Source: Thermococcus profundus (GTDB lineage Archaea; Methanobacteriota_B; Thermococci; Thermococcales; Thermococcaceae). From it: a stretch of DNA of 64,000 bases. Below are positions 1-64,000 of this stretch, in pieces; within the stretch, counting starts at the first letter, position 1, and every line of letters starts with the position of its first letter. Location of the stretch: assembly GCF_002214585.1 (NCBI RefSeq), contig NZ_CP014862.1:1-64000 (forward strand). Reading direction: 5' to 3'. The position numbers and the translations under genes are program-made. The notes under the pieces were generated by a model. It made no database searches. It saw only the letters and a list, made by a program, of their open reading frames with translations, and was not told the DNA's origin.

Positions 1-340
1 GTTCCTGCTCAAGGGCATCGTTTCCAACCTCCGAAAAGCCCGCGGAGATAACGACCGCGCCCTTGATGAGAGGACCGATTTCATCTATGAGGGACGGCAC
101 TATTTTAGCCGGAACCGCGATTATGGCGGCGTCAACTGGCTCATCTAGCTTTTCATGTATTTCAAAGCTCCTTTCTGCAACCTCGACGGTTCCCCCCTTG
201 GGGTTCACGGGAATTATTTTCCCATCAAATCCCCCTTCGACGATGTTTCTCAGGATCTCGTAGGCTATCGCGCCCTCCTTAAAGGATCCGAAGACGGCAA
301 CGCTCTTGGGGTAGAAAAAGAACGACAGATCTCCACTCAT
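1..340 (-). CDS. ADP-forming acetate/acyl-CoA ligase alpha subunit (partial)
   Basis: The first about 113 residues of a CoA-binding-domain protein are present; the gene runs off the left edge. The N-terminus reads SFFFYPKSVAVFGSFKEG, then IIPVNPKGG and a run ending VISAGFSEVG. This is the Rossmann-type CoA-binding domain of NDP-forming acyl-CoA synthetases, which make ATP from acyl-CoA in peptide and sugar fermentation of Thermococcales. The ATG overlaps the stop of the upstream gene (ATGA), so the two are probably cotranscribed. Substrate range (acetyl, indoleacetyl or other) cannot be told from this fragment. Confidence 0.82.
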   Translation of the reverse strand, partial: MSGDLSFFFYPKSVAVFGSFKEGAIAYEILRNIVEGGFDGKIIPVNPKGGTVEVAERSFEIHEKLDEPVDAAIIAVPAKIVPSLIDEIGPLIKGAVVISAGFSEVGNDALEQE

Positions 341-1311
341 CTCCTCCACCTCCACAGTATCCCAGCCATCAGCGCTACAACGGCGATTATGGGAATCCAA
401 ATCCTAGCGGGAGAGGTTTTTTCAACAGCCATCTCCACGGTTCTCCCATCTCCCAGAACCTTCCCCCCGTAAACCCGTGAAAAGCTGAAGGGGAGCTCCA
501 GCTTAGCCTTCCACTCCTTCTTAAGGGGTTCTTCCTCGTACTTCACCTGGGGAACGAGGTAGCCCGAGACCTCAGTGAGGTTTCCGTTAATGGAGTACGT
601 GACGTTCTCGGCACCGGGCATCGAGGGGAGGGCATCAGTACAGTTGAAGGTTGCGTTGAAAAAGACCCTCCCCGCTTCGGGTCGATAGTCGAGGCTTATG
701 CTCAGGGGTCTGCACTCTTTAATGGGGCTTTCGCAGGGAATGAAGCCGAACATGGGGAGGAAGGTGGCGTTCTCCCATATAAACACGCGCCCCGCGGTGT
801 CCTCCGGATTCGGGAACGCGTAGAGGGGCGTGGAGTTCTGCGGCAGGATGAGGATTATCCTCCTGAACAGGAAGGAATAGACCTTCCCACCGAGGACGAA
901 ATCCAGGGGTCCGGAGTAAGGGCACTCCATACCCCTCTTTCCCTCAACGACAAAGGGCCTTACGTAAAAGCTCACCCGAGCACTCCAGTTTCCGGTAACC
1001 TCGACTGGTCCAGACGACGGCAGGATCACAGTAAAGTTTTCGTATCTCCGCCTCATGTCGTTCAGGAGGTTTAAGTAAACAAGATCCCTGACGAAGGCTT
1101 CAAAGTCACCATTTTTCAGAGTTTTCATGTAAACGGGATTTGTAAGCTTGACGGAGACGTCAACCCTGCCCGTCCCATCGTCAAGGACATGGAGCATCAT
1201 CACGGCATCAAAAACGTCCTGCGGAGGATTCTCAGCGCTAACCCCCGGAGGGGCCATTAGGACGACCGCAAGAACCACCGCCAGGATCAACAGGATCCCC
1301 CTTCCCATCAC
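337..1311 (-). CDS. Secreted or membrane-anchored protein of unknown function
   Basis: The 324-residue product starts with a clear signal peptide (hydrophobic residues about 4-22, ending GVSAEN) and ends with one membrane segment (about 302-320) followed by WRWRR. The body between is therefore probably outside the cell, held by a C-terminal anchor. It has several N-x-S/T sequons and few cysteines. No family was recognised. Its stop overlaps the start of the acyl-CoA ligase gene downstream, which suggests one transcript but not a shared function. Confidence 0.75.
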   Translation of the reverse strand: MMGRGILLILAVVLAVVLMAPPGVSAENPPQDVFDAVMMLHVLDDGTGRVDVSVKLTNPVYMKTLKNGDFEAFVRDLVYLNLLNDMRRRYENFTVILPSSGPVEVTGNWSARVSFYVRPFVVEGKRGMECPYSGPLDFVLGGKVYSFLFRRIILILPQNSTPLYAFPNPEDTAGRVFIWENATFLPMFGFIPCESPIKECRPLSISLDYRPEAGRVFFNATFNCTDALPSMPGAENVTYSINGNLTEVSGYLVPQVKYEEEPLKKEWKAKLELPFSFSRVYGGKVLGDGRTVEMAVEKTSPARIWIPIIAVVALMAGILWRWRR

Positions 1312-1403
1312 AGCCCCCCTTCAGCGTTGCCGTCATCTCACAAAAACCTTGTGGTCGAAAGCCTTAAAGGGGAGAAGGCCCATTCTTAGCTTTAGGTGGG
1401 CCC

Positions 1404-2240
1404 ATGAAGTTTGGTATCGTCGCCAGGAGGGACAGGGAGGCCGCGCTCAAGCTCGCCTACAGGGTATATGACTTTCTAAAGGTCAGCGGCTACGACGTAA
1501 TAGTTGACAGGGAGACCTTCCTCCATCTGAGGGAGTTCGACGAGGGCGACGTCCTCGATCTGGAGGACTTTGACGTCGACTTCATAATAGCTATAGGGGG
1601 AGACGGAACGATACTGAGGATAGAGCACAGGACGAAGAAGGACTTCCCGATACTCGGGGTCAACATGGGCACCCTCGGCTTCCTCACCGAAGTGGAGCCC
1701 CACGAGACGTTCTTTGCCCTCAGCAGGCTCCTCGAGGGCGAGTACAGGATCGATGAGAGGATGAAGCTGAGAACGTACCTCGACGGCGAGAACTCGGTTC
1801 CGGATGCCCTCAACGAGGATGCGATTCTAACGGGGATCCCCGGAAAAATAGTGCACCTCAAGTACTACGTTGACGGCGGCCTAGCCGACGAGATGCGATC
1901 CGATGGGCTGGTGATCTCAACGCCGACTGGATCAACCGGCTATGCTCTCTCAGCGGGGGGACCCTTCGTTGATCCGCGGCTTGAGCTCTTTGTGATTGCC
2001 CCGCTGAACCCCATACCCCTTGGCTCGATGCCGATGGTAGTCCCATCTTCAAGCGAGATTGAAGTGCTCGCCCTTCCGCCGGAGAGGGATCTGATCCTGG
2101 CCGTTGACGGCCAGTTCTACACCAGGTTGAGCCCCGACACGGAGATAAAGGTCAAGAAATCGCCGAGGAAAGCGAGATTTGTGCGCTTCTCAAACGAGGT
2201 TTACCCCAAGTACACCATCCGGCTCAAGAGGAGGTTCTAG
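1404..2240 (+). CDS. nadK: NAD kinase
   Basis: Phosphorylates NAD to NADP using ATP or polyphosphate. Diagnostic motifs are GGDGTIL near residue 65, the following MGTLGFL, and [20 protein letters not shown] near residues 168-187. The length of 278 residues is normal for archaeal NAD kinases. The ATG follows GTGGGCCC with a TTTAAAGG-type promoter about 40 bases upstream. It is transcribed away from the acyl-CoA ligase pair and its 3' end overlaps the convergent flippase-like gene by 17 bases. Confidence 0.95.
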
Positions 2241-3243
2241 CAGTTTTCGGCTTGAGGCCAAGGTAGCTCATCAGGATCATCCCGATAACCAGGGGGAGCC
2301 AGAAGGATATTATCCTGTCAACTATGCTAGACGTTACCGCCATCTCCCTCGTGACTCCGAGAACAACGTAGGCACCGGAGGTCGTAGCCTCTATGAGACC
2401 AGCTCCCCCGGGTATGACGCTGATCAGCCCCACGGCAGTGGCTATCATCTGCACAGCCATGACGTCGAGGAAGCTTATATGATAGCCGAGGCTGAGGAAA
2501 ACCAGGTAATTCCTGAGCACCACGAAGAACCAAGTAATGAACGAGTACAACGTCGAAAGGGCAAAGGCCCTCCTGTCGCGAATGACGATCTTAAGGGCCC
2601 CAGTAAAGTGGGGTATGTTCACGTCCACGGCCCTGTTGAACTTCTCCTCGTACTTCTTGACCCTCGAGGGTATCAGGCGGAGTAGTATTCCGAAGAGCCA
2701 GTAAAGGGTCTTTTTCATCCTGCGCTCGCTGGTTATTATCAGGGTCGCCACTCCCGTGAGGGCAGCCAGAACAAGGGTCAGAACCAGAACCACAGCAAAT
2801 AGACTCGTGACGCCCTTGGTGTAGACGTAGCCGGCCGAAAAGAGGAGCATCGCCATAACAGGGAGAAGGTCGAGAACCCTGTCAGCCGTAACCGTCGCGA
2901 AGATCTGGCCGTAGGTTGAACTGGAACGCTTCACGAGGTAGTAAACCCTAGCGGCCTCACCTCCGCCCCTAGCGCCGGGGGTTATGTTGTTGAAGAGCAC
3001 TCCTATGAACAGGGCCGCGAGCGTATCCCTGAACCGGACTTCAAGCCCGAGGCTCTCTATCAAAACGTGCCACCGGAGGGCCCACGTGAGGAAGCCCCCG
3101 AAGTAAGCCAGAAACGCCAGGAGGAGCATCACAACGTCGCTTCTCTTCAGTACCTCAGCGACGCCCTCCGCTCCAGCCCACCAGACGAGCAGGGCTATAA
3201 CCACAACGGCAGCCATAAACGGAAGGAGCTTCCTCCAGTCCAT
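2224..3243 (-). CDS. Lysylphosphatidylglycerol synthase/flippase-like membrane protein (UPF0104 type)
   Basis: A membrane protein of about 339 residues with some eight hydrophobic segments. The sequence around residues 85-105 ([20 protein letters not shown]) is the hallmark of the UPF0104/YbhN/AglD-like integral membrane family, which includes the flippase half of bacterial MprF. The exact lipid substrate in archaea is unknown. I chose the ATG at 3243 rather than the GTG six bases earlier, because it has GGGGTGAGG just before it. It follows the methyltransferase gene by two bases, so the pair is probably an operon. Confidence 0.85.
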
Positions 3244-3245
3244 CC

Positions 3246-4397
3246 TCACCCCTTCCTGAACCTCGCTATGAAGAAGCCCTGCGTCAGATGCCTGTTGGGA
3301 TAGAACCTCTGGACGTCATCAACGCCGATACCGTGGGAGCCTATGAAAACGCTCTGCTCCTCGAGCTTTAACCCTTTTCCTAGCATGTACTTCACGTTGG
3401 CCTCGTTCTCCTCGTAGCTCAGCGTGCAGGTTGAGTAAACCAGAACGCCGCCCCTCCTCAGGGACTTTATGGCGGCGTTTATGAAGTGCCGCTGGTATCT
3501 TGCAGTGGCCTCTATCTCCTTCGGCGTCCTGCTCTCCCAGAGCTTCGGCCTTATCCCGAGGGCCGTGCAGGGGGCATCGAGGAGGATTTTGTCGGCCTCG
3601 ATTCCGAGCTCCGGGAGCTTCCTTGAATCCATATGAATTAATTTGACGTTCTTCACGCCGAGCCTCTCAAGCTCCATCTCCATCTTCTTCAGCCTGTTCT
3701 TTGACTTGTCCAGCGCTATTATCTCGCCCCTGTTCTGCATCAGCTGGGCGATGTGGGAAGTCTTTCCTCCAGGCGCCGCCGCCATGTCGATGATCAGCTC
3801 CTCCTCACTCGGCTCAAGAACGCGGGCGACAACCATCGATGGCAAACTCTGGGCGTAGAAGAGTCCCTCCTTAAAGCTCTCCAGCTCGCTCAAACTCGGC
3901 AGCTTGAACTTCGGCAGGGTCACCTCGACGGCCAGGCCCCTCGTTGAAATCACCATCTCCTTGGCGCTCATCCTCGCTATTCCGATTCCAACCAAGAGTC
4001 CCCTTGGATCCCTGATTTCAACCTCGTCCCCGGGCTTTATCCTCTTGTCCGCCTGAAGAACCCCCGGGGCGTAGAGCATGGCCCCCTGGTAGACGCTCTC
4101 AGCGGCGAACTTGTTTGCCCTCACCACGGGCAGGCCTGGCTCGTAGTCATCGTCGAAGTTCGGGCCTTCCCTCTCGAAGTAAATCCCCTCCCCGAGGTAG
4201 GGGCTCCTCTTCGGCTTCAGGCCCTCCTTTCTCAGGATGCTCATGAGCTTTGAGCGGCTCGTCTTGAGGGTGTTCACCCTTATGTAGTACTTCTCCACCG
4301 GAGTTCTCAGCGAGGCCATTATCTCCTCCGCCTCGCTTCCAAAGAGCCTCCCATAATACTCACGCAGTTCCGGCGGAAACGCTTCTTCGTAGCCCAT
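3246..4397 (-). CDS. RNA cytosine-5 methyltransferase, NSUN/RsmB family with PUA domain
   Basis: A 383-residue S-adenosylmethionine enzyme. An N-terminal NOL1/NOP2 region is followed by a PUA RNA-binding domain (about 115-165, KPGDEVEIRDPRG), then the Rossmann catalytic domain with DMAAAPGGKTSH. The two catalytic cysteines lie in DAPCTALG and YSTCTLSYEE. The inserted PUA domain resembles archaeal Nsun6 enzymes, which methylate C72 of tRNA acceptor stems; that target is an inference. The start has GAGGTG five bases upstream. Confidence 0.9.
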   Translation of the reverse strand: MGYEEAFPPELREYYGRLFGSEAEEIMASLRTPVEKYYIRVNTLKTSRSKLMSILRKEGLKPKRSPYLGEGIYFEREGPNFDDDYEPGLPVVRANKFAAESVYQGAMLYAPGVLQADKRIKPGDEVEIRDPRGLLVGIGIARMSAKEMVISTRGLAVEVTLPKFKLPSLSELESFKEGLFYAQSLPSMVVARVLEPSEEELIIDMAAAPGGKTSHIAQLMQNRGEIIALDKSKNRLKKMEMELERLGVKNVKLIHMDSRKLPELGIEADKILLDAPCTALGIRPKLWESRTPKEIEATARYQRHFINAAIKSLRRGGVLVYSTCTLSYEENEANVKYMLGKGLKLEEQSVFIGSHGIGVDDVQRFYPNRHLTQGFFIARFRKG

Positions 4398-4406
4398 GGC
4401 GACACC

Positions 4407-4931
4407 TCAGAGGTCAAAGATTTCAAAGCGCTTTCCGAGGTCTATGAGCCTCATTATCCCCTGCTTTAGAGCCTTTGCCGATCCAAAGTTAGCCTCGAAC
4501 TGGAATACCCTCTCTTCGCTTTCCTCGATCTTCTTCAGTATTTCCGTCGGGGAAACCCTTCCGTCCCTCCTCCAGTTGTAGAGATCGTTGAGGAAGTTCT
4601 CGCTTCCGTAGATGAAGCTACGCGGGAATATCTCCAGGAAGAGCCCCACGAAGTTCTCGCTTACCTTCTCCTTGGGAACTGCAACGACGAAATAGTAGCT
4701 CTCAGGCGTCGCGCCGACCTCGATCCCGGGCTTTATCTCGAAGGCAGGATGAGGATAGCTCATCTGCCTCCACTCGCCGTTCAGAAAGATGTACGCACCG
4801 AAGACCTCCTCAACGTCCTCGACTTTGAAGCCGAGTGGGCCCAATTCCTTCTTGAGTTCATCGTTGAGCGTGAAGATGTCCGTCCAGATACGATTGAGGA
4901 ACTCGTGCATCTCTCCAACGTTAACCCCCAT
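4407..4931 (-). CDS. Conserved hypothetical protein (possibly DUF3201)
   Basis: A soluble 174-residue protein with no signal peptide or membrane segment. It is mixed alpha/beta, with an acidic start and a C-terminus ending KRFEIFDL. It resembles a small family limited to Thermococcales (perhaps DUF3201), but I am not certain. It sits nine bases upstream of the RNA methyltransferase gene and has GGGTGAGACC before its ATG, so it is likely the first gene of a three-gene operon. Confidence 0.7.
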   Translation of the reverse strand: MGVNVGEMHEFLNRIWTDIFTLNDELKKELGPLGFKVEDVEEVFGAYIFLNGEWRQMSYPHPAFEIKPGIEVGATPESYYFVVAVPKEKVSENFVGLFLEIFPRSFIYGSENFLNDLYNWRRDGRVSPTEILKKIEESEERVFQFEANFGSAKALKQGIMRLIDLGKRFEIFDL

Positions 4932-4984
4932 GGTCTCACCCGAGGTGGAACAGGGAGAAAGAGTTTAAAAAGTTGCCCGATGGA

Positions 4985-5599
4985 TCACGGAACTTCAAGG
5001 AGTGCCCCTTCCTCCTCCAGGTCGGGGGATTTGACAACGAGGATCTTACCATCGTCCTGAACCCTGAGCACCCTTGTGAACGCCTCCTCCAGCAACGAGA
5101 GGTACCTCGCGTTGCCTGTCTCTCTGTTAAAGAAATAGAACGTCCTTCTGAGAGGAGTTCCCAAAAATACCGCGGCCAAGTTGGCCACCGTGAGTATGAA
5201 GTTCGGGTCGTTGTTGTAGAGTGATACCAGCCTCTCCGGATTCAGAATCAGCGTAACCACGTCGCTGTTCTTCGAGTAGTACTCCCTCAGAGTATAGACG
5301 AACCTGCTGAGGAATATCCCAGGATCCTTATGGGGGTTAACCTTTAGGATAACCCTGCCCCAAGAGAAACTGCCCCCGACCTTGATGTGCGCCACGTCTC
5401 CAGGAATATCAGTTCCAGAGAGATGGAGGGTCCTAACCAAGGATGCCGCGGAATCCAAAGTGTCGACTAGGAGAAGCCGTTCCCACCCATAGAACTCCCC
5501 AATGGACAACAAGAGAGTATGGTACGGTGAGAGTGACGTGTGCTCAATCAGGACGCTCTCCCCTTCCCGTATCTTCCCGAGGTAGTCCCGGAACCTCAT
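4985..5599 (-). CDS. DUF257 family protein, second of a tandem pair
   Basis: A 204-residue protein of the DUF257 family, which is found in Pyrococcus and Thermococcus. It aligns with the preceding gene: a short N-terminal helix, VLIEHTSLSPYHTLL against ALLEYGPTDHPERVF, and a central strand with KVGGSFSWGRV against KVKGSASVGNV. The fold looks RecA/KaiC-like without a Walker A motif; function is unknown. I place the start at 5599, where GGGGAGGT precedes the ATG and the ATG overlaps the upstream TGA, rather than five codons earlier. Confidence 0.8.
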   Translation of the reverse strand: MRFRDYLGKIREGESVLIEHTSLSPYHTLLLSIGEFYGWERLLLVDTLDSAASLVRTLHLSGTDIPGDVAHIKVGGSFSWGRVILKVNPHKDPGIFLSRFVYTLREYYSKNSDVVTLILNPERLVSLYNNDPNFILTVANLAAVFLGTPLRRTFYFFNRETGNARYLSLLEEAFTRVLRVQDDGKILVVKSPDLEEEGALLEVP

Positions 5600-6192
5600 A
5601 CCTCCCCACCCCACAACTTCACCGGCTCGACCTCTCCCCTCCTCACACGGAGAACGTAATCCGAGTCCTGCTCGAGCCCTTTGATCAGATACTCCGAGGC
5701 CACGCCTACGTTAAGGAACAGGATGCTGACTTTGTCAAACAAAGGTAGATACTTCCTGGTGATTGCCTCAAAATAGCTCTCAAGCTTGGAACGGTCATCA
5801 AGGAAGGGGAAGACGAACTTCTCCAGCCCCAGGACTATCGCGTGGTTCCTGCTCTCATCCGGGACGTTTCTTACGAGTCTCGAATAGACCGCAATGTGGT
5901 ACTCGAAGTCGTCTACCACGTCAATGGTCCCAAGAACGTTCCCAACACTGGCGGAGCCCTTAACCTTCACCACAGGAGCACTGGAAACGTCGAGGGAAAC
6001 ACCCGCAAACTTAAGGTTCTGAACGAATAAGTGGAGAGTGTCAAATATATCCACTATAAACGGGTTTATGCCCCTCTTCTTCCAGCCCTCGACGATCCTC
6101 GCGAAAACCCTCTCAGGATGATCGGTGGGGCCGTACTCCAAAAGAGCGATAGCAGTTTCTTTTTCAATCAGAACATCAATGGGATCAACCAA
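5596..6192 (-). CDS. DUF257 family protein, first of a tandem pair
   Basis: A 198-residue protein homologous to the following gene and to the Thermococcales DUF257 family. It begins at a TTG codon that has GGTGGTGA close before it, and its stop overlaps the next start (ATGA), so the two products are translationally coupled and may form a heteromer. No catalytic motif is visible. The upstream 230 bases are AT-rich and hold the likely promoter (GTTAAATTG near 6208 is not on this strand; the best TATA on this strand is uncertain). Confidence 0.8.
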   Translation of the reverse strand: MVDPIDVLIEKETAIALLEYGPTDHPERVFARIVEGWKKRGINPFIVDIFDTLHLFVQNLKFAGVSLDVSSAPVVKVKGSASVGNVLGTIDVVDDFEYHIAVYSRLVRNVPDESRNHAIVLGLEKFVFPFLDDRSKLESYFEAITRKYLPLFDKVSILFLNVGVASEYLIKGLEQDSDYVLRVRRGEVEPVKLWGGEV

Positions 6193-6426
6193 GTCTCACC
6201 ACCTAGGTTAAATTGTGATTCTACACTAAAATATGTTTCGATTAATTCCAATACACCGACGACGCTCATATGGTCTAACAAAGAACTGTTATGAGAGTTC
6301 GTACTTCCATCGAAAAGCGACAAGCACCCGTTCTAGCGCCCTCTATTAATCTGGAAAAGAATTGGCGATGAAAGTGAAAATAACCATATCCCCACAGACG
6401 TCGTTAACGTCCCACGGTCTTCACCA
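6193..6426. other. Gene-free AT-rich spacer
   Basis: No plausible coding region, tRNA or C/D box RNA was found here. The stretch separates the DUF257 pair from the end of the flavoprotein gene; both flanking transcription units point left, so it should hold the DUF257 promoter and the flavoprotein terminator. Confidence 0.5.
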
Positions 6427-7896
6427 CTAATCCGCTTCGAGCCCCTCTACCCTTCTCCTCCAGTTCCCAGGCTTCCTGAAGTCCTTCTCGGTGTAGAGGC
6501 CTTCCTTTTTGAGTATTCCCCTCGCGGCCAGGATGCCCGTCGCGGCCGCGTTGACGATGTCCCTGCTCAAGCCGGCTCCGTCCCCGGCGGCGAAGATTCC
6601 CTCTATGCTGGTTTCAAGGTTCTCATTGACCTCGGCGCGCATCGCGTAGTACTTGATCTCGGGGGCGTAGAGCAACGTGTGGTCGCTGGCAACGCCCGGG
6701 AGAACCCTGTCGAGCTTCTCAAGGCCCTCTATTATGTTGGTGACAATGCGGTGCGGGAGGGCCATAGCAATGTCCCCAGGGGTAACGTGCTTCAGGGTCG
6801 GCTCAACGTCGCTCCTCCTTATCCGCGTCCACGTGCTCCTCCTTCCGCGCCTCAGGTCGCCGAGCCTCTGGATGAGGGGCTTTCCGCCGCCTATCGTCGT
6901 TGCCAGCTGTGCTATGCTCCTCCCGTAGGCCGTTGTGTCCTCAACCGGCTCTGTAAGCTCTATCCTGCTCAGGAAGGCGAAGTTGGTGTTGTTGCTCTTC
7001 TTCTCGTGCATGGAGTGGCCGTTAACACCGACGTAGCCGTCGTAGCGCTCCTCAACTACGAAGCCGTTCGGGTTGGTGCAGAAGGTTCTCACGAAGTCGT
7101 CGTAGGTGTCGGTGTAGATGTGGAACTTGGGGTCGTGGTTTATGCTCGTTATCGGCTCCATTACTATGGCTGGAACCTCAACGCGGACGCCGACGTCGAT
7201 CGGCCCGTGTCTGGCCTTCAGCCCGATCCTCTGGGCAACGTCGTGGAACCAGTCGGCCCCTCCCCTTCCGGGGGCGACGATGATGTATCTAGTGTTGATT
7301 TCAAAGACGTCCCTCCCCTTCCTGACCTTGACCCAGCCCTTCCCGAACTCAAGGGCCTTCGTCCAGAGGAGGAACTCGACTCCTTTGCCCTCAAGATGCC
7401 TTTTTATGTCGCCTATAACTTCCGGCGTTCTGTCCGAGCCTATGTGCCTCTGGATTATGGGGATGAACTTCACCCCAGCCTGGGCCGCCCTCTGCTCCCA
7501 GTAGCGAACCTGCTCGGGATCACCCTTGAAGAGGTTCTTCGGGGATTTGTGCCTCAGAAAAATCTGATCAACCTCCCAGACGAGCTGCCAGGCGTAGTTC
7601 TCGTCGTTGGTCAGTTCGCTCAGATCGCCGCCTATGTCCGGGCGGAGGTTTATCGTGCCGTCGCTCAATCCACCCGCGCCGCCGACGCCGCTCATTATGT
7701 GGCAGGGCTGGCAGCCTATACAGTAGCCGAGCTCGTACATGGGGCAGGTGCGCTGGTCAACGTCCCCGCCTTCATCGATCACCAGAACCCTAAAATCGCT
7801 CTTTTCCGCGAGTTCGTAGGCCGCAAAAAGCCCCGCCGGACCGGCTCCAATAATCACAACGTCGTATGCCTTTCCAGAACCGTTCGCCTGAACCAT
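6427..7896 (-). CDS. FAD-dependent dehydrogenase (COG2509 type)
   Basis: A 489-residue flavoprotein. The N-terminus carries the FAD-binding motif VVIIGAGPAGLFAAYELAE, and a second nucleotide-binding region near the C-terminus ends GIFAAGDGAGLSRDIVNAA. A cysteine-rich stretch near residues 50-65 (CPMYELGYCIGCQPCH) is typical of this uncharacterised dehydrogenase group and may bind a metal or redox group. The physiological substrate is unknown. It stands alone, with a divergent promoter region shared with the CBS gene. Confidence 0.87.
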   Translation of the reverse strand: MVQANGSGKAYDVVIIGAGPAGLFAAYELAEKSDFRVLVIDEGGDVDQRTCPMYELGYCIGCQPCHIMSGVGGAGGLSDGTINLRPDIGGDLSELTNDENYAWQLVWEVDQIFLRHKSPKNLFKGDPEQVRYWEQRAAQAGVKFIPIIQRHIGSDRTPEVIGDIKRHLEGKGVEFLLWTKALEFGKGWVKVRKGRDVFEINTRYIIVAPGRGGADWFHDVAQRIGLKARHGPIDVGVRVEVPAIVMEPITSINHDPKFHIYTDTYDDFVRTFCTNPNGFVVEERYDGYVGVNGHSMHEKKSNNTNFAFLSRIELTEPVEDTTAYGRSIAQLATTIGGGKPLIQRLGDLRRGRRSTWTRIRRSDVEPTLKHVTPGDIAMALPHRIVTNIIEGLEKLDRVLPGVASDHTLLYAPEIKYYAMRAEVNENLETSIEGIFAAGDGAGLSRDIVNAAATGILAARGILKKEGLYTEKDFRKPGNWRRRVEGLEAD

Positions 7897-8054
7897 ATTT
7901 CCCTTGCCGATGTCTATGGCTTCACCCTTAAAAAGTTTTTGGCTTGATTATGTTGAAAATCCTGGAATTTATCATTGTTTTAGGCTTATACATGTAGAAA
8001 AAGTGCCGAAACATTTAAACATGTTCGAATATTAGAAGGGTATTAGTGAGGGCA

Positions 8055-8612
8055 ATGGAAGGCGTTTCAGGTGTCCCCAAGGCAAAAGCTACCAAAGCCA
8101 AAAAGATCCATCTCATCCACAGCAAAAGACGCCTCCTGATGGTCCAGAGGAGGGAGGAGCTGAGCTACAACATCCGCTACATCTCCAAAGTTCCGGTGGG
8201 CCTCGTGATGGACAGGGAGTTTCTGACTCTCCATCCAGGGGATCCCCTTTCCAAACTCGTTCAGGATCTAAAGGGAGAAGAAAGCTCCGCAGTTGTCGTT
8301 GATTCAGAAGGAAAGCTTCTGGGCTTTGTAACAATGAAAGATCTGCTCAACTTCTTTTCACCACCGAAGAGGTACTCCGTTGTCGGGGTTAACCTCCTCA
8401 AAAAATACTCAATTAACAGGGCCTCCAGAGTCGGGGACATCATGGTAAAAAAGCCGATAACGATTCACGTTAATGAGAACCTTGGAAGGGCTATTCAAAT
8501 AATGCTGGAAACGGGAAAACATCACCTCCCTGTGGTCGACGACAAAAACCGTGTTCACGGCGTCCTTGAGATCAAGGACATTATCCGGCTCATACGCATA
8601 GTGTCGTACTGA
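8055..8612 (+). CDS. CBS-domain pair protein
   Basis: About 185 residues with a basic N-terminal extension (rich in K and R) and two CBS domains, roughly residues 45-105 and 125-182. CBS pairs bind adenine nucleotides and sense energy state. The gene lies 40 bases before two cation/proton antiporters, so it may regulate them; that is inferred from position only. A TATA-like TTTAAAC lies near 8010. The ATG at 8055 has GTGAGGG before it; a GTG at 8046 is an alternative start. Confidence 0.82.
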   Translation: MEGVSGVPKAKATKAKKIHLIHSKRRLLMVQRREELSYNIRYISKVPVGLVMDREFLTLHPGDPLSKLVQDLKGEESSAVVVDSEGKLLGFVTMKDLLNFFSPPKRYSVVGVNLLKKYSINRASRVGDIMVKKPITIHVNENLGRAIQIMLETGKHHLPVVDDKNRVHGVLEIKDIIRLIRIVSY

Positions 8613-8652
8613 TGGCTTTGCGGAGTCAAATAACAGACGGGGGATGACAATA

Positions 8653-9795
8653 ATGGACGTGTTCCTTGAGCTCGCGCTGATACTAATAGTCGCTAAGCTG
8701 TTTGGATACCTCACCGTTCGCCTTGGCTTTCCAGCGGCCCTCGGTCAGCTCATTGGGGGTATGCTCATAGGCCCCTCCATCCTGGGCATCGTCTCCTACG
8801 ACGAGGGCGTCAGGCTCCTCGCAGAGCTCGGCGTTGTCATGCTCCTGTTTTTAGCCGGCCTTGAGACCGACGTGGAGGAGTTCAAGCACGTTGGAATCCC
8901 GGCTTTCATAGTCGCATCAATGGGCGTCCTCATCCCATTTATTCTCGGATACCTCGGTGCGCTCGTCTGGGGCTATCCACACGTTCAGGCCCTCTTTCTC
9001 GGCGGCGTTCTCACCGCGACGAGCGTTGGATTGACGACCAGCATTCTAATGGAGATGAAGAAGCTCAGGACGAGAGTCGGGACGACGATTTTAGCCGCTG
9101 CCGTCGTTGACGACGTCCTCGGCATAATCGTTCTGACGATCTTGGTGGGAATAAACACGCGCGGGAGCGTCTACGCCAAGGATCTCCTCATAATCCTCGG
9201 AGAAGTAGCCGTTTACTTCCTCCTTGGACTCCTCGTCGGAACCCCGGCAGTTAAAGAGGCCCTGAAAGCCTCGGAAAAGATAACCCTGCCCGAGACGGTA
9301 ACGGCCATGGCCATAGCCATCATGCTCATCTTCGCCTATTTGGCAGAGCAGTTCCAGATAGCGGGGATAACCGGGGCATATTTGGCAGGAATACTCGTGG
9401 CGACTACTGAAGAGGCCAGGAAAGTTACCGATAAAACTGTAACAATAGGCTACTCCCTCTTCATCCCGATATTCCTCGTGAGCATCGGAATAGAAAGCGA
9501 CGTCAGGATCCTCACCACAGCCGGAACCTTCGCCCTAGTTTACGCTCTGCTCGCCATAATCGGCAAGATAATAGGCTGTGGTCTAGGTGCGGTTTTCGCG
9601 AAGTTTAAGCCTATTGAGGCCCTCCAGGTCGGTGTCGGCATGGTTCCGAGGATGGAGGTTGCCCTCATCATGGCCAACGTCGCCCTCCAGGAGCGGGTCT
9701 TCAACAGGGGCACCTTTGCGATTCCCGTCACAATGGTGGTGGTAACAACGATCGTAACGCCGTTCCTTCTGAAGTGGGCGTTTTCGAAGGAGTAG
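8653..9795 (+). CDS. Cation:proton antiporter (CPA2, KefB/NapA type), first copy
   Basis: A 380-residue membrane protein with about 12 hydrophobic segments. The conserved region AAAVVDDVLGII contains the paired aspartates used for ion and proton binding in CPA2 antiporters. It exchanges Na+ or K+ for protons. The ATG at 8653 is preferred because GGGGGATGA lies five bases before it; the ATG nine bases upstream has no spacing for a ribosome-binding site. It is followed after ten bases by a paralogue. Confidence 0.9.
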   Translation: MDVFLELALILIVAKLFGYLTVRLGFPAALGQLIGGMLIGPSILGIVSYDEGVRLLAELGVVMLLFLAGLETDVEEFKHVGIPAFIVASMGVLIPFILGYLGALVWGYPHVQALFLGGVLTATSVGLTTSILMEMKKLRTRVGTTILAAAVVDDVLGIIVLTILVGINTRGSVYAKDLLIILGEVAVYFLLGLLVGTPAVKEALKASEKITLPETVTAMAIAIMLIFAYLAEQFQIAGITGAYLAGILVATTEEARKVTDKTVTIGYSLFIPIFLVSIGIESDVRILTTAGTFALVYALLAIIGKIIGCGLGAVFAKFKPIEALQVGVGMVPRMEVALIMANVALQERVFNRGTFAIPVTMVVVTTIVTPFLLKWAFSKE

Positions 9796-9805
9796 GGGCG
9801 ATAAC

Positions 9806-10930
9806 ATGGAGATACTGCTCCTGATAGCTATAATGCTCGCAACCGCGAAGGTAATGGGGTACCTCTTTGAAAAAATTGGTCAGCCCGTTGTTCTGGGTCA
9901 GATATTCGGGGGCCTTTTGATAGGCGTCTTCTTTGACACGAACCCCGTAATCGGCCAGTTCTCTAACCTAGGAGTTCTGCTTCTCCTCTTCATAGCCGGG
10001 CTTGAGAGCGAGCTTGAGGAGTTCAGGAGGGTTGGAAAGCAGAGCGTCTTTGTGGCCGGAATCGGCGTCATCGTTGCATTTCTCCTCGGGTTCGGAGTTG
10101 CGTACTTCTTCGTCCCGTTCCATGAGGCGGTCCTTTACGGTGCTATGATGACGCCGACGAGCGTGAGCATAACCGTAAAGGTGCTCATGGAGCTGAGGAA
10201 GCTGAACACGCGCGAGGGGACGACGATTTTGGCTGCCGCAGTTGTTGATGACGTCCTTGGAATCCTCGTGCTCACCGTTGCCATCTCTATAATTGGAGGA
10301 GGTTCCATCAACTACTCCAGTCTTGCGGAGGTGGTGGTCTCAGTCTCCCTTCTCCTGTTCTTCTTTATCTACTTCGGCCCAGGGATGGCGGATAAAACCT
10401 TCCGCTACATCTCAAAAATCGACCTCCCAGAGAGCGAGACCGCCTTCGCCCTCGTCTTCCTGATAGTCTTCGCCTACCTCGCGGAGCATCTCAATTTGGC
10501 CTCAATACTTGGGGCTTACCTTACCGGCCTTGCACTCGGGCAGATTCCAAAGAAGAAGGCGATAATGGATCACATGAACGTCCTCGGCTACTCACTCTTC
10601 ATACCGCTCTTCTTCGTCGAGGTCGGCATGAGGATAGAACTGTCCTACATACTCCACGCGGGCCTTTTCGCGGTTCTTTACACCACTGCGGCGGTCGTTA
10701 GCAAGATAATCGGCTGCGGACTCGGAGCAAAACTGGGCGGCTTCGACTGGGCCGCTTCCCTCAGGATAGGGGTGGGGATGATACCGAGGATGGGTGTCGA
10801 GCTGGCAATGCTAGCGGTCGCGATGTCGAGTGGAATAATAGGTGGGGATGCCCTCACAGTGGCGATTCTCATGGTCTTCACGACGACGATAATAACGCCG
10901 CCTCTCCTCAAGGTGCTCTACTCAAGATAG
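9806..10930 (+). CDS. Cation:proton antiporter (CPA2, KefB/NapA type), second copy
   Basis: A 374-residue paralogue of the preceding antiporter, with the same order of membrane segments and the same AAAVVDDVLGILV active region. The C-terminal half keeps KIIGCGLGAK and GVGMIPRMGVEL, matching IIGCGLGAV and GVGMVPRMEVAL in its neighbour. Adjacent paired copies suggest a heterodimer, or exchangers with different ion preference. No regulatory C-terminal domain is present, so the CBS protein upstream could serve that role in trans. Confidence 0.9.
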   Translation: MEILLLIAIMLATAKVMGYLFEKIGQPVVLGQIFGGLLIGVFFDTNPVIGQFSNLGVLLLLFIAGLESELEEFRRVGKQSVFVAGIGVIVAFLLGFGVAYFFVPFHEAVLYGAMMTPTSVSITVKVLMELRKLNTREGTTILAAAVVDDVLGILVLTVAISIIGGGSINYSSLAEVVVSVSLLLFFFIYFGPGMADKTFRYISKIDLPESETAFALVFLIVFAYLAEHLNLASILGAYLTGLALGQIPKKKAIMDHMNVLGYSLFIPLFFVEVGMRIELSYILHAGLFAVLYTTAAVVSKIIGCGLGAKLGGFDWAASLRIGVGMIPRMGVELAMLAVAMSSGIIGGDALTVAILMVFTTTIITPPLLKVLYSR

Positions 10931-10966
10931 CATAGCTTTTTAAATCCCCGGCCGTCAGCCCCTAAC

Positions 10967-11581
10967 ATGAGCCTAATAACCACGGTGCTGAGTTCCGCAC
11001 TGCTGATGCTCATCATGATAGACCCGAGCGATAAGATACTTCTGGTCAGCTTCCTCCGAGAGGACTTCGGGATAGAGGACATAAAAGCCCTTATAATCCG
11101 GGCCAACCTCATCGGATTCCTTCTCCTGGCCAGCTTTGCCGTTGCAGGCCAGATAATCCTCCAGGAGATATTTCACATCGATATAAACGCTCTGAAGGTT
11201 GCGGGAGGCTTTGTTCTGTTCAAGATAGGTCTTGAGGCCCTGGAAGGCGGAGGAATGTTCACCCTCAAGAGGGAGAGGGACATCCTCGCTTTAGCGGCCG
11301 TTCCAGTTGCAATGCCCCTCATAGCGGGCCCCGCCGCGATAACCGCTGTGATAACCCTGACGGCAGAGTACGGGTATCTGGTTTCCCTTTCGGCAACCGC
11401 GATAGCGATAGCCCTGGTTGCAGTCTCAATGTTCATAGCCCTCTACATGATGAAATCCGTGAACAAGACCTTCCTCAGTGTGACCATCAGGATAATAGGC
11501 CTCTTCATCATGGCAATAGGTGCCCAGATGATGGTTGAGGGGGTCGTCGGCATCTACCTCCTCATGGTGTCCACAGCTTAG
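10967..11581 (+). CDS. MarC family integral membrane protein
   Basis: 204 residues with six membrane segments and the MarC/UPF0056 pattern ([15 protein letters not shown], then [19 protein letters not shown]). The family was once tied to antibiotic resistance, but its true role is unknown; some archaeal members are reported as amino-acid transporters. A TATA box (CTTTTTAAAT, near 10940) lies about 25 bases before the ATG and no ribosome-binding site is seen, so the mRNA may be leaderless. Confidence 0.87.
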
Positions 11582-11654
11582 GCTGTCGGATCGACAACTT
11601 CAGCTGGGCTAACCTTTTAACCCCTTCCGCTTTTCCCGGAGAGGAGGGTTCAAA

Positions 11655-12968
11655 ATGAAAGTCAGGCTTGAGAAGGTTAAGGGAACGCGAGACTTGCTCC
11701 CCGAGGAGATGGCGAAGAGGAGATGGGTCTTCGAGAGAATAAGGGAGGTCTTTGAGAGGTATAACTTTCACGAGGTTCTCACACCGACTTTTGAGTATAC
11801 GAAGCTCTTCCAGCTGAGGAGCGGCGAGGAGGTCGTTGAGCAGCTCTACGCCTTCGACGACAAGGGGGGAAGAAACCTCTCGCTCCGCCCGGACATGACA
11901 TCAAGCGTTGCAAGGCTGTACGTTAACCAGTTCCAGAACGCGCCTAAGCCGATCAAGTGGTACTACATGGCAAACATGTTCCGCTATGAGGAGCCCCAGA
12001 GCGGCCGTTATAGGGAGTTCTGGCAGGCCGGTGTGGAGCTCCTGGGAAGCGATAAGGTGGAGGCAGACGCGGAGGTCATAGCCCTCTTCGTCGAGAGCTA
12101 CCTCGCCGTTGGCCTTGAGGACTTTACGGTCAACATCGGAGACAGGGTTCTTCTGGATGAGTTTGCAAGGATGCTCGGCGTCGAGGACGACGTTGGTTTA
12201 ATGAGGCTCATAGACAAGAAGGACAAGATGAGCAGGGAGGACTTTATAGGGGCCCTCAAGGAGTTCGGACTTAACGATGAGGGCGTTGAGAAGGTTCTAT
12301 CTCTAATCGAGATAAAGGGCATTCCCGGGGAAGTTCTCCCGAAGGCGGAGGAGCTCTTCACGAGCGGAGAAGCGAAGGATGAAATAGCGAGGCTCTACGA
12401 GCTCGTAGATTTGCTAGATGCCTACGGTGTCTCCAAGTGGGTAAGGATAGACCTCGGCATAGCGCGCGGTTTCGACTACTATACGAGCATAGTCTTCGAG
12501 GCCATAGCTCCCAACGATCTGGGCATAGGCTCGATAGGCGGCGGAGGAAGGTACGACAACCTCATAGAGGTCTTCGGCGGGAAGCCGACTCCCGCTACCG
12601 GCTTCGCCATAGGGATTGAACGGCTGATCCCCATCCTAGAGCGGAAGGGCCTCCTGCCGGAGGTAAAGCTCAGGCCGGACGTCTACGTCATCCCCATAGG
12701 CGGCGACAGGGAAGTAAAGAAGGCCGCCATAGAGATAGTTCAAGGCCTCAGGGAAGCAATGGTTGGGGCGGACATCGAGCTCACGGGCAGGAAGCTCAGG
12801 AAGGCCCTTGACTACGCCGGAAGACTCGGAGTCCCATACGTCGTTCTCATCGGCAAGAAAGACCTTGAAGCAGGAAGGATAACCCTAAGGGACATGAAGA
12901 CCGGCGAGCAGAGGAACATTGAGAAGGAGAGAGCTGTTGAGGAGATTCTGGGAATACTTGGAGTCTGA
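11655..12968 (+). CDS. hisS: Histidyl-tRNA synthetase
   Basis: Charges tRNA-His. The 437-residue class II enzyme shows motif 2 (FRYEEPQSGRYREFWQ), the histidine-specific region GIARGFDYYTSIVFE, and motif 3 around GFAIGIERL. The C-terminal anticodon-binding domain begins near residue 335. The ATG follows GGAGAGGAGGG. It stands as a single-gene unit, with a TTTTAACC promoter element near 11615. Confidence 0.96.
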   Translation: MKVRLEKVKGTRDLLPEEMAKRRWVFERIREVFERYNFHEVLTPTFEYTKLFQLRSGEEVVEQLYAFDDKGGRNLSLRPDMTSSVARLYVNQFQNAPKPIKWYYMANMFRYEEPQSGRYREFWQAGVELLGSDKVEADAEVIALFVESYLAVGLEDFTVNIGDRVLLDEFARMLGVEDDVGLMRLIDKKDKMSREDFIGALKEFGLNDEGVEKVLSLIEIKGIPGEVLPKAEELFTSGEAKDEIARLYELVDLLDAYGVSKWVRIDLGIARGFDYYTSIVFEAIAPNDLGIGSIGGGGRYDNLIEVFGGKPTPATGFAIGIERLIPILERKGLLPEVKLRPDVYVIPIGGDREVKKAAIEIVQGLREAMVGADIELTGRKLRKALDYAGRLGVPYVVLIGKKDLEAGRITLRDMKTGEQRNIEKERAVEEILGILGV

Positions 12969-13324
12969 ATCACCTCCCAACTTTGAATTCCCCAGCCTTT
13001 CTTTTCATTCTCCAGGCCTCTAACTTTCTCAAGAAAGGGCACTTCGAGCGCCACCGTAGGTAGAGATCTTTAAACCTTCTCCCCATCCCGACCACCAATG
13101 TTTTATTAATGGAGAAGTTTAAGCCCCTAACGGCTTGCGGGATGATGAGTCTGGAGCCCCCTGAAAGGTGAGGAGGTTTCGCGGGGCTGACCGTTTCTTC
13201 TCTTTTTGAAAAAAGTGTTCAATAAACAAACTCCCCTTAACTTCCATCCCGCCACCAGCCGGGGAAACGTTAAAACATCTTTTCCCTATGCGTCCAAAGA
13301 GGATCATCACTCGGGGCGGAGGCA
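12969..13324. other. Intergenic region between hisS and a coiled-coil gene
   Basis: No protein gene is supported here. The region contains the C/D box sRNA described separately, its promoter, and a T-rich tract after it (TTTCTTCTCTTTTTG, 13194-13208) that is a good candidate for its terminator. A TTAAAAC element near 13270 is likely the promoter of the following small gene. Confidence 0.6.
13131..13196 (+). ncRNA. C/D box guide sRNA predicted to target C32 of tRNA-Trp
   Basis: All four boxes are at archaeal spacing: C box ATGATGA at 13142-13148, D' CTGA at 13161-13164, C' GTGAGGA at 13168-13174 (one change from consensus) and D CTGA at 13187-13190. Both guides are exactly 12 bases, and GCGG/CCGT can close the ends. 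TTTTATTAA near 13105 is a fitting TATA box. The D' guide (13149-13160) pairs over 11 bases with the spliced anticodon loop of the tRNA-Trp at 53458 and puts C32 opposite the fifth base before D'. The target of the second guide is unknown. Confidence 0.85.
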
Positions 13325-13603
13325 ATGATAAAAGACCGCCTTTGTAGGGAGTACATAGAGGAGATCGAGAGGCTGGAGAGATCGATCAGAGAGCTCGAAG
13401 AGGAGATAATCGAGCTCAGGATGCAGGTCAGAAAGAAAACCGAGGAAGTGACGAGCCTGAGCATAGAAAACACAAGCCTGAGGCACAGGGTAGAACTCCT
13501 TGAACGCAGGGAGAAGCAGATAATAGAACTCCTGAAAAAGATGAAGATCCCCCTAGTCTTGATCGACGAGGACGAGTTTGAGGATCTGGACATATCTGAA
13601 TGA
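13325..13603 (+). CDS. Small coiled-coil protein of unknown function
   Basis: A 92-residue, highly charged protein that is predicted to be almost wholly helical. Residues about 8-75 show a heptad-like pattern of leucine and isoleucine among E, R and K, typical of a coiled coil, and the C-terminus is acidic (DEDEFEDLD). The ATG has GGAGGCA just before it. Codon use matches its neighbours, which supports a real gene. Function is unknown; a structural or dimerising role is possible. Confidence 0.72.
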   Translation: MIKDRLCREYIEEIERLERSIRELEEEIIELRMQVRKKTEEVTSLSIENTSLRHRVELLERREKQIIELLKKMKIPLVLIDEDEFEDLDISE

Positions 13604-13605
13604 GC

Positions 13606-14913
13606 TCAGCGGTAGTACCCTCCGGGTATCCTCCTGCGCATCTCCTCAAGCCTCTTTTTCAGCTTCTCGTTCAGGCCGAGGGCCACAAGAACCGTGACGG
13701 CCAGGATCACCTGAGAGCCAGGCGAGCACCAGCTCACCAGGGCGTAAAGGCCGAGAATTCCAGCAAGGGGGATTCCCATCCATGCCCAGGCCTTGAGCCA
13801 CCCCGGTATATAATCCTTCATCTTCACCGCCGCGTAGGCCTCTATTATTCCGCCAAACAGTATGAATGCCGATACAGCCCCATCCAAGAGGCCCACCGGA
13901 TTGAGTCCCAGCCAGCTGAGGAGAGACACTATTATGCTGATAGACGCCGCCAAACTCAGGGAAACAAATACGCCGTACCCCCTAGGGAGTCTCATCAGCT
14001 CCCCGATAATTCTCCCTGTCACCTCTCCTATCGGCACCATGCTCGTCATAGCCGCTAGGAACAGGGAGAAGTTGAAGGCGTAAAGCATCGAGGGACCCAG
14101 GTTCTCCCTTATTGCTAGGGGAAGATCCTCAAACAGGAGAACCGAACCGCTCGTCGTCGATGAGGGTTCAATCGTTATCATGGCAACCACCAGAACCAGA
14201 CCTCCCAGCGCCATGAGGGTGTCCAGGAAAGCGCCAGCGGCCACTATCCTTGTCCCTGAAACGTTCCTGGGAAGGATGGCTCCCAGAACCAGATAGAACC
14301 CCATCCCAACGCCGAGGGAGTAAGCGGCCTGTGAGGCCATCTCCAGCGCCATCCTAAGGGTTACCCCCTTCCAGACGAGGATGCCGCTCAGAGTATCAGC
14401 CAGGGCCGCCTGCCCTACGTTGTGGTACATGCCCCATACTACAGCAGACATCGCCACGAAAAACAGCACAAACGATGCCACCATAAAGTCGGCAATCCAC
14501 CGCGTTCCCCCCACCAGAATAAGGAGGAGAAAGATCAGAAAAGCGAGCCCCATACCCATGTTCCAGAGCATACCCCTAGGGATGCCTCCCAGGATTATCG
14601 AGCTTAGGGTCCAGCCTCCGACGATTGAGTAGTAGCCCAGGAGGAGCACGTCAAAGATCAGGAAGAGCAAGGCAAAGGAAGGTTTCCCATATTCTCTGTC
14701 GAAGTATTCCACGAGCTCGTACCTCTTCCTCTTGGTGGTCTCAACGGCCACGGCCAGAATTCCGGTCAGCACGACAACCGATGCAAGGTATACCGCGAGT
14801 CCGCCCAGCCCGTACTTTATCACCATTGCCGGGAACTTCCACACGTTTCCCAGGCCAACCATGAACGCCGCCACAACAAGGGTTAGATAGGGAAAGCCCA
14901 GCCTCCTAGACAT
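13606..14913 (-). CDS. Sodium-dependent transporter, neurotransmitter:sodium symporter family
   Basis: A 435-residue membrane protein with about 11-12 segments, related to LeuT. The N-terminal VAAFMVGLGNVWKFPAM matches the sodium and substrate site region GLGNVWRFP of the family. It should carry an amino acid or similar compound into the cell with sodium. The 3' end meets the coiled-coil gene tail to tail with two bases between. The start follows a weak ribosome-binding site; a TATAT element lies near 14953. Confidence 0.9.
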   Translation of the reverse strand: MSRRLGFPYLTLVVAAFMVGLGNVWKFPAMVIKYGLGGLAVYLASVVVLTGILAVAVETTKRKRYELVEYFDREYGKPSFALLFLIFDVLLLGYYSIVGGWTLSSIILGGIPRGMLWNMGMGLAFLIFLLLILVGGTRWIADFMVASFVLFFVAMSAVVWGMYHNVGQAALADTLSGILVWKGVTLRMALEMASQAAYSLGVGMGFYLVLGAILPRNVSGTRIVAAGAFLDTLMALGGLVLVVAMITIEPSSTTSGSVLLFEDLPLAIRENLGPSMLYAFNFSLFLAAMTSMVPIGEVTGRIIGELMRLPRGYGVFVSLSLAASISIIVSLLSWLGLNPVGLLDGAVSAFILFGGIIEAYAAVKMKDYIPGWLKAWAWMGIPLAGILGLYALVSWCSPGSQVILAVTVLVALGLNEKLKKRLEEMRRRIPGGYYR

Positions 14914-15442
14914 AGGGCATCAACTTACACAAAAGCAAGATTAACCGAGTTATATAATTTTTGGTAGTTTGAAGTTTTTCAGCTTAACCAATACCCTGAG
15001 TCTTCCGGGAATGAGCTAACAGCAGTTAATGGGTTTTCTGGTTGATGTATATGGACAATATTACATTCTGCCACGCCGATAACTGTACATATGTCTCTTA
15101 GATATTGCTCAAAATATCAATTGGCCAATTGTAAGATTTTTATTGCAGAATCGTATCATTATAAACTTAGTTATGAAACGTATATTCTGATTGCTGTTTC
15201 TGATGTGGATTCACCTTTAGAATTAATATTATTTCAAAAAGTTTCATCATTATGATTCAATATTTAACGAAAGTTCTTACTGTGTAATCTACCGTAAATT
15301 TTAGTTATTTGAATGCGAAAGGCTTAAATACGTCATGTACCATAACACAATGTTCGATTGCCATGTACATTAGTGTACTATAACCCAGCAACTTAACTGA
15401 GAGGATTGCTATAATCTGTTTTCATTCCCGGAGGGTCGGAAT
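14914..15442. other. Long AT-rich intergenic region upstream of the filament locus
   Basis: About 530 bases with no convincing gene. It is clearly more AT-rich than its surroundings, which is common upstream of surface-structure loci and may mark a horizontally acquired edge or a large regulatory region. The part near 15300-15390 carries a TATA-like GGCTTAAATACG and a pair of direct repeats. The left end (near 14953) holds the likely promoter for the NSS transporter. Confidence 0.6.
15321..15384 (+). promoter_or_regulatory. Promoter and repeated operator candidate for the winged-helix regulator
   Basis: GGCTTAAATA at 15321-15330 is a good archaeal TATA box. It is followed by two near-identical direct repeats, GTACCATAAC (15337-15346) and GTACTATAAC (15375-15384), 38 bases apart. 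Repeats at the expected transcription start suggest an operator, possibly bound by the regulator encoded just downstream; this is inference. Confidence 0.4.
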
Positions 15443-15700
15443 ATGCGAAGATCGCGGGTTGAAGTCGTGGCCGATATACTGAGGGCCACAAACGGTGTGG
15501 GTGCCACCAAGACTCAGATAGTCTACCGGGCCAACCTCAACTTCAAACTCGCCAGCAGGTATCTGCGGCATCTTCTTGAGAAGGGCTACATTGAAGAGGC
15601 TGAAAGGGACGGAAAAAAGATATACTTGGCAACTCAAAAGGGGCAGGCATTTCTGAGAAGGCTTTTTGAGCTTACCCAAGACTTTGATGGGCTGATATAA
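15443..15700 (+). CDS. Winged helix-turn-helix transcriptional regulator
   Basis: An 85-residue DNA-binding protein of the archaeal single-domain winged-helix type (PF14947-like). The helix-turn-helix lies at about residues 22-50 (ATKTQIVYRANLNFKLASRY) and the wing follows (KGYIEEAERDGKKIYLAT). Regulators of this type often control the adjacent operon. It precedes the TasA-like filament genes by about 200 bases and reads the same way. GGAGG lies eight bases before the ATG; the predicted leader is long, about 90 bases. Confidence 0.85.
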   Translation: MRRSRVEVVADILRATNGVGATKTQIVYRANLNFKLASRYLRHLLEKGYIEEAERDGKKIYLATQKGQAFLRRLFELTQDFDGLI

Positions 15701-15904
15701 GGAGGTTTTTCTTTCCCTCTCCTTAAATTTCATGCTTTTTTAAGGACCTCTCTATACTATTGAATTCACTGAGAACATTGTTACGAAACTACTGTTAGTA
15801 ACTTCTATTAGTAACAACTTTTCTTTTAGCTTAAATAATCATTCATATTTAACTCCATATTGAGGCCCCACAAGGGGACCCCTCTACATATGGAGGTATG
15901 AAAA
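15701..15904. promoter_or_regulatory. Promoter region of the TasA-like operon
   Basis: This 204-base spacer starts with a T-rich tract that probably ends the regulator transcript (15706-15725). Near 15845 the element ATTCATATTTAACTCC resembles a BRE/TATA box for the filament operon. GGAGGTATGAAAA provides the ribosome-binding site for the first filament gene. No other gene is seen. Confidence 0.5.
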
Positions 15905-16447
15905 ATGAAAGCCGGATTGATTGCCCTGTTCGTTATAGGGCTTGTTGCGGTAGGAGTCGGCGCCCAGACCTGGGCTCAGTTCAGCGACACGGAGACGAGC
16001 AGTGGGAACACCATAACTGCTGGAACACTTATCCTCGACGTTGGGGACTCTTTCTCCGTTACAACGTCCACTGATGGAGACGGCGTTGCTCCAGGTGACT
16101 CCGGAACAAAATCCATCACCGTTCAGAACATAGGCAGTGTTAATGGCCACCTCTACGTGACAATAAAGAACGTTCAGGTGACTGACAATCCTCAGGATGT
16201 TGATCCTGCAGGAACATGGGATATAAGAGACGCAGTTATACTCACTATTTATGACACCTCCGGAAATGCCGTTACAACCGACACCCTAAGAAACCTTGAA
16301 AACCAGCAGCTTGACCTTGGAGATCTCGACCCCGACGATGGACAGGTTCAGATCCAGGTTGGTTGGCAGATTGACTCCAACGCCGACAACGGAATCCAGG
16401 GCGACAGCGTTAGCTTCGACATGGAATTCTATCTCGAGCAGAGCTGA
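15905..16447 (+). CDS. TasA/camelysin-like filament subunit with SipW-type signal peptide
   Basis: A 180-residue secreted protein. The hydrophobic signal (residues 4-21) ends TWA, followed by QFSDTETSSGNTITAGTL, the pattern of SipW-dependent precursors such as Bacillus TasA and CalY. The mature part looks like an all-beta jelly roll: VAPGDSGTKSITVQNIGSVN aligns with the TasA stretch LKPGDKLTKDFQFENNGS. TasA and the archaeal bundling pilin AbpA form fibres by donor-strand exchange. The first position in the operon and lack of cysteine suit a major structural subunit; this is inferred. Confidence 0.85.
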   Translation: MKAGLIALFVIGLVAVGVGAQTWAQFSDTETSSGNTITAGTLILDVGDSFSVTTSTDGDGVAPGDSGTKSITVQNIGSVNGHLYVTIKNVQVTDNPQDVDPAGTWDIRDAVILTIYDTSGNAVTTDTLRNLENQQLDLGDLDPDDGQVQIQVGWQIDSNADNGIQGDSVSFDMEFYLEQS

Positions 16448-16484
16448 CCTCCTTCCTTAACTTTCCTTTTAGGGGGTACCAGAG

Positions 16485-17189
16485 ATGAGAAGCGTTGCAC
16501 TGGCTTTCATTCTCGTCGGCCTCGTCTTTGCAGGGATGGGCTACGGTACATGGGCTGTCTACCGGGACACGGAAACCAGCAGCGGGAACTCCATACAGCT
16601 TGGGACTCTCGATTTAGTGCTTACTGATGGAGTACCAGATGCTGATGGACAGTGGGTTATAACAAACGCAGTTCCGGGCTCTACTGCCACGGGGGACATA
16701 AGAATTATAAACAATGGTTCAGTCGAAGCAGACCACGTCGAAATCGGGCTTGAGCTTGTGTGCTGGGAAGACGACGATGGGAACCTTGAAAATGGTCAGG
16801 AATTCGGACCTAGACCGGATGAGGTTGATGGGGTCGGGAACCTTCCCGAAGAGATTAAAGTCACGACACAGTATTATGCGGCGTGGACTGGCGAGAGGAG
16901 GCAGTTGGATAACAATGCTGACATAGGAGACATAGTCGAGACCCTTTACCTTAATTTACCAGCGCCTCCGGCAGTTAATGGAGACGTCAACGACGCAATT
17001 TGGAACCAGAAATATGGTCAGTTTGATATGAACCTCCAGATTGTGGACACCGGCACAGACCAGAACTACTGGCAGGGTGACGTCTGCGAGATCATAGTAC
17101 ATGTCGCGCTAGCCCAAGCTCCGGGACAGCAGGTCTTCACTGAACCGTTTGGATTCACAGAACACCCTGCAAATGAATTACCAACATGA
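16485..17189 (+). CDS. Second TasA-like filament or surface protein
   Basis: 234 residues with a signal peptide ending GYGTWA, then VYRDTETSSGNSIQLGTLDL, very close to the TasA pattern GTWAAF...GTLDLS. The sequence AVPGSTATGDIRIINNGSVE also matches TasA at the strand preceding its core. It is longer than its neighbour and has two cysteines in the mature part, so it may be a minor or tip subunit, or an accessory like TapA. It lies 37 bases downstream with GGGGGTACCAGAG before its ATG. Confidence 0.84.
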   Translation: MRSVALAFILVGLVFAGMGYGTWAVYRDTETSSGNSIQLGTLDLVLTDGVPDADGQWVITNAVPGSTATGDIRIINNGSVEADHVEIGLELVCWEDDDGNLENGQEFGPRPDEVDGVGNLPEEIKVTTQYYAAWTGERRQLDNNADIGDIVETLYLNLPAPPAVNGDVNDAIWNQKYGQFDMNLQIVDTGTDQNYWQGDVCEIIVHVALAQAPGQQVFTEPFGFTEHPANELPT

Positions 17190-17216
17190 ATTACCGAATG
17201 ACGGAGCCCGAGGCCG

Positions 17217-17465
17217 ATGAGAGCCTCAACACTCTTTCTTTTATTGGCGATGCTGGAGCTTTCCATAATATGGATCGTGAGCTATGGCTCAACCTCACCT
17301 CCCGTGGTAGACACCCCAGTGAACGTCTCCAATCAGAGCCCTCACACTCCACCCACCCCTTTCGACCCTGCCGTGGGTCTTGTGGATAAAATCATGAAGA
17401 TAGGCCTGACAGTCTCCCTCACGGGAGTAATGGTGTACTCAATCGCCGGCCTGGTGGTGAGATGA
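17217..17465 (+). CDS. Small two-segment membrane protein of the filament operon
   Basis: An 82-residue protein with an N-terminal hydrophobic segment (about 4-22), a proline- and serine-rich outer loop, and a second membrane segment near residues 60-80. No family was recognised. It overlaps the next gene by ATGA, which argues strongly that it is a real, translated member of the operon. A role in anchoring or assembling the fibre is possible but unproven. Confidence 0.65.
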   Translation: MRASTLFLLLAMLELSIIWIVSYGSTSPPVVDTPVNVSNQSPHTPPTPFDPAVGLVDKIMKIGLTVSLTGVMVYSIAGLVVR

Positions 17466-18109
17466 TGAAGAAGCTCCTGATGTTGTTGCTCGGACTCAGC
17501 CTGTTTGCCGTTTACATTTCAAACGCGAGCTTCGCCTATTTCAGTGACAGTGAGATGGTGGAAGTGTCCATCCAGGCCGGTGAATGGGGGCAGGGGGTCA
17601 GCGTACTCTACCCCTGCCCCTATCTTTTGATATACTGCCGCTCAGGCGGTGGTGGAAGCGATTTCACGGGCTTGAACTTCACTCCCTTCGGGGCGGAGAG
17701 GCTTGACCCATCAAAGGTTCAGAACATCTTTGCGCAGGAGAACTATTCCATCGGCGTCCCTTCTGATGGCTCCTCCGTCCAGTGCCATAATGAGGTGTGC
17801 ATCGGCTACCTCGGGAACATCTGGCTCTACCCGGAGTCGAACGTGACCCTAGAGAGGGTCAGGATATCCTGGACGGGGGGAGGGAGACTCAGAGCTTTCT
17901 GGGTCGGCAACTACAAAGTCGGAGGGACAAACCAGACGTCCACTGCGGAGTTCCATGTTGGGAAGGAACTCAGGGGAGGCTGTCTCTACCCTGTGACCTT
18001 TAAGTTCCGCGGCATCGGCCTTCAGGACGAGTATGAGTTCACCATAACGTTCTTCTTCTCTAACGGGCACTCCAGGACTATACACTTCAGGCTGGGTGAT
18101 GGCGATTGA
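17462..18109 (+). CDS. Third SipW-type secreted protein of the filament operon
   Basis: 215 residues with a signal peptide ending NASFAYFSDSEMVEVSIQAG, again the SipW-dependent pattern (A-F/Y-F-S-D). The mature part has four or more cysteines (CPYLLIYC, then CHNEVC and GGCLYP), so disulfides are likely, unlike the first subunit. This suggests a minor, cap or anchor protein. It overlaps both neighbours by ATGA/TTGA, so dosage is probably coupled to the signal peptidase that would process it. Confidence 0.78.
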   Translation: MMKKLLMLLLGLSLFAVYISNASFAYFSDSEMVEVSIQAGEWGQGVSVLYPCPYLLIYCRSGGGGSDFTGLNFTPFGAERLDPSKVQNIFAQENYSIGVPSDGSSVQCHNEVCIGYLGNIWLYPESNVTLERVRISWTGGGRLRAFWVGNYKVGGTNQTSTAEFHVGKELRGGCLYPVTFKFRGIGLQDEYEFTITFFFSNGHSRTIHFRLGDGD

Positions 18110-19032
18110 AGCTGAGGGCAGTGATCCTACTGCTCCTGATAAGCCCATTCTTCCTCTTCCTCCCCCACATCGGGAACCTAATGCCAATGGTGGTTCTCAG
18201 CGGCTCGATGGAGCCCCTCTTTAACCCTGGAGACATGGTCATCCTGGAGGAGATAAACGGGAGCCAAGTCAGCGTTGGGGACGTCGTGGCCTTCCATCCC
18301 CCAAACTCCAAACCTGGAACCTTCGTGACCCATCGGGTAATTGAGATAGTCCACCAGAACGGCACGGCCTTCATCAGGACGAAGGGCGACAACAACGAAG
18401 ATCCCGACGGCTTTTTGACGCCCGTCGAAAACGTCCGCGGGAGGGTGATCTTTTCCATTCCCTACCTGGGCTACCTCACGAAGTACAACTCGAACAGAAA
18501 AATCAGGATGCTGGTTTATCTAGCGTTCACCCTCCTTCCCGGAATTGGTTTGGTCCTCTCGGAACTCCCGAACCTCATCTACTACTCCCCGAGGCTCGAC
18601 TCCCTCCTCTCAAAGCTCTCCGCCTATCACTCCCGGAGGAGGGAGAGGATAATTTGGAAGCGCTTCCTTCTGGTCTCTCTGGGGCTTCTGGTACTGTTCA
18701 CCTTCCTTCTGAGGCCCCAGGTTTCGGCTATGGATGGAAAGCTCGTGAACTCCGGTTCAATGGACGTGGTCGTTCTGACTGAGGGGGTCAAGGACTACGA
18801 GGTTCTCCACCCAGGGGATGAGTTTGAGGGCCAATACACCCTTGTCCTCGGAAAAGTACTTCCCGTCCTCTGGATCGTTAAGTTATACGAGATCAATCCT
18901 TTTATACTACGAGTGCTAAATATAGCGATGGCAACATGGGGGGCGCTCCTGCTTCACCCCCTCTGGCTGTCGGTGGAACCAAAGTTCAAGCTCGTTAGGA
19001 GGAGGAACAAGTATGCCCTCAGGCGTTTATAG
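18106..19032 (+). CDS. SipW-like signal peptidase I with C-terminal membrane domain
   Basis: A 308-residue membrane protease. The catalytic serine is in VVLSGSMEPLF (near residue 34), the histidine in FVTHRVIEI and the conserved aspartate in TKGDNNEDPDG. This serine/histidine set marks the ER or SipW type rather than the bacterial serine/lysine type. Two membrane segments follow (about 135-155 and 190-208), then an outer domain and a last segment. It starts at TTG with GGTGAT five bases upstream. It likely cleaves the filament precursors encoded with it. Confidence 0.87.
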   Translation: MKLRAVILLLLISPFFLFLPHIGNLMPMVVLSGSMEPLFNPGDMVILEEINGSQVSVGDVVAFHPPNSKPGTFVTHRVIEIVHQNGTAFIRTKGDNNEDPDGFLTPVENVRGRVIFSIPYLGYLTKYNSNRKIRMLVYLAFTLLPGIGLVLSELPNLIYYSPRLDSLLSKLSAYHSRRRERIIWKRFLLVSLGLLVLFTFLLRPQVSAMDGKLVNSGSMDVVVLTEGVKDYEVLHPGDEFEGQYTLVLGKVLPVLWIVKLYEINPFILRVLNIAMATWGALLLHPLWLSVEPKFKLVRRRNKYALRRL

Positions 19033-20083
19033 GCTCCTGATGTCAATAAAGAAGAACTGGATAATCATTTTTGTGGTCTTCCTCCTGCTGGGGCTGTTCT
19101 CATATCATCAGTACTCGGCGATCCCCACGAAATACGTCCGCACGGGAGCGAGGACTGTAAACCTCTACACTTGGAACGGAGACCTTTGGGGAGAGGGAAT
19201 AGTGACGGAAGACAACCCGCTATGGCCGAAGGGAGAGAGGGTTTCCCTTCCGATATACCCGATGTCCATCTCGAAGGAGGCCGAGGTGGGTTTTTCATTC
19301 AACGTATCCGGAAATAGAGTCAACCTCACGTTCAGCAGAGAGCTCAGGGTTCTTTACTACATCTCCTACGACAAGAAGAGGATAGTGACCGAGACTTACT
19401 CCCTTTCAAAGAACGTCAGCTCCGGGAGGGGCTTTGAAGAAAGGCTCATTGTCAACATCAGCGACATCTCCCAGAGGATTAAAGATCTGAGCTCCTACCT
19501 TCGTCTTCCGAGGCAGGAAAGTGGGATAGAGGTTGTTGGTGTTGTTACATATTCCGGAACCGTCGATGGGAAGAATGTAGCAGGCAACCAGACCTTCAAG
19601 GGCTCGATAGAACTCCCCTTCGAGGGATTCTATACGATACTGGGCGACTCTCAAAACAGGACTATAACAACCACAGAGACGCACAAGACCGAGGTCTACA
19701 CCCACTCAAGGAAAAGGGTTTTCTACCTCCTGGGACTGGTTCTCTCAGGTGCAGTGGCCCTCACAGCGCTTGGAGTGGGGTTGGGCTTTAGACCGGACGA
19801 AGGGACCCTGAACAGACTGGAGCTCGAGGCCGAAGCCTCCAAGTTCTCCAAATGGATAAGCAGGGGGAAACTTGAGGACTTCACTCCAGTGGCAAAGGTC
19901 CGCATGTCCTCACTCTCGGACCTTGTCAACGCGGCCATAGACATGAACGCAAGGGCGATCCACGATGAGGAAAAGGGGGTCTACTTTGTAGTCCATGAAG
20001 GTGTCTTCTACTATTTCAAGGTTGGTGGCGAAGACAGGAAAAAGGATGAGCCTTCACTCCAGAAGGATTCGGGGAAACCTTAA
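19013..20083 (+). CDS. DUF5305-like membrane protein of the filament operon
   Basis: 356 residues. A membrane segment near 15-32 is followed by a large outer domain of about 200 residues with N-x-S/T sequons. A second segment (near 238-260) leads to a cytoplasmic tail rich in charged residues that contains a short alpha/beta domain. This layout and its position next to a signal peptidase match the archaeal DUF5305 family, whose role is unknown. It overlaps the peptidase gene by 20 bases, with AGGAGGAGG before its ATG. It may anchor or couple assembly. Confidence 0.78.
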
Positions 20084-20127
20084 TTAACTCCCCCTTCTTT
20101 TTAGGTTCAGCTAAAGGGGTGGTAGTT

Positions 20128-22878
20128 ATGAGCATGGACATGACGACCAGAATGTTCAAGGAGGAAGGCTGGATAAGGAAGCAGTGCCCCAAGTGCGGCA
20201 AGTTCTTCTGGACGCTCGACCCGGACAGAGAAACCTGCGGAGACCCTCCGTGTGACGAGTACCAGTTCATAGGAAAGCCCGGAATTCCGAGAAAGTACAC
20301 CCTCGACGAGATGCGCGAGAAGTTCCTGAGCTTCTTCGAAAGGCACGGCCACGGCAGAGTCAAGCGCTTCCCGGTTCTCCCGCGCTGGAGGGACGATGTA
20401 CTCCTCGTTGGAGCTTCGATCATGGACTTCCAGCCCTGGGTCATAAGCGGCGAGGCAGACCCGCCGGCGAACCCTCTCACCATAAGCCAGCCCTCAATCC
20501 GCTTTACCGACATCGACAACGTCGGGATAACCGGGAGACACTTCACGATATTCGAGATGATGGCGCATCACGCCTTCAACTACCCTGGCAAGCCGATCTA
20601 CTGGATGGACGAGACGGTGGAGTTAGCTTTCGAGTTCTTCACAAAGGAGCTCGGCATGAAGGCGGAGGACATAACCTTCAAGGAGAACCCATGGGCGGGA
20701 GGAGGAAACGCCGGGCCGGCGTTCGAGGTGCTCTACCGCGGGCTTGAGGTGGCAACGCTCGTCTTCATGCAGTACAAGAAGGCCCCAAAAGATGCCGACC
20801 CTAGCCAGGTCGTCGAGATAAAGGGCGACTTCTACGTCCCGATGGAGACAAGGGTGGTTGATACGGGCTACGGCCTTGAACGCCTGGTTTGGATGAGTCA
20901 GGGCACTCCAACGGCCTACGACGCGGTTCTCGGCTACGTAGTCGAGCCGCTAAAGAGGATGGCCGGGATAGAGAAGATAGACGAGCGCATTCTCATGGAG
21001 AACTCCAGATTGGCTGGAATGTTCGACATCGAGGACATGGGCGACCTGCGCTACCTGAGGGAGCAGGTGGCAAAGCGCGTGGGAATAAGCGTCGAGGAGC
21101 TTGAGAAGGCGGTTAGGCCATATGAACTCATCTACGCCATAGCCGACCACACAAAGGCCCTAACCTTCATGCTAGCTGACGGGGTTATCCCGTCCAACGT
21201 TAAGGCCGGTTACCTTGCGCGCCTGCTGATAAGGAAGAGCATAAGGCACCTCCGCGAGCTCGGCCTCGAAATCCCGCTCTCCGAGATAGTCGCAATGCAC
21301 ATAAAGGAGCTCTCGCCAACCTTCCCCGAGTTCAAGGAGATGGAGGACGTCATCCTCGACATAATCAACGTCGAGGAGAAGCGCTACCAGGATACCCTTA
21401 GGAGGGGAAGCGACCTCGTGAAGAGGGAGATAGCCAAGCTCAAGAAGGCCGGGAAGAACGAGATACCGCTTGAGAAGCTCATCCTCTTCTACGAGAGCCA
21501 CGGCCTTACTCCAGAGATAGTCAGGGAAGTGGCAGAGAAGGAAGGAGTTAAAGTCGAGATTCCAGACAACTTCTACACCCTGGTGGCCAAAGAGGCTGAG
21601 AAGACCGAAAAGAAGGCGGCCGCTGAATACGTGGTGGACTTTGAGCTGGTTAAAGACTTCCCCGACACGAGGACGCTCTACTACGAGGATCCCTTCATGA
21701 AGGAGTTCGACGCGAAAGTCCTGAAGGTCATAGACGGCTGGGTTGTCCTCAACCAGACGGCGTTCTATCCTGAAGGCGGAGGTCAGCCGTACGACACCGG
21801 AGTTCTGGAAGTTGACGGTGAGGAAGTTAAGGTCACGAACGTCCAGAAGATAGGAAAGGTCATCCTCCACAAGGTGGAGAGGCCGGAGCTCTTCAGGGAA
21901 GGGGCTAAGGTCCACGGAAGGCTCGATTGGGGCAGGAGGATACAGCACATGCGCCACCACACCGGAACCCACGTCCTCATGGGTGCGCTCGTCCGCGTTT
22001 TAGGAAAGCACGTCTGGCAGGCGGGAAGCCAGCTCCACACAGACTGGGCCCGTTTGGACATCTCCCACTACAAGCGCATAACCGAGGAGGAACTGAGGGA
22101 GATTGAGAGGCTAGCCAACAGGGTCGTCATGGAAAACAGGAAGGTCACATGGGAGTGGCTGCCCAGGACGGAAGCGGAGATGAAGTACGGCTTCCGCCTG
22201 TATCAAGGTGGTGTCGTTCCGGGAAGGGTCATCAGGGTTCTGAAGATAGAGGACTGGGACGTTCAGGCCTGCGGTGGAACTCATTTGCCGAACACCGGCT
22301 TGATTGGCCCGATTAAGATACTCAGAACCGAGAGGATACAGGATGGGGTTGAGAGAATTATTTTCGCGGCCGGTGAGGCGGCGATCAACTGGATGCAAGA
22401 GACCGAGAGGATACTCAAGAAGACGAGCGAAGTCTTCCGCGTCCCGCCTGAGAAGGTGCCTGAGACGGCGGAGAGGTTCTTCAACGAGTGGAAGGAAGCC
22501 AGGAAAGAAGTCGAGAAGCTCAGGAAGGAGCTGGCAAAGCTTCTTGTCTACGAACTTCAGGAGAATGTTGAGAAGGTTGACGATGTTGAGTTCATAGGAA
22601 AAGTAGTGGAAGGAACCATCGACGACCTCAGGGAAGCGGCCAACAGGCTCAGGAAGGAGAAGCGCGTCATCGTTCTAATAAGCAGGGAGGGCCACTTTGT
22701 GGTGGCAGTTGGAGAGGGCATCGAGCTAAAAGCCGGGGAGCTGGCGAAGGTGATAACGAGCGTCGCCGGCGGTGGCGGCGGCGGAAGGAAAGAATTAGCG
22801 CAGGGCAGGATAAAGAACCCGCTCAAGGCGGAGGAAGCGATTGAGGAAGTTAAAAAACAGATAGTCAAAAAAGATTAA
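20128..22878 (+). CDS. alaS: Alanyl-tRNA synthetase (archaeal type)
   Basis: Charges tRNA-Ala and edits mischarged products. The archaeal N-terminal zinc region ([20 protein letters not shown]) precedes the class II core. The editing domain shows [11 protein letters not shown] and [10 protein letters not shown], and the C-Ala domain ends with a glycine-rich [10 protein letters not shown]. Length about 916 residues is normal. I use the ATG at 20128, which has GGGGTGG five bases upstream; a GTG nine bases earlier is the alternative. Confidence 0.96.
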
Positions 22879-22881
22879 TTC

Positions 22882-23907
22882 CTATTCACTTAGTTTTCTT
22901 TGATCTTTTTTAGCTATTTTTTGATTAACATGTGTTGAGAATCTCCTCAATTCTTCTCCATATGTTGGGATTGCTAAGATCGCATATAGGAGTAGCGTGA
23001 ATTCTAGGAATGCAAAACAGGATGGTGGAGGTGAAGATTGTTTCCATTTTTGATAATATCCAATCATCACAATGAGAGAAATACCAAGTACTTCAGCAAA
23101 GTCAACATTAAGTTCATTAAACTTTGAACGTCCCACTTGTAAGAATACATAAACTGTGTAAAGGATAATGATAATATCCAAGATGGACCTTGGACTCCAG
23201 GTAAACCTGCATCTATTTAGATTCTGGACGAGGTATGCAATGCCAAGGATTGCCCCAGTTGAAATACTTAATAGCAACAAACCTGACCTATATAGTTTTA
23301 CCTTGTTGGCCCCTACTTTTTGCGCTTCATCTTCTATTTTTATTCCAAATGCAGGGAGCATCACTATAAAAAGTAAAGTGAGAGCATGACTTAGCCCATT
23401 GTATACTAGCGCTATTAACAATACAACACTTAAAGCAGCCATTCCAATATCAAGTGTAGATTGAGTATCCACCACAATCCCAAACAATTTTTGAACGTTT
23501 CTTAAGCATGATCTCCAATTAAATTGAGAGTATATCAATATCAATAACACAACAAAGAGAAGTATATACACTGTTATCAATTTCCCAAGACCAATATTTT
23601 GGGGATTCGCACTGACTATGTACAAACTGGCCCAAAACATGGTTAAACCTGCCAGTATCCCCAAGGATACTAACACCTGCATCGTGGCGACATCATTATA
23701 CTCTTCTTTGGAGAGTCTAACGCTTGCAATGTAATATACACTAGAGCTAAACAACATAAGAAATGCGATTTCAATGAAAAATACTACCACGGTTTTTGAA
23801 ACCTTTTCAATAATATCTTCTACAATTTTACTGTTTAATAAACTTCCAGATAGAACAGAAATAATGGCTATTAATATTCCGACATCAAGACTTTTTTCTT
23901 TGTTCAT
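22882..23907 (-). CDS. AT-rich multi-pass membrane protein of unknown function
   Basis: A 341-residue protein with about 9-10 hydrophobic segments and short charged loops; its last 25 residues are strongly basic. No family was recognised. The gene is far richer in A+T than all neighbours, uses ATA, AAT and TTT freely, and lacks a ribosome-binding site before its ATG, so it looks recently acquired. It lies tail to tail with alaS and head to head with a gene whose usual start seems lost. Confidence 0.68.
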   Translation of the reverse strand: MNKEKSLDVGILIAIISVLSGSLLNSKIVEDIIEKVSKTVVVFFIEIAFLMLFSSSVYYIASVRLSKEEYNDVATMQVLVSLGILAGLTMFWASLYIVSANPQNIGLGKLITVYILLFVVLLILIYSQFNWRSCLRNVQKLFGIVVDTQSTLDIGMAALSVVLLIALVYNGLSHALTLLFIVMLPAFGIKIEDEAQKVGANKVKLYRSGLLLLSISTGAILGIAYLVQNLNRCRFTWSPRSILDIIIILYTVYVFLQVGRSKFNELNVDFAEVLGISLIVMIGYYQKWKQSSPPPSCFAFLEFTLLLYAILAIPTYGEELRRFSTHVNQKIAKKDQRKLSE

Positions 23908-23971
23908 AATTAGAAGTAAGTACTAAATGTTTTTTAAACCTTTCATTTCATGCACATTTAGGTGTCCAAAA

Positions 23972-24382
23972 ATCAAAGTCAAAACTCTAACAAAGCAAAT
24001 CATCGAGCTTTCCTCGGAGCTCGGTCTTCAGGCCGTTCCCGAATACAGAACTCCCGACGGCACGCGGATAGACATCGCGATTCTCAACGGGGAGGAAAAG
24101 CTCCTCGCGATTGAGCTGGAGGCTTCCTTCAAGTGGTTTCCGCAGAGGCTCCTCTACGACGTCGTTAAGGCCTACAGGGCAGGCTTCACGGAGCTGTGGG
24201 TTGTCTCGAACTTCAACTCAAAGCCGGGGTGGGTAAAGAACTACTCCACGGAGATAGGGGTGGAAACGAGAATAGTTAAAGAGAACGAAGTCCTGGAGGA
24301 ACTGACAACCAGGCTCTTGCAGCAGACGAAGAAAAAAGAAGGACACTACTTAGATTTCCTCGGGGCCAATGTCAGGGTGTAG
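23972..24382 (+). CDS. Endonuclease-fold-like protein with apparent ATC start
   Basis: About 136 residues. The stretch DGTRIDIAILNGEEKLLAIE followed by LEAS is reminiscent of the PD-(D/E)xK nuclease core (D, then E-x-acid in place of E-x-K), so activity is doubtful. An upstream ATG at 23927 lies in the probable TATA box (GTTTTTTAAACC, 23929-23940) and would add a cysteine-rich tail with no precedent. AGGTG at 23960-23964 is seven bases before an in-frame ATC at 23972 (KVKTLTKQ follows), which I give as start. The 3' end overlaps the next gene by 37 bases. Confidence 0.6.
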   Translation: MKVKTLTKQIIELSSELGLQAVPEYRTPDGTRIDIAILNGEEKLLAIELEASFKWFPQRLLYDVVKAYRAGFTELWVVSNFNSKPGWVKNYSTEIGVETRIVKENEVLEELTTRLLQQTKKKEGHYLDFLGANVRV

Positions 24383-24795
24383 TCATCGCGCCAGAATGGC
24401 ATTTTCTCAAGGTGTATGCTGACTTCGGCGCTTCCCTTTTTGTAGTAGAGGGACTTAACGAGATCGTCCGGAACCCTGAAGTGAACGTACATCGTTCCGC
24501 CCTCATTAACCGTGGTCTTGAACTCGTCCGTGCCCTTGTACTGCTCCCCGTTGTAGTCCACGAGGTAGCTCGTCCCCTTCGGGAAGGTTATCTTCATCTC
24601 GAAGCCCTTGACCTTGGGGTTCACGTCCATCTCGAAAAGGCCCCAGCCGTCCTTCTCGACGAAGACGACGCTCCTGTTGTCGAGGTAGAAGACCTCGTGG
24701 TAGGTAACACTGGCCGGTGGAAGGTGAGCCGTTTTGATCGCGTAGCCGAACAGCGCTAGGGTAACGATTGCCATCACTAACAGAGCCTTGTTCAT
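24346..24795 (-). CDS. Membrane-anchored protein of unknown function
   Basis: A 149-residue protein with an N-terminal signal anchor (MNKALLVMAIVTLALFGYAI) and an outer beta-rich domain of about 120 residues. No family was recognised. The start at 24795 has GGGGGATGG five bases before it, better than the in-frame ATG codons upstream. GTTAAGTA near 24828 is a fitting promoter. It converges with the nuclease-like gene and shares its last 37 bases. Confidence 0.7.
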   Translation of the reverse strand: MNKALLVMAIVTLALFGYAIKTAHLPPASVTYHEVFYLDNRSVVFVEKDGWGLFEMDVNPKVKGFEMKITFPKGTSYLVDYNGEQYKGTDEFKTTVNEGGTMYVHFRVPDDLVKSLYYKKGSAEVSIHLEKMPFWRDDYTLTLAPRKSK

Positions 24796-24892
24796 GCCCA
24801 TCCCCCTAATTTTAACGGCCATCCGGTACTTAACCCTTTTGTGTAGGTGGTTACTTTTTTCCTGGAAAGATCAGCTCGAGCTTGAAGGATGA

Positions 24893-25636
<744 letters not shown>

Positions 25637-25713
25637 ACCATTCGCTTTGCCCTATCCCTTTTTTTCACCGTTCATCTTTTAAGCCCCAGTCCCAACGCCG
25701 TACGGTGAAGGGA

Positions 25714-26508
25714 ATGGCGATTTACTTCATAGGTCTGGGTCTTTACGACGAAAAGGATGTAACGCTCAAGGGGCTCGAAGCGGCGAAGAAGTGCGAGGAA
25801 GTTTTTGCGGAGTTTTACACCTCCCTACTAGCCGGAACGACAATTGAGAAGATTGAGGAGCTGATAGGAAAGCCCATAAAGCGGCTGAGCAGGGAGGACG
25901 TCGAGCTGAACTTCGAGAGAATCGTGCTGAGAGAGGCAAAGGATAAGGATGTCGCCTTTCTAACCGCAGGAGATCCCATGGTGGCGACGACGCACGCAGA
26001 CCTCAGGATAAGGGCGAAGAAAGCTGGAATCGAGAGCTACGTCATTCATGCCCCCAGTATTTATTCGGCAGTTGCCATCACCGGTCTTCAGATCTACAAG
26101 TTCGGCAAGAGCGCGACCGTTGCATATCCGGAGAAGAACTGGTTCCCAACGAGCCACTACGACGTGATAAGGGAGAACAAGGAGAGGAGCCTCCATACCC
26201 TTCTCTTCCTCGACATCAAGGCGGATCAGAACAGGTATATGACGGCCAACGAGGCGATGGAGATCCTCCTCCAGGTCGAGGAGATGAAGGGGCAAGGAGT
26301 CTTCACGCCCGAGACTCTAGTGGTAGTTCTCGCGAGGGCCGGCTCGCTCAACCCAACTCTCAAGGCCGGCTACGTCAGGGACATGCTCAAGGAGGACTTC
26401 GGAAGGCAGCCCCACGTCCTAATAGTTCCCGGAAGGCTCCACATAGTCGAAGCCGAGTACCTTGTCGAGTTTGCTGGGGCCCCAAAGGAGATCCTGGAGG
26501 AGGTCTAG
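25714..26508 (+). CDS. dphB: Diphthine synthase
   Basis: Methylates the modified histidine of elongation factor 2 with S-adenosylmethionine in diphthamide synthesis. The 264-residue protein aligns over its length with Pyrococcus horikoshii DphB: AIYFIGLGLYDEKDVTLKGL at the start, AFLTAGDPMVATTH, YVIHAPSIYSAVAITGL and RAGSLNPT. The ATG at 25714 with GGTGAAGGGA before it is preferred over a GTG nine bases earlier. tRNA-Val follows 40 bases downstream on the same strand. Confidence 0.95.
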   Translation: MAIYFIGLGLYDEKDVTLKGLEAAKKCEEVFAEFYTSLLAGTTIEKIEELIGKPIKRLSREDVELNFERIVLREAKDKDVAFLTAGDPMVATTHADLRIRAKKAGIESYVIHAPSIYSAVAITGLQIYKFGKSATVAYPEKNWFPTSHYDVIRENKERSLHTLLFLDIKADQNRYMTANEAMEILLQVEEMKGQGVFTPETLVVVLARAGSLNPTLKAGYVRDMLKEDFGRQPHVLIVPGRLHIVEAEYLVEFAGAPKEILEEV

Positions 26509-26548
26509 CGAAAGCTTTATATCGTCTTTTCGTTTCTTCACTTCGGGC

Positions 26549-26625
26549 GGGCCCGTGGTCTAGACGGTTATGACGCCACCCTTACAAGGTGGAGGTCCGG
26601 GGTTCGAATCCCCGCGGGCCCACCA
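26549..26625 (+). tRNA. tRNA-Val (TAC)
   Basis: A full cloverleaf: acceptor GGGCCCG/CGGGCCC, anticodon stem CCACC/GGTGG around loop CTTACAA with anticodon TAC, and T arm CGGGG-TTCGAAT-CCCCG. The 3' CCA is encoded (26623-26625). No intron. A palindromic repeat begins three bases after the end. Confidence 0.97.
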
Positions 26626-26627
26626 TT

Positions 26628-26651
26628 CAAACTTCGCCTGCGCGAAGTTTG
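26628..26651. repeat. Palindromic repeat next to tRNA-Val
   Basis: CAAACTTCGC, four-base loop, GCGAAGTTTG: a perfect 10-base stem. It is followed directly by TTTGATCAAGGCTCGTGGTT (26648-26667), a block that recurs in inverted form at 26883-26911 and in direct form at 54153-54179. Confidence 0.8.
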
Positions 26652-26751
26652 ATCAAGGCTCGTGGTTCCTTCCAGAATTGCCCTTCCATAAGGATTTTCA
26701 TTCTAAAAAGCTCTCCCGAGTCAAGATTCCACAAGTACTAGCTTTTTTACA

Positions 26752-26794
26752 AGGAGTTTCTCGCATTGATGCCCTTCGGGCATCGATTAAAGAG
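26752..26794 (+). repeat. Hairpin repeat family, copy 1
   Basis: AAGGAGTTTCTCGCATT is followed by the hairpin GATGCCC-TTC-GGGCATC (26768-26784) and then GATTAAAGAG. The same order of blocks (G-rich TTT-CTC stretch, a GC hairpin with differing outer bases, AT-rich tail) appears at 53692 and 53953. Compensating changes keep the stem paired. Confidence 0.6.
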
Positions 26795-26907
26795 TAAACT
26801 CATAAAGAGCAATTCCACTGAAAGTAGAATTCATAAACTCAATACAGCGTTCAAAAGAGAAAATCCTCTTAAAACGACCCTCATGAACAAGAACCACGAA
26901 CTTTGAT

Positions 26908-26932
26908 CAAACTTTTGCTTGGCAAAAGTTTG
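26908..26932. repeat. Palindromic repeat next to tRNA-Leu
   Basis: CAAACTTTTGC, loop TTG, GCAAAAGTTTG: a perfect 11-base stem, related to the palindrome at 26628. It lies seven bases from the 3' end of tRNA-Leu, and the block TTTGATCAAAGTTCGTGGTT (reverse strand) adjoins it. Confidence 0.8.
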
Positions 26933-26938
26933 CTGTTG

Positions 26939-27026
26939 TGGTGCGGGGGCGGGGATTTGAACCCCGGAACCCCTGCGGGACGGGACCCTGAATCCCGCGC
27001 CTTTGACCAGGCTCGGCAACCCCCGC
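26939..27026 (-). tRNA. tRNA-Leu (CAG)
   Basis: Class II tRNA with a long variable arm. The acceptor pairs GCGGGGG/CCCCCGC; the anticodon stem CGGGA/TCCCG encloses TTCAGGG with anticodon CAG; the variable arm is GTCCCGCAGGGGTT-like and the T arm CCGGGG-TTCAAAT-CCCCG. The 3' CCA is encoded at 26939-26941. No intron. Confidence 0.96.
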
Positions 27027-27065
27027 AGTGGATCAAAAGGGAGGAATGAAGCGGCGTTTATAAAC

Positions 27066-27752
27066 TTAACGTTCGAGCCTCTTGACACCCTCGGGTGTCC
27101 CGACGAGCACTACATCGGCTATGTCCGCGAAGATCCCGTTCTCAACGACGCCCGGGATGGTGTTGAGCTCTATCTCCATGTCGAGGGGATCGTCTATCCT
27201 CTCGAATCTGGCATCGAGGATGAAGTTGCCGTTGTCTGTTACAACCGGTCCGTCCTTCTTGGCGGCAAACCTGAGCTCCGCCGTGGCGTTGAAGACTTCA
27301 AGTTCCTCCGCTATCGCTCTCCAGGCCGCTGGAATGACCTCTATCGGAACGGGCATCTTTTGGCCGAGTCTCTCCACGAGCTTGCCCTCATCGACCAGCA
27401 CGAGGAAGGTTCCAGCGCGGTACTCGATTATTTTCTCCATTGTAAGGGCCGCGCCGCGCCCCTTTATGAGATTGAGGTCGGGATCGACTTCGTCCGCTCC
27501 GTCAACGGCTATATCGATGGCATCCACCTCATCGAGCGATGCTATGGGAATTCCAGACTCTATGGCCAGGATCCGGGATTGGTGTGAAGTGGGCACCCCG
27601 TATACCTCGAGCTCCTCCTCCATCACCTTCTTTCCGAGTAGTCTGATGAAATACGAAGTCGTAGATCCGGTTCCGAGGCCGACCACCATGTCGTCCTCCA
27701 CGAATGAAAGAGCCTCACGAGCAACGGCCTTCTTGAGTTCCTCAACGTTCAT
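27066..27752 (-). CDS. rpiA: Ribose-5-phosphate isomerase A
   Basis: Interconverts ribose 5-phosphate and ribulose 5-phosphate. The 228-residue protein has GLGTGSTTSYFI (phosphate loop), SHQSR, VDGADEVDPDLN and KGRGAALTMEK, the standard motifs with catalytic aspartate, glutamate and lysine. It is needed for pentose synthesis from the ribulose monophosphate route in Thermococcales. AGGTGGGAG precedes the ATG, and a membrane protein gene lies nine bases upstream in the same direction. Confidence 0.95.
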   Translation of the reverse strand: MNVEELKKAVAREALSFVEDDMVVGLGTGSTTSYFIRLLGKKVMEEELEVYGVPTSHQSRILAIESGIPIASLDEVDAIDIAVDGADEVDPDLNLIKGRGAALTMEKIIEYRAGTFLVLVDEGKLVERLGQKMPVPIEVIPAAWRAIAEELEVFNATAELRFAAKKDGPVVTDNGNFILDARFERIDDPLDMEIELNTIPGVVENGIFADIADVVLVGTPEGVKRLER

Positions 27753-27761
27753 TCTCCCACC

Positions 27762-28109
27762 TCAAGTCTTGTTCATCATTTGAGACAGCAGACTCTGATT
27801 GTTGTACGGCACCGGCTTGAAGTCTATCCCCACTGTATAGACGAGCATCGTGAAGTACAGCCAGAACAAAAACCAGCCCCAGAATGCCTTCCTAAGCACT
27901 GCGGCCCTGAACTGACCTCCTTCTAGACCCTGAAGATCCTCCGGAAGGTTGTCCTTGAGCACCATTTTAACGAAGACGTCCGTTATGAGGAACATCAGAG
28001 CACCGATTATCCACGCCGCCCTGGTCTGTATCGACAGAGCGCCGCTGACGACACCGCAGATGGTTCCCCAGAGGTAAACCGTGAGTGCAAACTTGTGTTC
28101 AGGTCTCAC
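27762..28109 (-). CDS. Small membrane protein of unknown function
   Basis: About 115 residues with three hydrophobic segments (near 10-28, 33-50 and 78-98) and a central charged helix containing VLKDNLPEDLQGLEGG. No family was recognised with confidence; a DUF5379-like identity is possible. The GTG at 28109 with GGTGG five bases upstream is preferred to another GTG nine bases earlier. It is probably cotranscribed with rpiA. Confidence 0.65.
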   Translation of the reverse strand: MRPEHKFALTVYLWGTICGVVSGALSIQTRAAWIIGALMFLITDVFVKMVLKDNLPEDLQGLEGGQFRAAVLRKAFWGWFLFWLYFTMLVYTVGIDFKPVPYNNQSLLSQMMNKT

Positions 28110-28323
28110 ATCTCCCACCTACCTTTTCCTTCTCTTGACGTTTCCCTTAAAACCTTGCCGGAATTTAAGGGTTTCGAGTGTGTCCACCGAAGGGAAGTGA
28201 GATTTCCAAAAGCACAATAGTGAACATAGAAAACCACAAAAGATAAAAGCCTTGAAGTCCAAAAGGGCTGTAGACAAACGTGTTGACGCTGGTGAATCAA
28301 ATCAAAGAACGGAGGTGTAACTC

Positions 28324-29103
28324 TTGGAGGGCCGCTCCATCGTTTTTGCATCTGGAAAAGGTGGTACCGGAAAAACAACGACCGTTGCTAACTTGGGTGT
28401 GGCACTGGCCCAGTTTGGAAAGGAAGTGATTTTGATTGACGCCGATATAACCATGGCGAACCTCAGCCTCGTCCTTGGAATGGAGGACATACCGATAACC
28501 CTCCACGACGTCCTGGCGAGGGAGGCGGATCTCAAGGACGCGATATACGAGGGGCCAGCGGGGGTTAAGGTCATACCCGGTGGACTAAGCCTCGAGAAGA
28601 TAAAGAAGGCCAAGCCGGAGAGGCTCAGGGAGGTCATAAGGGAGATAAGCCAGATGGCGGATTTTATCCTGATAGACGCACCCGCAGGTCTTGAGATGAC
28701 ATCGGTTACCGCCCTGCTCATTGGTAAGGAGCTGATTATAGTCACCAACCCGGAGATCTCCGCGATTACTGACTCCCTCAAGACCAAGCTGATAGCCGAG
28801 AAGCTTGGAACCCTCCCACTCGGCGCGATCCTCAACAGGGTCACCAACGAGAAGACCGAGCTCACTCAGGAGGAGATCGAGGCAATACTGGAGGTTCCAG
28901 TTCTCGCGGTCATCCCCGAGGATCCCGAGGTGAAGAGAGCCTCCGCCTACGGTGTTCCGCTCGTGATAAAGAACCCGACGAGCCCCGCAGCCATCGCCGT
29001 CAAGCAGCTGGCGGCGAAACTGGCAGGAATAAAGTGGCAGCCGCCCGAGCCAGAGAGCCCGATAAAGAGGGTCTTCAAAGCTCTCTTCGGAGGAAAGAGG
29101 TGA
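28324..29103 (+). CDS. minD: MinD/ParA-family ATPase
   Basis: 259 residues with the deviant Walker A motif FASGKGGTGKTTTVANLG and IDADITMANLSLVLG. The C-terminus (KALFGGKR) is basic and amphipathic-like, as in MinD proteins that bind membranes. In archaea such proteins position surface organelles or arrays rather than a MinCE system. It starts at TTG with GGAGGTG six bases upstream. The next gene, five bases after the stop, codes a small membrane protein that may be its partner. Confidence 0.88.
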   Translation: MEGRSIVFASGKGGTGKTTTVANLGVALAQFGKEVILIDADITMANLSLVLGMEDIPITLHDVLAREADLKDAIYEGPAGVKVIPGGLSLEKIKKAKPERLREVIREISQMADFILIDAPAGLEMTSVTALLIGKELIIVTNPEISAITDSLKTKLIAEKLGTLPLGAILNRVTNEKTELTQEEIEAILEVPVLAVIPEDPEVKRASAYGVPLVIKNPTSPAAIAVKQLAAKLAGIKWQPPEPESPIKRVFKALFGGKR

Positions 29104-29108
29104 TAGAA

Positions 29109-29357
29109 ATGGCAGGGGCGGCAGTTTACGCCATCGTCATCCTCCTAGTGTTCCTCAACCTGGTGCTCCTGATGCTCTATCTCTCAGCCAAAAAGAACCC
29201 CTACTACGTCGTCTACGACGAGGAGACCAAGTCCGCCCTGAAAAGGCGTGTTAGCAACCTCAAAGAGGAGCTCGAGGAAGAGCTAGTCGATTTTGACGTT
29301 GAGGAGTGGGAGAAAGAGCTCGAGGAGAGCATTGAGGAAGAGGTCAGGAACCTCTGA
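29109..29357 (+). CDS. Small membrane protein with acidic coiled coil, MinD partner candidate
   Basis: 82 residues: a membrane segment (about 4-24, IVILLVFLNLVLLMLYLSA), a KKNPYYVVYDEETKS linker and a highly acidic helix (EELEEELVDFDVEEWEKELE). GAGGTGAT lies four bases before the ATG, and the gene follows minD closely. The bitopic layout with an acidic cytoplasmic tail suits a membrane receptor for an ATPase, but this is inferred from position. Confidence 0.72.
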   Translation: MAGAAVYAIVILLVFLNLVLLMLYLSAKKNPYYVVYDEETKSALKRRVSNLKEELEEELVDFDVEEWEKELEESIEEEVRNL

Positions 29358-29461
29358 CCATACCCATTTTTCTGCTTTCTCCCCTCTCACGGCCAATGGG
29401 ACAATTCTGGGCAGTTAAATTTTTAAGTTACAATTTGTTCTCATAAGTGGAGGTGGGGCGC

Positions 29462-29710
29462 ATGACGGTTAGGGTGGCGTATCCTGACGGGTTCCTCGTA
29501 GTTGAGGGATCCCGGGTGTACCTCTTCAGGAAGAGGCTCTACAGCGCCCCACTTGAGGAGATACTGAGGGCGGCCCACGGTGATGACTCCCTCCTGCATC
29601 CGGCACTGAAGGAGGTCTCCAGGGACGTTGCGGCACTTGTGGAAAGGGGCCTGCTACAGCCATCCTTCGAATATTTCGGCGGTGTCCTCAGGCAGAAAGC
29701 GAACGCATGA
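29462..29710 (+). CDS. Small conserved hypothetical protein
   Basis: An 82-residue soluble protein. The N-terminal half is strand-rich (VRVAYPDGFLVVEGSRVYLF) and the C-terminal half is helical. No family was recognised. The ATG at 29462 has GGAGGTG six bases before it, better than the ATG 15 bases upstream. TTTTTAAGT near 29425 is the probable promoter. Confidence 0.62.
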   Translation: MTVRVAYPDGFLVVEGSRVYLFRKRLYSAPLEEILRAAHGDDSLLHPALKEVSRDVAALVERGLLQPSFEYFGGVLRQKANA

Positions 29711-29744
29711 CCACTTTTCTGAAATTTTTCTGTAATTAAAAGGG

Positions 29745-29806
29745 AAACGGTCAGGGGCCGATTAGGTCATCACGGCTCAGCCACCTACCCTCACATCATC
29801 CCGTTA
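29745..29806 (-). ncRNA. C/D box guide sRNA at the 3' end of a signal peptidase gene
   Basis: Reading on the minus strand: C box ATGATGT at 29799-29793 (last base off consensus), 12-base guide, D' CTGA at 29780-29777, GCC, C' GTGATGA at 29773-29767, 12-base guide, D CTGA at 29754-29751. The ends pair AACGG/CCGTT, a full five-base stem. The 5' stem uses bases of the TAA stop of the signal peptidase gene, so the RNA may be cut from the mRNA tail. Predicted targets contain CCACCTACCCTC and GGGCCGATTAGG; I could not place them. Confidence 0.82.
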
Positions 29807-30277
29807 AAGGTGCTCCCTTATCCACAGCGGGATTATGCCGATCTTTGGAAATACCATGACAGCCTTGGCATCGACGGCGTAAGCGGGGACGCAGGGAAGC
29901 CCCCCATGCGGGGTGGGGTAAAGGCGGTACTCCCCCCAGTCGGGGGCGGGGTTGTTATCGCCCCACGTTACAAAGCACTTCTCGGTCTTTCCCCCCAGTT
30001 CAACGGTCTTGACCGCGTGAACCCGGTGAATTATCGGATAGGTGTACATTGGGGCATTGTACACTATAACATCGCCAACGTGGATGTCGTTGGGATCAAC
30101 TCCCCTGAGGAGAACAACGTCCCCGCGGTACATGACCGGCTCCATAGAGCCGCTTATAACGATGACAAGAGGTGAACTGGTGCCCATCACAAATTTGAGA
30201 CCGTAGTTGAGGATCATGACGATTAAGAGAGCTGTTAGCAACCACGCCACATCCTTCTTCCAGGTGTCATCATTCAT
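29804..30277 (-). CDS. Signal peptidase I (housekeeping archaeal type)
   Basis: About 157 residues with an N-terminal membrane segment (about 12-30) and catalytic residues in VISGSMEPVM (serine), PIIHRVHAV (histidine) and TWGDNNPAPD (aspartate). This is the archaeal/ER type that removes Sec signal peptides. It is half the length of the SipW-like enzyme at 18106. The start at 30277 overlaps the upstream TGA (ATGA), so it is coupled to the DUF531 gene. A guide sRNA begins at its stop codon. Confidence 0.9.
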   Translation of the reverse strand: MNDDTWKKDVAWLLTALLIVMILNYGLKFVMGTSSPLVIVISGSMEPVMYRGDVVLLRGVDPNDIHVGDVIVYNAPMYTYPIIHRVHAVKTVELGGKTEKCFVTWGDNNPAPDWGEYRLYPTPHGGLPCVPAYAVDAKAVMVFPKIGIIPLWIREHL

Positions 30278-30801
30278 CTCAGGCCCTCCATCAGAGTGCT
30301 CAGCTTTGAAGGGATAGCGCCTATGGCGGTGCACGTTTCAAGGCTCACCCTCTTTCCCGTGATGTCCATATGATACCTTGCGATCTTAAAAGTTTCCTTC
30401 GGGAGGCCGTGCCTTCCGAGTCCTATCAGAAGGAGAAAGCTCTCCCCTTTCAAAGCCCTTTCGGCGAGCTCACGTGGGGTTACTTCCTTTTTCTCCTCGG
30501 GCTTTCTGGTAGTCGCCACTACGGTGCCAAACTGGGCCGGAAAACCCTTGGAGGGGAAGTCAAGGAGGTGGAAGTGGTTCCTCTCGGCTAGTTCGAGGAG
30601 GTATTTTCCGCTCTCTCCAATCGTGGTATGCCGGGATATCTCCTCGGCCACGTCCATGGGCCTGCCCTCCATGGGAAAACCAACCAGAGCAAGGTGAAAG
30701 CCGAAGGCGTACGCCACTGGCCCTGCCCTGGCTATTGCTCTGAGATGAGCCTCGTGAAGTTTCCTGGGATCGTAGGTGTTGTAGAGGGCGATCGTCAGCA
30801 T
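30274..30801 (-). CDS. DUF531 family protein
   Basis: 175 residues of the archaeal DUF531 (COG1772) family. It opens MLTIALYNTYDPRKLHEAHL and closes with GLGRHGLPKE and SLETCTAIGAIPSKL. The glycine-rich C-terminal part recalls the knotted end of SPOUT RNA methyltransferases, which is only a hint. The ATG at 30801 with GGTGGGAG before it is chosen over an upstream start that gives an unlikely histidine-rich leader. Confidence 0.8.
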   Translation of the reverse strand: MLTIALYNTYDPRKLHEAHLRAIARAGPVAYAFGFHLALVGFPMEGRPMDVAEEISRHTTIGESGKYLLELAERNHFHLLDFPSKGFPAQFGTVVATTRKPEEKKEVTPRELAERALKGESFLLLIGLGRHGLPKETFKIARYHMDITGKRVSLETCTAIGAIPSKLSTLMEGLR

Positions 30802-30867
30802 GCTCCCACCCACGAAGAGTTCCTGAGAACCCTTATAAACTGTTGTCCGATATAAATGGTAATAGTG

Positions 30868-31962
30868 ATGAGCATGGCCTCGCATGATGACATCATCATC
30901 CTCGTCTCAAAGGGGCTCTTTGAAGAGGCAGTAAACCTCGCCTCCGAGATGGGGGATCCCCTTGAACAGGCGGATTCGTTCATCGACATAGCCCTAGGGG
31001 CCAAGGGCTCCCACCCCGAGCTGGTTCAGGATCTCCTCGCAAAAGCCTTGAAGCTCTCCAAAAAGGTCAAAGATCCCCAGGACAAGGTTTACCTGAAATC
31101 AAGGCTGGCCTACGCCCACGCGGTACTCGGAAACCCCGAACTGGCCTCAGAGCTCTTTGACTCCGCCGCGGAGGAGATCGCCAAGATAAAAAGCGATGGG
31201 GAAAGGGCCGTTGCCACGGCAGTGCTGGCCTACCACCTGGCGCTTGCAGGGTTTAAAGACGAGGGTCTGGATACGTTCAACGAAGCCTTCGACATGGCGA
31301 TTTCAGCGGAGATGGACTACAGGAAGAAGCTTGACATTATAACAGAGATAGCAAACCTCCTCGAAGCGGCTGGCGACGAACTCAACTCCTCCGATGCGGT
31401 AGGGTTTTACGAGATAGCCTACGACATATTCGACAAGCTCAGGATAAGCCAGAGGGCGGCGGATCTCGAAAAGAAGGTCGAACTTGCCAAGACAACCTAC
31501 CACCACGGAACCCCTGAGATCCGGAGCGCGCTCCTGGAGGGCCGCTATCAGTTCGCGGTGAAGACTGTTGAAAAAACCCTAAAAGACCCGCAGGACAGGT
31601 TCATAGCGATCCTCGAAATAGCCCACTGGATGAAGAAAATGGGTGCCCTGGAATACCTGGAGGTTCTGGAGGAAGCGTTCCACCTGCTTGAGCGCATAGG
31701 ACTCTCAGACAGCAACGTCCAGAGGGCGGCCGCGATACTCACTGAGATGGGGGAGCTTGAAAGGGCCCTCCGTTTTGCAGTGGACATCAAGGATCCCGAA
31801 AAGAAGGATGAGGCTCTGGCGGCGGTGGCCCTGAAGCTCGCCGAAAGGAAGGATTTTACGGAGGCAAGGGGCGTTGCAGGCCTTATATCCGATCCCATGC
31901 TCAAAGCGAGGTTATCAGAAGAAATAGCCAGGATGGAAGAGAGGGCCCGGCTTGAGTTTTAG
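30868..31962 (+). CDS. Alpha-helical (TPR-like) repeat protein
   Basis: About 364 residues made of helical pairs with A-x-x-F/A patterns such as LFEEAVNLASEMGDPLEQAD and DFTEARGVAGLISDP, typical of TPR-like solenoids for protein binding. No enzyme motif is seen. Start choice is uncertain: ATG codons at 30856, 30868 and 30874 are in frame. CTTATAAACTG near 30833 as TATA would put transcription near 30858, which favours 30868 or 30874. The dipeptidase gene follows after 12 bases. Confidence 0.75.
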   Translation: MSMASHDDIIILVSKGLFEEAVNLASEMGDPLEQADSFIDIALGAKGSHPELVQDLLAKALKLSKKVKDPQDKVYLKSRLAYAHAVLGNPELASELFDSAAEEIAKIKSDGERAVATAVLAYHLALAGFKDEGLDTFNEAFDMAISAEMDYRKKLDIITEIANLLEAAGDELNSSDAVGFYEIAYDIFDKLRISQRAADLEKKVELAKTTYHHGTPEIRSALLEGRYQFAVKTVEKTLKDPQDRFIAILEIAHWMKKMGALEYLEVLEEAFHLLERIGLSDSNVQRAAAILTEMGELERALRFAVDIKDPEKKDEALAAVALKLAERKDFTEARGVAGLISDPMLKARLSEEIARMEERARLEF

Positions 31963-31974
31963 ACGGTGATTGGT

Positions 31975-32919
31975 ATGGAAGGATACCGCATCTTCGATGC
32001 CCATTCAGACCTCCCAACCCTGATCTGGGAGGAGCGCGGAAAGGGTAAAACGAGGGTTCTGGAGTCCGGTTTTGAGCGGTTCTTCAGAGGCTATGTGAAG
32101 GCGAGGGTAGCCTCGATATGGACCCCCACAGACAAGAGGCCCATTGCCCTGAGGTACGCCCTGGAAGCCATTACCCGGCTCCACAGAGACGTTAACGAGA
32201 GCGAAAGATTCGAAATAGTGACGAGAGGGGAGGCAATGGAGAGGGCCATAGACGAGGACATGGTTGCACTCTGGATAGGGATGGAGGGAGGGGAGCCTAT
32301 AGAGAGTCTGGACGTCCTCGAGGTCTTCTACAGCCTTGGACTGCGCGTTCTAACACTGACGTGGAGCCTGAGAAACCAGATAGGGGACGGGGTCTTTGAA
32401 AGAACCGGAGGCGGACTGACGAACTTCGGAGTCGAAGTCGTGGGAAAGGCGGAGGAGCTCGGAATACTCCTCGACCTCAGCCACATAAACGAAGCCGGAT
32501 TCTGGGATACCTTAGAGGTAACGTCATTCCCAGTGATAGCCTCCCACTCCAACGCGAGAAAGCTCTGCGACAACAGGAGAAACCTAACGGATGAGCAGAT
32601 AAAGGCCATAGCAGAGAGGGACGGCGTTATAGGGGCCGTTGCGATACCCTACTTCGTCGACAGGGAGAAGCCAACCCTGGAGAGGTACGTTGAGCACATA
32701 GAATACATGGTAGACATGGCCGGATACGAGCACGTCGGCCTCGGATTCGACTTCGTCTACTACCTGCCTGGATGGAGCGGAAAGAGCGTGGAAGGATTCG
32801 AGGACGAGTCAAAGATACCCGCACTGCTTAACCTGCTCTCCGAAAGATTCAGCGAAAGGGAAATCCGTGCCATAACCTTCGACAACATGGCCAGGGTCTT
32901 CAAATCGGTGATAGGGTAG
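31975..32919 (+). CDS. Membrane dipeptidase-type zinc peptidase (M19)
   Basis: 314 residues with the renal dipeptidase metal sites: FDAHSDLPTL, the glutamate in WIGMEGGEPI, then DLSHINEAGFWD, IASHSNARKLC and GLGFDFVYYLPG. The enzyme hydrolyses dipeptides and is cytosolic here, since no signal peptide is seen; this fits peptide fermentation. GGTGAT precedes the ATG. It forms a likely pair with the TPR-like gene and meets the KaiC-like gene tail to tail with no gap. Confidence 0.9.
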   Translation: MEGYRIFDAHSDLPTLIWEERGKGKTRVLESGFERFFRGYVKARVASIWTPTDKRPIALRYALEAITRLHRDVNESERFEIVTRGEAMERAIDEDMVALWIGMEGGEPIESLDVLEVFYSLGLRVLTLTWSLRNQIGDGVFERTGGGLTNFGVEVVGKAEELGILLDLSHINEAGFWDTLEVTSFPVIASHSNARKLCDNRRNLTDEQIKAIAERDGVIGAVAIPYFVDREKPTLERYVEHIEYMVDMAGYEHVGLGFDFVYYLPGWSGKSVEGFEDESKIPALLNLLSERFSEREIRAITFDNMARVFKSVIG

Positions 32920-33633
32920 CTAGACCTCCTCAAAGGGGCTCCTGTGCTCAACGGCCAGACCATTGGAAGTGAACTTCGCTAGGAACAGGCCAGTTTCATG
33001 TTTTGTTCTCCTCATTTTGAGAACCTGGACGGCCCTTACCATCCTCCTCTCAAGGAGGAAGTAGTGGAGCATTATGACCCCGCTCGCGAGGTAGTGCTCC
33101 TCAGTGTACCTGTTCATGTCGGTCATCTCTGCTATGAGATAGGCTGTAACCCCCAGATCCTCCAGACCCCTAACAAAGCGGGCCAGCTCGGCCTTTTTCT
33201 CAACGGGGTTCTCAATGGAGAACTCTATAGCAGTCAGGGGATCGATGACAAGGCGGGAAATGTTTTCGTCCTCCGCCATCTCCCTTATCCTGAACAGAAC
33301 GCTCTTCCAGGTTGGCACGTGGGTTGATTCCCTCCAGAGAACGGGACCGAGGTCAAAGAGGAGGAGCTTTTTAGACCCAACGTATACCTGAACGGAGGGA
33401 TCGAAGCGCATCATATCCTTAACGGCCTCGTTGGGATCCTGGATCAGGGAGACGTAGGCGACCTTCTCCCCTCTTCTCGCCCCCTCGAGTAGAAAGTGCA
33501 TCCCCATAGTGGTCTTTCCGCTTCCGGGGGGACCTGTGAGAAGATAGACCTTACCGGGTATAAGGCCGCCTTCTATCAGATCATCGAGGCCCTTCACCCC
33601 GGTGGATATCCGCTCAATCGTAAGGGTTTTCAT
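32920..33633 (-). CDS. KaiC/RecA-like ATPase
   Basis: A single-domain ATPase of 237 residues. STGVKGLDDLIEGGLIPGKV leads to Walker A GPPGSGKTT (residues 34-42) and a Walker B region LVIDPLTAIEF near 130. Single KaiC-type domains are common in Thermococcales and often regulate signalling or surface structures; the role here is unknown. The ATG at 33633 is chosen over a GTG ten codons earlier by comparison with the family start. Confidence 0.87.
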   Translation of the reverse strand: MKTLTIERISTGVKGLDDLIEGGLIPGKVYLLTGPPGSGKTTMGMHFLLEGARRGEKVAYVSLIQDPNEAVKDMMRFDPSVQVYVGSKKLLLFDLGPVLWRESTHVPTWKSVLFRIREMAEDENISRLVIDPLTAIEFSIENPVEKKAELARFVRGLEDLGVTAYLIAEMTDMNRYTEEHYLASGVIMLHYFLLERRMVRAVQVLKMRRTKHETGLFLAKFTSNGLAVEHRSPFEEV

Positions 33634-33765
33634 ATCAACGCGCCCCCACACATCACACACCACTTACTAATCAGTATTAGCCCTAAAGTAATTATTAACC
33701 TTTTGCTCACAAAGTTTTTAACTGCCCCGAGCAACACTACCCGGTGCCAAAAGTTGGAGGGCGGG

Positions 33766-34629
33766 ATCTACTTCTTGACATCAAGGGAGGCCAGAAGGCT
33801 TCTTCTAACCAGAGGTCCCGTTCGAATCAACCTCGATCTCCGGAAGACGAACAGAACCTGGGAAGTGGAGATGAGGGACGACGGTGCCCTCTTCCCAGAC
33901 GGCACCCTCGTTGAGAGGTGCATCATCGAGAGGATTGCCGGGGACGAGGGCTCGGTCTACTTCGTCAAAAACGGTGGGGTTTACAAAGCGGCGATAGCCA
34001 CTGATGCGGGTTTTTACAAGCTCGTCCCGACGATACCCCCAACCATAGAGATAAACGGCATCAGGATGCACCGCACGAAGGAAGTGAACCCCCTCCAGGA
34101 TACGAGGAACAAGGTAAACACCGTGATGCCGAAGGAAGGTGAAACTGTTCTCGACACATGCATGGGGCTGGGCTACACTGCGATAGAGGCCTCCAGGAGA
34201 GGTGCCTACGTAATAACCATCGAAAAAGACCTCCACGTTATTGAACTCGCCCGCATAAACCCCTGGAGCAGGGAGCTGTTTACTGGAGGGAAGGTTCAGG
34301 TTATCCAGGGGGATGCCTTTGAGGTCGTTAAGAAGTTCAATGACGAGAGCTTTGACGCCGTAATTCACGATCCGCCGCGCTTTTCCCTGGCCGGCCACCT
34401 GTACTCGGAGGAGTTTTACCGCGAGCTTTTCAGGATCTTGAAGCCAGGGGGAAGGCTCTTCCACTACGTCGGCAACCCCGGAAAGAGGTACAGGAGAAAA
34501 GACCTTCAGAAGGGAGTGATGGAGCGGCTTAGAAAGGCCGGCTTCGTTGGTGTCAGAAGGGTCGAGGAAGCCCTCGGGATTGTGGCGAAAAAGCCAAAAT
34601 ATGGAGCAAAAACGGGAGGGCGGGATTAA
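33766..34629 (+). CDS. Archaeal methyltransferase (COG2521 type), apparent ATC start
   Basis: About 287 residues. A strand-rich N-terminal domain precedes an S-adenosylmethionine Rossmann domain with TVLDTCMGLGYTAIEA and the motif HDPPRFSLAGHLYSEEFYRE. COG2521 methylases probably act on RNA or protein. No ATG lies where expected: TATA TTTTTAA at 33715 places transcription near 33744, GGAGG is at 33756-33760, and an in-frame ATC follows five bases later at 33766 (then YFLTSREAR). TTG at 33754 or 33775 are alternatives. Confidence 0.82.
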   Translation: MYFLTSREARRLLLTRGPVRINLDLRKTNRTWEVEMRDDGALFPDGTLVERCIIERIAGDEGSVYFVKNGGVYKAAIATDAGFYKLVPTIPPTIEINGIRMHRTKEVNPLQDTRNKVNTVMPKEGETVLDTCMGLGYTAIEASRRGAYVITIEKDLHVIELARINPWSRELFTGGKVQVIQGDAFEVVKKFNDESFDAVIHDPPRFSLAGHLYSEEFYRELFRILKPGGRLFHYVGNPGKRYRRKDLQKGVMERLRKAGFVGVRRVEEALGIVAKKPKYGAKTGGRD

Positions 34630-36026
34630 ATCCCGCCGACTTCCTCCATCTCCTCAAATGCTTCCAGGTTGGTGTAGTAGTCCATGAGCTCGTTGATCTC
34701 CCTTCTCAGCTTGAAGCTCTTGGCTATCGCTATCCCAAAGCCGATTATTGAGGGCCAGATAAGGTAGAGGAGCAGCGTTGCGTCGCTTATCGGGATGGGC
34801 CTCGGGTTTGTGAAGCGGTTGAAGTTCCATATCATCAGCGCTATCATCAGCCAGGCCGTTGAGAAGTTCGTAAGTCCGCTCCCGCTCTCTCCAAGCTTGA
34901 ACCCCGGAATGACGTCCTTAGTGAGCGGCGGGAAGAGGTTGCTCCCCATGAAACCCAGCTGATCCTCGAAGACGTGGAGCCACTGGCCTATCATCGAAGC
35001 CAGTGCTAGATCAGTCGCGTGGCTGTAGCCGAAGAGTTTGGCGAAGAGGAAGACAAAGATTCCTATTATCACTCCCATCGTCATCGAGTGGCTGAAGCCG
35101 TGGTGCCAGGGCAGGAAGCGGTCCTTAACTACCGTCTTCCCCCGGTGCTTCGTCCTCCTGAAGGCTATCTCCGGACCTGAGAAGGAGTCTATCCTCGTGG
35201 GCTTCGGGTAGGTCTTGATAAAGGGAACGTTCACCTTCGCTATTCCATACTTCCTGTACTCCGGCGGTTCTCCGCCTATGGCGATGCCGCCTGGAGTGAC
35301 TATCGGGCCCATCTCCACCCTGACTTCCCTCTTTGGGGGATCCAGATGAACTACGAATCTCCTGTAAACGTCCCCGGGCAGGCGGATGTTGTGTATCTTG
35401 ACTATTTTCTCGCCCTCCTCGTAGGCCGTTTCTATTGCCTCGGCTATAGTGTCTGCGATTCTCTGAGGATGGGGAGCGTCGCTGACGACGAACCTCAGCG
35501 AGCCGTCTGGATCAACGTCCACGTATCCAAACACGAGAATTTCCTTACCTTCCTCAATCTGGCCGAACTCCTCCTCAAAGAACCTGTAATCGTCTCCAAA
35601 AGCGTCCACGACTATCTTTCCCGTTCCATCACTGAGCGTGAAGATTATGCTGTTGTACTCCTCCTTAACGGTTCTAACCGTGCCGTCTTTCTCGATGATC
35701 TCGTACGATATAGTTCCAGATCCTTTTGTGAGTATCTCCTCGACCTTTCCCTCGATGGCGAAGAACTGGTAGCGGTTCTTCTCGCTGAGATCCTTTATTC
35801 TAACGAGCTTCGGAGCGTAGTGCTTCTTCTCGTCCCATGGGGCGGGATCGATCTCGTAGTCCCTCCTCGCGAAGAACTTGCCGAACTTGAAGTCCACGAA
35901 GTCGGGGAAATACGCCGAAGCCGCCGCTATGACTGGAATCAGGATCCCCATTCTTATGTCGGCGACCAATGAGGGGAAGAAAGTTGCAACGGCGAGACCT
36001 GATATGTAGTGAGTGAACCCCCTCAT
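34626..36026 (-). CDS. Membrane metal-dependent hydrolase (YdjM-like) with inserted OB fold
   Basis: 466 residues in three parts. The N-terminal membrane part has MRGFTHYISGLAVATFF and a conserved YFPDFVDFKFG; a soluble middle (about 80-185) is an OB fold (VEEILTKGSGTISYEIIEKD then FTLSDGTGKIVVDAF); the C-terminal membrane part carries HHGFSHSMTMGVIIG and QWLHVFEDQLG. Histidines and aspartates in membrane parts are those of the LexA-binding membrane hydrolase family (PF04307). The inserted OB fold matches those of the large protein encoded two genes upstream. Confidence 0.83.
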   Translation of the reverse strand: MRGFTHYISGLAVATFFPSLVADIRMGILIPVIAAASAYFPDFVDFKFGKFFARRDYEIDPAPWDEKKHYAPKLVRIKDLSEKNRYQFFAIEGKVEEILTKGSGTISYEIIEKDGTVRTVKEEYNSIIFTLSDGTGKIVVDAFGDDYRFFEEEFGQIEEGKEILVFGYVDVDPDGSLRFVVSDAPHPQRIADTIAEAIETAYEEGEKIVKIHNIRLPGDVYRRFVVHLDPPKREVRVEMGPIVTPGGIAIGGEPPEYRKYGIAKVNVPFIKTYPKPTRIDSFSGPEIAFRRTKHRGKTVVKDRFLPWHHGFSHSMTMGVIIGIFVFLFAKLFGYSHATDLALASMIGQWLHVFEDQLGFMGSNLFPPLTKDVIPGFKLGESGSGLTNFSTAWLMIALMIWNFNRFTNPRPIPISDATLLLYLIWPSIIGFGIAIAKSFKLRREINELMDYYTNLEAFEEMEEVGGI

Positions 36027-36032
36027 ACCGCA

Positions 36033-37364
36033 TCACCCCAGTCCGAGGAGGTGCATGAAAGCACCCGTATGTCCAGTCATGCTTACAAGCACTGGAAGGA
36101 TGAGACCTCCAAGGCAGTAGCTTCTCCTGGTGTTGAACGCGGCCGCCATAAGGCCTATCACCGTCGAGACGAAGAGCACCACCACTCCCATCCAGCCTGT
36201 AAGCAGGTAGGAGATCACAACGAGCACTGCCGCGACGAAGTAGGAGACCTTCTTGATGTGCATGACGTTGAAGCTTCTGGCTATCACTACTGAGAGGGCG
36301 TAGGTGAACAGGAAGCTTATTCCAGCGGCGAGCAGAATGACGCCGATAGCGGCTATGTACTCGGAGTAGCTCTTGGGAGTGTATATGGAGCTCACCAGCC
36401 ACGCCCCAGCTCCCCTCGTGAGCCTCAGGTTCGGCAGGAAGAGGAGCGAAAAGGCACCCACGTAGTAGAGAACCCTGTTCACACCCTGGCTGATGATGAA
36501 GGCGTCGTCACCGCGCTGGCTCGTCATGTGGCCTGCTACCAGCGCTCCCATACCTCCCGTGATTATCGGGTAGACCGCGGCTATTGTCCCTCCGAGGGCA
36601 CCTCCAAAGCTGGCCTTCAGGGTGTTGTAGATGCTGCTCTCAATCATATCCTCCGGCTTCTGCGGTAGCATCGGGGGGTTTGAGAGGATGTTGAGTATGA
36701 CCCACGACATTCCGAAGAACCCTATGAACATAGGTGTGAGCCTCGTGTAAGCGCTCGTCGTTGGGAGTACGCTGGTGTTCATGACTATGAACCCGAGTAT
36801 TCCGGAGATGAAGAACACGAGGATTCCGCCGAGTATCTGCCTCCACGCCAGCCACAGCCTCTCTTTCACCGTTCTCCCCCTGTCCCCCTCCTTTGGCCAC
36901 TCGCTCATGAACATGAAGAGCACTATTGCCGTCAGGAAGTACGTGATGTACGGACTCGTTGCCTGGTATATCGGCGGGAGGACCTTGGGGAAAATGAAGA
37001 GCATTCCAAGGACGAGAATGAGCGTTCCTGAAACGGCTCCGATGAGGTAGAGCAGCACCGCTTCGTGTCCCCTGCCAAGGAGGAGGTAGCGCTGGGTCGG
37101 GAAGAGGAGGAAGACTGCACTCTCATCCGCCACACTGAAGTAGACGCTGGATATGGCGCTGACGTAGGAGTAAGCCACTATGGCCCCAAGACCAAAGAAA
37201 GGAAAGGCCTCAACCGGCATCTTCTCCCCGACCCCAAAGACTGCCACCAGTAAGGCTATAATGTTGTAGATATGAAAACCGGGGATCCAGGATATCAGCG
37301 AGCCGAAGAGCACCCCAGCGAAGGACCAGATTAAAATATCTGAAAGGGGAAGCATGGGCATCAC
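36033..37364 (-). CDS. TctA-like permease (COG1784)
   Basis: A 443-residue membrane protein with some 11-12 segments. SLISWIPGFHIYNIIALLVA and FGGALGGTIAAVYPIITGGM are the paired glycine-rich motifs of the tripartite tricarboxylate transporter A family. The archaeal COG1784 branch lacks known periplasmic partners, and its substrate is unknown. Its start overlaps the OB-repeat gene by ATGA and the hydrolase gene follows after six bases, so the three proteins are likely made together. Confidence 0.86.
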   Translation of the reverse strand: MMPMLPLSDILIWSFAGVLFGSLISWIPGFHIYNIIALLVAVFGVGEKMPVEAFPFFGLGAIVAYSYVSAISSVYFSVADESAVFLLFPTQRYLLLGRGHEAVLLYLIGAVSGTLILVLGMLFIFPKVLPPIYQATSPYITYFLTAIVLFMFMSEWPKEGDRGRTVKERLWLAWRQILGGILVFFISGILGFIVMNTSVLPTTSAYTRLTPMFIGFFGMSWVILNILSNPPMLPQKPEDMIESSIYNTLKASFGGALGGTIAAVYPIITGGMGALVAGHMTSQRGDDAFIISQGVNRVLYYVGAFSLLFLPNLRLTRGAGAWLVSSIYTPKSYSEYIAAIGVILLAAGISFLFTYALSVVIARSFNVMHIKKVSYFVAAVLVVISYLLTGWMGVVVLFVSTVIGLMAAAFNTRRSYCLGGLILPVLVSMTGHTGAFMHLLGLG

Positions 37365-40342
37365 CTCACCTGGATGGCATCGGCGGTGTACGGTATGACC
37401 TCAACCGCACCCCTGTACTCCGAAACGTAGCCCCCTACCTTGACCCTCTGCCCCTCGCTGAAGGTGAGGTCTCCGGCGACGCTCTTTGGAATAAAGATCA
37501 CCAGCTCGCCGCTTCCGTCGTCTATCGTGAGCTTGATGAAGCTCTTTCCGTTATAGACGTCCTTGATGGTGCCCTCTACGACAACGGTCCTGCCTTTGAG
37601 GTCAAGAGTGACGGCTCCAGTCTTGTAAGACTCCGCTGGTACGGCCTCGACGACGGTGAGGGAGATTACTTTCTTCCTGTCGGCGTCGTAGGTTATCCTT
37701 ATCCTGCTGCCGGTTCCAGCCTCGAACGGGTTCGGAAGGAGCTCGCGGCTGATCGAGAGAGTGGCGTTTCCTGTGTCGTCACTGACAGCGATATAATAGC
37801 CGCTCTTGTAGGCTACCCCCTCCCAAACGACCGTGAGGTTCACCTGGCCGGTGGCAGATGAAAGCTCCGAAACGGTGACTTCTTTTGCGGTTTCAGTGGC
37901 TCCTCCCTGTGATGGCACTCCCTCGACCTTCACCGCCTCTGTATTGTACACAACGAGCTCCGGCGCACCCCTGTATTCTTCCACGTAGCCCGCCGTGTAC
38001 ACCACAGCGCCTTCGGTGATGTTCAATCCCGCACCGCTCGGTATGAAGACCGTTACCTTTCCACTGCCATCGTCAAGGGTCAGTTTGAGGTTGTTTCCAA
38101 CGGTCGAAACTTTAACAGCCGTCGCGTTGAGGGCTATGACTTCACCCTTCAGGTCGAGCGTAACGTCTCCAGTCCTGTAGAGCTTCGGCTGAACTGCATT
38201 CGCAACTTCAAGGGAAGTCGCACTGCCCGAGAGCGGATCAACGACGATCCTGAGGATGCTTCCGGTGGCCGCTTCAATCGGGTTCGGGAGAAGCTCCTTC
38301 GTCGCCGTTACGGTCGTGCTTCCGGTGTCGTCGTGAACCGCGAGGTAGTACTCACCGTTCTCGTAGGAGATCGAGTCCCAGGCAACCGTCAGGAGGAGCG
38401 GTTCAACGGCACTCTTAAGGTCTGAAACGGTGCCCTCAACGGGTCCGGTCTGCTCGATCTTCCCGATCGCCTCGGGATGGAAGACGACAACCTCCGGCTC
38501 GCCGCGGTAGAGCTCAACGTAGCCGCCTATCTCGACCAGGTCGCCCTCCTGCGGGACGTAGGTCAGCTCGTCGGCGGTGGTTCTCGGCACGAACACCGGG
38601 AGGTTGCCAAGGGTTATCTTGAGGTTGCCGCTGAGGTTCGCGACGTCTGTGACCCTGCCGGCAACGACTATCACCCTGCCGACCATCTCAGGGGTAACGC
38701 TGTCCGGACGCATCTGGACCGGAGGAACCGCCGTTTGTACCGTTAAGGACTCTCCCTTGAGGTGATCCGGATCTCTGACGAGAGCCCTGATGACCAGAAC
38801 GCTTCCATCGCCAGCTTCGAGCGGGTTGAGGGCCATCAGAGCGTCCCTTGAGATCGAGACCGTGACATTATCGACGTTCAGGTAGTAGGTTCCGTTGGCG
38901 TAGGTGAGGCCCTGGAGTGTGCCGATGAAATCGACGAGCTTTCCTGTGTAGCCTTCAAGCTCGGAAGCTTTAACCTTCGGAAGCTGAACCTCCGATGGGC
39001 TGACCGGCCTTCCTAGGGCCTTTATTCCCTCTCCCGTGTAGACGACTATTTCCGGACTGCCGCGGTACTCGTCGAGGTAGCCGGCAACTTCAACACCGAG
39101 ACCTTCCTTGAGGCCAGAGAGCGTCTCGTTGGACAGCTCCCTGAGAGTGGCCGATGGTATGAAGACGTCAATCCTTCCGGTTCCATCGCTGATTACCAGC
39201 TTGAGGTTTGAACCGACCTTCTGAACCTCCTCAACGTTGGCCCTGACTGCAACTATCGTGCCCTTCATATCGGGCGTCAGGACTCCCACGGGCAGGAACT
39301 CAGTATTAACGGGTTTGACCGCTTTGAGGTATGCTCCAACGAGCCTGCCGTCGTCGCCCATCTTTCCGGCGGCCTTGACAAGGCTTCCGCTCGCTACCTC
39401 GAACGGGTTGAGGCTGGCCAGAACTTCCCTAGGAACGAGCACTTCAAGGTAGTTGACGCCATCCGTTAAAGTGATGACGTAGCGGCCGTTCTCATATGAT
39501 ATGCCGGTGAGGTTGCCCTGGACTGACATGACCATTCCAACGTAGCCCGAGGCCTCAGCTAGAGGAACGAGCGGCGCGCTCTCTATCGGCGTTACGTTAA
39601 ACTGCTCAAGGGACCTGACGACGATTTCAGGGGAGGTTCCCTTGTAGAGGTAGACGATGCCGGGCGCGTAAACGGTGTCCCCGACTTTTACTGAGACGTT
39701 GTTTTTGATGAGGAGGACTCTCGGTATGAGGACCGTAACTGGGGCGAGTCCGGTATCCACGGTTAAGAGATAGCCAGAGCTGACGTTGGAGAGAGCTGTA
39801 ACGATGCCCTGCACGGCAACGTAGGTGTTGCTCATGTTTTCAGTTAGCTCCTTAACCGTCTCGGGATTCTCGGAGTAGAGCTTACTGTTGAACTTGAGTC
39901 CCTCAAGGTACTGGAGCATGGCGTATGTGTAGGTCTCCCTAACGCGCAGCTGCACCTCAGCAGTGACGTTGTCCCCGGGGAATGGAACCATCCCCCTCTC
40001 GATCATCTCATCAGCGAGCGGTGAGTAGACCCTAACGTCCATCTGCCCCGTTCCATCGTCTATCGTAAACGTCAGAGAGAGCTTGCCGCCTGATTCGGAG
40101 ACGTAGGGAACGCTCGCGACAGTTCCGCTGAGCCTTACAACCGCGTAGTTCATCATGTAGTTGCCCGTGACTTCCTTCACGTCCATGAGAGGGGCCTGTG
40201 CACCCTGAGCGACAACTAGCAGAACCGCGACCCCAATCACTGACAGCAGAAGCGAAAGATACTTCAGTCTCGATACGTCGAGCTTCTTTTGCTCTTTTAA
40301 ACCGTGATAATATAGCTTTTTCTCTTCCTTCTCGCCGGCCAT
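37361..40342 (-). CDS. Giant OB-fold repeat protein anchored in the membrane
   Basis: 993 residues: a charged cytoplasmic start, one membrane segment (about 28-47), then an outer region of repeated OB folds. After two divergent N-terminal folds come about four tandem units of some 165-190 residues, each holding two OB folds. Unit marks include TIDDGSGELVIFIP and GYVSEYRGAVEVIPY, with variants YLDEYRGSPEIVVY, YVELYRGEPEVVVF and YVEEYRGAPELVVY. GGAGGT lies six bases before ATG. OB folds bind nucleic acid, sugar or protein; the ligand is unknown. Confidence 0.85.
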   Translation of the reverse strand: MAGEKEEKKLYYHGLKEQKKLDVSRLKYLSLLLSVIGVAVLLVVAQGAQAPLMDVKEVTGNYMMNYAVVRLSGTVASVPYVSESGGKLSLTFTIDDGTGQMDVRVYSPLADEMIERGMVPFPGDNVTAEVQLRVRETYTYAMLQYLEGLKFNSKLYSENPETVKELTENMSNTYVAVQGIVTALSNVSSGYLLTVDTGLAPVTVLIPRVLLIKNNVSVKVGDTVYAPGIVYLYKGTSPEIVVRSLEQFNVTPIESAPLVPLAEASGYVGMVMSVQGNLTGISYENGRYVITLTDGVNYLEVLVPREVLASLNPFEVASGSLVKAAGKMGDDGRLVGAYLKAVKPVNTEFLPVGVLTPDMKGTIVAVRANVEEVQKVGSNLKLVISDGTGRIDVFIPSATLRELSNETLSGLKEGLGVEVAGYLDEYRGSPEIVVYTGEGIKALGRPVSPSEVQLPKVKASELEGYTGKLVDFIGTLQGLTYANGTYYLNVDNVTVSISRDALMALNPLEAGDGSVLVIRALVRDPDHLKGESLTVQTAVPPVQMRPDSVTPEMVGRVIVVAGRVTDVANLSGNLKITLGNLPVFVPRTTADELTYVPQEGDLVEIGGYVELYRGEPEVVVFHPEAIGKIEQTGPVEGTVSDLKSAVEPLLLTVAWDSISYENGEYYLAVHDDTGSTTVTATKELLPNPIEAATGSILRIVVDPLSGSATSLEVANAVQPKLYRTGDVTLDLKGEVIALNATAVKVSTVGNNLKLTLDDGSGKVTVFIPSGAGLNITEGAVVYTAGYVEEYRGAPELVVYNTEAVKVEGVPSQGGATETAKEVTVSELSSATGQVNLTVVWEGVAYKSGYYIAVSDDTGNATLSISRELLPNPFEAGTGSRIRITYDADRKKVISLTVVEAVPAESYKTGAVTLDLKGRTVVVEGTIKDVYNGKSFIKLTIDDGSGELVIFIPKSVAGDLTFSEGQRVKVGGYVSEYRGAVEVIPYTADAIQVR

Positions 40343-40555
40343 AAGCGTACCTCCGATTATTTAACGTAGCAGGTTGGTTGATGGATGACCCTTTTAACAT
40401 TTTCGTGTCGAAGGAATCCAAAGGTGGGCAGAAATGGGCAGGATTCAACATGACTTCATGACATCGTAAACGTCCCAAACTGGCCCCCAGGCAAAAGTGA
40501 ATAGAGCAGTAACCACGCCTCGGCGAGAAAGTCGAAAAAAGCAAAAAATATGGTA
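40343..40555. other. Spacer between the OB-fold lipoprotein and the OB-repeat gene
   Basis: No gene is supported. GATTATTTAACG near 40355 (reverse strand CGTTAAATAATC) is a likely promoter for the three-gene operon, which is therefore probably transcribed apart from the lipoprotein. Confidence 0.45.
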
Positions 40556-41584
40556 TCAGGAGAGTAGCTCAACGCACTCCGGCCTGTAGGGGATTATCTC
40601 TATCGTCCCCCTGTATTCCGTTATGTAGCCGCTTATCCTGACTGAGACACCGTTTGTGAGGCCGTCTTTTATATCCTGCGGCAGGTCGTAGGCAACCGAG
40701 CCTGGTATGAATATCGTCACGTTGCCCGTTGAGTCAGCCAGAACGAACTTGAGGTTTGAGCCTATGGTCTGGAAGTTCGTGACGTTGCCCTCCACAACGG
40801 CGGTCGTCCCAATACGATCGAAGGTGACCTCCGAAGTGTGGAGCAGTGGGGAAGGCTCCGCCTCGACGATGGACACGTTTAGCACCGTCAAAGCCCCAGC
40901 GTCAACGGTGAGATCAAGAAGACTGCCCGTGCCCGCCTTGGAAGGATTTGGGATAATGGACCTTTCAACGGTCAGGTTAACGGTTCCGGTGTCATCCCCG
41001 ACCTCCATCAGGTAGTTGGGCTTCGAGTAGTAGAGCCTGAACCAGACCACCCTAAGATGAACCTCCCCGCTTGCCGAAGAAAGCTCAGCGACGGTAATTG
41101 CTGACGGGGCAGCAGTGGTGGTTGTTGTCGTAGTGGTGGTAGTTGTGGTGGTCGGGGGAGTCGTCGTTGTAGTTTCCACCGGGCTCGTTGTGGTAGTGGT
41201 CGTGGTAGTTGTAGTGGTCTCCATCGGGCTTGTTGTGGTGGTTGTAGCGGTGGTTGTTGTCGTAGTGGTGGTTTCCACTTGGCTCGAGGTTGTGGTTGCA
41301 GTCGTAGTGGCGGACCCGCTGGTCGTAGTAGTGGTTGGAACGGTCGTGGTCGTAGTGGTGGCCACGGCTGTGGTTGAAGGGCTCGACGTTGTGGTTACAT
41401 GGCTTGAAGTGGTCGTTTCGGAGGGAGTTGTAGAGGTTGTCGACGTGGTTGAAAGGGCCGTCGTCTGGGTTGTCGTTGAAGAGGGGCTCGAGGTAGTGGT
41501 TTCGCTTCCACCTCCCCCAATACAGCCGAGGGAGAGGACCAAAAGGCCAAGAACAAACAGCACCAGTAGCTTCTTCCCGTGGAT
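40556..41584 (-). CDS. Lipoprotein with Ser/Thr-rich stalk and one OB-repeat unit, apparent ATC start
   Basis: 342 residues. A signal peptide with lipobox LSLGCIGGG is followed by about 140 residues that are nearly all threonine and serine, a likely glycosylated stalk, and then one unit (about 185 residues) closely matching the last unit of the OB-repeat protein (ITVAELSSASGEVHLRVVWF; YITEYRGTIEIIPY). A GTG at 41563 gives no positive signal start and no ribosome site. ATC at 41584, five bases after AGGTGAT (41596-41590), gives HGKKLLVLFVLG, a proper signal peptide. Confidence 0.8.
   Translation of the reverse strand: MHGKKLLVLFVLGLLVLSLGCIGGGGSETTTSSPSSTTTQTTALSTTSTTSTTPSETTTSSHVTTTSSPSTTAVATTTTTTVPTTTTTSGSATTTATTTSSQVETTTTTTTTATTTTTSPMETTTTTTTTTTTSPVETTTTTPPTTTTTTTTTTTTTAAPSAITVAELSSASGEVHLRVVWFRLYYSKPNYLMEVGDDTGTVNLTVERSIIPNPSKAGTGSLLDLTVDAGALTVLNVSIVEAEPSPLLHTSEVTFDRIGTTAVVEGNVTNFQTIGSNLKFVLADSTGNVTIFIPGSVAYDLPQDIKDGLTNGVSVRISGYITEYRGTIEIIPYRPECVELLS
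41103..41515 (-). repeat. Degenerate ACN triplet tract inside the lipoprotein gene
   Basis: The Ser/Thr stalk is coded by an imperfect microsatellite of ACN triplets mixed with ATC/AGT-type codons, with longer blocks ending SPVETTTTT or SPMETTTTT repeated. Length variation between strains is to be expected. On the other strand it reads as long false poly-valine ORFs. Confidence 0.85.
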
Positions 41585-41650
41585 GTTGGATCACCTTTAT
41601 CAAGATACACCAACGTGTATATAGGCCTTTCTCTAAAAGAATAGAAAAGA

Positions 41651-43513
41651 TCAGGATTTCAAGATCTCCTCAACGTCAAAGCCTTCCTCATACTTCTTCA
41701 GCTTCCTCTCGAAGAACTCCACGAAGAGCTTGTACCTCTTTGCCCTGTGCTTCGGCTTCCCCCGTATACTGTGGCCGTGAGCTCCCCTCTTGAATATCGC
41801 AATGTAGGCCTCCTTGCCCATGTCCCTGAGCACGTTGTAGAACATCAGACTTTGGTCGAGCGGGCAGCGGTAGTCCTCAAGCGAGTGGATGAGGAGGAGC
41901 GGAGCCTTAACGTTCTTCGCGTAGAAGAGAGGGCTTAACTTCCTGTAGTTCTCGTTTTCAAGCGGGTTTGCTCCAATAACCTCAACGTCGTACCAGAGGC
42001 CGATATCGGAGAACGCGTGGCTGGTGAGCCAGTAGCTTATGCCGTTCTCGCTTATTCCAGCTTTGAAGAGGTCGCTCTGAGTTACCGCCCAGTTGGTCAT
42101 AAAGCCGCCGTAGCTTATGCCCGTTATTCCGACCCTCTCACGATCCGCTTGAGGCTCGAGCTTGAGGAACTCCTCTATTCCGGTCATTATGTCCTCGAAA
42201 TCTTCCAAGCCAGTCCTTTCGAGAACTCTCAAGGCAAAGTCCTCATCGTAGCCGTCGCTCCCACGCGGGTTCACGAAGAGCACATAATATCCCTTGCTCG
42301 CCATCAGCTGCATCTCGTACTTGAAGTAGTGGCCGTACATTCCCTTCGGCCCGCCGTGGACGAAGACTATTACCGGAGCCTTCTCGTCATCTTTTAGTTC
42401 GGGCTTGATGTACCAGCCGTCTATCTCGAGGTCCTTGCTCTTAAACCTGAAGGGTCTCGGCTCAAAGGTCTTCAGCTTTTCAAAGATAGGCCCGTTGTAG
42501 TCGGTCAGCTGCTTCAGCTCGCCGTCGTAGAGGTACAGCTCCCTTAAGCGTGTGGCCGTCTCGATGAGGAGGGCAACTCTGCCATCGTGAACGTCGAAGC
42601 CCATTATCCAGTGGTCTCCCACGATGATGGGTTTAGCTTCTCCATCCCAGAGATAGAGGTTCACCCTGCCGGCATCAGGAACGGTGAAGTAGACCTTACC
42701 GTTATCGAGCTTCGCACTTCCGGTGTCAAGCGGGCCTTCGTAGACTGGTTTGAGTTCACCGTCCCAGAGGTAAAGCCAGTCGTGCTCGCTCATGAACTTC
42801 TTCTCCCTCTTCCCGCGGAGGAGGATGGTTTTTCCGTCGGAGTCAACTGCCTCAAAGGATACCCTCTCGAAGAGCTTTTCCTCCTCACAGTCCTTCCAGA
42901 GGTAGATGTCCCAGAACTTGAAGAGGGCCGGCTTGCTTCCCTCCCTGTGCGGGACGTTGACAACAATGGTATCGCCGTGCCATATGCCACTGGAAAAGCG
43001 CGGCTTCTCGAACTCCTCAAGGATTTCTTCACTTTCAGTGTCGAGTATCCAGAAGGTTGTTTTCTCGCCATCGAGGAAGCCCATGTTGTCGAACCATACT
43101 GGAACGTCGTCATCAAATACAAAGTCCTCGTCGTCCCTCCTCTTGAAGCCCACAACGAGGAGTCTCCTCGAGTCGTCGTTCCACTGGACCGAGCGGATGT
43201 TTTTTGCCGAGAGGACTTTCTTCGCGCTGAGGGTTCCCAAGTCGGCAACCCATATCTCGCTCTCCTTCTTCTCCTCGTTGGAGCGTATGAAGGCGAGCTT
43301 TTTGTCATCGGGAGAAATCCTCGGCATCGAGGCGTTCTCGATAAAACTCCTGGCGCCGGTTTCAAGGTCTTCAACAACGATGGTGCTCTCGTACTTGTCC
43401 TCCTTCACGTTGACCTTCGTCAGAACGTAGGCAACTTTGCTTCCCCTTACCCTCGGGTCGCCGAGGTAGGCAAACTTAGAAAAGGTCTCCTCATTCCATT
43501 CGATACTGCTCAT
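41651..43513 (-). CDS. Acylaminoacyl-peptidase / prolyl oligopeptidase family (S9C)
   Basis: 620 residues: an N-terminal beta-propeller (to about 350) and a C-terminal alpha/beta hydrolase domain. The catalytic serine is in GITGISYGGFMTNW, the aspartate in HSLEDYRCPLD and the histidine in RGAHGHSIRG. It removes acylated or short residues from peptides in the cytosol. Length matches Pyrococcus acylpeptide hydrolases. The ATG at 43513 follows GGGTGAT by six bases; an earlier ATG is rejected. Confidence 0.93.
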   Translation of the reverse strand: MSSIEWNEETFSKFAYLGDPRVRGSKVAYVLTKVNVKEDKYESTIVVEDLETGARSFIENASMPRISPDDKKLAFIRSNEEKKESEIWVADLGTLSAKKVLSAKNIRSVQWNDDSRRLLVVGFKRRDDEDFVFDDDVPVWFDNMGFLDGEKTTFWILDTESEEILEEFEKPRFSSGIWHGDTIVVNVPHREGSKPALFKFWDIYLWKDCEEEKLFERVSFEAVDSDGKTILLRGKREKKFMSEHDWLYLWDGELKPVYEGPLDTGSAKLDNGKVYFTVPDAGRVNLYLWDGEAKPIIVGDHWIMGFDVHDGRVALLIETATRLRELYLYDGELKQLTDYNGPIFEKLKTFEPRPFRFKSKDLEIDGWYIKPELKDDEKAPVIVFVHGGPKGMYGHYFKYEMQLMASKGYYVLFVNPRGSDGYDEDFALRVLERTGLEDFEDIMTGIEEFLKLEPQADRERVGITGISYGGFMTNWAVTQSDLFKAGISENGISYWLTSHAFSDIGLWYDVEVIGANPLENENYRKLSPLFYAKNVKAPLLLIHSLEDYRCPLDQSLMFYNVLRDMGKEAYIAIFKRGAHGHSIRGKPKHRAKRYKLFVEFFERKLKKYEEGFDVEEILKS

Positions 43514-43579
43514 AACGGTATCACCCAACTCATAGAGAGGCTTAAAAGTATTTAAGGCTAACCCCTCGGAGGTGGGAAC

Positions 43580-43906
43580 ATGAGGGAAACCACAGCCGTG
43601 GCAGTGATATTCACGACCGGCATAGTCTTTGCACTCCTATTCAAAACATACTGGGGGGTAGTTTTCTCAGCACTGGGGATACCCTCGTACCTGGCTTACG
43701 TTGCCAGGGAGCAGAACATCCTCGCGAAGTCCAGGCTCTACGACAGGGATCTGTTTCTGATGACGGGTATAGCGATAGCCGTGATTCTCGGGTTCGACTA
43801 CCTCTGGGATCCCAGGGCAGGATTGATAGTCCTAGCGGTAGCGGTTCCGCTCCTAGCGCTCTACGCAGACAGGCTAAAGACTGGAAAGAACGCGCAGAAG
43901 TCCTGA
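43580..43906 (+). CDS. Small membrane protein of unknown function
   Basis: 108 residues with three or four hydrophobic segments (about 5-22, 25-40, 57-75, 80-98) and a basic C-terminus ending KTGKNAQKS. No family was recognised. GGAGGTGGGAAC precedes the ATG. It is divergent from the acylpeptide hydrolase and overlaps the kinase gene at the 3' ends by 33 bases. Confidence 0.68.
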   Translation: MRETTAVAVIFTTGIVFALLFKTYWGVVFSALGIPSYLAYVAREQNILAKSRLYDRDLFLMTGIAIAVILGFDYLWDPRAGLIVLAVAVPLLALYADRLKTGKNAQKS

Positions 43907-44521
43907 GACCTTCCCCGTATTCTTGTAAACCCGCACTTCTTTCTTCATCCGCTCCAGAAAATCCACATCGATCCCAAACTTCTCTCTGACGCGCTTGGAG
44001 ATGGTGTTATCGCTGAGGAAGATCATGGCCACAGCTGAGGTCAGGTTCTTCGGCTTCCTCCAGTTGGCCTTCTCGAAGTCTATGAGGAAAATCCGATCGC
44101 CCACTATTATGTGCTTCCCGCCCTGGATCTGACCATGGTCGAGTCCCAATCGGTCGAGAAGGGCAGTTTTCTCCACTATTTCAAAGAGGTGGCGTTTTTT
44201 TAGATCCGCGTGGAGGATAATCTCGCCCTCCGCGAACTCCCGGATGATGTACTCAAGGCTCCCGAACTTCCCGTACGCAACGAGGGGGGGCGTTATTCCA
44301 AACGGCTCCAAGGCCCTTATTATATCCGCTTCCCTTGCGAAGTTCGACCTCGGGGAATCCGGTCTCTGGAGCTTAATTATGACGTTTTTTTCACCCATTT
44401 TTGCCCTAAACACCACGCTGGTAGTCCCTTTCGAGAGCGGGGAGAGTTCACCGACCCCAATCCGCTCCAGATCCTTCGAAAACTCCTCCAACACTGCCCC
44501 TGGTATCAGGTGTTCGAACAT
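43874..44521 (-). CDS. Predicted Ser/Thr protein kinase, RIO-like (COG2112)
   Basis: A compact 215-residue kinase. The lysine strand is VIIKLQRPDS after a glycine-rich region LSKGTTSVVFRAK; the catalytic region is GLDHGQIQGGKHIIVG and the metal aspartate is in IFLIDFEKANW. These match the archaeal COG2112 group of small atypical kinases. Target unknown. It converges with a small membrane protein gene, sharing 33 bases. GAGGCCT precedes the ATG. Confidence 0.85.
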   Translation of the reverse strand: MFEHLIPGAVLEEFSKDLERIGVGELSPLSKGTTSVVFRAKMGEKNVIIKLQRPDSPRSNFAREADIIRALEPFGITPPLVAYGKFGSLEYIIREFAEGEIILHADLKKRHLFEIVEKTALLDRLGLDHGQIQGGKHIIVGDRIFLIDFEKANWRKPKNLTSAVAMIFLSDNTISKRVREKFGIDVDFLERMKKEVRVYKNTGKVSGLLRVLSSL

Positions 44522-44575
44522 AGGCCTCGATAAGCTTAAATACCCCCTCGAATAAAATACTTTTGGTGATAGCCA

Positions 44576-44803
44576 ATGGTGACGGCTTTTATTTTGATGG
44601 TTACGGCCGCTGGAAAGGAAAGGGAAGTCATGGAGAAGCTTCTGGCCATGCCGGAAGTTAAGGAGGCCTACGTGGTCTACGGGGAGTACGACCTCGTCGT
44701 TAAGGTTGAGACCGAGACGCTCAAAGACTTTGACCAGTTCATCACAGAAAAGATAAGGCGCATGCCCGAGATCCAGATGACATCAACGATGATAGCCATC
44801 TGA
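44576..44803 (+). CDS. Stand-alone Lrp/AsnC ligand-binding (RAM) domain
   Basis: 75 residues that form only the effector domain of Lrp regulators: TAFILMVTAAGKEREVMEKL, then VKEAYVVYGEYDLVVKVE. No DNA-binding part is present. Such single-domain proteins assemble with full-length Lrp proteins or sense amino acids alone. GGTGATAGCCA precedes the ATG; TTAAATACC near 44537 is a good TATA box. Confidence 0.9.
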   Translation: MVTAFILMVTAAGKEREVMEKLLAMPEVKEAYVVYGEYDLVVKVETETLKDFDQFITEKIRRMPEIQMTSTMIAI

Positions 44804-44881
44804 GGTTCTTTCTCACGGCTCCTTTCTCTTTCCAAGTTTCAGTCCGATTCTTCGTGAAATGATAGAAAAGGGATTAAGCCG

Positions 44882-45229
44882 TCATTTGCCACGGAGGCTT
44901 ATGTCGAGCTTTATGGGGCTGTTGCCCTCGTTCCTGATGACAACATTCCAAGAACCCTCGGGGAGCTTCACGGTCTCCTTAACCTCCGTAACGTTCTCTT
45001 TCTCAAAAATCTCCCGTGATCCGTCAGGGGAGGCTATCAGGAGGGTAAACGGGCCGCTTCCGGAGACCTTAACCTCCAAGTCCACCGATCCCCTAAAGGA
45101 GTACCTGAGCTCCTTATGCGGTCCGATCATCTTGCCCTTTGAGTAAACGAAGTTTCCTCCCCCCATGCATCCGGCTACGAGGACCACAAGGAGCAAGCTG
45201 ACTAAAAGGACGACACTCCCTCGACTCAT
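44882..45229 (-). CDS. Small lipoprotein
   Basis: About 115 residues with a signal peptide ending in lipobox VVLVAGCMGGG. The mature part is a single small beta-sandwich-like domain (VEVSGSGPFTLLIASPDGSR-like order, actual motif VKVSGSGPFTLLIASPDG). Surface-exposed; function unknown. The ATG at 45229 follows GGGGGAGTGGGA; an ATG 18 bases earlier is rejected. Confidence 0.75.
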   Translation of the reverse strand: MSRGSVVLLVSLLLVVLVAGCMGGGNFVYSKGKMIGPHKELRYSFRGSVDLEVKVSGSGPFTLLIASPDGSREIFEKENVTEVKETVKLPEGSWNVVIRNEGNSPIKLDISLRGK

Positions 45230-45357
45230 TCCCACTCCCCCACTCATAACTAACTATCCTCGCAGTAAAAATGACCACAGGGAATTATAAATTTATCCCA
45301 AAGCCATTATCATAAAGGTGAGGGAAGGAATAAAGCCGATAAAACAGATGCCAGCGC

Positions 45358-46032
45358 TCACTTGTTCATCATCAGCCGTATCCTCTCGGCGGCGTCTTTG
45401 GCCTTATCTGAGATGTTGCTGAGGGTTCTGGCAACGTTCAGTATGTAGGTTCCATCGCCCCACGTGAGCTCGTCTTCCCTCTCAAAAACGGTTCTCATGA
45501 GTTCCGTGTCAAGGCCGTCTATCCTGCTCTCGACGCCCTCTATCTCGTGGATTATTTTGTACTCCTTTTCGATCTCCGATTCGGAGAAGCCGCTCTCGAT
45601 CACCCGGTCCATCTGCACTATCGCCTCGTAGACGAGCTTTGCCGCCTTAATGCTCTCCGTCCCCATATTCAGTACGATCTCCTTGATCTCGAGGGGGATC
45701 GCCCTCGGGCGCTTTATCAGGAGCCACTTTGCAGTGTCCTCTGCCGCATCCGCCACCTTATCCTGCATGTGGAGGTATATGAGAACGTCCTCCCTCGCGA
45801 CGGCCATCATGAGCCTCGAGCTTAGAGAATCCCTTATCTCCTCTTTTATCCTGTCGGCAACGTCTTCAAGCCTATCTACCTCAACTGCGAGCTTCTTCAT
45901 CTTCTCATAGTCGCCCTCGTACCAGGCCCGGAGGGCCCTCTCAAGGGTCTCAACGGTCTGGATGACCACTTCCGCGTGCTTTATCAAGGGTTTAAACGGA
46001 CTCTTCGCAAAGAGTTTGGTCCACACCTGCAT
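45358..46032 (-). CDS. DUF47 / PhoU-like phosphate transport accessory protein
   Basis: 224 helical residues of the DUF47 (TIGR00153) family, related to PhoU, with acidic metal-binding positions (EVDRLEDVADRIKEEI; DKVADAAEDTAKWL). In many genomes these proteins are encoded beside PitA-type transporters and likely control them. Here the gene follows pitA by four bases on the same strand, which supports that role. Confidence 0.9.
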   Translation of the reverse strand: MQVWTKLFAKSPFKPLIKHAEVVIQTVETLERALRAWYEGDYEKMKKLAVEVDRLEDVADRIKEEIRDSLSSRLMMAVAREDVLIYLHMQDKVADAAEDTAKWLLIKRPRAIPLEIKEIVLNMGTESIKAAKLVYEAIVQMDRVIESGFSESEIEKEYKIIHEIEGVESRIDGLDTELMRTVFEREDELTWGDGTYILNVARTLSNISDKAKDAAERIRLMMNK

Positions 46033-46036
46033 GGTA

Positions 46037-47248
46037 TCACCCCACGAACATGAGGACTTCGAATATGATCGCGCTTATTACGGCCGCGACCGGAACCGTA
46101 ACGAACCAGGAGATTATTATGTCCCTAACGATATCCTTGTTTATTGCCTTTACTCCCCTGGCGAGCCCAACGCCTATGACGGCACCAACGACAACGTGGG
46201 TTGTCGAGATTGGAAGCCCCAGCCAGCTCGCCACTAGCACAACGGTGGCGGCGGAGAAATCTATGGTGAAGCCGCGCGTGTTGGTAAGTTCGGTTATTTT
46301 CTTGCCGACGGTCTCCATGACGCGGTAGCCGTAGGTGGCAACTCCAACCGCTATGCCAAGGCCGCCCATTGCCAGGATCCATCTTGGAACAGGAACCTTC
46401 ATCCCGGTCATCCCCATAGTGGCCACGGCGTAAACTGCCGCGACTGGACCTATCGCGTTTGCAACGTCGTTGGCACCGTGGGCAAGGGCTACGTAGCCAG
46501 ATGTTATGACCTGGGCTTTCTTGAATATGGCCTCAACCCCAATGAACGGGTCGCTACTTGGGAAGCGGAGCCTTACGAGGAAGTAGGTTATCGCAAAAAT
46601 CACAATCCCCACGGGAATTCCGTAATGAACTATCCCCACTCTGAGGTCCTTCCCGTGGAGAACCTTCATGTAGAACATGGTCCCAATGACGACGAAGGCC
46701 AGCCCTATCCAGAAGGGGGACCATATTCTCGCACTTCTAACGGGGTCTCTCCGCTCGAAGATGCTCTTCGTGAACGTCTTGAAGACTAGGTAGGCGATTA
46801 TGGCGCCGATTATTGGGGAGAGTATCCAGCTGAGGACGACCTGGGTCATCCGGGTCCAGTTGACTATTGACGCTCCAGCGTAGACTATTCCATAACCCAC
46901 TATCCCACCGATGATCGAATGAGTGGTCGACACGGGAAGGCCGAACTTCGTCGCTATGACCAGCCAGAGGGTCGCGGCCAGCAGAGCGGCCACTGAACCG
47001 TATATCAGAACGTTCGGATCCGCTATCTTGGCGGGGTCTATGATCCCTTTCCGTATAGTCTCGGTAACGCTCTTTCCAAAGAAGTAGGCACCTGTGAACT
47101 CAAGGACTCCAGCTATCACGACAGCCTGCTTCGGAGTTATTGCCTTGGCACCAACCGCGGTGCTCATCGAATTAGCCGCGTCGTTGGCACCTATTGCCCA
47201 GGCCATTGAAAAGCCCACTGCTATCGTCACCAGCAACCATGGGTCCAT
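46037..47248 (-). CDS. pitA: Inorganic phosphate transporter, PiT family
   Basis: A 403-residue membrane protein with the two family signatures: GANDAANSMSTAVGAKAITP at the start and AHGANDVANAIGP in the second half. The halves are inverted duplicates. It brings in phosphate with cations or protons. The ATG at 47248 follows GGTGAGGCTG; an ATG 30 bases earlier lacks this. The DUF47 accessory gene is next in the operon. Confidence 0.93.
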   Translation of the reverse strand: MDPWLLVTIAVGFSMAWAIGANDAANSMSTAVGAKAITPKQAVVIAGVLEFTGAYFFGKSVTETIRKGIIDPAKIADPNVLIYGSVAALLAATLWLVIATKFGLPVSTTHSIIGGIVGYGIVYAGASIVNWTRMTQVVLSWILSPIIGAIIAYLVFKTFTKSIFERRDPVRSARIWSPFWIGLAFVVIGTMFYMKVLHGKDLRVGIVHYGIPVGIVIFAITYFLVRLRFPSSDPFIGVEAIFKKAQVITSGYVALAHGANDVANAIGPVAAVYAVATMGMTGMKVPVPRWILAMGGLGIAVGVATYGYRVMETVGKKITELTNTRGFTIDFSAATVVLVASWLGLPISTTHVVVGAVIGVGLARGVKAINKDIVRDIIISWFVTVPVAAVISAIIFEVLMFVG

Positions 47249-47363
47249 CAGCCTCACCGGAGAAGGCTGAGGGGGCATCTATAAATATCTTGCCGCAGTA
47301 AAATATAGTCAGCAATATAGGACATATAGGGATACATAGAAAATATAGCGGGCAAAGGAAGGA

Positions 47364-48314
47364 TCAGCCCCTAACTACCTGGGTTCCGGTCTTCCCTTCG
47401 AGGGCCTCAACAGCCCTATCGAGGGAGGCTATAACAGCCCTTTCCCCGCCCCACTCGACGAACCTTATCGCCGCTAGAACCTTCGGCCCCATGCTACCCT
47501 TCTTGAAGTGACCCTCCTCATAATAGCGCTTCAGATCCTCAACTGTCACCTCGCCAAGCCACTTCTCGTCGGGTTTCCCGTAGTTCACCGCCGCACCGTT
47601 CACGTCGGTCAGGATCATGAAGATATCCGCGTTGACCTCCTCCGCAAGCCTCTCGCCCGCGAGGTCTTTGTCTATCACAGCCTCAACGCCCTTAAGCTGG
47701 CCTCCCTCCTCGATGACTGGAACGCCTCCACCACCGCTTGCTATCACTATGAACCCCTTTTCCACGAGGTCAACTATGACGGGAGCCTCCACGTGTCCCT
47801 TCGGGTCGGGGCTCGGAACAACGCGCCTCCATCCCCTTCCAGCGTCCTCTATCACCGTCCAGCCCTTCTCCTTCGCAAGCCTTTTCGCCGTTTCCTCGTC
47901 GTAGAAGGGACCTACCGGCTTGCTCGGGTTCTGGAAAGCTGGGTCGTTTTTGTCAACGATGGTCTGGGTAACAATGGTTGCAACGGGCTTTTCAACGCCC
48001 CTCCTCCTGAGCTCGTTTGCTATGGCCTGCTGGATCATGTAACCGATCTGCCCCTGGGTCATGGCCCCGGCAACGTCCATCGGCTGAGCCGGAATTCCAT
48101 GGACGCTCTGCCCGGCGTCCATGTGGAGGAGCAGGGCACCGACCTGCGGTCCGTTGCCGTGGGTAATGACAACCTCGTAATCGTTATCGAGTATTATGTC
48201 AACGATCTGCTTAGCGGTCTTCCGGACGTTCTCCATCTGCTCATCATAGGTCCCCTTCTGTCCTCGCTGGAGTATGGCGTTTCCGCCGAGCGCTATAACC
48301 ACCCTTTTCTTCAT
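47364..48314 (-). CDS. arcC: Carbamate kinase-like carbamoyl phosphate synthetase
   Basis: 316 residues with the amino-acid kinase fold: [35 protein letters not shown] and [13 protein letters not shown]. In Pyrococcus furiosus the homologue makes or uses carbamoyl phosphate with ATP and ammonia, in the direction of synthesis. The ATG at 48314 follows GGAGGTGAGGTTA; an in-frame ATG nine bases earlier is inside that ribosome site. Confidence 0.93.
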
Positions 48315-48442
48315 TAACCTCACCTCCCGATGAACAGCTCAGTTTAAGGGCATAAAAACGTTCGTTAGGTGCCTGAGGTGTTCATTAGAAAAAGGTTCGG
48401 TGTAGCCCACACCAGTTTTGCAAATGTAAAGGAGAAGGGCGT

Positions 48443-49705
48443 TCACAGGTACCATTCAGAGAAATTCCCCAATCCCAGTTTCTCAAGGGTTCTCATAACG
48501 CCCAGGGCAATACCTTCGACCTCTATTCCGCCCGGGAGTTTGTAGGCGTCGCCGACGACGTAGACGTTCTCAACCGGAAATTCCTCAACGGCCTGTCCGC
48601 TGGCGACCCTGTTGACGGGGTTCCCGTCGAGATAGGTCTGGATGAGCAGAATCTCTCCCTCTTTGTCAAGGTTTGGGAAGATTCTGTAGATGTCGTCAAT
48701 TCCCTTCTTCTGCTCCGCCTTAACGTTCCGGCTCTGGAGCGCGTGGTGGAGCATTATCAGCGCGTAACCTTCTGGAGCGAGTTCAGGGCTTATCGAGGTC
48801 GGCTCGTTGTAGCCGTTTATCCTCTCCGTGTCGAGGGTGAAGACAACGGTGTTGCCCACCCTTGATCCACCTCTCAGGGCGACGTTGTATTTTATCCCCT
48901 CGCTCGGCTTCAGGGAATCCACTTTTTTGAGGTAGTCGCGGTCGAAGTTTTCTCTGCCTATCAGCCCCACGGTCTCCTTGATTCCGATGTTGGAAATCAG
49001 CACGTCGTACGGAAACTCCTCGCTGTCGGCCGTTAGGACCTTCTTTGCCTCGGCATCAATTTCAACGACCTTCTTCCGCGTCAGAATCTTTCCACCGTTC
49101 TCCACTACAATTCTCGCAAGCTCATCGGTTAGCGCCTTACAGCCGCCCTTCACCAGCCCAGGGCCGCCCCACTTCAGGGCCGCTTTGATCTCCCTAGCCA
49201 GCTCTCCCGCTGGAACGTCGAGGACGCTGTCGGCCCAGCCGAGGAAGCTCTTTATGAAGAGATCCGTGAACTCGTTGTCCCCTATCCTCCCCCGGATCCA
49301 TTCCCTCCCGCTCATCTCTGCCTCTTCTCCCCTCGGAAGCTTGTTTCTCTTTACGTCCGCGAGGAGCTTCATAGCCCTGGCCTTTTCCCTCCAGCCAAGG
49401 TACTTCCAGCCGTCGCGGTAGTGGAGGAGCCTGCCCTCGTAGAATATTATCCCCTTTGGATCCGAGTTCACTATCGTGACGTTCGCACCGAGGAGTTCGA
49501 GTAGGTGCGCCAGTGGCCCGTTCTCTCCGTGAGGAACCATGTGGAAGGCTCCCGTCGAGAGCCCAAAGCCCTTATATTCCAGATTGGTGAAGCGGCCGCC
49601 TGTATAGGGTGCCTTCTCAAGAACCGTGACATCGTAACCGTTCTTGGCCAGAAAGCCAGCCGTCAAAAGTCCACCGATTCCAGAGCCGATTACCACTGCC
49701 CTCAT
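48443..49705 (-). CDS. FAD-dependent oxidoreductase, phytoene dehydrogenase-like
   Basis: 420 residues with the FAD motif AVVIGSGIGGLLTAGFLAKN followed by VLEKAPYTGGRF, the sign of the COG1233 phytoene desaturase/amine oxidase group. The C-terminal FAD region is ENVYVVGDAYKLPGGIEVEG. Thermococcales make no typical carotenoids, so the substrate is open; reduction or saturation of isoprenoid chains is one option. AGGTGG precedes the ATG. Confidence 0.85.
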   Translation of the reverse strand: MRAVVIGSGIGGLLTAGFLAKNGYDVTVLEKAPYTGGRFTNLEYKGFGLSTGAFHMVPHGENGPLAHLLELLGANVTIVNSDPKGIIFYEGRLLHYRDGWKYLGWREKARAMKLLADVKRNKLPRGEEAEMSGREWIRGRIGDNEFTDLFIKSFLGWADSVLDVPAGELAREIKAALKWGGPGLVKGGCKALTDELARIVVENGGKILTRKKVVEIDAEAKKVLTADSEEFPYDVLISNIGIKETVGLIGRENFDRDYLKKVDSLKPSEGIKYNVALRGGSRVGNTVVFTLDTERINGYNEPTSISPELAPEGYALIMLHHALQSRNVKAEQKKGIDDIYRIFPNLDKEGEILLIQTYLDGNPVNRVASGQAVEEFPVENVYVVGDAYKLPGGIEVEGIALGVMRTLEKLGLGNFSEWYL

Positions 49706-49765
49706 TCTACCACCTGGAAGGTCAAAGGATGGGAGAAATATAAGGGTATCGAGAGGTAAAAATAT

Positions 49766-51724
49766 TCAGAGCCTCCACTCCACCCCAAGGGCCTCGCTGT
49801 AGGCATCGAGCACCCTCTCGAGGTACTCCTTTGCGGTACCTACTTTATCTATCTTGAACTTCCCGGCCCAGTGTTCGTTTCCGAACTCCTCGCTTCCCCT
49901 CGCAACGAGGTCGATGACGCGCATGCTGTCCCAGAACACCGGCGTGTAGCCTGCTTTCTTCGCGAACTCTATGAGCCTCTTTATCTGCTTCCTTGCGTGC
50001 TCCTCCATGTCGACGTTCTCACCGTAGGCCTCCATGAAGAGCGCCTTGAGGACTGGCTTCATCCAGCCGCGGTGGAAGCGGCACCAGCCGACGTTGTCGT
50101 ACCAGAACTCCCAGAGGGCGCTCGCGATAATCTTCTGGGCAAGCTCCTCGGGCTCAAGGAAGACGCCGAATTGATAGAAAGTCCAGTAGCGGCCCTGTAT
50201 CGGGAGCGGGATGTAGTTTCCAATCGCCCAGTACATCGTCGGCGTCATCTCACCGTCCTCGCCGAGCGGGGTGAAAACTGCGTAGTCCTTGAAGCTTTCC
50301 CCGTACTTAAGCCTGTCCTTGAACTTCTCGTCGAGGATGACGCTCGCCTTCCTCTTTCCGAGGCCGATTATCTTGGCTATCTCGTTTTCTCCAAAAGCTA
50401 CTCTATGGGCAAGCTCGGCAACCAGCTTAGCGTTCTTCTCGCTCGCTTCGACGGGCCTCTCAATGAGGGCTTCCTTCGTGAAGTCGGGCTTGTCGCTCAG
50501 TCCAACCTCCTCCGGCTTGAGTATGCCGCGGTGGACAAGCTCAAGAACCCACGCCGCAGTTCCGCCGAACTCTATGGCGTCGAAGCCCATCGCATCAACC
50601 GCTGGGACGCTTATATCACTGGCACGGAGGGTTATCACGCCGCTGAGAGGGCCGTTGGCCTCCCTCGGCTCATACTCGATGTGGTGGCCGTTGGCGTACT
50701 TCTTGCATACGACAGGACAGGGCTCACCGCAGTTCGTCCAGTTCTTGGTCTCTATCGCCTCTTTGTTGAAGGGCTCCCAGTAGTGCTTCATTATAGCCTC
50801 GTGGATCTTTATGCGCTCCTCCTTCTCGATGTATGGCATCCCCCAGTTGAGGATCGGAACAAAATCGCCCTCGGCAGGGTAGTTTCCTCCGAAGGTTCCG
50901 CCGGTCTTCAGTTTTGGGTTGTACTTGTACTTGACGGTCTTTTCCGCTATGACGTCGTTGTATGGCTTCTTGTGGACGCCCTCAACGATCCCCTTGGCGG
51001 TTCTGAAGGAGGAGATGTCCTCGCCAGGGAAGGCTCTCTTCCTCGGCTTTCCGCCGAAGATTATGCCGACGACGTTGTGTGCTCTGAGGAGGACGCTTCC
51101 GGAGCCTCCACGAGCGGCCCAGTCCTCGCTTCCCTCGACACGCTTGCCCCTCCTAAGGGTCTGAGAGAATATCGCTCCATAGTTGCTGTTCAGTGCGGCC
51201 GGCCCCACGACGGCAACGCGGTATTCAAAGTCGAATCTCTCACCGAAGGTGTCTATGAGGTACTGGGTAAGGGCGTAGACACCTTCTTCACCTTTGTAAT
51301 CCCGCCATATCTCAATGAGCTTCTCAAGCTCAATCTCATGGAGCTCGACGTTTACATTAGAACCGTCGTTGTAGAGGATGACCACAACCGGCTTTTCTGC
51401 TTTGCCCTCAAAGGTCACAAAGTCAACTCCGACGTTCTTGAAGGCGTAGGCGGCACCGCCCATGGCGGAAGGAAACAGCGTTCCGTAGAGCGGCGAGCGG
51501 AAGAAGAACATGAGCCTGTGCGCTCCAGGAAGGATCGAACCCGAGAAGGGCCCCATACCCATGATCACGACGTTCCTGGGATCATACGGGTCTACACTGT
51601 GAGTGCCGAGGTTCTCGTGGATTTCAATACCGTAGTCGATGACACCGTAAACATCCCCCTTCTCAATTTCTTCGCTTTGGACTTTTCTCTCATCGAGCCT
51701 GAGGTGCAACACCGTGAACTTCAT
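49766..51724 (-). CDS. gor: Glyceraldehyde-3-phosphate:ferredoxin oxidoreductase
   Basis: 652 residues of the tungsten pterin AOR family. It oxidises glyceraldehyde 3-phosphate to 3-phosphoglycerate with ferredoxin in the modified glycolysis of Thermococcales. Iron-sulfur ligands lie in CGEPCPVVC, about residues 290-300; the long divergent N-terminus and length match Pyrococcus GAPOR more than AOR or FOR. The start at 51724 has GGGGGGATAGGT before it. Its promoter carries a Tgr-type operator, which supports the glycolytic role. Confidence 0.9.
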   Translation of the reverse strand: MKFTVLHLRLDERKVQSEEIEKGDVYGVIDYGIEIHENLGTHSVDPYDPRNVVIMGMGPFSGSILPGAHRLMFFFRSPLYGTLFPSAMGGAAYAFKNVGVDFVTFEGKAEKPVVVILYNDGSNVNVELHEIELEKLIEIWRDYKGEEGVYALTQYLIDTFGERFDFEYRVAVVGPAALNSNYGAIFSQTLRRGKRVEGSEDWAARGGSGSVLLRAHNVVGIIFGGKPRKRAFPGEDISSFRTAKGIVEGVHKKPYNDVIAEKTVKYKYNPKLKTGGTFGGNYPAEGDFVPILNWGMPYIEKEERIKIHEAIMKHYWEPFNKEAIETKNWTNCGEPCPVVCKKYANGHHIEYEPREANGPLSGVITLRASDISVPAVDAMGFDAIEFGGTAAWVLELVHRGILKPEEVGLSDKPDFTKEALIERPVEASEKNAKLVAELAHRVAFGENEIAKIIGLGKRKASVILDEKFKDRLKYGESFKDYAVFTPLGEDGEMTPTMYWAIGNYIPLPIQGRYWTFYQFGVFLEPEELAQKIIASALWEFWYDNVGWCRFHRGWMKPVLKALFMEAYGENVDMEEHARKQIKRLIEFAKKAGYTPVFWDSMRVIDLVARGSEEFGNEHWAGKFKIDKVGTAKEYLERVLDAYSEALGVEWRL

Positions 51725-51739
51725 ACCTATCCCCCCATG

Positions 51740-51756
51740 TATCACTCCGAGTGTTA
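51740..51756 (-). promoter_or_regulatory. Thermococcales glycolytic motif over the gor start site
   Basis: TATCAC-TCCGA-GTGTTA, one change from TATCAC-N5-GTGATA. The TATA box TTAAATA (51772-51779, reverse strand) puts transcription near 51750, inside the motif. That is the repressing position known for glycolytic genes under Tgr. Confidence 0.72.
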
Positions 51757-51877
51757 GGTCTTTGTTGAAGAATATTTAAGGCTTCCGATCGGATCCTGCC
51801 TATTAAATAGGCGAAGGGGGTATAAAGCAGTTACCGTTTTAGGAGCCTTCACAAAAATCGAAGGGAGAAAGAGGGCA

Positions 51878-53005
51878 TCACTCGATCTTCTCGAACCTGT
51901 CCTCAAGCCTCTTCAGAACGCCCGGAAGGGTCGTGTACTCCATGTCCTCGAGCGGGAGCCTGTGCGGCTCGAAGGGACCGTGTCTGCGAATGTACTCGGC
52001 TATCTCAACGGCCTTCTGCCTGGCACCGTCGAAAGCTGGATCGTCGAAGAGGTCAACCGGACCAACGAGCTTTCCTTCGGGGCTGATCTGCCAGCCGAGA
52101 GCCACAACCCTCGGCGGGCCGTCAAACCTTGTCGGGTTGGCCTGGTGCATCGGGACGGGCATCACTGGACCGTTGTGTGAACCCCTCATCCAGCCGCTGA
52201 CGAGGTGCGGGAAGGCGAAGGGCTCAAGAACCTCACCGAGGGCGGGAAGACCGCTCTGGGCCCTGACTATCGCTACCGGATCGTCTTTTCCAACGTATTC
52301 GCCGGCTATCTCGTAGAGCTTCTCGGTGCTTACTACCGCAACCGGCTCGTCCTTGGCTATCTTGTGGCCCTCCTTGGGGTAGACCCTCTTGATGACGTAC
52401 CTACTCTTGGCGCCGATGAGCGCAAGGAGGTCGTAGACTTCCTCCGGGGTGTTGAGGATGACGCGCTTGTGCTTGAGGATGTCCCAGACCTCAAAGCGGA
52501 AGCCCATGTGCATGTTCGGATCGATGACAAGGCCGGCGGTGTTGAACGGGTCCGCAAACATCCTGAATATGGGCAGATTGAACGCTCCAGGCTCGGTCTT
52601 GTCCATGTGGAAGGTAACGATCGGCTCGCTCTTCCTGAGGGTTATCTCCATCTCGGCAACTCCCGGTCCCATTCCCCTCACGTTGCCGCTGAAGGCATCC
52701 TTGAGAAGGTCCTGGCCGGCACCGTAGAGGCCAAGCTCCTTGGCGACCTTGGTCGCCTCTTCAAAGGCCTTCCAAGCGAGGCCGTGCACCTCCGGGCTGT
52801 CAACGCCCTTCTTGTGGGTCATGATGAGCTGAAGGTCATCGCCGCAGGTGGCGACGTAGAAGTCGATGAGGGTTCCCTCCTCAACGGCCTTTGAAAGAAC
52901 TTCCTCGGCGGTCTCTACCAGCTGGGGATGAACCCTTGAGTGCCCCGGCCAACCGCCGATGTCCGCCTTGATAACACTGATGGTAACTTTATCTCCAACT
53001 GCCAT
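51878..53005 (-). CDS. fbp: Fructose-1,6-bisphosphatase, archaeal class V
   Basis: The 375-residue bifunctional aldolase/phosphatase-type or FBPase V enzyme of gluconeogenesis. KADIGGWPGHSRVHPQL at the start holds metal ligands; later regions are YGAGQDLLKDAFSGN, FHMDKTEPGAFNLP and GWMRGSHNGP. It makes fructose 6-phosphate from the bisphosphate. The ATG at 53005 follows GGTGG by five bases. A Tgr-type operator lies upstream of its TATA box. Confidence 0.95.
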   Translation of the reverse strand: MAVGDKVTISVIKADIGGWPGHSRVHPQLVETAEEVLSKAVEEGTLIDFYVATCGDDLQLIMTHKKGVDSPEVHGLAWKAFEEATKVAKELGLYGAGQDLLKDAFSGNVRGMGPGVAEMEITLRKSEPIVTFHMDKTEPGAFNLPIFRMFADPFNTAGLVIDPNMHMGFRFEVWDILKHKRVILNTPEEVYDLLALIGAKSRYVIKRVYPKEGHKIAKDEPVAVVSTEKLYEIAGEYVGKDDPVAIVRAQSGLPALGEVLEPFAFPHLVSGWMRGSHNGPVMPVPMHQANPTRFDGPPRVVALGWQISPEGKLVGPVDLFDDPAFDGARQKAVEIAEYIRRHGPFEPHRLPLEDMEYTTLPGVLKRLEDRFEKIE

Positions 53006-53052
53006 GGCAACCACCGGTACCCTTAACCACTTTCATGCTTATAAAACGTTAA

Positions 53053-53069
53053 TATCACCGTCGATGATA
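53053..53069 (-). promoter_or_regulatory. Thermococcales glycolytic motif upstream of the fbp promoter
   Basis: TATCAC-CGTCG-ATGATA, one change from the consensus. The fbp TATA box is TTTTATAA at 53039-53046 (reverse strand), so the motif lies just upstream of it. This is the activating position known for gluconeogenic genes under Tgr, the reverse of the tpiA and gor layout. Confidence 0.75.
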
Positions 53070-53125
53070 CACAAAAAGGAGTCAAAATTCGATGGTTCTA
53101 ACGCGGGAGAAGGAAAAAGAAAGAC

Positions 53126-53362
53126 TCACTCACAAATATCGGTCCAGCCAAACTCCTCCTTTGCGACTTTGATGAGGTTTTTGAGCTCTTCCCTCTTGAT
53201 GTTGACACTTGAGCTCGCTCCGACGAGGGCGATGATGCCGTGAACCTCCTCCTGTATCTGGATGACATCGTCATGAACCTTGAGAACCCTGAGCTCCCTC
53301 CTGGCGGTCTCATCCTCGCTTATCCTGAACTTGTCCTTTCCGATAACGACGGGCTCCTCCAT
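53126..53362 (-). CDS. Small conserved hypothetical protein
   Basis: 78 residues, soluble, strand-rich at the N-terminus (MEEPVVIGKDKFRISEDE) and helical at the C-terminus (REELKNLIKVAKEEF). It ends in WTDICE. No family recognised. The start at 53362 has GGGGTG seven bases upstream; an ATG three codons earlier is possible. A TTTATTAAC element near 53400 is the likely promoter. Confidence 0.65.
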   Translation of the reverse strand: MEEPVVIGKDKFRISEDETARRELRVLKVHDDVIQIQEEVHGIIALVGASSSVNIKREELKNLIKVAKEEFGWTDICE

Positions 53363-53457
53363 GGCAGACACCCCGTAACATTTTTGTAAGTGGAAGTTAA
53401 TAAAACTTCCGCTAGCACAAAGCTTATAAACCTCCCGTTGCTAAGCTAAAGCCGGAC

Positions 53458-53597
53458 GGGGGCGTGGTGTAGCCTGGTCCATCATCGCGGGCTCCAGAGG
53501 TATGAGGACTTGCGGGTTTGCTGATAGGGGATGAGCCTTTGGAGCTCTGACCCGGAGAAACCCGCGGACCGGGGTTCAAATCCCCGCGCCCCCACCA
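53458..53597 (+). tRNA. tRNA-Trp (CCA) with intron
   Basis: Exons 53458-53497 and 53560-53597. Acceptor GGGGGCG/CGCCCCC, anticodon stem GCGGG/CCCGC, spliced loop CTCCAGA with anticodon CCA at 53494-53496, T arm CCGGGG-TTCAAAT-CCCCG-like, encoded CCA at the end. The intron (53498-53559, 62 bases) is bounded by a textbook bulge-helix-bulge: CTCC/GGAG central helix, three-base bulges AGA and AAA, and GGT/ACC beyond. Confidence 0.96.
53498..53559 (+). ncRNA. C/D box guide RNA within the tRNA-Trp intron
   Basis: C box ATGAGGA 53502-53508, D' CTGA 53521-53524, C' GGGATGA 53528-53534, D CTGA 53547-53550; both guides are 12 bases. The D guide pairs with GCTCCA of the anticodon loop and places C34 opposite its fifth base; the D' guide pairs with AAACCCGC of exon 2 in the precursor and places C39 there. 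This agrees with known 2'-O-methylation of positions 34 and 39 directed by this intron in Euryarchaeota. Confidence 0.92.
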
Positions 53598-53691
53598 TTA
53601 CAGCCCTTTCTTACGAAAGCGCTGGCGGAAAGCTGGTATGCTTTTTAGATATGCCTGTTTTTGAAGGGTTTACTAACCAATCTGATGATTT

Positions 53692-53742
53692 AGCAGGATT
53701 TTCTCCCCATATAGTGCCCGAAGGGCACTAAAAAAAGAAAGT
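53692..53742 (+). repeat. Hairpin repeat family, copy 2
   Basis: AGGATTTTCTCCCCATA, then TAGTGCCC-GAA-GGGCACTA (53712-53730), then AAAAAAGAAAG. Outer stem bases differ from the other copies but still pair. Confidence 0.65.
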
Positions 53743-53850
53743 CAAAATCACAATTGGCTGAGAGATTTAGAGTTAAACCCGCGTGAGGTTGTCTTTTTAA
53801 GAGCATACGCTCATCAAAGGGCAAGTTTAAACAGAGGGGCAATTTTTGGT

Positions 53851-53871
53851 CAAGCTTTTCCTAAAAGCTTG
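53851..53871. repeat. Palindrome, AAGCTTTT type
   Basis: CAAGCTTTT-CCT-AAAAGCTTG, a perfect nine-base stem, preceded by TTTTGGT. It is a variant of the CAAACTTTTGC palindromes near tRNA-Val and tRNA-Leu; a further imperfect copy (AAAGCTTTTTCCAAAAGCTTC) is at 54080-54100. Confidence 0.65.
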
Positions 53872-53952
53872 CTGGCGAAAAGTTTTATCAAAGAAGGAAT
53901 GTCCTTTTAAACTGTCGAGTTTTAGTATTCTCCTACTTCATTGGCAGTTTTC

Positions 53953-54000
53953 AAGGGGTTTGCTCGCAATATAACGCCCGAAGGGGCGTTAAAAAGAAGA
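53953..54000 (+). repeat. Hairpin repeat family, copy 3
   Basis: AAGGGGTTTGCTCGCAATA, then TAACGCCC-GAAG-GGGCGTTA (53972-53991), then AAAAGAAG. It matches copies 1 and 2 in block order and in the 5' flank. Confidence 0.65.
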
Positions 54001-54108
54001 AAACCCGCACTCCTCTGCGCATCTATCAAGAGAATCTAACCGCATCAAGCCAATTCTCGAGGACATTCGAACTTTTGGTAAAGCTTTTTCCAAAAGCTTC
54101 CTGCGCGA

Positions 54109-54129
54109 CGTTGAAGCTTTGCTTCAACG
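54109..54129. repeat. Palindrome CGTTGAAGC type
   Basis: CGTTGAAGC-TTT-GCTTCAACG, a perfect nine-base stem, 24 bases before the TTTGATCAAG block at 54153-54179. Confidence 0.65.
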
Positions 54130-54255
54130 CACGGAACGACAGCCCCGTTGAGTTTGATCAAGTTTGTGGTTCGTTCTAGCCCACAATTTCAGCCAATTTC
54201 AAATCTCTTAGGCAATTGCCGATAGGTTTATAACCCAAGAGCGATAGTTTTGAAC

Positions 54256-54987
54256 ATGCTGGAGAAGGAAAAGGAAGCCCTAGCAAGGAGAATAGCGGGA
54301 GAGATAACCCTCTCCTCCGATCCAGGAAAGACCATGAGGAAGTGGCGTGAGATCTTTGGGATAAGCCAGACGGAGCTCGCCGAACACCTCGGCGTTTCTT
54401 CTTCGGTCATAAGCGACTATGAGGGCGGGCGGAGAAAGAGCCCAGGGGCAGCTACCATCAAGAAATTCGTTGAGGCCCTCCTTGAGATAGACGAAGAGAG
54501 GGGCGGAAACGTCATAAAAGCGTTCAGCAGAACCATAGGTGTAGAACTGCCGACCTCAGCGATACTCGACATTAGAGAATTCGCGATCCCCATCACAATC
54601 GCGGAGCTGGTAAACGCCGTTAAAGGTGAGGTAGCGGCCAGTAAGGAGGCACTCAACAGACGCATTTACGGCTACACCGTGGTCGACAGCATACAGGCCA
54701 TACTTGAGATGTCGTCCGAGGAGTTCCTAAGGCTCTACGGCTGGACCACTGAGAGGGCACTCGTGTTCACGAAGGTAAGCACCGGAAGGAGCCCGATGAT
54801 AGCCGTCCGCGTCCAGGGACTCAAGCCCGCCGTCGTTGTCCTCCATGGCGTCAAGAAGCTCGACGAGCTGGCCGTTAAGCTGGCTGAGAAGGAGAAGATA
54901 CCCCTTGTGATCTCCCACGCCGAAAACGAGACCGAGCTGATAAACAGCCTCAGGGCACTCGTGGAAAAAACGGAGAAGGAATCTTAA
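54256..54987 (+). CDS. Transcriptional regulator with Cro/CI-type helix-turn-helix
   Basis: About 243 residues. The helix-turn-helix lies near 30-65 (FGISQTELAEHLGVSSSVIS, DYEGGRRKSP). A C-terminal ligand-type domain of about 150 residues follows, with ILDIREFAIPITIAELVNAV. This layout is the COG1709 archaeal regulator group; effector unknown. TTTATAA at 54224-54230 is about 25 bases before 54251, and no ribosome site is seen, so the message may be leaderless. It converges with the next gene, sharing four bases. Confidence 0.87.
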   Translation: MLEKEKEALARRIAGEITLSSDPGKTMRKWREIFGISQTELAEHLGVSSSVISDYEGGRRKSPGAATIKKFVEALLEIDEERGGNVIKAFSRTIGVELPTSAILDIREFAIPITIAELVNAVKGEVAASKEALNRRIYGYTVVDSIQAILEMSSEEFLRLYGWTTERALVFTKVSTGRSPMIAVRVQGLKPAVVVLHGVKKLDELAVKLAEKEKIPLVISHAENETELINSLRALVEKTEKES

Positions 54988-55769
54988 TCGAGCTTTTTCT
55001 TTCTCCACACGCCCTCCTCCGCTAGCTTAGCTAACCTGTTCTTCATATGGAGCAGAACGTCGCCCAGCGTTTTTCCGTTGTCGTACTCCTCGACGATCTT
55101 CAGCAGTTCATCCCTGCTGTAGTCCTTCATCTCCCTCGCGAGCTCGGTCATCTTCGGGTAAGCCCTAACGATGTTGTCCACTATCGTTATGTCGGCCATC
55201 CTAGCGCTCCTTGAGAGGGGGTTGAGGTCGATGGTTATCACGAACTTGCCCATAGCCACGAGGGCCTCCGTCCTGTCTCCGTCCTCGAGAGGTACCACAA
55301 CGACATCGGCCTTCCATATTCCCTCCTCGTCGACCTTTCCGCGCTCGTGTTCCAGTCCCGGAATCCTCTTCGTTGGGTTTATTCCAAGGAGCTCAATATC
55401 CGGGTCGTACTTCCTGAGCTCTTCGGCGATGGCTTTAACGCGCTCCTCCGTGCGGTAGAAGAGGTTTATCTCAAGCTTTGCGCCGAGGGCTTTGGCAAGC
55501 TCTATCGTCTCCTTCGGGACGAGGGCCGCAACGTTGCCGTTAACAGAGATGACGGGATGTCTGGCGAGGAGCAATTTTGCAACTGCCGCCCTCATGGCCC
55601 TTTCAGCCGGCTCTATCGTCTTCTCTCCGATTATATAGTCGAAGGCCTCCCCACGTCCATGGGCTATTAAACCGGCCTTTGCGGTCATTCCCTTTTCCAT
55701 TCCCTCAATTATCTTCTCCCGGTAATACAGGCTCCAGTAGCGGGGATGACTCTTCGGAATCTTCACCAT
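54984..55769 (-). CDS. 4-phosphopantoate--beta-alanine ligase (phosphopantothenate synthetase)
   Basis: Joins 4-phosphopantoate and beta-alanine with ATP in archaeal coenzyme A synthesis. The 261-residue protein has the family marks IPKSHPRYWSLYYREKI at the start, GLIAHGRGEAFDYI, VSVNGNVAAL-like VISVNGNVAALVPKE, and ITIDLNPLSRSA. Length equals the characterised T. kodakarensis enzyme. AGGTGATAT precedes the ATG. Confidence 0.94.
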   Translation of the reverse strand: MVKIPKSHPRYWSLYYREKIIEGMEKGMTAKAGLIAHGRGEAFDYIIGEKTIEPAERAMRAAVAKLLLARHPVISVNGNVAALVPKETIELAKALGAKLEINLFYRTEERVKAIAEELRKYDPDIELLGINPTKRIPGLEHERGKVDEEGIWKADVVVVPLEDGDRTEALVAMGKFVITIDLNPLSRSARMADITIVDNIVRAYPKMTELAREMKDYSRDELLKIVEEYDNGKTLGDVLLHMKNRLAKLAEEGVWRKKKLD

Positions 55770-55882
55770 GATATCACCTCCCTCAATTCTACGAGCACTT
55801 TCCTAAAAACCTTGCCAAGATACGTCCGACCACACCAGCTCCCGAAAAAAGGCCTATTCTGCCATGTTTCGGCTGAAAAAAG

Positions 55883-55899
55883 GTTCTAAACCTTTGGTT
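55883..55899 (+). promoter_or_regulatory. SurR-type site upstream of the sud/nfn TATA box
   Basis: GTT-CTA-AAC-CTTTG-GTT is an exact match to the extended SurR consensus GTTn3AACn5GTT. It lies just upstream of the BRE/TATA element (TATAAAC, 55911-55917). SurR is the redox and sulfur regulator of Thermococcales; binding here is inferred from the match. Confidence 0.65.
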
Positions 55900-55922
55900 T
55901 AAAAAATGCCTATAAACTTTGA

Positions 55923-55954
55923 GTTCAAAACTTAAAGTGAACAAGATTGTTCAC
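55923..55954 (+). promoter_or_regulatory. Second SurR-type site and an adjoining palindrome at the sud/nfn start
   Basis: GTT-CAA-AAC-TTAAA-GTG (55923-55939) fits the extended SurR pattern with one change. It is followed without gap by GTGAACAA-GA-TTGTTCAC (55937-55954), a perfect palindrome with eight-base arms. Both lie between TATA and the coding start, a repressing position. Confidence 0.5.
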
Positions 55955-55973
55955 ATGAACAGGGTGATGCACT

Positions 55974-56822
55974 ATGGGATATAAGATAACCGCGAAGGCG
56001 GACCTGAGCCCCATCGACTACTTCGTAGAGGTGGAGGCGCCGCATGTGGCGAAAGCATGGAAACCGGGCCAATTTGTAGTTTTTATCGTCCATGAGAAGG
56101 GCGAGAGGGTCCCTATGTCGGTCTACAAGGCTGAGAACGGAAGAATTGGGATGTTCATAAGGAAGCTCGGGAAGACGAGCCTTCAGCTCTACTACGAATA
56201 CAGCGTTGGTGATGAACTCTGGAGCTTTGTGGGGCCGTTGGGTAAGCCCATCAAGGTAAAGAACTACGGAAACGTTGTCTTTGCTTCCGACGCCGTCTGC
56301 GGACAGGCGGAGAACTACGCAACGCTCAAGGCCATGAAAGAGGCCGGAAACTACACGATCTCAATACAGAGCTTTGAAAACAAGGCCAACGTCTATCCGG
56401 AGGAGTTTCTTGCCAAGCCCGTTGCAGATGAGCACTACATCACAACCGACGATGGAAGCGTCGGTATAAAGGGCAACTACCTCGACGTTGTCAAAGAGCT
56501 CATCGAGAAGGACAGGGTGGACATAATCTTTGCGGGCGGGAAGCTGGGAACCCTCGCGAAGCTCGCCGAACTAACAAGACCCTACGGGATTCCAACGATA
56601 ACCACCGTCAGGCAGATAATGGTCGACGGAACCGGGATGTGCGGCTCGTGTAGAATTCTCTATGGAAACGAGATAAAGTTCGCCTGCAGGGACGGACCGA
56701 TGTTCGACGCCCACAAGGTCGACTGGGCGGACGTTCTGAAGAGGGCGGAGCGTTTCAAGGAGCAGGAGCAGCTGGCTAAGGAACGCTATCTCGAAGAGCT
56801 CCGCGCCAGGGGGGTGATCTGA
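55974..56822 (+). CDS. sudB: Sulfide dehydrogenase / ferredoxin:NADP oxidoreductase beta subunit
   Basis: 282 residues. An FAD/NAD-binding reductase domain (PMSVYKAENGRIGMFIRK; FAGGKLGTLAKLAEL) ends in a [2Fe-2S] ligand set, MVDGTGMCGSCRILY then FACRDGP. Together with the next gene it forms NfnI/SudAB, which couples ferredoxin, NADH and NADPH by electron bifurcation. GGTGAT lies five bases before the ATG. Confidence 0.93.
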   Translation: MGYKITAKADLSPIDYFVEVEAPHVAKAWKPGQFVVFIVHEKGERVPMSVYKAENGRIGMFIRKLGKTSLQLYYEYSVGDELWSFVGPLGKPIKVKNYGNVVFASDAVCGQAENYATLKAMKEAGNYTISIQSFENKANVYPEEFLAKPVADEHYITTDDGSVGIKGNYLDVVKELIEKDRVDIIFAGGKLGTLAKLAELTRPYGIPTITTVRQIMVDGTGMCGSCRILYGNEIKFACRDGPMFDAHKVDWADVLKRAERFKEQEQLAKERYLEELRARGVI

Positions 56823-58241
<1,419 letters not shown>

Positions 58242-58246
58242 GCTTT

Positions 58247-58714
58247 TTACCATTCCCTTTTTCTTGAGCCCACAAGAAAGGCGTGTTTCAGTATGTCCAT
58301 GAACTCGGCATTGATAAAGACTTTCGTGAACTCCATGGTCTCATTCTCATCGAGCCATTCAACATCGTCCGGCACCCCTTCAGTCCAGAGGTAAACGAGT
58401 TCGTCTCCATCCCTGGCAAGGAGGAGAGTGAAGACGTTAACCCCCAGCTCCCTCGCCAGTTTGACCTCTCTGGAGACGAGGGAGGTGAACTTGCCCAGAA
58501 CCGCCACGGCAACCAAAGCTTCGGCCTCCTTTATCTTCCCGCTCGTGTCCCGGAGACCGTAATCCGATGGCACGAGAACGTTCGTTGAGCCAAGTTTTTC
58601 CTCTATTATCTCAAGGATCGCCTTTTCTGTCACCGTTTTGTAGAGAAACGTGGGCTCGCTAAGGTAAACAAAGGGGCCCTTTTTACCCCGCTTCTTTCTC
58701 AGGAAACCTATCAT
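58247..58714 (-). CDS. Conserved hypothetical protein
   Basis: 155 residues: a basic start (RKKRGKKG), then FVYLSEPTFLYKTVTEKAIL and a central VAVAVLGKFTSLVSREVKLA. The layout faintly recalls nucleoside 2-deoxyribosyltransferase-like domains, but no catalytic site is clear. Its ribosome-binding site GAGGTGG overlaps the D box of a guide sRNA upstream. It converges with sudA with five bases between. Confidence 0.68.
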   Translation of the reverse strand: MIGFLRKKRGKKGPFVYLSEPTFLYKTVTEKAILEIIEEKLGSTNVLVPSDYGLRDTSGKIKEAEALVAVAVLGKFTSLVSREVKLARELGVNVFTLLLARDGDELVYLWTEGVPDDVEWLDENETMEFTKVFINAEFMDILKHAFLVGSRKREW

Positions 58715-58720
58715 TGAACC

Positions 58721-58777
58721 ACCTCAGGTGGGGATAATCTCCTCATCGTTCAGGAGGGATGACACTCATCATCGGTT
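58721..58777 (-). ncRNA. C/D box guide sRNA directly upstream of a protein gene
   Basis: On the minus strand: C box ATGATGA 58772-58766, 12-base guide, D' CTGA 58753-58750, ACG, C' ATGAGGA 58746-58740, 12-base guide, D CTGA 58727-58724. A TATA-like TTAATAA (58799-58805) lies 25 bases before the 5' end. The D box overlaps the ribosome-binding site of the gene starting at 58714. Targets contain GAGGGATGACAC and GTGGGGATAATC; not placed. Confidence 0.86.
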
Positions 58778-58808
58778 AACCCCACTAACGGAGGGAGCTT
58801 ATTAAGGT

Positions 58809-59753
58809 TTAGCCCCACATTGAGCGCAGTTTGGAACCTTCAACGTACTTGAGCGAGGGGAGCTCGTAAAATCGTTCTATCTCCCCCTCACCGTAGATCC
58901 GGTAGAACTCGTACATTCGTCCAAAGTTCTCAAAACGCCGTATTTTGAAGACACAATCCTCCTTGGGCACGTTGAAGGCAACCGGGCACCTGCCGTTCAA
59001 GACGACGTTCTTTCTGTCCGGCATCATATAGCCGGCGTAGCCAAGCTTTATAGCGCTGGTGTTAAAGGCTGGAATTCCTATCGGCGGGAACCAGTCGTAG
59101 ATCTCCCACTTGCCCTCCTCGGGGTAATAAACCGTCAAGAAAGCATGACCAGGAACGTGGGTGAGGAAGTACCTTGCTTTGATACCGTACTGCTCGTTTA
59201 TCTTTGAGATCAATGCATAGGCAACAACGTGCCAGTCGTCACAGTCACCGCAGTGGGTTACGACGTAGCGGGGATCCTTGGTCGGGCCGCCGGCACAGTA
59301 CTTCGCCCGCTCAACCATCACCTCGTAGGCCGTCGCCCGGAGGTATAGAACGTATGCGTCTCTTGGAACATCCTTCTTCTCAATCCGCTCCTCAGCCTCG
59401 CTGATGACCGAGTCCAAGAACTCCTGAACGACCTTTGATCTCAATATCTCGGGCAGTTTCTCGCGCGGGAAGCCAGTGTAACTCCAGTAGGGATAAGCGT
59501 ATGCCGGTTTGTTGAGATCCATGTCATACGTCTCTAGGGGTATGTTATCGATGACCTTCTCGTTCACGAAGCCCAGTGCGTCGAGATATATTCCAGTTGC
59601 ATCGTAGAACCAGCTTACGAAGCGGGTCGTTAGATCCTCCCACTGTGGCCCAACGACTGGAACCTCCCTTAACCTACCCGTGTGGTGACCGATAAGGCTC
59701 GTGACCATGAAGAGGGATATTATAAGAGCTGCAGCGGCTTTGTACACTCCCAT
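58809..59753 (-). CDS. Membrane-anchored transglutaminase-like protein
   Basis: About 314 residues: a signal anchor (about 4-22) then a transglutaminase-like cysteine protease fold. The catalytic triad is seen as HCGDCDDWHVVAYALISK (cysteine), HVPGHAFLTVYY (histidine) and KWEIYDWFPP (aspartate). Such enzymes cut peptides or cross-link proteins; the substrate is unknown and it probably acts outside the cell. The start at 59753 is preferred over a GTG three codons earlier. Confidence 0.83.
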   Translation of the reverse strand: MGVYKAAAALIISLFMVTSLIGHHTGRLREVPVVGPQWEDLTTRFVSWFYDATGIYLDALGFVNEKVIDNIPLETYDMDLNKPAYAYPYWSYTGFPREKLPEILRSKVVQEFLDSVISEAEERIEKKDVPRDAYVLYLRATAYEVMVERAKYCAGGPTKDPRYVVTHCGDCDDWHVVAYALISKINEQYGIKARYFLTHVPGHAFLTVYYPEEGKWEIYDWFPPIGIPAFNTSAIKLGYAGYMMPDRKNVVLNGRCPVAFNVPKEDCVFKIRRFENFGRMYEFYRIYGEGEIERFYELPSLKYVEGSKLRSMWG

Positions 59754-59807
59754 ACCATACACTCTTTTCCGTGAAGGTTTAAAATTTTTGTCAGCAAGAT
59801 AGTGACG

Positions 59808-60719
59808 GTGATCACCACGCGCGTAATCCCCCTCGCCTCCGAGAGTCTTGGTGTGAGGAGTTTAGCAACCTTCGTGGAAGCCAGCGGAATAAGGATACTC
59901 ATCGATCCTGGCGTCGCCCTCGGTCCCAGGAGATACGGTCTCTCACCTGCGGAAATTGAACTAAAGACGCTCCAACAGATGAGGAAAAAGCTCCAGGGTT
60001 ACGCTCGAAGGGCCGACGTGATAACGATATCCCACTACCACTACGACCACCACACTCCCTTCTTTGAGGGCCTATATGAGAGCTCCAGCGAGGAGTACGC
60101 GAGAGAGGTTTACACCGGAAAGCTCCTCTTCATCAAGCATCCGAGAGAGAACATAAACTTCAGCCAGAGGAAGAGGGCGTGGGTCTTCCTCAAGAACGCC
60201 GAATCGATAGCGAAAAAGATAGAGTACGCGGACGGAAGGAGCTTTGACCTCGGAGGAATCACCCTAGAGTTCTCGCCGGCAGTGCCCCACGGTAGCGAAG
60301 GTAGCAAGCTCGGCTTTGTGGTCATGGTTCTCATTGACGATGGCTCCAAAAGGATAATCCACGCGAGCGACATCCAGCTCCTCAACAGGAAAGCGGTTGA
60401 GTGGATAATCGAGAAGAATCCAGATCTTCTCATAACCGGTGGGCCACCAACATACCTCGGCCCGAGGGCTGAAGGAGCCTGGGAGACTGGTCTCAAGAAC
60501 CTCAACGAGATAATCCGCGAGACCGATGCGGAGGTAATCCTCGACCACCACATAGTCCGGGATAAACGCTATCCAAGGTTCTTTGACGGGCTTGAGAAGA
60601 AGCCAAAAACGTTCGCAGGGTACCTCAAGGTTGAGGATAGACCCCTTGAGGCATACAGGAGGGAACTTCACAGGATAGAGAAGGGCGAAAGGGCTGAGCT
60701 GCCCTTCAGGCTGGATTAA
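59808..60719 (+). CDS. MBL-fold metallohydrolase (UPF0282)
   Basis: About 303 residues with the metallo-beta-lactamase metal motif ITISHYHYDHHTPFFEG and later FSPAVPHGSEGSK and IIHASDIQLL. The archaeal UPF0282 family has no assigned substrate. TATA TTTAAAAT near 59781 places transcription near 59807, so GTG 59808 may be leaderless. Family starts align closer to the ACG at 59817 (CACC after GGTGAT), an alternative. Confidence 0.85.
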   Translation: MITTRVIPLASESLGVRSLATFVEASGIRILIDPGVALGPRRYGLSPAEIELKTLQQMRKKLQGYARRADVITISHYHYDHHTPFFEGLYESSSEEYAREVYTGKLLFIKHPRENINFSQRKRAWVFLKNAESIAKKIEYADGRSFDLGGITLEFSPAVPHGSEGSKLGFVVMVLIDDGSKRIIHASDIQLLNRKAVEWIIEKNPDLLITGGPPTYLGPRAEGAWETGLKNLNEIIRETDAEVILDHHIVRDKRYPRFFDGLEKKPKTFAGYLKVEDRPLEAYRRELHRIEKGERAELPFRLD

Positions 60720-60767
60720 GAAACCCTTAAAATCAAGTTGTGGGAATTCAAGTTCAGGTGACTCAAA

Positions 60768-61940
60768 ATGCGCGACTTCTACATAGCCCACGAGGACGAT
60801 ATTAGGGCCGGAAAAACTACCGACGTCTACTTCATCAGGACGAAGAAAATCCTCGAAGAGAAAGACATTCACAAAAAGGTCTTCGCCGACGTTACCACCA
60901 CGAGCCTCCCGCACGGATGGAAGTGGGGTGTTCTAGCGGGGGTAGAAGAAGTTGCAAAGCTCCTCGAAGGTCTCCCGGTGAACGTCTACGCGATGCCCGA
61001 AGGAACGATATTCCACCCCTATGAGCCCGTTCTCCAGATAGAAGGTTACTACAAGGAGTTCGGAATCTATGAGACCGCCCTGCTCGGCATGCTCAGCCAG
61101 GCGAGCGGTATAGCCACCGCCGCACTCAGAACCAAGATAGCGGCGAGATTCAAGCCCGTCTACTCCTTCGGGATAAGGCACATGCACCCCGCGATAGCCC
61201 CTATGATAGATAGGGCAGCCTTCATCGGTGGATGCGACGGCGTCTCCGGCGTCCTCGGGGCAGAGATGATGGGAGAGAAGCCCGTTGGGACGATGCCCCA
61301 CGCGCTCATCCTGACAGTTGGCGACCAGGTGAAGGCCTGGAAGTACTACGACGAAGTGATGCCCCCGGAGGTTCCGAGGACGGCACTGGTTGATACACTC
61401 TGCGATGAGAAGTTTGAAGCCTTGATGGCTGCCGAGACCCTTGGAGAGAGGCTCAACGCGGTAAGACTTGACACACCGAGTTCTAGAAGGGGCAACTTCA
61501 GGAGGATCGTGGAGGAGGTGCGCTGGGAACTGGACTTGAGGGGCTATAACCACGTCAAAATCCTACTCAGCGGCGGATTGGATGAGGATAGCATAAAAGA
61601 ACTCGCGGACGTTGCGGATGCATTCGGGGTAGGGGGCAGCATAGCGAGTGCAAAACCGGTTGATTTCTCCCTTGACATAGTTGAGGTGGAAGGAAAGCCA
61701 ATAACGAAGCGCGGCAAGCTGAGCGGGAGGAAGCAGATATACCGTTGCGAAAACGGTCACTACCACCGCGTTCCGGCTGATAAGAAGCTTGAGAAGTGCC
61801 CTGTCTGCGGTGCGAAAGTAGAGCCCCTTCTGAGGCCGCTCATCGAGAACGGTGAGATAGTCGCAGACCTACCAAAGGCACGGGAGATCCGGGAGTACGT
61901 ACTGGAGCAGGCGGAGAAGTTCAGATTAAGCCTTGATTGA
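60768..61940 (+). CDS. Nicotinate phosphoribosyltransferase (archaeal type)
   Basis: 390 residues. Makes nicotinate mononucleotide from nicotinate and PRPP in NAD salvage. The core shows SFGIRHMHPAIAPMIDRAAF, RLDTPSSRRGNFRRI and ILLSGGLDEDSI. A C-terminal zinc ribbon (YRCENGHYHRVPADKKLEKC then PVCGAK) is typical of the archaeal form. AGGTGACTCAAA precedes the ATG. NAD kinase at the other end of the window uses the product of this pathway. Confidence 0.92.
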   Translation: MRDFYIAHEDDIRAGKTTDVYFIRTKKILEEKDIHKKVFADVTTTSLPHGWKWGVLAGVEEVAKLLEGLPVNVYAMPEGTIFHPYEPVLQIEGYYKEFGIYETALLGMLSQASGIATAALRTKIAARFKPVYSFGIRHMHPAIAPMIDRAAFIGGCDGVSGVLGAEMMGEKPVGTMPHALILTVGDQVKAWKYYDEVMPPEVPRTALVDTLCDEKFEALMAAETLGERLNAVRLDTPSSRRGNFRRIVEEVRWELDLRGYNHVKILLSGGLDEDSIKELADVADAFGVGGSIASAKPVDFSLDIVEVEGKPITKRGKLSGRKQIYRCENGHYHRVPADKKLEKCPVCGAKVEPLLRPLIENGEIVADLPKAREIREYVLEQAEKFRLSLD

Positions 61941-62002
61941 GCTTTTCTTAAAATTTTGTGTCCGCGGAGAACCAAACGCTCAAAGGAAGAAAAAGAAGGA
62001 AT

Positions 62003-62200
<198 letters not shown>

Positions 62201-62325
62201 TCACCGGGATTAAATGAACGAGGGGGAATATAAAGTTTTCGTCGGGAAAAAAGAGAACCCAGAGGCAACATCCGTTGAAAAGGGAAGCAATAGAAACTTC
62301 GGTGTACATAAAAAATCAGAATGGG

Positions 62326-62859
62326 TCAGTAGAGACCCAGCTTCTTCTTGTACTCCTCGCTCACCATGTCCGGGCTCCACGGAGGGTCGAAAGTGAGCTC
62401 GATCTCAGCGTCCTTCACACCCGGTATCTCGAGTATCTTGTCCTCAACGGCGCGAAGGATCCACATCGTCATTGGGCAACCTGGAGTTGTCATCGTCATC
62501 TTGACGTAGACCGTGTTGTCGGGTCTTACCTCAAGCTCGTATATCAAGCCGAGGTTGACAACGTCGATGCCTATCTCAGGATCTACGACCTCTTTGAGCT
62601 TCTCAAGGACGAGCTCCTTGGTAAGCTGGACGTTCTCTCCTGTTTCTTTAACCTCTCTCTCCCTGTTGACGGTTATCAGCCCAACGCCCTCGAGCTTTCC
62701 TATCTCTGAGTGGAGCTTTATGAGGACGTTGTCAATGTCGGGTGTATCCTTGGCCAGCGTGACCGTTACGTTCCCCTTCTCATCGACCTCGACTGAACGG
62801 ATGAACTTCTCATCTACCACAGACTTGACAACACTCTCAACCTCTTCCTTCGTGACCAC
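62326..62859 (-). CDS. MIP18/SufT-like Fe-S assembly protein (DUF59) with N-terminal NIF-like extension
   Basis: 177 residues. The C-terminal MIP18 domain (about 83-170) has VVDPEIGIDVVNLGLIYELE and TMTTPGCPMTMWI with the conserved cysteine. The N-terminal 75 residues are a second small alpha/beta domain with similar order. The family helps insert iron-sulfur clusters. It starts at GTG after AGGTGGTGA. It is near the ferredoxin gene but on a separate message. Confidence 0.87.
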   Translation of the reverse strand: MVTKEEVESVVKSVVDEKFIRSVEVDEKGNVTVTLAKDTPDIDNVLIKLHSEIGKLEGVGLITVNREREVKETGENVQLTKELVLEKLKEVVDPEIGIDVVNLGLIYELEVRPDNTVYVKMTMTTPGCPMTMWILRAVEDKILEIPGVKDAEIELTFDPPWSPDMVSEEYKKKLGLY

Positions 62860-62922
62860 TATTCACCACCTGGCCGGTGTTGGGAAAGACAAATTTAAAC
62901 CTTTTGGGTCAGAAATGGGTAG

Positions 62923-63663
62923 CTAGCGGGAGAGAATGTCCATTATCAGCCTTTCGGCCATTTGGGGGGTTAAGGCTCTCGCCCTCGTCTCCCTCAGGAC
63001 CCGCTGTACGGCGAGCCTCTTTGTCGAAGGGGCTTTTCTGAAGAGCTCCCACAGGAGTGGACAGCCGAACTTAAGGTCGTACTCTCCGCCGATTATCCTT
63101 ATTACCTCCCCCTTGTCGAGGGCTAGAAACGCCGGGAGGTTGAGGGGCACCAATCCATCCTTTTCATATATCGAGATGAGACCGGAACTCAGCAGATCAC
63201 CGCTCGCGAGGACTTTTATTCCGCTTTCCCTTGCGTACCTCTCAACGGCACCCATCACAAGGGAGTGACAGCGGCCGCAGATGGGAGCACCCTTCTCGAT
63301 CTGGGAGCGTACTACCTCCATGTAGCCGGGGACATCAACGAGAACCGCCCCCGCTTCCCGAACCCTTTCCAGAACACGTTCACTCATCTGGGGCAACCTT
63401 GCAGTCACCGGGATAACGTCAAAACCGGCCCATCGGAGTATCTTAAGCGCCGCCGTGCTGTCCGAACCGGCGGAGAAGGCTAGGGCTACCTTAACATCCA
63501 GAGGGGAGCGGTCGAAATCCTTCCCACTCAGCCTGTACTCAAGGAGATCCCCAAGCCGGGAGTAGCTCCGCTCTCCGATCAGAGCCCTAACCCTTTCAAG
63601 GGCTTCGCGGTTGTATTCAAGGCGGTAGCGCTTTACGAAGTCATTCCCCACTGGCTCGATCAT
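62923..63663 (-). CDS. PP-loop ATPase (tRNA thiolation-like, COG2117)
   Basis: 246 residues with the PP-loop VALAFSAGSDSTAALKILRW and a CxxC pair (PICGRCHSLVMG). These mark ATP pyrophosphatases that activate tRNA or other acceptors; the COG2117 group is seen as related to thiouridine enzymes. The ATG at 63663 is chosen as the family start; the longer reading lacks support. TTTAATAA near 63688 gives a very short leader. Confidence 0.82.
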   Translation of the reverse strand: MIEPVGNDFVKRYRLEYNREALERVRALIGERSYSRLGDLLEYRLSGKDFDRSPLDVKVALAFSAGSDSTAALKILRWAGFDVIPVTARLPQMSERVLERVREAGAVLVDVPGYMEVVRSQIEKGAPICGRCHSLVMGAVERYARESGIKVLASGDLLSSGLISIYEKDGLVPLNLPAFLALDKGEVIRIIGGEYDLKFGCPLLWELFRKAPSTKRLAVQRVLRETRARALTPQMAERLIMDILSR

Positions 63664-63772
63664 CGGTCTTGGTTCCGGATGGAGGCTTATTAAACTTCCG
63701 TTTCCGGTGGAAAACCTTAAAAAAGGGCCTTTCCAACGTAATTCAAAGATCAGTTTTCTGGAGGTGCTTGAA

Positions 63773-64000
63773 ATGAAGGAGATAATGGAGAGGGTTAGGG
63801 AGAAGACGAGCATCCCCGTTTATGAGAGGACCATAGAGAACGTCCTGAGCGCGATTCAGGCGAGCGGGGACGTGTGGAAGATCGTAGACCTAAGCGAGGA
63901 ACCCCTGCCGCTCGTCGTTGCCGTCGTAACTACGCTTAGCGAGCTTGGCCACGTTGCTTTCAAAGACGGGAACGTCATCCTCACAGAGAGCGGCAGAAAG
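63773..64000 (+). CDS. bpsA: Branched-chain polyamine synthase (partial)
   Basis: The first 76 codons of a gene that leaves the window. The N-terminus (MKEIMERVREKTSIPVYERT, then a winged-helix region with IVDLSEEPLPLVVAVVTTL) matches T. kodakarensis BpsA, which adds aminopropyl groups to make branched polyamines for growth at high temperature. GGAGGTG lies six bases before the ATG. Confidence 0.9.
   Translation, partial: MKEIMERVREKTSIPVYERTIENVLSAIQASGDVWKIVDLSEEPLPLVVAVVTTLSELGHVAFKDGNVILTESGRK

Follow-up and report, generated by a model that had tools for sequence, protein, structure and literature searches.

A tandem OB-fold gene set in Thermococcus

The window analysed here, a stretch of 64,000 nucleotides from Thermococcus profundus (NZ_CP014862.1, positions 1 to 64,000), contains a large OB-fold repeat protein gene followed without appreciable spacing by genes for a TctA-like permease and a PF04307-family membrane protein, which raises the question of whether the three products act together and on what ligand. 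A first-pass annotation of this DNA had proposed that they capture, transport and cut a single ligand at the cell surface. The features on which the following analysis is based are these:

34626 to 36026, minus strand: P0001, 466 aa, PF04307/YdjM-family membrane protein split by an inserted OB domain
35457 to 35759, minus strand: OB insert of P0001, about aa 90-190; PF01336, B-unit HMM match, AlphaFold/Foldseek match to P. abyssi RPA
36033 to 37364, minus strand: P0002, 443 aa, TctA-family permease; PF01970
37361 to 40342, minus strand: P0003, 993 aa, tandem OB protein with membrane anchor
37364 to 39874, minus strand: OB2 and four A/B pairs of P0003, from HMM domain matches
39875 to 40186, minus strand: OB1 of P0003, adjoining the TM helix; PF16099 E=6e-8; DUF4131 (ComEC N-terminal) E=0.037, sub-threshold
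40202 to 40270, minus strand: single N-terminal TM helix of P0003, about aa 25-47, with a basic segment before the helix; hydropathy
40556 to 41563, possibly from 41584, minus strand: P0004, accessory lipoprotein with a Thr-rich stalk and one A/B OB pair

By their ORF coordinates all four genes lie on the minus strand. P0003 overlaps P0002 by 4 bases, 6 bases separate the P0002 stop from the P0001 start, and a gap of approximately 210 bases lies between P0004 and P0003, so that the positions, order and close packing first described for P0003-P0002-P0001 are borne out. The same is true of the OB theme shared by P0003, P0001 and P0004, as each of these proteins is matched by PF01336. In P0003 the match extends over five stretches (E=3.4e-31), in agreement with the assignment of its repeat units to the OB fold. 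Home-made HMMs for the A- and B-type repeats, whose E-values derive from small sets and are relative only, resolve the architecture of P0003 into a TM helix, OB1, OB2 and four A/B pairs, or about ten OB units. The original description of P0003 as an outer protein of tandem OB pairs requires correction in that hydropathy identifies its N-terminus as a membrane anchor. The ectodomain is acidic, with a net charge of -38, and aromatic residues are scarce. Four carriers of the gene set encode a shorter form of 649-703 aa with about six OB units.

P0001 is matched by YdjM (PF04307) in two stretches (E=1.7e-11; 44.3 bits against a curated cut-off of 29), and its OB domain (PF01336, E=2.4e-7, aa 115-183) is located between the His/Asp motif blocks of that family. 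Residues H6, D42, D45, H308, H309, H313, H351 and D355 are invariant in 25 orthologs and are candidate metal ligands. Thus, P0001 resembles the PF04307/YdjM membrane hydrolases in family score and invariant motifs, but differs from them in carrying an insert of about 250 residues with an RPA-like OB fold between the motif blocks; a YdjM gene of ordinary size (open frame of 178 aa) occurs elsewhere in the same genome. In the AlphaFold model of the insert, the one OB unit whose structure was predicted, the best Foldseek match is to archaeal RPA OB folds (E=2.7e-7), with further matches to archaeal MCM OB folds. The membrane part of the protein, unlike this soluble insert, is modelled poorly. The HMM built from the B-type OB unit of P0003 also finds the OB domain of P0001, which ties the two proteins together. 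The earlier view of P0001 as a membrane hydrolase with an inserted OB fold is therefore upheld for both domain matches, with catalysis a prediction that takes the label 'hydrolase' from family annotation. To our knowledge, no PF04307 protein has been demonstrated to act as a nuclease.

Inheritance and loss of the cassette

The proposal that the three genes belong together predicts that they should occur together in other genomes. Genes for P0001 and P0002-type proteins are present in exactly the same 28 of 94 Thermococci genomes, with P0001 counted whether complete or truncated at the edge of a contig; the 94 are species representatives sharing ancestry, such that 28/28 does not amount to 28 independent events. 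Co-occurrence is accordingly strict, as the first-pass annotation expected, but it is not a property of Thermococcales at large: the 28 carriers fall among the 53 genomes of the window's genus, compared with none of 41 genomes in others. Similarly, 18 of 61 Thermococcaceae genomes contain the P0001, P0002-type and P0003 genes as a group with unchanged order, and all 18 belong to this one genus. A wider distribution of the three-gene system was considered and rejected, since a profile search found no match in 295 Methanocalculus-phylum genomes (run with no positive control) or in plasmids.

Gene order does not vary among the 25 carriers compared, and wherever flanking DNA is covered the neighbours on either side of the cassette are genes for an S9 peptidase and a methyltransferase. 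Nine genomes of the genus that lack the cassette could be read at the peptidase locus. In seven of these, 36-69 bases lie between the ends of the peptidase match and the methyltransferase match; in an eighth (G045) the distance is 164 bases and the intervening DNA retains a 43-residue remnant of P0001, and in the ninth the methyltransferase lies about 1.1 kb from the peptidase. Five genomes possess only the 3′ end of P0001, beginning at residues 424, 365, 410, 368 and 380, and have no P0002. This pattern fits an island of about 7 kb that was acquired at one constant position and has been lost on several occasions, with the clean sites also interpretable as ancestral. Deletions that have differing breakpoints and yet remove the set together are a stronger argument for a single unit than the 28/28 count, and they support the conclusion that P0001, P0002 and P0003 are co-inherited.

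A patchy, island-like distribution with losses is also what might be seen for a surface defence system that would catch viral or plasmid DNA on its way into the cell and degrade it, and a hydrolase family and a nucleic-acid-type OB fold are indeed combined in this set. We regard this explanation as very improbable, given that no PADLOC model scores above noise, no mobile-element context is seen, and P0002 is strongly conserved. Searches of the cassette proteins against defence, phage and NCBIfam libraries returned nothing useful.

Among carriers, identity to the window copy is 85-93% for P0002, and for P0003 it runs from 44% (short forms) to 86%. P0002, the putative channel, is thus the constrained part of the cassette. 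This disparity bears on the idea of an envelope or adhesion module, wherein the OB repeats would serve chiefly as a rigid spacer or as an adhesin for glycans or proteins, and P0001 and P0002 would act on or transport a lipid or glycan of the envelope. Variation in repeat number among species (ten versus six units), the additional repeats of some lipoproteins and the acidic, aromatic-poor character of the repeats would all suit such a role. An island that is dispensable and repeatedly lost, and whose permease is much more conserved than its OB protein, would not, and we consider the module distinctly unlikely.

Relationship to the archaeal transformation genes

The closest known system is found in Methanococcus maripaludis, where natural transformation requires both MMJJ_13020, an OB-fold protein with one TM helix, and the TctA-like MMJJ_13030 (Fonseca et al., 2023; PMC10133366). 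A TctA homolog is likewise essential for transformation in Methanoculleus thermophilus, and a TctA-like protein is a leading candidate for the transporter that brings DNA across the archaeal membrane (PMC10133366). In a genome (G122) that we take to be strain JJ on the strength of this match, the published insertions lie within both genes: 1,193,041, 1,193,088 and 1,193,089 fall in the OB gene (1192953-1193564), and 1,194,079 falls in the TctA gene (1193565-1194761). The assertion that no described system has this set is consequently only half true, as the pairing of an OB protein with TctA has been described and is essential in Methanococcus transformation (PMC10133366).

As in Methanococcus, the cassette has a membrane-anchored OB gene directly before a TctA permease gene, and the OB units are alike: the P0003 B-unit HMM scores 26 bits on MMJJ_13020, both proteins contain a weak match to ComEC DUF4131, and MMJJ_13020 is acidic, as is the P0003 ectodomain. 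The likeness is confined to single OB units, with whole-protein profile comparisons between P0003 and other OB proteins being weak. The differences are also clear. MMJJ_13020 has 203 aa and a Cys/His tail, whereas P0003 has 993 aa and about ten OB units; the cassette TctA is approximately 28% identical to MMJJ_13030 and is without part of its signature; and no PF04307-like gene is seen at the Methanococcus locus. Proteins of the MMJJ_13020 type (L133:6954-7565 and others) have a conserved YHxxxxCPYG...CxxC tail that resembles a small metal-binding domain. In a class-level relative (f4, L107:7845-9278), the OB gene and TctA are separated by a gene for a secreted protein, which has a CARDB match as well as a Thr/Pro-rich stretch.

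Thermococcaceae also possess a second, universal pair. Beside any copy of the cassette, a TctA of about 370-390 aa is present in every one of the 53 Thermococcaceae genomes with completeness of 90% or more and contamination of 5% or less, and at all 26 of the universal loci examined an overlapping or adjoining OB gene directly precedes it. Contig ends cut this OB gene in two of the loci, and in one it is shortened. Most of the 26 have KaiC-like ATPase genes (PF06745) upstream. In the window's own genome the pair is located as follows:

C1, about 1716660-1718953: universal OB/TctA pair, in an operon with KaiC-like ATPases to about 1720530

The universal pair comprises the same two overlapping gene types as the cassette, OB first. 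It differs in its TctA, which has 374-386 aa and is nearer to the methanogen set than is the cassette TctA, and in its OB protein, which has about 390 aa and is Cys-rich and near-neutral, as well as in having no hydrolase gene and in its KaiC-like neighbours. This operon, in which TctA and a membrane protein with several OB units and many Cys residues are joined by one or two KaiC-like ATPases, is a strong candidate for the DNA-uptake locus of Thermococcales.

The PF01970 match of P0002 is full length (E=1e-41; 143.4 bits against a curated cut-off of 28.9, aa 11-418), yet its identity to each of the other archaeal TctA groups compared is low, at about 28%, and of 32 columns that archaeal TctA proteins otherwise conserve it has changed 11, including H65, P72, G77, P79 and H91. 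In a tree it occupies a branch of length 3.6 outside the universal clade (support 100/100). Identity and signature residues favour the universal copy over P0002 as the counterpart of MMJJ_13030; an AU test of the cassette TctA joining the universal clade gave p=0.51, leaving its attachment point open, and a formal assignment of the universal TctA, not P0002, as the MMJJ_13030 ortholog was withdrawn on this account. That the universal pair was recently duplicated within the genus to give the cassette is disfavoured by the exclusion of the cassette from the universal clade. We conclude that the cassette is a diverged, genus-specific second OB/TctA module to which a hydrolase gene has been added.

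Comparison of the two TctA copies between species yields a further observation. Between the window genome and its near relative T. kodakarensis (G030), the cassette TctA is 93% and the flanking peptidase 91% identical, but the universal TctA only 52%; the window's universal TctA is 62-66% identical to those of four other species, for which identity of the cassette TctA falls to 86-87%. This disagreement between the identities suggests that the universal uptake locus may have been replaced horizontally.

An alternative view is that P0002 is a nutrient transporter for a small acid or breakdown product, with the OB mast binding a parent polymer other than nucleic acid and P0001 freeing the monomer. 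In bacteria, TctA proteins transport citrate and acids like it (cited in PMC10133366), and the signature of P0002 departs from that of the transformation-type TctA. The model of P0002 is that of a multi-helix membrane protein (pLDDT 85), for which a structural search gave no significant match and, as weak neighbours, small-molecule carriers such as CitS; the fold thus decides neither for a channel nor for a small-molecule carrier. The 'tripartite-tricarboxylate-like' label is apt for the permease itself, but, in contrast to a TctABC transporter, neither TctB nor TctC was found by Pfam among the cassette genes and the neighbours scanned. With the OB fold of P0001 modelled as RPA-like, and the closest functionally tested OB/TctA pair working in DNA uptake (PMC10133366), a nutrient transporter appears unlikely.

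A possible role in nucleic-acid handling

Gene order, co-inheritance, domain make-up and homology of gene types to a transformation-essential pair are established directly for the cassette; its ligand, direction of transport and catalysis, and the association of the products in a three-protein complex, are what we infer. Joint action on one surface ligand, as first proposed with nucleic acid among the options, is a reasonable reading of these data, and because the first two gene types resemble the archaeal DNA-uptake pair, the cassette is perhaps a second, specialised DNA-handling machine. Our tentative preference, held with slightly less than even confidence, is for surface capture, import and cutting of nucleic acid. 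P0003, anchored in the membrane, would form a mast of approximately ten OB units that reaches outward for capture; P0002 would be the membrane channel through which nucleic acid or its products pass; and P0001 would be a membrane-embedded, metal-dependent hydrolase whose RPA-like OB fold holds the strand during cutting or trimming. The labour would be split roughly as among bacterial ComEA, the ComEC channel and a nuclease. This comparison is one of analogy, supplemented by the weak DUF4131 match in the TM-OB region of P0003: that sub-threshold match is all that Pfam detects of ComEC in the cassette, which has neither the competence nor the MBL nuclease domain and is not a member of that family.

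Nucleic-acid handling is favoured by the essential role of the pair in M. maripaludis, the related OB units and the RPA/MCM-type OB model, and also by the 28/28 co-occurrence, the fixed order and overlap, the loss as a unit and the presence of the cassette in T. kodakarensis, a naturally competent carrier. Evidence against it includes the diverged cassette TctA with its changed signature, the acidic, aromatic-poor repeats of P0003 (a point tempered by the acidity of MMJJ_13020) and the poor model of the P0001 membrane part. OB folds, moreover, bind sugars and proteins as well. Other Thermococcaceae genera are without the cassette; these genera presumably include Pyrococcus, an assignment of our own made at the level of the genus. 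P. furiosus is described in the literature as competent. As the TctA signature is partly lost and competent relatives apparently lack the cassette, the cassette is not the general DNA-uptake system.

A more specific version, in which the cassette is a second DNA/RNA import-processing complex restricted to Thermococcus, is possible but doubtful; in it a ten-unit OB mast would feed a nucleic-acid channel of the TctA type, and the strand would be trimmed by a membrane nuclease of a new kind that combines PF04307 with an RPA-like OB fold. If the cassette does handle nucleic acid, a nuclease candidate would be added to the archaeal uptake machinery and a function would be suggested for PF04307. T. 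kodakarensis is genetically tractable as well as naturally competent, and since it carries both the universal pair and the cassette, the two OB/TctA sets can be compared there directly.

Accessory lipoprotein and neighbouring genes

P0004 (PF01336, E=1.9e-7) had been listed as a neighbouring part of the system. It is present in only 5 of the 25 carriers compared and is thereby ruled out as a core part. In some species the lipoprotein has additional OB repeats; the OB lipoprotein gene of one genome (G099, L192:4961-6394) encodes four OB units and lies on the strand opposite to the cassette. The start of P0004 is uncertain because none of ATG, GTG or TTG occurs at 41584, where the codon is ATC and an in-frame TGA lies three codons upstream. 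At 41563-41590, where the start in relatives would be, an RBS-like GGTGATC is followed by AAC ATC. Translation may begin from the ATC at 41584 or from a GTG at 41563, or the gene may be decaying.

One gene beyond P0001, positions 32923-33663 encode a KaiC-like ATPase (PF06745, E=1e-43), and a gene resembling it is still present close to the site in genomes that have lost the cassette (L037, L038).
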